The notes beneath the pieces are model-generated. The model did not search any database and was not told the DNA's origin. It saw only the letters and a list, made by a program, of their open reading frames with translations. This document shows, piece after piece, positions 1 to 21,526 of a DNA stretch of 21,526 nt. The position numbers and the translations under genes were made by a program. Position 1 is the stretch's first letter. The number at the start of each line of letters is the position of its first letter. This DNA is from a virus. Location: positions 1 through 21,526 of the IMG/VR virus record IMGVR_UViG_3300038960_000033, one strand, 5' to 3'.

Positions 1-1
1 A

Positions 2-991
2 GGTAGTATAGATTTACTTATGGGTGGTTCGCCATGTACGGGGTTTTCTTTTGCAGGGAAACAATTAAATTTTGATGACCCTCAGAGTAAATTGTTCTTT
101 CACTTTGTAGAGATTTTATCTTTAGTCAGACCTAAGTATGTGCTACTTGAAAATGTACGTATGAAGAAAGAATATCAAGATACCATATCTTATCACATGG
201 GTTTTGAGCCACAAGCATTAAACTCTAAGTGGTTGAGTGGTCAGAACAGGTACAGACTATATTGGTGGGGTAAACTGCAATCTGATGGTACATACAAACA
301 GATACCCATACCACGTATGGTAGACAAAGGTATTGTCATGCAAGATATCTTAGAAGATGGATATGCTACAAACGAGATGACTAGCCAAGATGGCAAATCA
401 CATTGTCTTACTGCAAGATACAATGGTGCAGTATGGTGGAATAGTATAGAGCGTAAGCAACGTACTATGGTACTCAAGGATAATCCTACCATGTCGAAGG
501 ATGGGTTGATACGTGTCGGTACTGCTGACCTCAAAGGTCATGACTCTATCAAGCGAGTGTATGCACAGGAAGGCAAAGCACCTACCCTCACTACCATGCA
601 AGGTGGACACAGAGAACCAAAGGTTGCCATTGGTCGTATCGTTAATCGTAGATTAGATGAGCATGGCACTAGGAAAGATGACCAACTTGACTTGCCTTTT
701 ACTAGGCAACTAGAAGTCCGAGATGATGGTAAGTCTAACTGTCTCACTACTGTGCAGAAAGATAACGTGGTAGTATCAAAAGATATGTGGCGAAAGCTGA
801 CACCCCTAGAGTGTGAGCGATTGCAGACATTACCTGACAACTATACCAATCATGTGTCCAACTCACAGAGATACAAGATGATTGGCAATGGGTGGACAGT
901 AGATGTGATTGCACATATACTCAAGACTATGGATGTTGAAAAACAATATTTACTAACTGACCCTATATGGGATGAAAGGTGGACAAGATGA
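2..991 (+). CDS. DNA (cytosine-C5) methyltransferase, 5' end outside window
   Basis: Transfers a methyl group from S-adenosylmethionine to carbon 5 of cytosine in DNA. The reading frame is open from base 2 and reads GSIDLLMGGSPCTGFS, so the first ATG at 20 is internal; motif I and the SAM-binding start lie upstream of the window. Visible motifs in order: IV (PCTGFSFAG, nucleophile Cys codon 35-37), VI (ENV, Glu codon 149-151), VIII (QNRYR, 242-256), then a target-recognition region, and near the C-terminus LTPLECERLQTLPDNY (IX) and MIGNGWTVDVIA (X, GN codons 884-889). The variable region holds three similar segments (SHCLTARYNG, APTLTTMQGG, SNCLTTVQKD), as is common in phage enzymes of this family. 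A role in shielding phage DNA from host restriction is inference. The family call is firm; the specificity cannot be read. Confidence 0.93.
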   Translation, partial: GSIDLLMGGSPCTGFSFAGKQLNFDDPQSKLFFHFVEILSLVRPKYVLLENVRMKKEYQDTISYHMGFEPQALNSKWLSGQNRYRLYWWGKLQSDGTYKQIPIPRMVDKGIVMQDILEDGYATNEMTSQDGKSHCLTARYNGAVWWNSIERKQRTMVLKDNPTMSKDGLIRVGTADLKGHDSIKRVYAQEGKAPTLTTMQGGHREPKVAIGRIVNRRLDEHGTRKDDQLDLPFTRQLEVRDDGKSNCLTTVQKDNVVVSKDMWRKLTPLECERLQTLPDNYTNHVSNSQRYKMIGNGWTVDVIAHILKTMDVEKQYLLTDPIWDERWTR

Positions 992-1170
992 AAATAAATA
1001 TACATGAATACATTAATGAAATGGAAGATGACGAGTATGCAGAGGAAAATAATGGTCGCACAAGACTTTTCATAGACCTGAAGGGAATAGCAGACTTCAT
1101 TGAGAACGAAGTGCAAAGAGATAACCCTGATTGTGATATTGAAATTTGTGGTGTAGACAGATGGGAATGA
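988..1170 (+). CDS. Small acidic hypothetical protein
   Basis: A protein of 60 residues, rich in Asp and Glu, with no recognisable family. The ATG at 988 is preferred over an upstream in-frame GTG at 979 because it has AAAGG at 975-979 at good spacing and overlaps the methyltransferase stop as ATGA. It contains no membrane segment and has two Cys close to the end (DCDIEICG). It is translationally coupled to the methyltransferase, but nothing in the sequence indicates its function. Confidence 0.6.
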   Translation: MKINIHEYINEMEDDEYAEENNGRTRLFIDLKGIADFIENEVQRDNPDCDIEICGVDRWE

Positions 1171-1337
1171 AGTATCTCAAAGAGAAATGGCATACACTAA
1201 TATTTCCTAGTTTTTTCATACTGTTTGTATTCTTTATGGTGCTTGAATACTATAGGGGAAATTGTCGTATAGGTAAGGACACATGGGTATGCAATTACAT
1301 AGATGTTGAAAAGACTATGAAAGGAGTAAACTTATGA
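1167..1337 (+). CDS. Small single-span membrane protein, possible lysis accessory
   Basis: A protein of 56 residues with a charged N-terminus (MKYLKEKW), one strongly hydrophobic segment at about residues 10-28 (IFPSFFILFVFFMVLEYY) and a soluble tail with two Cys (CRIGKDTWVC). The ATG at 1167 is chosen because it forms an ATGA overlap with the preceding stop; ATG 1161 and TTG 1146 are alternatives in the same frame. Its stop overlaps the ATG of the endolysin. The position directly before the endolysin suggests a lysis role (pinholin or spanin-like), but no family is recognised, so this is inference from context. Confidence 0.6.
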   Translation: MKYLKEKWHTLIFPSFFILFVFFMVLEYYRGNCRIGKDTWVCNYIDVEKTMKGVNL

Positions 1338-1768
1338 TAGCTGAATCATTAATATGCCTAGCACTAAATGTGTATCATGAAGCTAAGAATCAAAGTTTCA
1401 TAGGGCAAGTAGCAGTAGCACAAGTAGTAATGAATAGGGTAAAGGATAACAGATACCCTAACAACGTGTGTGACGTAGTTAAACAAGGCTTGACGTACAA
1501 ATGGAAGCCATCACTACCTATCAAGAATAGATGCCAATTTAGTTGGTATTGTGATGGCAAGAGTGACAAGCCAAGAGAAGCTAAAGCATGGAGAGATGCT
1601 ATGCACGTGGCAAATGGTGTGTACAATGGACATCTAGATGACTTCGTAGAAGGTTCTACACATTATCATGCACACTATGTCCGACCTAGTTGGGCAGAGA
1701 CAAAGACTTATATAATTAGAATAGATGACCACATATTTTATAGGTGGGATATTGAAAGGAGTAAATGA
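1334..1768 (+). CDS. Endolysin, SleB-type cell wall hydrolase
   Basis: Probable peptidoglycan hydrolase that opens the host wall at lysis (Hydrolase_2/SleB family, lytic transglycosylase-type). The family pattern is plain: VYHEAKNQ with the probable catalytic Glu16, GQVAVAQVVMNRV, then NNVCDVV, CQFSWYCDG, and near the end STHYHAHYVRPSWA. The 144 residues cover the whole catalytic domain and nothing more. There is no clear signal peptide, so export would need a holin. AAAGGAG at 1320-1326 lies seven bases before the ATG, which overlaps the previous stop. Flanking membrane-protein genes support a lysis cassette. The second acidic residue of the SleB EAxxE motif is Gln here, a variant I recall from phage members. 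Confidence 0.9.
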   Translation: MIAESLICLALNVYHEAKNQSFIGQVAVAQVVMNRVKDNRYPNNVCDVVKQGLTYKWKPSLPIKNRCQFSWYCDGKSDKPREAKAWRDAMHVANGVYNGHLDDFVEGSTHYHAHYVRPSWAETKTYIIRIDDHIFYRWDIERSK

Positions 1769-2124
1769 TGACTAAAATAGTACACGACACATGGCAATCA
1801 GTCATGAATCATGAGCGTAATCCGTTGCGGCACATACCTGATTTGAATACTAGACACATGGTCATGCAAGTATTAGCATGGATGTGGTGCATAGTATTTT
1901 CTATGTACTTTGGTAGTATGTGGGTGTTTGGTATAACTGCGATTGCTCATGTATTTATTATATGTGCAGTTGTAATTACTGTAGCTACATTTGAAACTGC
2001 AAAGAGAAAGCCTACATTCTTTTTAAAAGAAGGCTATCATACACCAAGCAGAAGTAGATATATGTATTACAAGGGTAAGAGAATTAAGTATGACGATAAC
2101 GACAAAGGGGGAGAACATGAATAG
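1765..2124 (+). CDS. Two-span membrane protein, holin candidate
   Basis: A protein of 119 residues. Hydrophobic stretches run from about residue 33 to 75 (VMQVLAWMWCIVFSMYF followed by ITAIAHVFIICAVVITVA), giving two membrane spans joined by a very short turn. A basic, tyrosine-rich tail follows (RSRYMYYKGKRIKY). ATG at 1765 or 1768 can start it; the start overlaps the endolysin stop and AGGAG ends at 1761. A small two-span membrane protein beside an endolysin is the usual look of a holin, but there is no recognisable holin family signature, so the function is inferred from position. Confidence 0.75.
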   Translation: MMTKIVHDTWQSVMNHERNPLRHIPDLNTRHMVMQVLAWMWCIVFSMYFGSMWVFGITAIAHVFIICAVVITVATFETAKRKPTFFLKEGYHTPSRSRYMYYKGKRIKYDDNDKGGEHE

Positions 2125-2647
2125 ATTTATTATAGAAGATAGACCAAGCAAGATTGCATCATCTCTATGTGACCAACACATAGTCAAGATGCCACTAGAA
2201 GAAACACAGATGTTGTGTACTGTGCTATGGCATCATGCACCTAGCTTTGCAGAGGAAAAGGGTTTGTATAAACCTGTACATCAGAAGCATCCTTGCACAC
2301 TATGGGCAATGGAAAACATAAGTAATTACACTTTTGCATTCTCTTTGTTAGGATGTATGCTAAAAGAGTATACTGCAAGATATAAAAAAGAACATGGTGC
2401 AGGTAAACACTTTGCATCTTTGTGGGTTGGCAGAGTGTATTTACCTGATGGTAAGATGACTGCACACCCACAATGTTTTAGTGGGCATGACCAACTAAAA
2501 ACAGACGAGGTATTTCCTATACTAGCCTATAGAAGATTTTATATTGTTGACAAGTCTAGATTTGCGAGATACAAGTATACAGAAAAACCAAAATGGATGG
2601 AAACAGAATTACCAACTTGGATGAAAGGAGAAACAAATGTGGCATAG
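2117..2647 (+). CDS. Conserved phage protein of unknown function (CDQHIVKM family)
   Basis: A protein of 176 residues. The ATG at 2117 follows AAAGGGGGAG and is preferred over an in-frame upstream ACG/ATG context at 2090, which has no ribosome site. Conserved-looking landmarks are an N-terminal DRPSKIASSLCDQHIVKM, then KPVHQKHPCTLWA with several His, and a C-terminal YRRFYIVDKSRFARYKY. This pattern (a CDxHVVKM helix, a KxHP segment, a Y..YY...K..FA..W/Y end) recurs, from memory, in many phage and some bacterial proteins of unknown function; I cannot name a Pfam entry with certainty. The clustered His, Cys and Asp suggest a metal-binding or nucleic-acid enzyme, which is speculation. It overlaps both neighbours. 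Confidence 0.85.
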   Translation: MNRFIIEDRPSKIASSLCDQHIVKMPLEETQMLCTVLWHHAPSFAEEKGLYKPVHQKHPCTLWAMENISNYTFAFSLLGCMLKEYTARYKKEHGAGKHFASLWVGRVYLPDGKMTAHPQCFSGHDQLKTDEVFPILAYRRFYIVDKSRFARYKYTEKPKWMETELPTWMKGETNVA

Positions 2648-2771
2648 AATAACAGACTTTTTTAATGTGGACTATCACAAGAAATATGGGGAAGGTACGA
2701 AGTTCGACCTTGACTATGGCAAGTTACTAATCATAGGACTATGTATTTACATAGCAATAAAGGTATCTTAG
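2637..2771 (+). CDS. Tiny single-span membrane protein (44 aa)
   Basis: An unlisted small reading frame starting MWHRITDFFNVDYHKKYG and ending in a hydrophobic segment (LLIIGLCIYIAI). It has one of the best ribosome sites in the region, AAAGGAG at 2624-2630, six bases before the ATG at 2637. It overlaps the previous gene by 11 bases, and its TAG stop (2769-2771) shares a base with the likely GTG start of the integrase, so it would couple integrase translation. The function is unknown. Confidence 0.55.
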   Translation: MWHRITDFFNVDYHKKYGEGTKFDLDYGKLLIIGLCIYIAIKVS

Positions 2772-3664
2772 TGAACATAAGTGACCTAACAAATAAATAC
2801 TATTTGTCCAACGATTTCAATAGGTTAGCTGATAAAACTAAACATGATTATCAATATTGTGTGACTGTTTTATTGGACACAAAAGTTGATGGCAAAAGTA
2901 TGGCAGAAATATGTCTTACCAAAATGTCAGGTGCGATAGCACGTAGAGCATACGAAGTATGGCTTGGGCGTGGCGTGTACTTGGCGAATGCAGTTACATC
3001 AGTAGCACGTAAGATATATTCCTTTGGAATGGAGATGGGGTATGCCGAGAGCAACCCTTTCTCTACTTTCAAACGTAAATCTGCTCATGCTAGGACAACT
3101 GTGTGGACAAAAGAACAAGTTAGGAAATTTCTTAACCATTGTTACGAAGATTTTAAGCACAGAAACTTAGGATTGATAGTACAAATGGCATACGAATGGT
3201 GTCAAAGAGTGGGAGATATGCGAATTTTACAGTTCTCTAGCATAGATTTTGACAAAGGTGTGTTAAATTTGCAACAGTCAAAGAGAAGAAGTGTAGTACA
3301 CCTACCAATTTCTGTTGACTTATTAGAAATGCTTAAAGAACAGGCAAAAGATTACGACTTTCAGCCTTATGTTGCACCCTATCCTACACCAATGAGGGGT
3401 GTTTACAGTCCATATGCCATACAAAGGCTATCAAAAGTGGCTAGAAGAGTCATAAAAGAGTCAGGATTACCTGATGATTTACGAATATCTGACCTACGTA
3501 GGACAGGAACTACCGAAATGGTAGAAGCAGGAGTGCCTATGGGTCAGATTATGTCCGTTACAGGACACGCTAACCCACAGTCGGTTAAACCTTACATGAA
3601 AAATACGTATGCTAGTGCAGAAAATGCATTGACATTACGTGATAATTACATTAAGAGTATATAA
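2771..3664 (+). CDS. Tyrosine recombinase / integrase
   Basis: Site-specific recombinase that would integrate or excise the phage genome at an att site. With the GTG at 2771 as start (AAAGG at 2759-2763, stop-start overlap with the previous small gene) it has 297 residues; an in-frame ATG at 2741 lacks a ribosome site. An N-terminal SAM-like core-binding domain (about 1-105) precedes the catalytic domain. Catalytic positions: Arg146 (CQRVGDM), Lys171 (QQSKRR), Arg243 in SDLRRTG, His266 (TGHANP) and nucleophile Tyr275 (KPYMKN). The first residue of the HxxR box is Ser240 instead of His. No attP core could be recognised beside the gene, and there is no room for one outside coding sequence. Confidence 0.93.
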   Translation: MNISDLTNKYYLSNDFNRLADKTKHDYQYCVTVLLDTKVDGKSMAEICLTKMSGAIARRAYEVWLGRGVYLANAVTSVARKIYSFGMEMGYAESNPFSTFKRKSAHARTTVWTKEQVRKFLNHCYEDFKHRNLGLIVQMAYEWCQRVGDMRILQFSSIDFDKGVLNLQQSKRRSVVHLPISVDLLEMLKEQAKDYDFQPYVAPYPTPMRGVYSPYAIQRLSKVARRVIKESGLPDDLRISDLRRTGTTEMVEAGVPMGQIMSVTGHANPQSVKPYMKNTYASAENALTLRDNYIKSI

Positions 3665-3665
3665 T

Positions 3666-4460
3666 ATGAATATATATAATTACATAAGTGATTTACATTT
3701 AAGTGTAGGAGAAACAAAAAGAACTAACTGTCCTAGTTGTAATGGTTATAAGACATTTACTGTAACCAACAACATGGGTAGGCTAGTTTGGAACTGTTAC
3801 AAATCTTCTTGTCCTATCTCAGGAACAAAGAAGGTTAACTTATCTGTGGATGATATCAAGACTGCCAAGTCTGATGTCAAAAAAGATAGTACAGGCTTCG
3901 CCTTACCTGAGTATGTAGTACATCACAATCATAGACGAGAGGTCATGGACTTTTGTGAGTTATGGAATCTAGAATATGATAAGTTGGAGTTGTACTACGA
4001 CATAAAAGAAAGGAGAGTTGTATTTCCTGTCAAGAAAGACGGACTGATTGTAGATGCAGTTGGTCGGTCTGTGGGATTTCGTCTGCCCAAATGGAAACGA
4101 TATGGAAATAGTGACTTGCCTTTCTCATATGGATGTGGTAAGGTGGCTGTAGTTGTTGAGGATTGTGTAAGTGCATCTGTTGTAGGCAATGGTGTTTATG
4201 TAGGGGTAGCTGTGTTGGGAACATCATTAAGCGATTCACACAAGAGATACCTATCACAATTCTCAACTGCTATCATAGCCTTAGACCCTGATGCAATGCC
4301 CAAGACACTAGCCTTTGCAAAAGAGTTACGAGGATACGTCAATGACGTAAAAGTATTGAGATTGAAAGATGATTTGAAATATGGAGAAGACGAAGACTTA
4401 AACAACTTATATAAACTAACCCCAAAGGAGAACCAACATGGAATTATCACTACTACGTAG
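3666..4460 (+). CDS. DNA primase, zinc finger plus TOPRIM
   Basis: Makes RNA primers for phage DNA replication. The 264 residues start at ATG 3666, directly after the integrase stop. An N-terminal zinc-binding element has the form CPSC...WNCYKSSC (T7 gp4 primase-like), and a TOPRIM fold follows, with VVVEDCVSASVVGNG carrying the conserved acidic residue and IIALDPDAMPKT carrying the DxD pair. The gene ends inside the helicase gene by 23 bases. In T7 the primase and helicase are one protein; here they are two adjacent, overlapping genes, as in several marine podoviruses. A TATAAT overlaps the start codon but is badly placed for a promoter of this gene. Confidence 0.9.
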   Translation: MNIYNYISDLHLSVGETKRTNCPSCNGYKTFTVTNNMGRLVWNCYKSSCPISGTKKVNLSVDDIKTAKSDVKKDSTGFALPEYVVHHNHRREVMDFCELWNLEYDKLELYYDIKERRVVFPVKKDGLIVDAVGRSVGFRLPKWKRYGNSDLPFSYGCGKVAVVVEDCVSASVVGNGVYVGVAVLGTSLSDSHKRYLSQFSTAIIALDPDAMPKTLAFAKELRGYVNDVKVLRLKDDLKYGEDEDLNNLYKLTPKENQHGIITTT

Positions 4461-5661
4461 TTTAATGAACAAGAACTTCTATGAAGACCATAGAGGTGCT
4501 AGGTGTCCTGATAGATTGTTTAGCAAAGATGCTAGGACTATCAAGCACACCATAGATAAAGCAATGCGAAAGTATGACAGGGATGTAACACCTGACGAAC
4601 TTGAAGCTCTGTTCTTGTCTAGCAATCCTGCTATGACTACTGCACAGAAGCAAGGTTACTCTGCATTGTTCAACGATATTAAAAGGCAGAAGCCTATGGG
4701 AACAGATGTAGCACAGGATGTGTTATCTAAGTTGTTCCAACAAGTTATTGGGGAAGACGTAGCTAATCTTGGCTTCGACTTTGTCAATGGTGTGCAGACA
4801 AGTATGAAACCTCTACGTGATTTACTAGAGAAGTACAACGATGACTTCACACCTGAGATGAGAATAGAATGGGATGATATCTCGTTTGATACTCTGATGG
4901 CTAAACAAAGTCAGCAGACTAGGTGGTCATTCAATCTACCTGAGTTAGCTAGGAAAGTAGAAGGTGTCAATGGTGGCTATCTTGTTGAGGTGGGGGCAAG
5001 ACCCAACACAGGTAAGACTAGCTTCCATGCATCTCTCCTTGTAGGAGACAATGGCTTTGCTAGACAAGGTGCTAAGTGTGTTGTCTTATGTAACGAAGAA
5101 TCATATGACAGAGTAGGATTTAGATATCTGACTGCATCTACAAACATGGATAAGTATCAGATAAAAGATAATCCTGCACAGGCTAGGGATAGGTACAAAA
5201 TTGTGTCACCTAATCTAAAGATAAAGGATGTGACAGGCGAGGATATGTCTTGGGTGGAGAGTATGTGTAAGAGTGTTAATCCTGACGTAGTTGTGATTGA
5301 CATGGGAGATAAGTTTGCACGTACTGCAGGTTATGCAAGACCTGATGAAGCACTCAAGGCAAATGCAATATATGCAAGACAGATTGCAAAACAATATGAT
5401 TGTGTTATATTCTATATGTCACAACTCAATGCAGAAGCAGAGGGTAGACAGAGACTTAATCAGGCAATGATGGAAGGCTCACGTACAGGTAAGGCGGCAG
5501 AAGCCGACTTAATGATATTAATAGGACAACCTGCAAGTGTTGAAGGTATTGATGAGGAGTCAACCATGAGACATTTGAATGTTGTTAAGAACAAAATTAC
5601 AGGTTGGCATGGCATGATAAACTGCAACATCAACCCACACACAGCGAGGTATAGTGCATGA
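4438..5661 (+). CDS. Replicative DNA helicase, RecA-fold (DnaB/gp4-like)
   Basis: Unwinds DNA at the phage replication fork. It has 407 residues. The N-terminal half (1-150) is helical with no clear motif. The C-terminal RecA-like core has Walker A GARPNTGKTS (Lys193), an ExxY segment after CNEESYDRVGFR, Walker B VVVIDMGD (Asp288), a sensor-type IFYMSQLNAEAEG and an arginine-containing EGSRTGKAAEADLMILIG near the end. AAAGGAG at 4424-4430 precedes the ATG at 4438 by seven bases. The gene lies between primase and polymerase and its stop overlaps the polymerase ATG. No N-terminal primase domain is present, in keeping with a separate primase gene. Confidence 0.92.
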   Translation: MELSLLRSLMNKNFYEDHRGARCPDRLFSKDARTIKHTIDKAMRKYDRDVTPDELEALFLSSNPAMTTAQKQGYSALFNDIKRQKPMGTDVAQDVLSKLFQQVIGEDVANLGFDFVNGVQTSMKPLRDLLEKYNDDFTPEMRIEWDDISFDTLMAKQSQQTRWSFNLPELARKVEGVNGGYLVEVGARPNTGKTSFHASLLVGDNGFARQGAKCVVLCNEESYDRVGFRYLTASTNMDKYQIKDNPAQARDRYKIVSPNLKIKDVTGEDMSWVESMCKSVNPDVVVIDMGDKFARTAGYARPDEALKANAIYARQIAKQYDCVIFYMSQLNAEAEGRQRLNQAMMEGSRTGKAAEADLMILIGQPASVEGIDEESTMRHLNVVKNKITGWHGMINCNINPHTARYSA

Positions 5662-7688
5662 AGTTAACATTAGACGTAGAAAATACAGTAACAAAGAGAG
5701 ATGGCAGAATGCATCTCGACCCATACGAACCTACTAACAAGTTAGTTATGGTGGGATGTCTGACAGATATAGGTAACGAGTATCTGTTTAATATGGATTC
5801 AGGTGGCACACAGCACATAGACATACAAGATTTGCTTGACAGAGCAACAATACTTATAGGACATAACATAGCGTATGACCTGATGTGGTTATGGGAGTGT
5901 GGCTTCAAGTATGAAGGTCCTGTCTTTGACACCATGCTCACAGAGTATATATTACAGAGAGGTCTGAAAGAACCTTTACATCTCAAAGACTGTGCCGAAA
6001 GGTATGACCTAGAGACAAAGAAAGAAGATACGTTGAAGGAATACTTTGCAAAGGGTTATGCTACAGATGAGATACCTAGGGCAGAATTAAGGCAGTATTT
6101 ATCTGCAGACTTACACGCTACACAGCAATTGTCTGACAGACAGTATAAGAAACTTAACTCTGTTAAGTATGCCCATCTTATGGATACAGTAATACTTACA
6201 AACAAAGTGTGTGTTACTCTAGCTAGGACACACAGGAATGGATTCAAGGTAGATGAGACTAAACTAGAGTCTGTAAGAAAAGAGTTTGAGACAGAGAAGC
6301 AAGAGATTGAGAAGCGATTATCTTCACAAGTAAGAAATATAATGGGGGATATGCCTATTAATCTTAACAGTCCTGAACAGATGTCATGGGTTATCTATAG
6401 TAGAAAGCCTAAAGACAAAGCTATGTGGGCAAATGAGTTTATTCCTCACATGGCTCATGATGACTTCAAGAGAGCAGTCAGAGATAACTCTGATATTGTA
6501 TATAAAACAAAAGCTATTATATGTAAGTCATGTAATGGCACAGGCAACATAAGAAAGGTAAGAAAGAATGGAACTCCTTATGCTAATACCAATAAAGACC
6601 CTGCTTGTAATGGTCTTGGTTATCATTTTCATGATGACAGAACTAAGATAGCAGGACTGAAGTTTAATGCACCAAATGCCAAGTGGGTATCTGCAAATGG
6701 GTTTGGTGTATCCAAAGGTAATCTAGATGTATTACAAGGCATGGCAAACAGGGCAGGTATGAAAGAAGCTAGTAGTTTCTTACAAGACCTCAAGAGATTG
6801 TCTGCATTAGATACATACTTGTCTTCCTTCGTTGAAGGTATCAAAGCACACGTAAAGTCTGATGGTATGTTACACGTAAGACTATTACAACATAGAACTG
6901 CTACAGGCAGATTTAGTGGAGCAGACCCTAATATGCAGAATATGCCAAGAGGTGGCACGTTTCCTGTGAAGAAGGTGTTTGTATCACGTTGGAAAGGTGG
7001 TAAGATTCTAGAAGCAGACTTTGCACAGCTAGAGTTTAGAACTGCCGCATATTTATCACAAGATAAGGTGGCTATAAATGAGATTAAAACAGGCTTTGAT
7101 GTTCATGCGTACACTGCTGACATCATTACGAAATCAGGTCAGCCTACTACTAGGCAGGATGCTAAAGCACATACCTTTGCTCCGTTGTATGGTGCGACAG
7201 GGTTCGGTAGGACAAAAGCAGAAGCGAGATACTACCAAGACTTCACCAAGAAGTACAAAGGAGTCGCATCATGGCATTCCAGATTGGCTAAAGAGGCTCT
7301 AGAGAAAAGAAGTATTACCACACCATCAGGCAGAGAGTTTAGTTTCCCTGATGTTGAAAGAAGAATGAATGGTTCTGTGTCTCACTTTACACAGATAAAG
7401 AACTATCCTGTGCAGAGCTTTGCGACTGCAGATATAGTTCCATTAGTTCTTACACACATAGAAGACAGATTAAAGTTACTTCAGTCTTGTATCGTGAATA
7501 CAGTGCATGATTCCATTGTGATTGATGTACACCCTGATGAGATTAACAAAGTTATTTTCATCTTAAAATCTATTAATGAAGACATGAATAGTATTATAAA
7601 TCAACAGTTTAGAATAGACTTCAATGTGCCTTTATTATTAGAAGCAAAAATAGGTGATAATTGGCTTGACACTAAAGATGTTAGCTGA
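5658..7688 (+). CDS. Family A DNA polymerase with exonuclease and DnaJ-like zinc insertion
   Basis: Replicative phage DNA polymerase, 676 residues. The N-terminal 3'-5' proofreading exonuclease has Exo I DVE (Asp6, Glu8), Exo II GHNIAYD (Asn70, Asp74) and Exo III YLSAD (Tyr147, Asp151). Between exonuclease and polymerase, at about 287-325, lies a DnaJ-like zinc-finger half: CKSCNGTG (Cys289, Cys292) and a degenerate second knuckle ACNGLGYHFH (Cys317, His323, His325). The polymerase domain has motif A EADFAQLEFR (Asp454), motif B RQDAKAHTFAPLYG (Arg499, Lys503, Phe507, Tyr511) and motif C NTVHDSI (His617, Asp618). Phe507 corresponds to E. coli Phe762. The insertion is the recalled hallmark of phage HMO-2011. 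The ATG overlaps the helicase stop. Confidence 0.97.
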   Translation: MKLTLDVENTVTKRDGRMHLDPYEPTNKLVMVGCLTDIGNEYLFNMDSGGTQHIDIQDLLDRATILIGHNIAYDLMWLWECGFKYEGPVFDTMLTEYILQRGLKEPLHLKDCAERYDLETKKEDTLKEYFAKGYATDEIPRAELRQYLSADLHATQQLSDRQYKKLNSVKYAHLMDTVILTNKVCVTLARTHRNGFKVDETKLESVRKEFETEKQEIEKRLSSQVRNIMGDMPINLNSPEQMSWVIYSRKPKDKAMWANEFIPHMAHDDFKRAVRDNSDIVYKTKAIICKSCNGTGNIRKVRKNGTPYANTNKDPACNGLGYHFHDDRTKIAGLKFNAPNAKWVSANGFGVSKGNLDVLQGMANRAGMKEASSFLQDLKRLSALDTYLSSFVEGIKAHVKSDGMLHVRLLQHRTATGRFSGADPNMQNMPRGGTFPVKKVFVSRWKGGKILEADFAQLEFRTAAYLSQDKVAINEIKTGFDVHAYTADIITKSGQPTTRQDAKAHTFAPLYGATGFGRTKAEARYYQDFTKKYKGVASWHSRLAKEALEKRSITTPSGREFSFPDVERRMNGSVSHFTQIKNYPVQSFATADIVPLVLTHIEDRLKLLQSCIVNTVHDSIVIDVHPDEINKVIFILKSINEDMNSIINQQFRIDFNVPLLLEAKIGDNWLDTKDVS

Positions 7689-7694
7689 TATAAC
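7666..7694 (+). promoter_or_regulatory. Predicted sigma-70 promoter
   Basis: TTGACA (7666-7671), a 17-base spacer and TATAAC (7689-7694): a perfect -35, a five-of-six -10 and ideal spacing. It straddles the polymerase stop, and its -10 lies in the 42-base gap before the gene at 7731, the longest non-coding stretch in the plus-strand half. The expected start near 7701 leaves a short leader before the AAAGGAG at 7718. It would let host RNA polymerase drive the SSB-like, exonuclease and endonuclease genes separately. Confidence 0.6.
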
Positions 7695-7730
7695 TATGAA
7701 ACATTTTAACTTTCTGAAAGGAGAATATAT

Positions 7731-8636
7731 ATGACAGAAGCAAACTTAGTGACCATAGACACTAACAATTATGAATCTATGGCAAAGGCTATGGGAATAG
7801 CAAATGAGTCTAATACAGTGGAAAAGAAATCTCCACAACTACCTAGATTTAAAATCAATCATGCTCCGATTGAAGAGGATGATGAGATTATAGTAAAGGG
7901 TGGTACTTATAAATTAGACATCCCTGAAGGTCAGGTCTTGTATGGTAAGACTGCAACCATTAGACCTTTCATGCAGAGATATATGTACAAAAGATTTGTA
8001 AAGAATATGTCTGCAAAAAAGGGAGAACCTATGGGTATTTATCATAAGACTGTCATGGCTGATACTCTTAATAAAGACCTGAAGGATAATCAAGGTGGAT
8101 TCAACTGTGGTAAACCTGCAGGTTGGATACAAGACTTTGATGCTCTGCCTGATAAAACTAAAGACCTTATCAAGCAGATTAAACGTGTGCGTGTAGTGTT
8201 TGGTTTAGTAGACTTACACGATGCTGTTGATGCAAAAGGTAATAGCGTTGAGTTTGAGACTACCCCATTTATATGGGAGATAGATAATAGAGAAGCATTC
8301 AAAACTGTGGGTGTAAACTTTACAAAACTTGCAAAGCAAAAGTGTTTACCTGTTCAGCATACTATAGCTCTAGCTACTGAACCTAGAAAGCTACCTAATG
8401 GTAGTAAGTTCTATTTGCCTACTAGCACGTTGAACTTGTCTGAGAAGATAGACCTGTCTGAGAAAGACCAAGTTATGTTTGGAGACTTCCTAGCTTGGGT
8501 GGAGAACTATAATCAGTATATAGTATCCGAGTGGAATGAACAGGCTTCTCAAAACTCCATTGATGAAGATATGTCCACTGCAGTTAGTGATATCATTGAC
8601 GCAGAGGATAACTTCATAGAAGTGGAAAACGCATAG
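7731..8636 (+). CDS. Acidic-tailed protein, putative ssDNA-binding protein
   Basis: A protein of 301 residues not recognised from its sequence. The middle (about 55-245) looks like a beta-rich globular domain with basic and aromatic stretches (MQRYMYKRFVKNM, IKQIKRVRVVFGLVD). The last 30 residues are very acidic (SDIIDAEDNFIEVE), like the C-terminal tails of phage single-stranded DNA-binding proteins such as T7 gp2.5 and T4 gp32, though it lacks a terminal aromatic residue. It lies between the polymerase and a nuclease, the usual SSB position, and has its own promoter candidate and a strong AAAGGAG at 7718-7724, which suggests high expression. The SSB role is inference from tail, position and expression signals. 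Confidence 0.85.
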   Translation: MTEANLVTIDTNNYESMAKAMGIANESNTVEKKSPQLPRFKINHAPIEEDDEIIVKGGTYKLDIPEGQVLYGKTATIRPFMQRYMYKRFVKNMSAKKGEPMGIYHKTVMADTLNKDLKDNQGGFNCGKPAGWIQDFDALPDKTKDLIKQIKRVRVVFGLVDLHDAVDAKGNSVEFETTPFIWEIDNREAFKTVGVNFTKLAKQKCLPVQHTIALATEPRKLPNGSKFYLPTSTLNLSEKIDLSEKDQVMFGDFLAWVENYNQYIVSEWNEQASQNSIDEDMSTAVSDIIDAEDNFIEVENA

Positions 8637-9382
8637 TGCTAAGTAACAATCCTTTCGCAGTGCATGGTATCAATTACTTGTCACCTAGTAGCATCAATAC
8701 ATACATTAATGATAATGCTTTGTGGGTTGCTAGGTATTTGTTTGGTGTTAAATCATCTAATGGTGCTAGTGCTGTGAGAGGTATTGCTACTGAAGCCACT
8801 TTAGCGAACAAGTATGAAAAGAAAACCTTTGACTTTAACTATTTAGATATGCACTTCATGTCTCTGTGTGCTGAATCAGGTGTTGATTTAGGAGATATAA
8901 AGACAGCTAAAGAGAAAAAGTTGTTGGAAGGTTTTGGCAAAGTCATTGATGAGAACTTTAACTATGATAATCTTGAAGCATACCAAGAAAAAGTATCAGT
9001 TCAGATTGATGACCTGCCTGTGCCTATTATAGGATATATTGACTTTCGCTTTGCTGACAAGATAGTTGACTTGAAGACAACCACAAGGATGCCTACAAGA
9101 CCGACTGAAGCACAGAAAAGACAGATGGCATTATACTCTATGGCATATCCTAAGAGTAGTGTAGACCTGTTCTTTGCAAGTCCTAAAGAACACAAGGTAT
9201 TTACACTTAAAAACTTATCTGCATACAAGAAGCAACTAACTAAAGTTGCTTTTGGTATACAAAAGTTTTTGTCTGTCAGTGATGACAAGCATGAGATAGC
9301 TTCTCTTACATATCCTAACCTAGACTCTTGGTTGTGGACAGGTATGAAAGATGAAGCGAGTAAAATATGGAGTTTAAAATAA
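8636..9382 (+). CDS. PD-(D/E)XK exonuclease (RecB/Cas4-like)
   Basis: Nuclease of the PD-(D/E)XK type, 248 residues, likely acting on DNA ends during recombination or host-DNA breakdown. Family marks: LSPSSINTYI at the start, RGIATEA, the catalytic core GYIDFRFADKIVDLKTTTR (Asp136, Asp145, Lys147), and QMALYSMAY, which matches the Q-x3-Y helix of RecB/AddB-type nucleases. The start is a GTG that shares its G with the previous TAG stop (TAGTG), an arrangement seen again at 9618. In T7 the corresponding slot holds gp6 exonuclease, which belongs to a different fold. The nuclease class is firm; polarity and substrate are not readable. Confidence 0.88.
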   Translation: MLSNNPFAVHGINYLSPSSINTYINDNALWVARYLFGVKSSNGASAVRGIATEATLANKYEKKTFDFNYLDMHFMSLCAESGVDLGDIKTAKEKKLLEGFGKVIDENFNYDNLEAYQEKVSVQIDDLPVPIIGYIDFRFADKIVDLKTTTRMPTRPTEAQKRQMALYSMAYPKSSVDLFFASPKEHKVFTLKNLSAYKKQLTKVAFGIQKFLSVSDDKHEIASLTYPNLDSWLWTGMKDEASKIWSLK

Positions 9383-9618
9383 TGACTGATTCTAAAAAGA
9401 TAGAAGACCTGCAAAAGGATATTGAGACTATGGAAAAAGAGTTAGCTGAAGCTAAGAAAACCCTTCGTGATATGAGAACTAAGGGTTTGAGAGAAGCTAT
9501 GGAAGCTAAGAAGTTAGCAGATGAAGCTGTTAAAGAAGAGATGAAAGCTCTTGGTGTTTCATATTCTCATGACTCATACGAGTTCAATCCTTTTACAGGG
9601 TGGAGAAGGTTACTCTAG
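9382..9618 (+). CDS. Small coiled-coil protein, unknown function
   Basis: A protein of 78 residues. About residues 5-55 form a long charged helix with heptad-like spacing (IEDLQKDIETMEKELAEA), followed by a short tail with YSHDSYEFNPFTGW. The ATG at 9382 overlaps the exonuclease stop (TAATG) and uses GGAG at 9369-9372; an upstream ATG at 9367 has no ribosome site. Its TAG stop overlaps the GTG start of endonuclease I. The family is unrecognised. Confidence 0.7.
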   Translation: MTDSKKIEDLQKDIETMEKELAEAKKTLRDMRTKGLREAMEAKKLADEAVKEEMKALGVSYSHDSYEFNPFTGWRRLL

Positions 9619-10070
9619 TGTCTCCACACAAAGTACGCAGAGATGCAATAAAGCATGGGTATAGGAGTGGCTTAGAACATAAGCTCTCCACATACTTAAA
9701 AGAAAACAAGTGTAAGTTTTCGTATGAGTCTATTAAAATAGAGTGGGAAGATTTATGTTATCGCACCTATACCCCTGACTTTATATTATATAATGGGATT
9801 ATAATAGAAACTAAAGGCAGGTTCTTAACATTAGATAGAAGAAAACATCTAGCGATTAAGAAGCAACATCCAAACTTAGACATTAGATTTGTGTTTGAAA
9901 ATAGCAAAAGAAAACTTAGTAAAGGTGCTAAATCAACATATGCAGAGTGGTGTATTAGATATGGATTTAGATATTATGATAGAATAATACCTGAAGATTG
10001 GTTGAAAGAGAAAGGTAAAAACAAACACCCTAAGTTCATACGATTTTCAACAACAAAGATAAGGAGATAA
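9618..10070 (+). CDS. Endonuclease I, T7-type Holliday junction resolvase
   Basis: Resolves branched DNA and helps degrade host DNA (Phage_endo_I family). The GTG at 9618, which shares a base with the previous TAG stop and follows GGAGAAGG at 9602-9609, gives 150 residues, against 149 in T7 gp3. It also places the catalytic residues almost exactly as in T7: Glu20 (SGLEHK), Asp54 (TPDFIL), Glu64 and Lys66 (IETKGR), against T7 Glu20, Asp55, Glu65 and Lys67. That agreement decides the start over the upstream GTG at 9600. The C-terminal part contains KRKLSKGAKSTYAEWC, typical of the family. Confidence 0.95.
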   Translation: MSPHKVRRDAIKHGYRSGLEHKLSTYLKENKCKFSYESIKIEWEDLCYRTYTPDFILYNGIIIETKGRFLTLDRRKHLAIKKQHPNLDIRFVFENSKRKLSKGAKSTYAEWCIRYGFRYYDRIIPEDWLKEKGKNKHPKFIRFSTTKIRR

Positions 10071-10072
10071 AT

Positions 10073-10417
10073 ATGGATAAATATGATGTACAAACGAATG
10101 ATTTTATGATTGTAGTTAAACCCCACCTTGATAAAAAGAATAAGTGGACAGGAGAGGTAACTCTCAAGATGGTAGTGGACAAAGCTAATAAACTAGACGA
10201 TGATGATTTCTATTCTATGCTTAGTTTTACTAAACAGATATGTGCCTCTGTTCCTTTGATGGAAGAGAACAAAATATTTAGAGAAGCTACTGAGCAACTC
10301 GCTGACAAATATTTATCACAAGAAGAACTAGCACAAGGCATAGAGAGATTGACTCAGCCTAAAGAACGTGGTAATGTTATACACGTCAACTTTAAACCTG
10401 AAGGCAAATTACATTGA
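10073..10417 (+). CDS. Hypothetical protein
   Basis: A protein of 114 residues with no recognised family. It begins with a beta-like stretch (DFMIVVKPHLDKKNKW), followed by a helix-rich middle (EENKIFREATEQLADKYLS) and an end that returns to a strand (GNVIHVNFKP). AAGGAG at 10061-10066 precedes the ATG at good spacing. It is in the operon between endonuclease I and the DUF3310 gene and could be an accessory of DNA metabolism, but nothing specific can be seen. Confidence 0.75.
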   Translation: MDKYDVQTNDFMIVVKPHLDKKNKWTGEVTLKMVVDKANKLDDDDFYSMLSFTKQICASVPLMEENKIFREATEQLADKYLSQEELAQGIERLTQPKERGNVIHVNFKPEGKLH

Positions 10418-10431
10418 GGCATTTAGAATAT

Positions 10432-10758
10432 ATGAAAAAGAAATTTAAAGAACTAGAAGAAAAATCAAAGGAGCAAAAAGTGAAATATTTATCAGGTGTA
10501 AAAAAACAAGCACAAGAACAATCAGACCATAAACAAACTATGGATATGGTTAATCATCCACCACACTATAACAAAGCAGGTATAGAAACTATAGATGCTA
10601 TTAGAGCTATGACTGATAATGGGTTTGAGTATTACCTACAAGGTAACATCATGAAGTATCTTTGGAGATACAGATACAAGAATGGTGTAGAAGATTTGAA
10701 GAAAGCACAATGGTATCTTACAGAACTGATAGACGTGGTTGAAAAAGATGCGAGTTAA
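10432..10758 (+). CDS. DUF3310 family protein
   Basis: The C-terminal 65 residues match the DUF3310 pattern: NHPPHYNKAG, IETIDAIRAMTDNGFEYY, LQGNIMKYLWRYRYKNG and VEDLKKAQWYLTELI. This family is widespread in tailed phages and is sometimes labelled nucleotide kinase-like without firm evidence. A lysine/glutamate-rich helix of about 40 residues precedes it. The ATG at 10432 is used here; a TTG at 10414, with AAGG nine bases upstream and overlapping the previous stop, is a real alternative that adds six residues. Confidence 0.88.
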   Translation: MKKKFKELEEKSKEQKVKYLSGVKKQAQEQSDHKQTMDMVNHPPHYNKAGIETIDAIRAMTDNGFEYYLQGNIMKYLWRYRYKNGVEDLKKAQWYLTELIDVVEKDAS

Positions 10759-10767
10759 AATTATGAT
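10739..10767 (+). promoter_or_regulatory. Possible sigma-70 promoter upstream of RNR
   Basis: TTGAAA (10739-10744), a 17-base spacer and TATGAT (10762-10767), five of six matches at each box. It would start transcripts near 10774, inside the 54-aa gene and about 140 bases before the RNR start. The region is AT-rich and coding, so a chance match is quite possible. Confidence 0.3.
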
Positions 10768-10912
10768 GACACTGTATATCGACCCTGAAGAGTATGCAGT
10801 ACCTGCCGATGGCAACGTAGACGAAGAGATGGAAGAATACATCAATGAGACTTTTCACGAGATAGAAGGAGTGAAAGTTAAGAGTATAAAGATAGTAACA
10901 GAGGAGACCTAA
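10748..10912 (+). CDS. Small acidic protein (54 aa)
   Basis: An unlisted frame of 54 residues, starting MRVKIMMTLYIDPEEYAVP and ending with a strand-like VKVKSIKIVTEE. It overlaps the DUF3310 gene by 11 bases and stops immediately before the RNR ATG. The pattern of strand, acidic helix (DEEMEEYINETFHEI) and strand suggests a small alpha/beta fold. The ribosome site is weak. The frame fills the otherwise empty stretch before the RNR, which supports it being real. Function unknown. Confidence 0.6.
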   Translation: MRVKIMMTLYIDPEEYAVPADGNVDEEMEEYINETFHEIEGVKVKSIKIVTEET

Positions 10913-11953
10913 ATGCAAAACTATTTACCAACTGATTATCAAAATTTTATAGCTCTTTCTAGATATGCAAGATGGAAAGACGATGAGCAAAGACGAGAGA
11001 CTTGGATAGAAACTGTGGATAGATATATAGGTTACATGGATAACCATCTAAAAACTAATTATAACTACACGATTACTAAAGCTCTCAAAGAGAAACTAAA
11101 TGAATCTATAGTATCTCTTGGCACTATGCCAAGCATGAGAGCATTAATGACTGCAGGTATAGCGTTAGATAGGTGTCATGTAGCAGGGTATAATTGTAGC
11201 TACATACCTGTAGATAGTCCACGTAGCTTTGATGAATGTATGTATATACTTATGTGTGGCACAGGTGTAGGTTTCTCTGTAGAAAGAGAGAATGTAGATA
11301 AACTACCTGTAGTAAACGAACACTTTGAGCAGTCATCTACTGTTATAAAGGTTGCTGATAGTAGACCCGGATGGTCAAGAGCATTACGTGAGTTAATATC
11401 TTTATTATATGCAGGACAGATACCTACATGGGATGTATCCGAGGTAAGACCTGCAGGTGCTAGACTAAAAACTTTTGGTGGTAGAGCATCAGGACCTGCT
11501 CCTCTCATAGACTTGTTTAAGTTTTGTATACAGAAGTTTGAGGGTGCAAAAGGTAGAAGACTATTTCCTATAGAGTGTCACGATATCATGTGTAAGATAG
11601 GAGAGGTTGTAGTTGTTGGTGGTGTTAGACGTTCTGCTCTTATCTCTTTGTCTAACTTAGGTGATGACCAAATGCGTCATGCCAAGTCAGGACAGTGGTG
11701 GGAGAATGAAGGGCAAAGAGCATTGGCTAATAACTCTGTAGCGTTTAAAGGTAAGCCTGAGATGGGTACATTCATGAGAGAGTGGACATCATTATATGAA
11801 TCTAAATCAGGAGAGCGTGGTATCTTTAATAGAAAAGCCGCAAAAGTAAAAGCATCGGAGAATGGTAGACGTGAGACTGAGCATGAGTTTGGATGTAATC
11901 CATGCAGTTCTGTAATCTTACAGAGGTTGTTGCACGAGAAACAGATGATATAG
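10913..11953 (+). CDS. nrdJ: Class II ribonucleotide reductase, N-terminal part (frame-disrupted)
   Basis: Adenosylcobalamin-dependent RNR reduces ribonucleotides to deoxyribonucleotides for phage DNA synthesis. This frame carries the first half: SLGTMPSMRALMTAG, HVAGYNCSY (Cys95, one of the redox pair), MCGTGVGFSVER, VRPAGARLKTFGGRASGP, VVGGVRRSALISL, and the radical-site GCNPC (Cys331). After NPC the frame should continue S-E-I-I-L, but it runs into unrelated residues (SSVILQRLLHEKQMI) and stops. Sequence equivalent to NPC and QFCNLTEVV is almost abutted in different frames. GAGGAG at 10901-10906 precedes the ATG. As it stands the product would be inactive; if 25 missing bases are restored the gene is one frame of 642 codons. 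Confidence 0.93.
   Translation: MQNYLPTDYQNFIALSRYARWKDDEQRRETWIETVDRYIGYMDNHLKTNYNYTITKALKEKLNESIVSLGTMPSMRALMTAGIALDRCHVAGYNCSYIPVDSPRSFDECMYILMCGTGVGFSVERENVDKLPVVNEHFEQSSTVIKVADSRPGWSRALRELISLLYAGQIPTWDVSEVRPAGARLKTFGGRASGPAPLIDLFKFCIQKFEGAKGRRLFPIECHDIMCKIGEVVVVGGVRRSALISLSNLGDDQMRHAKSGQWWENEGQRALANNSVAFKGKPEMGTFMREWTSLYESKSGERGIFNRKAAKVKASENGRRETEHEFGCNPCSSVILQRLLHEKQMI
11897..11913 (+). other. nrdJ: Frame disruption at the RNR active site
   Basis: The radical Cys codon is at 11903 and the partner Cys codon (FCNL) at 11911, eight bases apart and out of frame. In class II enzymes these Cys are 11 residues (33 bases) apart, so about 25 bases are missing, including the conserved Glu two residues after the radical Cys. 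CAGT at the junction could belong to either side, consistent with a microhomology deletion or a collapse in assembly. Confidence 0.8.
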
Positions 11954-12816
11954 TATCCTTGAAAGATAAAGTTCGCATGGCTACTATATTAGGCACATTT
12001 CAATCTACTCTTACAGACTTTAAGTATCTACGTAAAGTATGGAAATCTAATACAGAGGAAGAGAGGTTGCTAGGTGTATCTTTGACAGGTATATTAGACT
12101 GTCCTGTTCTATCTCCTGATAATAGTAACTTATCTTTTAACTTACAACTACTAAAAGAGGTTGCAGTAGAAACTAACAAGAAGATTGCTAAAGACTTAGG
12201 CATACCACAGTCAACTGCTATAACATGTATCAAACCTAGTGGCACAGTTAGCCAATTAGTTGACAGTGCATCAGGAATACATGCAAGACATAATCCTTTC
12301 TATGTTAGAACTGTGCGTGGAGATAATAAAGACCCACTCACACAGTTTATGAAAGAGAGTGGTATCCCTGCAGAACCTGATGTCATGAAGCCTGACAGCA
12401 CAACTGTGTTTAGCTTTCCTATGAAGTCACCTACAGGTGCTATCACTAGAACTGAGATGACTGCTGTACAACAGTTAGAATATTGGCTCATGTTCCAAAG
12501 AAGTTGGTGTGAGCATAAACCATCTGTAACTATATCTGTAAAAGAAGATGAGTGGATGGATGTAGGAGCTTGGGTATACAGAAACTTTGATGAGGTATCA
12601 GGTATATCCTTCTTACCTTTCAGTGACCATACATATGCACAAGCACCTTATCAAGATATAAATGAGGAAGAGTACAAAGAGTTACATAGTAAGATGCCTA
12701 CCTCTATTGATTGGTCTAAGTTAGCAGACTTCGAGAAAGAGGACACGACAAGTGGCTCTAAAGAACTAGCTTGTACTGCTGATGCCTGTGAAATGGTTGA
12801 CATACAGGCTAGTTAA
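11902..12816 (+). CDS. nrdJ: Class II ribonucleotide reductase, C-terminal part (frame-disrupted)
   Basis: The second half of the same enzyme begins in the -1 frame at the loop QFCNLTEVVARE (partner redox Cys). It continues with LLGVSLTGILD, the phosphate-binding IKPSGTVSQLVD, ASGIHARHNPFYVRTVR, QRSWCEHKPSVTISVKEDEW, SGISFLPF and the C-terminal swinging-arm cysteines ACTADACEMV (CxxxxC). The ATG at 11902 is simply the first in frame and has no ribosome site, so this is not an independent gene start. All functional marks downstream are well preserved, which means the disruption is recent or artefactual. The monomeric B12-dependent type (NrdJ) is supported by the C-terminal Cys pair and by the absence of a small-subunit gene nearby. 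Confidence 0.9.
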   Translation: MQFCNLTEVVARETDDIVSLKDKVRMATILGTFQSTLTDFKYLRKVWKSNTEEERLLGVSLTGILDCPVLSPDNSNLSFNLQLLKEVAVETNKKIAKDLGIPQSTAITCIKPSGTVSQLVDSASGIHARHNPFYVRTVRGDNKDPLTQFMKESGIPAEPDVMKPDSTTVFSFPMKSPTGAITRTEMTAVQQLEYWLMFQRSWCEHKPSVTISVKEDEWMDVGAWVYRNFDEVSGISFLPFSDHTYAQAPYQDINEEEYKELHSKMPTSIDWSKLADFEKEDTTSGSKELACTADACEMVDIQAS

Positions 12817-12825
12817 TGTTAGAAA
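12797..12825 (+). promoter_or_regulatory. Weak promoter candidate
   Basis: TTGACA (12797-12802), a 17-base spacer and TAGAAA (12820-12825). The -35 is perfect and the -10 matches at four of six positions. It would serve the genes from 12973 onward. It overlaps the end of the RNR gene. Confidence 0.22.
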
Positions 12826-12995
12826 ATACAGTGCAACTAATATGGTGGCAATGGTGGTTACTTATTGCCATCACTATAAATACGTTAATAAACTTAATCG
12901 TTTTCTTTAAAGGTAGAAAGCTACACATAAGGGAACTATTACATCTTAAACCCAAAGTGAAAGGAGTCACACATGGAAAACCTAGAACCAAGTAA
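12816..12995 (+). CDS. Small single-span membrane protein (59 aa)
   Basis: An unlisted frame of 59 residues. The ATG overlaps the RNR stop (TAATG). A tryptophan-rich interface (LIWWQWWLL) leads into a hydrophobic segment of about 20 residues (LLIAITINTLINLIVFF), followed by a basic cytoplasmic-type tail (KGRKLHIRELLHLKPKVK). It fills the gap between RNR and the next gene and overlaps the latter by 23 bases. Its function is unknown; this is one of four small membrane proteins in the plus-strand half. Confidence 0.55.
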   Translation: MLENTVQLIWWQWWLLIAITINTLINLIVFFKGRKLHIRELLHLKPKVKGVTHGKPRTK

Positions 12996-13389
12996 AGAAG
13001 ACAGAAAAAAGTTTGACATAGACCTAGAGTATGGTAAAGTAAGGGAACAGTTTGTAGCAGATATGTTACAAAACAAAAAGATAGAAGTAAAAAGTGAAAG
13101 AGATAAGTGGCAGAAGACAGGCAACATAGCTATAGAATACGAATCATATGGTAAGCCTAGTGGTATCAATGCAACAGAAGCAGACTATTGGTTTCATAAT
13201 CTATGCATAGGTGATGATGTCTTTTGTACACTTGTCTTTAATGTAGATAATCTAAAGAAGCTAATTGATAGATTAGATTACAAGAGAAGTGTATCAGGTG
13301 GAGACCATAATGCATCTAAAATGTATTTGTTAAAACTAGATAAGTTGTTTTCATCTGACGTTATAAAAACATTTAGAGGAGAAAACTAA
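12973..13389 (+). CDS. PD-(D/E)XK-like nuclease fold protein
   Basis: A protein of 138 residues. The segment KIEVKSERDKWQKTGNIAIEYE resembles a nuclease core, with ExK (IEVKSE), a spaced K..GNIAIE strand, and then GKPSGINATEADYW, a pattern I recall in small phage proteins related to Holliday-junction or restriction-type PD-(D/E)XK folds. An upstream acidic residue that could complete the active site is in DLEYGKVREQFVADML. AAAGGAG ending at 12966 lies six bases before the ATG. The exact substrate is unknown. The nuclease assignment comes from motif shape, not from a search. Confidence 0.8.
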   Translation: MENLEPSKEDRKKFDIDLEYGKVREQFVADMLQNKKIEVKSERDKWQKTGNIAIEYESYGKPSGINATEADYWFHNLCIGDDVFCTLVFNVDNLKKLIDRLDYKRSVSGGDHNASKMYLLKLDKLFSSDVIKTFRGEN

Positions 13390-13637
13390 TGAGAGAGATG
13401 TTATTATCAGCATTAAAGTCCTATTATGTAGGACATATTAACAAGCACATAGCTAATGTAGAAATATATCTGAGCAGGTCTACAGGTATTGGAGAACACT
13501 CTGATATAATAGAAGCTATGGACAAAGAGATAGAGCACATTGATAAGTATGATGCAAGACTATCAATGATAATGAAATATTTAGAAAGGAGACAACCAAA
13601 TGAAACAGAAGAAAAAAAGGAATCCAAATCTAAGTAA
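13389..13637 (+). CDS. Small helical hypothetical protein
   Basis: A protein of 82 residues, mostly helical (MREMLLSALKSYYVGHINKH, then a helix rich in Asp/Glu/Ile). It ends in a very polar Glu/Lys tail (ETEEKKESKSK), and the next gene starts inside that tail. Its ATG overlaps the previous stop, with GAGGAG just upstream. No family is recognised. Confidence 0.72.
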   Translation: MREMLLSALKSYYVGHINKHIANVEIYLSRSTGIGEHSDIIEAMDKEIEHIDKYDARLSMIMKYLERRQPNETEEKKESKSK

Positions 13638-13884
13638 GTATGATGCACCCCTACGTATTCAGTTTGAGCGTGGGGTCAATGCTTTTAAAGGCAAGCAATA
13701 CATACGTAATGTTGCTAAGTTCGGTGCTAAGATTATATGTACAGAGAGTCCATACAATCCTAACACTATGCAACATAGGGAGTGGCAAAGAGGATATAAC
13801 TTTGCTTATACCAAACAGTTGGAGAAAGTAAAACGTGACGAAGCTAGAAGAAGAAGCCAAGAAGTTCATGCAGTTGCACAATAA
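13600..13884 (+). CDS. Small basic protein, resembles ribosome modulation factor layout
   Basis: A protein of 94 residues with a lysine-rich start (MKQKKKRNPNLSKYD). The pattern FERGVNAFKG, a middle with one Cys (KIICTESPYNPN), then HREWQRGYNFAY and a basic helical end recalls the RMF arrangement: G..A...G, a CPY-type segment, W..G...A. AAAGGAG at 13585-13591 gives it a strong ribosome site inside the previous gene. The resemblance to ribosome modulation factor (a hibernation factor on 16S rRNA) is by pattern only, and the protein is longer than RMF (55 aa). Confidence 0.72.
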   Translation: MKQKKKRNPNLSKYDAPLRIQFERGVNAFKGKQYIRNVAKFGAKIICTESPYNPNTMQHREWQRGYNFAYTKQLEKVKRDEARRRSQEVHAVAQ

Positions 13885-14197
13885 GAGTTTGATAACTGCA
13901 AATGAATACCAAGAGAAGTGTAAGACTACAGCTATCTATCCTAAGAAAGATGCCATAGCTTACCTATCTCTTGGACTTGTGAGTGAAGCAGGAGAGGTAG
14001 CAGGGAAAGTAAAGAAACAAATACGTGATGGCACTACATCAAACGTAGCGTCTGAGATAGGTGATGTTCTTTGGTATTGTGCTATGTTAGCGAATGAGTT
14101 AGGTGCTAATCTAGGTAAGATTATGGAAGATAATTTGTATAAACTTAATGATAGAAAGACACGAGGAACGTTACAGGGGTCAGGAGATAGTCGTTAA
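13835..14197 (+). CDS. mazG: MazG-like nucleotide pyrophosphohydrolase
   Basis: Hydrolyses nucleoside triphosphates or alarmone-type nucleotides to monophosphates and pyrophosphate. It is common in marine phages, where it is thought to tune host nucleotide or (p)ppGpp pools. The metal-binding helices are clear: LGLVSEAGEVAGKVKKQ (ExxE) and SEIGDVLWYCAMLANELG (ExxD), followed by the typical KLNDRKTRGTLQGSGDSR end. The 120 residues match single-domain MazG enzymes. The start is GTG 13835, with GGAG at 13821-13824; an in-frame ATG at 13868 is possible. It overlaps the previous gene by 50 bases and ends the plus-strand module. Confidence 0.92.
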   Translation: MTKLEEEAKKFMQLHNKSLITANEYQEKCKTTAIYPKKDAIAYLSLGLVSEAGEVAGKVKKQIRDGTTSNVASEIGDVLWYCAMLANELGANLGKIMEDNLYKLNDRKTRGTLQGSGDSR

Positions 14198-17100
14198 AAT
14201 GCACTACCTGATAAAGCATTACCCATAATTTTACCTACTAACAAGTGGTTTCTATCAGGGTCTGCTTCTTGCATTTCCATAACTGTCATACCATATTTTT
14301 CCATATAATATTCGTCTGCTAGTTTTCTTTTATCTGCTCCTAATCTACCCCATTGTGCTCTATCAAAAGGGGTAAAGGCTCTACCCTCTAGCCTAGCCTC
14401 TGCCTGTGCCTCTGCTTTTCCTAACTCTTTAGATATATTTCTATACAACTTTAAATTGTTTAAAAGCATGGCTTTCTTTTTAGTATCAGAGGCTTGTTTA
14501 TATCTGTCAGACTGAACAATCTTTTTAACCTCTTTGTCCACATACTTACCCATATATCTTTTAACAAAAGCATCTGCAGATTTATCTCCTGTTGATGGAA
14601 CTACTTGATAAGTTTCTAGTCCAAATTTAACTAACTCTTTTTCTACAGGGGTTCGTTGCATTTCTTTTCTAACACCTGTTAATTGAGTTCCTACAGGACT
14701 TTGTCTATATATTTTACCCTCTCTTGTAGCACTCTCTAACTCAGGATAATATTCTTTTACAAAAGGTAAATTACGTAGTATAGAATTAGAGAATGCACTC
14801 ATGCCTCTTTCAGTAGCACCTGAACCATCTATCTGATTAAAGTCTCTAAGCACTGCTTCTTCTTCATCAAAAGCAGCCACTACATCTCTTACAATTCTAC
14901 CCGGAGTAGCTGCACCACCAATTAACTCACCTATATATCCACCAACATACTCTGCTAATTTTTCACCTGTGATATCAGTGAGTCCTGTTGGACTTCTGAG
15001 GTTCTTATAGAAAGACTCAATCATATATGAACTTGCACCTGTTCTAAACTGAGAGCCTGTTATACCCTCTAGTAAATCCTTAGTATCTATCTTTTCTAAT
15101 TCATTATTATCCCACTTTACTATAAAGTCTGCCACTATTAAGTAAGGAGCTAATGGAAAGAAAGGTCTCATATCTGCAGTTCTACCATCATCCGTTTTAG
15201 ATTCATACCACTTTACGTCTTGGTTATTAGACCTATGATAGATTGCTGCTTGAAGAGCGGCATAACCAACTAAACCTTTAGAGAATTGTTCTCTAGCTAA
15301 GTTAAATTGTCTCTCACCTGCCTTAAAATCACCTTTTAAATATTTACCTAAACCACCTGCACTATTTAAAGTAGCACCCACAAAACTTACAGGACTATAT
15401 TGAAATTGAAACTGCATTGCATTTGCCATAAATCTAGCAAAAGGAAATGCACCTGTACCTGCAGGCACACCTATAAGTCCGGGCAAAGGTCCTAGTGCCT
15501 CATTAAACTTAATAAAGTTATAGGCTATACCATCTCCCACATATTTTTTAGAATTTTGTTTAGGCATACGAGAGAAAGTAAAAGACAAAGCATCTTCTAC
15601 TGAGTCACCTACTAATTTTGTGGGTAGAACTTTACCTTGTCTGTGTACATCTGCAAGACTTGTACCCATACGTCTTAACTTTTTATCCACTGATGCAGTA
15701 AATACACCTCTTCTAAAAAATCCATCTTGCATGATGTTTAAATGGTTTAGTGCCATAGTAAATCTAGATAAACTTTCAGTACCTGTTACCTCTCCTGTTG
15801 TTCTGTTAAGGGTTCTTAATAACTGAGGATTATATTTTAGTAAAGATTCTGCTAACTCTCCTGATGTATTATTATCCATAGTAAATGCTATGAGACCAAA
15901 AGCATCTCTACCTATATCTCTTAGTCCTCTTTGGAAGTTACCTGCAGTAATATCTTCTACTGCTTTACCTGTCGCTAAAGAATTTATCGCTCTACCTGCA
16001 TGATATAGACTTGACTCCATTAAGTTGTAGGCAGACTCAAAGCCTAATCTAGTCACACCTGTAGCCACGTTACGAACAGTTGTAGATAATTGTGTAACCA
16101 TGAGTGCTCTACGCTCTCTATCCATTCTTTGCATAAATGAAACTAATTTACTAGTCTCAGTATCACCCATGTTACCAAACTTTTCGTCAAATAATTTCTT
16201 GAGAAGAGGGTCTGACTCCTTATAACCTTTAAATAGTTTTCCTAATGGACTAGCTGCCTGTAACAACTGTCCTGCCTCACTAAATGATGTATAAGTTATT
16301 TCAGAAAACTGTTTCTGAGTCAATCCTGCTCTAGCTATAGCACCATCTAGTAAGTCTAAGTCAATACCTTCAAACTCTTTAGTGTTAAATCTCTGTAGTA
16401 TTTCTCCTATAGCTTCTGATGCTTTACCATCACCCTCTTGATACTTACTTAAAAATTCATCATACTTACCTGTAGTGTCTTTTAACATATCCTCTACAGT
16501 TTCTGTGGCTACTTTAGATACTCTTTGGATTATATCCACTTTAACTTTTTTGTCTAGTATATCTAAATTAGATAAATTTAAATCAGGGTCTAGATTATCT
16601 AGTATTCTTCTACCCTCTGTAGGGTCAAATGAGATATCATCTGCATTCATGGTAAGTTGTCTACCTATATTTTCATCAGGATTAGCATTACCACTAAATG
16701 CTTTAGAGGCTAACCTGTCATTTTTACCTTCTTTTATTAACTGTTTTCTAGCTTTATTTATAGCTCCTTTACCTAAACTCTTATAACCAACACCACCTAT
16801 TGTACCAACTATAGCTGAACTAAGTCCTGCTGAAAGTAATATATCACTAACTGTAGCCTCTTCACCCATCTCTGCTTCAGCTTCTACCTTACTCAATCCA
16901 TATTCGTCATACGCACCTCTGAATCCCTCTACTGCTGTTTCAGCTATTAGAGGCTTTTTGATAGCCTGAAATCCTATTCTACTTGACTGTGATATAGCAC
17001 CTCTTTTACCTAGTTGTAGTATAGATTGTTTAGCAGCTTGGGTTGCTGCTACAGTTGCTATCTTTGCAGTTCCTAATCCTATTAAATTTATAGGGTCTGC

Positions 17101-17688
17101 TATCAATGCCTTTCCATAATCTAATATACCATCAAGAGTTCCTGTTCCACCTTCTTCATAAAAACTAGGTAGTCTTTGGATATCTCGGTATAAAGCACCA
17201 AACTCTGCTTTATCCTCTTCTGATGAAGAACGAATCCAATCGACTTGACCCATTAAATCTAATGTATTAGCGTTTATTTGTCGATAATGTGTTACAAATC
17301 TTTTTACATAATCTTTGTCACTTTCACCTTCCATCTGCATACCTGACTCACCGAATCTTTTCTTTCCGTATGAGCGTAAGGTAGACAAAAAGTTTTCATC
17401 TTTAGAAAACTCATCTAAAGTTTTTATTCTCTCTTCAAAAGTTTCATCTGCATATGTGGGGTCTAGCTGAAAGGAATCTTCAGCTTTAGGTTTGTCTTCA
17501 TCTTCTTCTGCAAAGTAGTCTATCTGCTTTGTTGCTACAGCTACTTCTTCTTTTTCTTCAGGCTTCTCCTCTTCCTCTGCAAAGTAATCTACAGAGGTGG
17601 TATTAGATACTTCTATAGCTTCTTCAGTAGCATCTTTTTTCTCTTCGTCATCCTCTGCGAAGTAGTCTACAGTATTCTTTAAAGCCAT
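14194..17688 (-). CDS. Large internal virion protein (T7 gp16-like position)
   Basis: A protein of 1164 residues, the largest product in the window, probably a virion protein that enters the host with the DNA. The acidic N-terminus carries three copies of DYFAE (residues 8-12, 34-38, 57-61). A region near 275-300 is rich in small residues and could insert in a membrane (LLSAGLSSAIVGTIGGVGY). A long helical part follows, and the C-terminal third has FARFMANAMQFQFQYSPVS and basic helices. No lysozyme or transglycosylase motif is evident. The position after a 505-aa helical protein and small virion genes parallels T7 gp14-gp15-gp16. It starts directly after the 505-aa gene (TAA then ATG, AAAGG upstream) and its stop overlaps that of mazG. 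The ejection role is inferred from size and order. Confidence 0.85.
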   Translation of the reverse strand: MALKNTVDYFAEDDEEKKDATEEAIEVSNTTSVDYFAEEEEKPEEKEEVAVATKQIDYFAEEDEDKPKAEDSFQLDPTYADETFEERIKTLDEFSKDENFLSTLRSYGKKRFGESGMQMEGESDKDYVKRFVTHYRQINANTLDLMGQVDWIRSSSEEDKAEFGALYRDIQRLPSFYEEGGTGTLDGILDYGKALIADPINLIGLGTAKIATVAATQAAKQSILQLGKRGAISQSSRIGFQAIKKPLIAETAVEGFRGAYDEYGLSKVEAEAEMGEEATVSDILLSAGLSSAIVGTIGGVGYKSLGKGAINKARKQLIKEGKNDRLASKAFSGNANPDENIGRQLTMNADDISFDPTEGRRILDNLDPDLNLSNLDILDKKVKVDIIQRVSKVATETVEDMLKDTTGKYDEFLSKYQEGDGKASEAIGEILQRFNTKEFEGIDLDLLDGAIARAGLTQKQFSEITYTSFSEAGQLLQAASPLGKLFKGYKESDPLLKKLFDEKFGNMGDTETSKLVSFMQRMDRERRALMVTQLSTTVRNVATGVTRLGFESAYNLMESSLYHAGRAINSLATGKAVEDITAGNFQRGLRDIGRDAFGLIAFTMDNNTSGELAESLLKYNPQLLRTLNRTTGEVTGTESLSRFTMALNHLNIMQDGFFRRGVFTASVDKKLRRMGTSLADVHRQGKVLPTKLVGDSVEDALSFTFSRMPKQNSKKYVGDGIAYNFIKFNEALGPLPGLIGVPAGTGAFPFARFMANAMQFQFQYSPVSFVGATLNSAGGLGKYLKGDFKAGERQFNLAREQFSKGLVGYAALQAAIYHRSNNQDVKWYESKTDDGRTADMRPFFPLAPYLIVADFIVKWDNNELEKIDTKDLLEGITGSQFRTGASSYMIESFYKNLRSPTGLTDITGEKLAEYVGGYIGELIGGAATPGRIVRDVVAAFDEEEAVLRDFNQIDGSGATERGMSAFSNSILRNLPFVKEYYPELESATREGKIYRQSPVGTQLTGVRKEMQRTPVEKELVKFGLETYQVVPSTGDKSADAFVKRYMGKYVDKEVKKIVQSDRYKQASDTKKKAMLLNNLKLYRNISKELGKAEAQAEARLEGRAFTPFDRAQWGRLGADKRKLADEYYMEKYGMTVMEMQEADPDRNHLLVGKIMGNALSGSAF
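17506..17667 (-). repeat. Three DYFAE short linear motifs
   Basis: Within the N-terminus of the 1164-aa protein the peptide DYFAE, followed by an acidic run, occurs at 17653-17667, 17575-17589 and 17506-17520. The spacings are unequal (26 and 23 residues) and the linkers are acidic and of low complexity. The codons differ between copies (GAC/GAT, GCG/GCA, TTC/TTT), so the peptide rather than the DNA appears to be conserved. Confidence 0.85.
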
Positions 17689-19206
17689 TTATCTTTTACC
17701 TTTTCGTGCCTCGGCTCTTATCTGTGCTTGACTCTTTTTATCTTCAGGTACAGCATCTCCAAATCTCTTTTTTCTCAACTCTGCTAGTCTTTTCTTCTCT
17801 GCATCGGCTGCTTTCTTTTCTTCTGTATATTTATTCCAAACAATTTGTGCTAAACCATCCATTCTTTCTTCATAAGCCTCTTGAGTTTCGTCTGCTTTCT
17901 TTGGATAGGTTTGCATTAACATATCAGAAAGTTGCATAGGATTAGTTATGGTAGTTTTTGTTCCTTGATTTAACTCTAATAAGTTTCTAGCCACGTTTTC
18001 ATTTACTTCAGGATTATCTTTAACAAGTTTTTCTACCTTTTCTCTCTTAGTTATTTTCTTTGGCTCTTGTATTTCTTTTTCACCTTCACCTTCACCTACA
18101 CCAAATTCTTCTTTTAAAACTTCTTCTACTAATCCTTGTGCATTATTCGTTGCTATCCAGTTTAAAGCACCCTCAGATTTAACAGTGCCATCACTATCAA
18201 TTAATCCTTTTACATAATTTTTCTTAGACTCTCTAAGTTTTTGATTATAGTATTTAGTTGCTTCATCTCCTGATAAAAGTCCTTCAGGTGTGGTTACTTT
18301 TAAAATACCACCTGATGTATTATAACCTACCTCTGTTTTTAGATTAGTTACTACACTATTAAATCCTGTGTTAACTTTAGAGAAAGTTAAGTCTTTAGTA
18401 GTTGTATCATCTTTAGCGTTTGCAGCTATGTTAGCCGCTTGTACTGTTGCAGATTTTTTATTCACATCAGCTAAGATACTTATAACAGTATCCTTCTTTT
18501 GATTAAGAGCATCTAACTTATCTTTATAGTCAGGTGCAGTTTTATCTAATTGAGTTATTTGAGTAGCTATAACCCCAAGTTGAGATTCTAAATCTTTAGG
18601 AGCTTTCATTAGTCTATCATATCTTATAGAGCCTTTACCAAAAGATTCTTTTATGTCAGATTCACTAGCATTATCTGCAGGTAATAATCCTGCTTGTACA
18701 TATTGTGATTTTGCTTGTTCGTAAGTTTGCTTTGGGTCAATTCCAAATAACTGCATACCTTTTGTTGTTACACCTGTTGCAAATTCAGGTGTGGATATTT
18801 GTCTTAGTTTTACTAATCCTTTAGCAGCTTCAGCTACACCTTCAAAACCTTGCTCTTCATTTGCATGAGCATAATCATATGCCTCATTCATGTTACCCCC
18901 TAATTTTTTATGGGTTGATAATTCTTTATACATTGTATTATAGTGGTCATCTCCACCTGCAACTATGGCTCTAGCTTTATTAAAGGCAAATTTATCATCT
19001 TTATCAAATAACTGTGCTATGGCTTTTATTTGTTGCTCTACTTTTTCTTTATCATTTTGAAATTTTTTTCTATTCTCTGCGGCTTCAGCTACTTGTCTAT
19101 CAAGTATAGTTCTAGTACGGAGCTTTACTTCTTTTTCTTGCTCATCAATATCTTCAACTATCTGTGAAGCTGCCCCACCTAAAAATGCACCAAAGTTAAA
19201 TCCCAT
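17689..19206 (-). CDS. Internal virion protein, helical (T7 gp15-like position)
   Basis: A protein of 505 residues. The glycine-rich start MGFNFGAFLGGAASQ is typical of phage internal or ejection proteins. It is followed by charged helices (EQEKEVKLRTRTILDRQVAE), then a long helical and low-complexity body, and a strongly charged tail (EEKKAADAEKKRLAELRKKR) ending KGKR. No enzyme motif is visible. Its ATG overlaps the previous stop (TAATG) with AAGGAG upstream. Size and order between small virion proteins and the 1164-aa protein suggest an inner-core or DNA-ejection component; this is inference, and the sequence alone does not name a family. Confidence 0.82.
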   Translation of the reverse strand: MGFNFGAFLGGAASQIVEDIDEQEKEVKLRTRTILDRQVAEAAENRKKFQNDKEKVEQQIKAIAQLFDKDDKFAFNKARAIVAGGDDHYNTMYKELSTHKKLGGNMNEAYDYAHANEEQGFEGVAEAAKGLVKLRQISTPEFATGVTTKGMQLFGIDPKQTYEQAKSQYVQAGLLPADNASESDIKESFGKGSIRYDRLMKAPKDLESQLGVIATQITQLDKTAPDYKDKLDALNQKKDTVISILADVNKKSATVQAANIAANAKDDTTTKDLTFSKVNTGFNSVVTNLKTEVGYNTSGGILKVTTPEGLLSGDEATKYYNQKLRESKKNYVKGLIDSDGTVKSEGALNWIATNNAQGLVEEVLKEEFGVGEGEGEKEIQEPKKITKREKVEKLVKDNPEVNENVARNLLELNQGTKTTITNPMQLSDMLMQTYPKKADETQEAYEERMDGLAQIVWNKYTEEKKAADAEKKRLAELRKKRFGDAVPEDKKSQAQIRAEARKGKR

Positions 19207-19706
19207 TATGCTCTCCTTGCCATAAGACCCATAGGTTCTTCTTGTATCTCTTCTTCCATCATATCTTCTTCTTCTTCAGGCATATCTTCTACTGTCATAC
19301 CTTTAATCTTACTTAATGCAGAGTCCAATACAGCATCAGATGCTCTATCTGATTCTTCAGGCTCATCACCCATTACATATTTAGTATCTGTTTTCTCTGC
19401 TAATGTTTTCATTATCTCTATAAGTATAGGTAAAACTAATACACCTACATCAATACTATGCACACCTTGTAACACTGCACCTAATTGCATTGAGTTTGCT
19501 ATTGTGCTTAGTGGTATACCTGATTCTATAATAGACAATAGTTCCTGTACTAATTCAGGATTGTCAAATCTATCTAGATACCAATCCATAGATTCTTCTA
19601 CAGTGCTAAACTGTGGTGGATTTTGCCAAGGTCTTGCTCTTAATTCATGTGTAAGAGATTGCCCCGGAATAGGTCTACTGAATGATACTTGTTCAACATC
19701 ACGCAT
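19206..19706 (-). CDS. Conserved virion-module protein with PIPGQSLT motif
   Basis: A protein of 166 residues from the ATG at 19706, which has AAGGA eight bases upstream; a longer frame from 19745 adds 13 residues but lacks a ribosome site. The N-terminus FSRPIPGQSLTHELRARPW followed by NPPQFSTVEES resembles, from memory, a protein found beside structural genes of many marine and cyanophages, of unknown function. The middle is helical (LQGVHSIDVGVLVLPILIEI, a hydrophobic stretch too polar at its edges to be a certain membrane span). The tail is extremely acidic with methionines (EDMPEEEEDMMEEEI). It overlaps both neighbours, so it is co-translated with the virion genes. Confidence 0.82.
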   Translation of the reverse strand: MRDVEQVSFSRPIPGQSLTHELRARPWQNPPQFSTVEESMDWYLDRFDNPELVQELLSIIESGIPLSTIANSMQLGAVLQGVHSIDVGVLVLPILIEIMKTLAEKTDTKYVMGDEPEESDRASDAVLDSALSKIKGMTVEDMPEEEEDMMEEEIQEEPMGLMARRA

Positions 19707-19890
19707 TATTATAATCCTTAATATCTTGTATATATCTTGCCACACGCATAGTTACATCTACGTTAGGCTTATACTTTTTAGCTTTAGTAGACATAGTTTT
19801 AGATAGTAGACCACTTTTAGGCTCTTGCATAGGCTCTACTTGCATCTTAGATAATTTTCTATATATATTTAAAGAAGGGTTTGTTTCCAT
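19699..19890 (-). CDS. Small basic hypothetical protein in virion module
   Basis: A protein of 63 residues, lysine- and methionine-rich (RKLSKMQVEPMQEPKSG, KAKKYKPNVDV), ending in a helix (TMRVARYIQDIKDYNNA). Its ATG overlaps the preceding stop (TAATG), and its own end overlaps the next gene by eight bases. GGAGG lies about 12 bases before the start, farther than usual. The family is unknown. The tight fit between virion genes supports it being real. Confidence 0.68.
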   Translation of the reverse strand: METNPSLNIYRKLSKMQVEPMQEPKSGLLSKTMSTKAKKYKPNVDVTMRVARYIQDIKDYNNA

Positions 19891-20660
19891 TATCCGAATA
19901 ATCCTCCACCACCAAACATTGAACCTGTTACAAACTTACCAATCAATCCACCAAAAGCAGAAGAAGAGGCATAATCATTTTTCATGTCTTGTATGTTAGC
20001 GGCACTGTCAGCTTGTAGCTGTGCCTTTGCAAGTTCAATAACACGACTTCTTTCATTCTCTGCAGATGTCCATGCCCACTCCATAGTATCACCATAATAC
20101 TGCCACAAATTATTATAGGCTTGATTACTTAGTCCTAATATATTCTGAGCATTCAATTCATTAGCTCTGTTTATAGCTGCAGTATCTGCAGTTGCTAACT
20201 GTCTTCTCCAATTAGCGTTTGCCTGTGCAATAACTAATTGATTCTGTGCATTAAATTGGTCACGTTGATTGTTAATCTCTGCATTAAATCTTTCTATAGT
20301 ATTAGCCTGACCTGCATTAAACTGTGACTGTGCATTCATTTGTGTTGCATTAAACTGATTAGCTTGTTGTGCTAAATTAGCAAAGAATTGGTCTACTTGA
20401 TTCTGAGAAGTAGCGTTAAACTGCCTTGATGCATTCTCTGCTGCTTGGTCAGTAAACAAAGATTGTATCTGTTGTTGTGCTCCAAACATTTCTGCTTGTT
20501 GTCTGTTGGATAGGTTAGCCATATCCATTTGCAAGAATGACTGTGCGTTCTGTACAGCAGCTTGTTGTCTAGCATTTAAATTTGCAGTGTCTAAACCTGA
20601 TAAAGCAGAAGCGTTTGCCATTACTAATGCCTGTCTATTAGACAAGTTATTTAGATTCAT
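19890..20660 (-). CDS. Hendecad-repeat virion protein, C-terminal part (frame-disrupted)
   Basis: The 256 residues continue the preceding repeat protein. Residues 5-180 are sixteen consecutive 11-residue units, most starting with Asn (NLSNRQALVMA, NASALSGLDTA, NLNARQQAAVQ and so on; later NATQMNAQSQF, NAGQANTIERF, NAEINNQRDQF). A tail with WQYYGDTMEWAW follows, and the protein ends in a glycine/phenylalanine-rich segment (FGGLIGKFVTGSMFGGGGLFG). The ATG at 20660 is internal: the frame is open upstream to about 20712 and reads IETLQQVALENSRAAQT before it, still in repeat phase. It is therefore not an independent gene. Long right-handed coiled-coil rods are expected from hendecads. A structural or ejection role in the virion is inferred from position. 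Confidence 0.85.
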   Translation of the reverse strand: MNLNNLSNRQALVMANASALSGLDTANLNARQQAAVQNAQSFLQMDMANLSNRQQAEMFGAQQQIQSLFTDQAAENASRQFNATSQNQVDQFFANLAQQANQFNATQMNAQSQFNAGQANTIERFNAEINNQRDQFNAQNQLVIAQANANWRRQLATADTAAINRANELNAQNILGLSNQAYNNLWQYYGDTMEWAWTSAENERSRVIELAKAQLQADSAANIQDMKNDYASSSAFGGLIGKFVTGSMFGGGGLFG

Positions 20661-20871
20661 AGTCTGAGCAGCACGAGAGTTCTCTAAAGCTACCTGTTGT
20701 AAAGTTTCTATTAGCTATGTCACTTATCTTTGCGGCATTTTGTACATTAGCTTGGAACGCTTGGTCAAACTCTAGTCCTATAAAGTTAGCTCTTTGTTGA
20801 GCTGCTAACATAGCACGTTGTTGTCTATTAGATAAGTTCTGTGTTTCAAACTGTGTTTGTACCTGTGCATC
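20121..20871 (-). repeat. About 23 tandem 11-residue (hendecad) repeats
   Basis: From Asp at 20871 to Gln at 20121 the protein divides into consecutive 11-residue units, usually beginning with Asn (sometimes Asp, Ala, Gly). NLSNRQ- or NLNARQ-type units occur in alternate positions in the stretch NLSNRQALVMA, NASALSGLDTA, NLNARQQAAVQ, NAQSFLQMDMA, NLSNRQQAEMF, giving a 22-residue super-repeat. Later units carry FNA at each boundary. Only the unit at the frame disruption is short. Confidence 0.88.
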
Positions 20872-21519
20872 TGCTCGTGCAATAGGTAACGCTGATTCCA
20901 TAGCAGCCTGTACAAGTGCCTGTCCTGCAATGCTAGAAGCACCTAAACCTCTTTGTTGCATAACTGCATTAACACCTCTGATAGCACCTGCCGCCCATGA
21001 AGGTGGATTAGTAGCATCAAAGTTTGCAGTTAATGTTGCTAGTTGTCCTGCTACAGTTGCTTTCTCAGAAGGTGTAGCAGTGGCAGCCTCTATTTGTTCT
21101 GTAAATGTTTTTGCCTTTTCTGCATCAGCAGTTGTAGATATCAACTCACCTGCTTGTATCTGCCTTTGAATAGGGTTTGTCATTTGAGTTGCAACACCTT
21201 GAGCCGCAGTTAAGTCTGCCACAGAGGTTGTTGCTTGTTGTTGTGCTTGTACTTGTGACCTTTGTCTTTCTTGGTCAGTTACTTGAGCACCTTGAACTGT
21301 TTGTAATGCTTCTCTTATCTGTGGAGTTACAGCCTGTGCTTGTAATTGTTGAGCATCAGCTTTGCTCTGTTGCTGTGTAGTTGCTGTTCCTGCTTGTGCC
21401 GCAGGTAATGCAACTTGCCCTTGAACACCTATATCTGTAGGAATAAATTGTCCTGCTGTTGGAGTGACACCTACTGTTTGTATCTGTGCTCCCTGTGGTA
21501 AAGCAGGAGCAGTTGCCAT
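20647..21519 (-). CDS. Hendecad-repeat virion protein, N-terminal part (frame-disrupted)
   Basis: A protein of 290 residues, extremely rich in Ala, Gln and Thr. Residues 1-155 are low-complexity and probably extended or helical (QQQSKADAQQLQAQ). Next comes a better-ordered segment with PPSWAAGAIRGVNAVMQQRGLGASSIAGQ, and from residue 217 the 11-residue repeats begin (DAQVQTQFETQ, NLSNRQQRAML). The repeats run to NAAKISDIANR and NFT; then the frame changes register and ends in atypical residues (TGSFRELSCCSDYESK), including two Cys in an otherwise Cys-free protein. That is the sign of an out-of-frame tail. With 8 bases restored, this frame and the following one make a single 545-codon gene. The window edge is seven bases beyond the ATG, so the true start may lie upstream. 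Confidence 0.85.
   Translation of the reverse strand: MATAPALPQGAQIQTVGVTPTAGQFIPTDIGVQGQVALPAAQAGTATTQQQSKADAQQLQAQAVTPQIREALQTVQGAQVTDQERQRSQVQAQQQATTSVADLTAAQGVATQMTNPIQRQIQAGELISTTADAEKAKTFTEQIEAATATPSEKATVAGQLATLTANFDATNPPSWAAGAIRGVNAVMQQRGLGASSIAGQALVQAAMESALPIARADAQVQTQFETQNLSNRQQRAMLAAQQRANFIGLEFDQAFQANVQNAAKISDIANRNFTTGSFRELSCCSDYESK
20679..20706 (-). other. Frame disruption in the hendecad protein, 8 bases short
   Basis: The Asn codon opening one repeat is at 20706 and the Asn codon opening the next is at 20681, 25 bases away instead of the 33 that every other unit uses. Frame N-terminal to the site ends in an odd tail; frame C-terminal to it reads QQVALE and continues the repeats. 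Exactly 8 bases are therefore missing, probably encoding part of an NFTAEQQ-like stretch. Confidence 0.8.
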
Positions 21520-21526
21520 TTGTGCA

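What the first reader, a model, noticed from the sequence alone, without database searches (positions are those of the whole stretch)
20121..20871. Long hendecad-repeat rod protein in the virion module
About 23 uninterrupted 11-residue units with Asn at position 1, alternating 22-residue super-repeats in part of the array, and FNA at several unit boundaries. Hendecads form right-handed or nearly straight coiled coils. The unusual Gln/Asn/Ala composition, near absence of Lys and Cys, and glycine-rich C-terminus (MFGGGGLFG) suggest an extended structural or ejection component different from T7 gp14. An Asn-led 11-residue register of this length is striking and apparently without an assigned function.
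Basis: partly seen in the sequence, partly recalled or inferred. Interest (0 to 1): 0.65.

Follow-up and report, generated by a model that had tools for sequence, protein, structure and literature searches.

The report
Hendecad helix protein of phage ejection genes
A marine virus of the HMO-2011 group carries a very long helical protein built from a strictly kept 11-residue unit, next to genes for the machinery that pushes viral DNA into a bacterium, and it probably helps build the channel through the cell wall.

Summary
In detail: about 23 in-register 11-residue units on the minus strand. Corrections: the frame is broken in this record near 20,700 by a short deletion that none of the 88 related loci checked shows. 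The contig also ends inside the gene; intact copies run from about 460 to over 1,200 residues.

(1) The unit is an evolutionary quantum. Between two fixed flanking motifs the array has eight different lengths, spanning 10 to 38 units, and all leave the same remainder modulo 11. (2) At the hendecad helix angle there is no single hydrophobic stripe, while Gln/Ser/Thr gather on one face. This argues against a simple one-core rod and resembles the wall helices of the phiX174 H DNA tube. (3) The gene opens a conserved cassette with a ~170-residue partner present in every genome checked. In the window's group the cassette's last gene is homologous to "internal virion protein D" of T7-like pelagiphages.

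Best reading: an ejection (pilot) protein whose long helix lines or builds a trans-envelope DNA conduit. Cassette membership is well supported; tube formation is inferred. No family, PDB or fold match exists. It is a new variant of a known kind.

The parts
20100..20850 (-). Hendecad array, about 23 units of 11 residues; broken across two frames in this record
20695..20710 (-). Frame-breaking short deletion relative to all intact relatives (record defect or null allele, not programmed frameshifting)
20647..21519 (-). Upstream part of the gene (5' ORF); the contig end cuts off the N-terminus
20863..21006 (-). Conserved helical segment before the array (PP-WA-GA ... RGLGASS-AGQA ... ALPIA-DA), used as upstream anchor
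19890..20660 (-). Downstream part of the gene (3' ORF, 256 aa)
19893..19967 (-). Glycine-rich, moderately hydrophobic C-terminal segment (SAFGGLIGKFVTGSMFGGGGLFG), present in varied sequence in most relatives; candidate membrane-active end
19699..19890 (-). 63-aa ORF between the hendecad gene and its partner; detected in closer relatives only
19206..19706 (-). ~167-aa partner protein (PIPGQSLT...GLMARR family), found beside the hendecad gene in every genome checked
17689..19206 (-). 505-aa mostly helical protein, third main gene of the cassette (position of gp15 in T7; no sequence or fold match to it)
14194..17688 (-). 1164-aa protein whose N-terminal part is homologous to internal virion protein D of T7-like pelagiphages

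Best explanation
The gene encodes an internal virion (ejection) protein of HMO-2011-type short-tailed phages. Several copies leave the capsid with the rest of the cassette. Their long helices then pack side by side as the wall or lining of a tube that carries the DNA across the cell envelope. The Gln/Ser/Thr face would point to the lumen, as in the phiX174 H tube, and the Gly-rich hydrophobic C-terminus would insert into a membrane. Shown: hendecad register, length change in whole units, helical prediction, absence of a one-face hydrophobic stripe, Gln/Ser/Thr segregated to one face, conserved cassette, homology of its last gene to internal virion protein D. Inferred: presence in the virion, oligomerisation, tube, lumen side, membrane insertion.
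For: Synteny: the hendecad gene is followed by the ~170-aa partner in every genome searched with profiles, and in the window's group by ~500-aa and ~1,160-aa genes. The last gene matches internal virion protein D of HTVC019P, HTVC109P, CRP-810 and others (tblastn 8e-4 to 3e-6; hhalign 96%, 3.6e-9; profile E 1e-20 to 8e-24). Wall hydrolase genes sit next to the hendecad gene in CRP-603 (PF07486, 1.4e-23) and CRP-13 (SLT/phage lysozyme), as expected of envelope-crossing cassettes (PMC8954989, PMC11440229). Helix. Array lengths of 116, 149, 160, 171, 182, 226, 314 and 424 residues between anchors are all 6 modulo 11. Gln/Ser/Thr one-face share 0.81, P<0.001 against permuted register columns, and 0.49-0.85 in six divergent families. 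phiX174 H hendecads show the same layout and its tube lumen is amide-lined (PMC7354561). Array length ~253 residues, about 38 nm as a helix, is enough to cross a Gram-negative envelope (inference).
Against: No proteomics found that places it in virions. No homology to T7 gp14 or phiX174 H. The two-seam hydrophobic signal is only consistent (28% of variance, P 0.27), the 2.75-residue line is stronger, and the charged face opposite Gln/Ser/Thr is weak and absent in some relatives. The C-terminal segment is less hydrophobic than a typical transmembrane helix. The 505-aa neighbour shows no similarity to gp15. The 1,160-aa gene is not detected in the CHOED and HTVC103P groups. The model is a monomer with mean pLDDT 54.
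Confidence: 0.52

Rival explanations
1. An internal-core or portal-associated packing protein: long helices stack around the portal barrel or line the capsid interior, organising DNA or the core, and are ejected or left behind without forming a conduit.
For: Same cassette and helix evidence. DEV gp72 forms a helical ring around the portal before ejection (PMC10925440). No membrane segment is strong.
Against: Length change in exact hendecads over a four-fold range and a Gln/Ser/Thr-lined face are not specifically predicted.
Confidence: 0.23
2. A tail-associated rod, whisker or collar fibre made of a parallel coiled coil.
For: Annotated tail-fibre and tail-collar genes lie upstream of the homologous gene in HMO-2011; long helix.
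Against: Almost no one-face hydrophobic moment; no receptor-binding-like terminal domain recognised; glycine-rich hydrophobic end; constant pairing with the partner gene at the ejection end of the module.
Confidence: 0.15
3. A scaffold or assembly factor, or a mainly disordered low-complexity Q/N-rich protein, with the 11-residue periodicity a by-product of repeat expansion.
For: Gln/Asn/Ala-rich, mean pLDDT 54 with a disordered N-terminal half.
Against: Residues 290-615 have no indel in 47 relatives and many invariant positions; register survives between distant families; helix predicted at pLDDT 70-85.
Confidence: 0.1

Closest known systems
Puniceispirillum phage HMO-2011 phage1322_25 (ADW08438) and its homologues in CRP-1, phiM6, CHOED, MQM1, HTVC103P, Slicky01
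   Same: Same gene: 70% identity to HMO-2011 over the downstream ORF, same cassette order
   Different: Annotated only as hypothetical proteins; this record is frame-broken and lacks the N-terminus
phiX174 H DNA pilot protein (decameric helical DNA tube, PDB 4JPP)
   Same: Hendecads, Gln-rich face, charged face opposite in the hendecad part
   Different: No sequence homology; ssDNA phage; 3-4 hendecads then heptads against 10-38 hendecads here
T7 ejectosome gp14-gp15-gp16 and DEV gp73-gp72-gp71
   Same: Cassette of helical internal proteins ending in a very large one; the last gene here is homologous to pelagiphage internal virion protein D, named after T7 gp16
   Different: The hendecad protein and the ~170-aa partner have no counterpart in T7 by sequence; T7 gp14 is ~200 aa against 460-1,260 here

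Membership tests
HMO-2011 phage1322_25 family (unnamed) | Homologous hendecad array and C-terminal W-RR...LW..Y.DTMEWAW region | tested here: met
   tblastn 70% identity, E 5e-79; alignment A2; profile hits in all 27 hendecad loci searched
HMO-2011 phage1322_25 family (unnamed) | Array length in whole hendecads between fixed anchors | tested here: met
   Eight lengths, all 6 mod 11; exceptions L123 (one residue) and mis-anchored L032/L033
Podovirus ejection (internal virion) protein cassette | Gene cluster holding an internal virion protein D / gp16-like gene | tested here: met
   T7 gp16 itself gives no match
Podovirus ejection (internal virion) protein cassette | Protein present inside the virion and ejected into the host | not testable with these tools
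   No proteomics found in searches
T7 gp14 (internal virion protein B) | Sequence homology to gp14 | tested here: not met
   hhalign probability 0.03%; pelagiphage gp14-position protein 0.04%
T7 gp14 (internal virion protein B) | About 200 aa, several predicted membrane helices | tested here: not met
   460-1,261 aa; best 19-residue hydropathy window mostly 1.0-1.5
phiX174 H pilot protein | Sequence homology | tested here: not met
   hhalign probability 0.9% over 20 columns outside the array
phiX174 H pilot protein | Helix with an amide-rich face forming an open oligomeric tube | tested here: inconclusive
   Face segregation shown; oligomer and tube could not be modelled
Canonical hendecad coiled coil | One hydrophobic stripe at 11/3 periodicity | tested here: not met
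   1.7% of hydropathy variance at 3.67 residues

The most novel reading that the evidence does not exclude
A dsDNA short-tailed phage lineage abundant in the ocean independently evolved a phiX174-H-like DNA tube: an amide-lined barrel of hendecad helices whose length is set by the number of 11-residue units (10 to 38, about 17 to 64 nm) and may be matched to the envelope of each host.
Probability: 0.25. Interest if true: 0.85.

Novelty: new variant of a known kind. Interest (0 to 1): 0.56.

Why it matters
HMO-2011-type phages are among the most abundant marine viral groups (PMC9038755), yet how their DNA crosses the host envelope is not described in the papers read here. The hendecad-partner pair marks a component with no counterpart in the T7 system. 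An array that changes length only in whole 11-residue units offers a natural series of rulers, so tube length against envelope thickness becomes testable. It would also be convergent with the phiX174 pilot protein.

Tried and rejected
Programmed frameshifting: rejected; every intact relative reads one frame and the record has a deletion there. Heptad coiled coil: no signal at 7 or 3.5. Family libraries Pfam, PHROGs, NCBIfam: nothing above cut-off. PDB by sequence and fold: nothing significant. Fold of the 505-aa neighbour against PDB and BFVD: only uncharacterised phage proteins, so a gp15 identity is unproven. Distant search with A3 failed for lack of conserved stretches. My first two-face test against plain shuffles overstated significance because any 11-periodic pattern fills all harmonics; the stricter register-permutation test keeps the Gln/Ser/Thr face and the near-lack of a one-face stripe but not the two seams on their own. 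The angle scan also puts the second-order maximum at 114.6 degrees in four of five arrays, an alias of the 2.75-residue line. Closely related homologues are not independent tests of these patterns.

Full report
What is there. The array lies on the minus strand at about 20,100-20,850. Two ORFs carry it: 20647-21519 and 19890-20660. In the downstream ORF the 11-residue register runs from residue 1 to about 190; self-identity at lags 11, 22 and 33 has z of 5.4, 6.8 and 5.0, lag 7 is negative. Lead Asn occurs in 12 of 17 units there and 66% of family cells.

State of the gene. All 88 related loci examined read the two parts in one frame, and the window alone does not; aligned DNA shows a short deletion near 20,700 in the window. 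The contig ends inside the gene. Intact relatives run from 460 to 1,261 residues. The vitamin B12-dependent ribonucleotide reductase gene of the same record is also split in two overlapping frames near 11,900-11,950, which favours record-level errors over biology.

Family and range. tblastn finds relatives in 27 phage records: HMO-2011, Roseobacter CRP phages, pelagiphages HTVC033P/103P/104P/115P, Rhizobium and Sinorhizobium phages, Vibrio CHOED, Aeromonas MQM1, Pseudoalteromonas Slicky01, and 569 stretches in IMG/VR. Bacterial-genome hits are few and look like phage contigs in MAGs or a single-cell genome. No Pfam, PHROGs, NCBIfam or PDB family fits.

Structure. AlphaFold2 on a 641-aa intact relative with 47 sequences gives a disordered N-terminal half and helices 293-342, 349-450 and 458-629, with pLDDT 70-85 over roughly 470-610. 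Foldseek finds nothing, as expected for a lone helix.

The hendecad as a quantum. In 47 relatives residues 290-615 have no indel. Between distant families the alignment gaps in the array are 44, 66, 88, 11, 22 and 33, or pairs that sum to 22. Independent of alignment, the distance from the PIAQ motif to the W-RR motif is 116, 149, 160, 171, 182, 226, 314 or 424 residues, always 6 modulo 11. By chance seven further lengths would agree with the first with probability about 11^-7 if independent (inference; shared ancestry makes the true figure larger). One contig (L123) is off by one; L032/L033 matched a wrong upstream motif; CRP-212 carries a variant anchor shifted by one.

Faces of the helix. 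At 98.18 degrees per residue hydrophobicity has no one-face moment (p 0.58), a two-face moment (p 0.002), Gln/Ser/Thr point to 245 degrees and charges to 74. A two-face hydropathy moment (p 0.01 or less) without a one-face one recurs in all fifteen homologues measured, and in none of 40 control windows from cassette, T7, HTVC019P and phiX174 proteins. The stricter null permutes the 11 register positions: one-face hydropathy share 0.017 (P 0.07), two-face share 0.28 (P 0.27), Gln/Ser/Thr one-face share 0.81 (P<0.001); the last holds at P 0.002-0.08 in six divergent families. So the Gln/Ser/Thr face is solid and a single hydrophobic stripe is nearly absent; the two seams are only consistent, and the strongest hydropathy line is 2.75 residues.

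Comparison with a known DNA tube. phiX174 H residues 151-271 form a decameric helical tube starting with hendecads; 18 of 23 inward positions are Asn, Gln or Arg (PMC7354561). Its hendecads show Gln/Ser/Thr 163 degrees from charge. There is no homology; the likeness is of design.

Cassette. Downstream of the hendecad gene come a 63-aa ORF, a ~170-aa partner, a ~500-aa and a ~1,160-aa protein, in nearly all complete loci of the window's group. With profiles, the partner is found in every hendecad genome tested, while the two large genes vary. The 1,164-aa protein matches internal virion protein D of Autographiviridae pelagiphages and CRP-810. T7 and these T7-like loci show no hendecad or partner gene by profile. 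A cell-wall hydrolase follows the hendecad gene in CRP-603 and a lysozyme/transglycosylase-like gene in CRP-13. The order small-medium-very large matches the gp14-gp15-gp16 operons reviewed in PMC8954989, but homology to gp14 and gp15 is not found.

Mechanism. Most likely: packaged inside the capsid, ejected first or early, helices pack side by side into or along a tube with the Gln/Ser/Thr face to the DNA, and the glycine-rich C-terminus touches a membrane. Only cassette, predicted helix, register and faces are shown; the rest is inference.

Noticed in passing
window 10913-12816: The B12-dependent ribonucleotide reductase is split into two overlapping ORFs (10913-11953 and 11902-12816); HMO-2011 has it as one ORF. 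A second frame break in this record.
   Followed up: partly
window 14194-17688 (protein N-terminus, near 17,500-17,688): The internal-virion-protein-D-like protein begins with three acidic repeats of a DYFAE motif.
   Followed up: no
L002:9700-9975 and L076:8800-8987: In HMO-2011 and L076/L077 the glycine-rich C-terminus of the hendecad protein is extended with a C-(W)-VA...YG...RW..FR.WL-like module ending in a basic tail; no Pfam match.
   Followed up: partly
L106:3245-4183 (CRP-603), L105:3252-4127 (CRP-13): A Hydrolase_2 cell wall hydrolase and an SLT/phage-lysozyme-like gene sit directly after the hendecad gene.
   Followed up: partly
L102:1-1768 (HTVC033P): 2OG-Fe(II) oxygenases and a putative ferrochelatase lie beside the hendecad gene.
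   Followed up: no
   Followed up: no
L098: Single-cell genome AG-899-M17 (Alphaproteobacteria) holds a relative of the cassette; a possible host link.
   Followed up: no
window 2-991, 2090-2647, 2741-3664: C-5 cytosine methyltransferase, pyrimidine-dimer glycosylase-like and tyrosine integrase genes in the replication half.
   Followed up: partly
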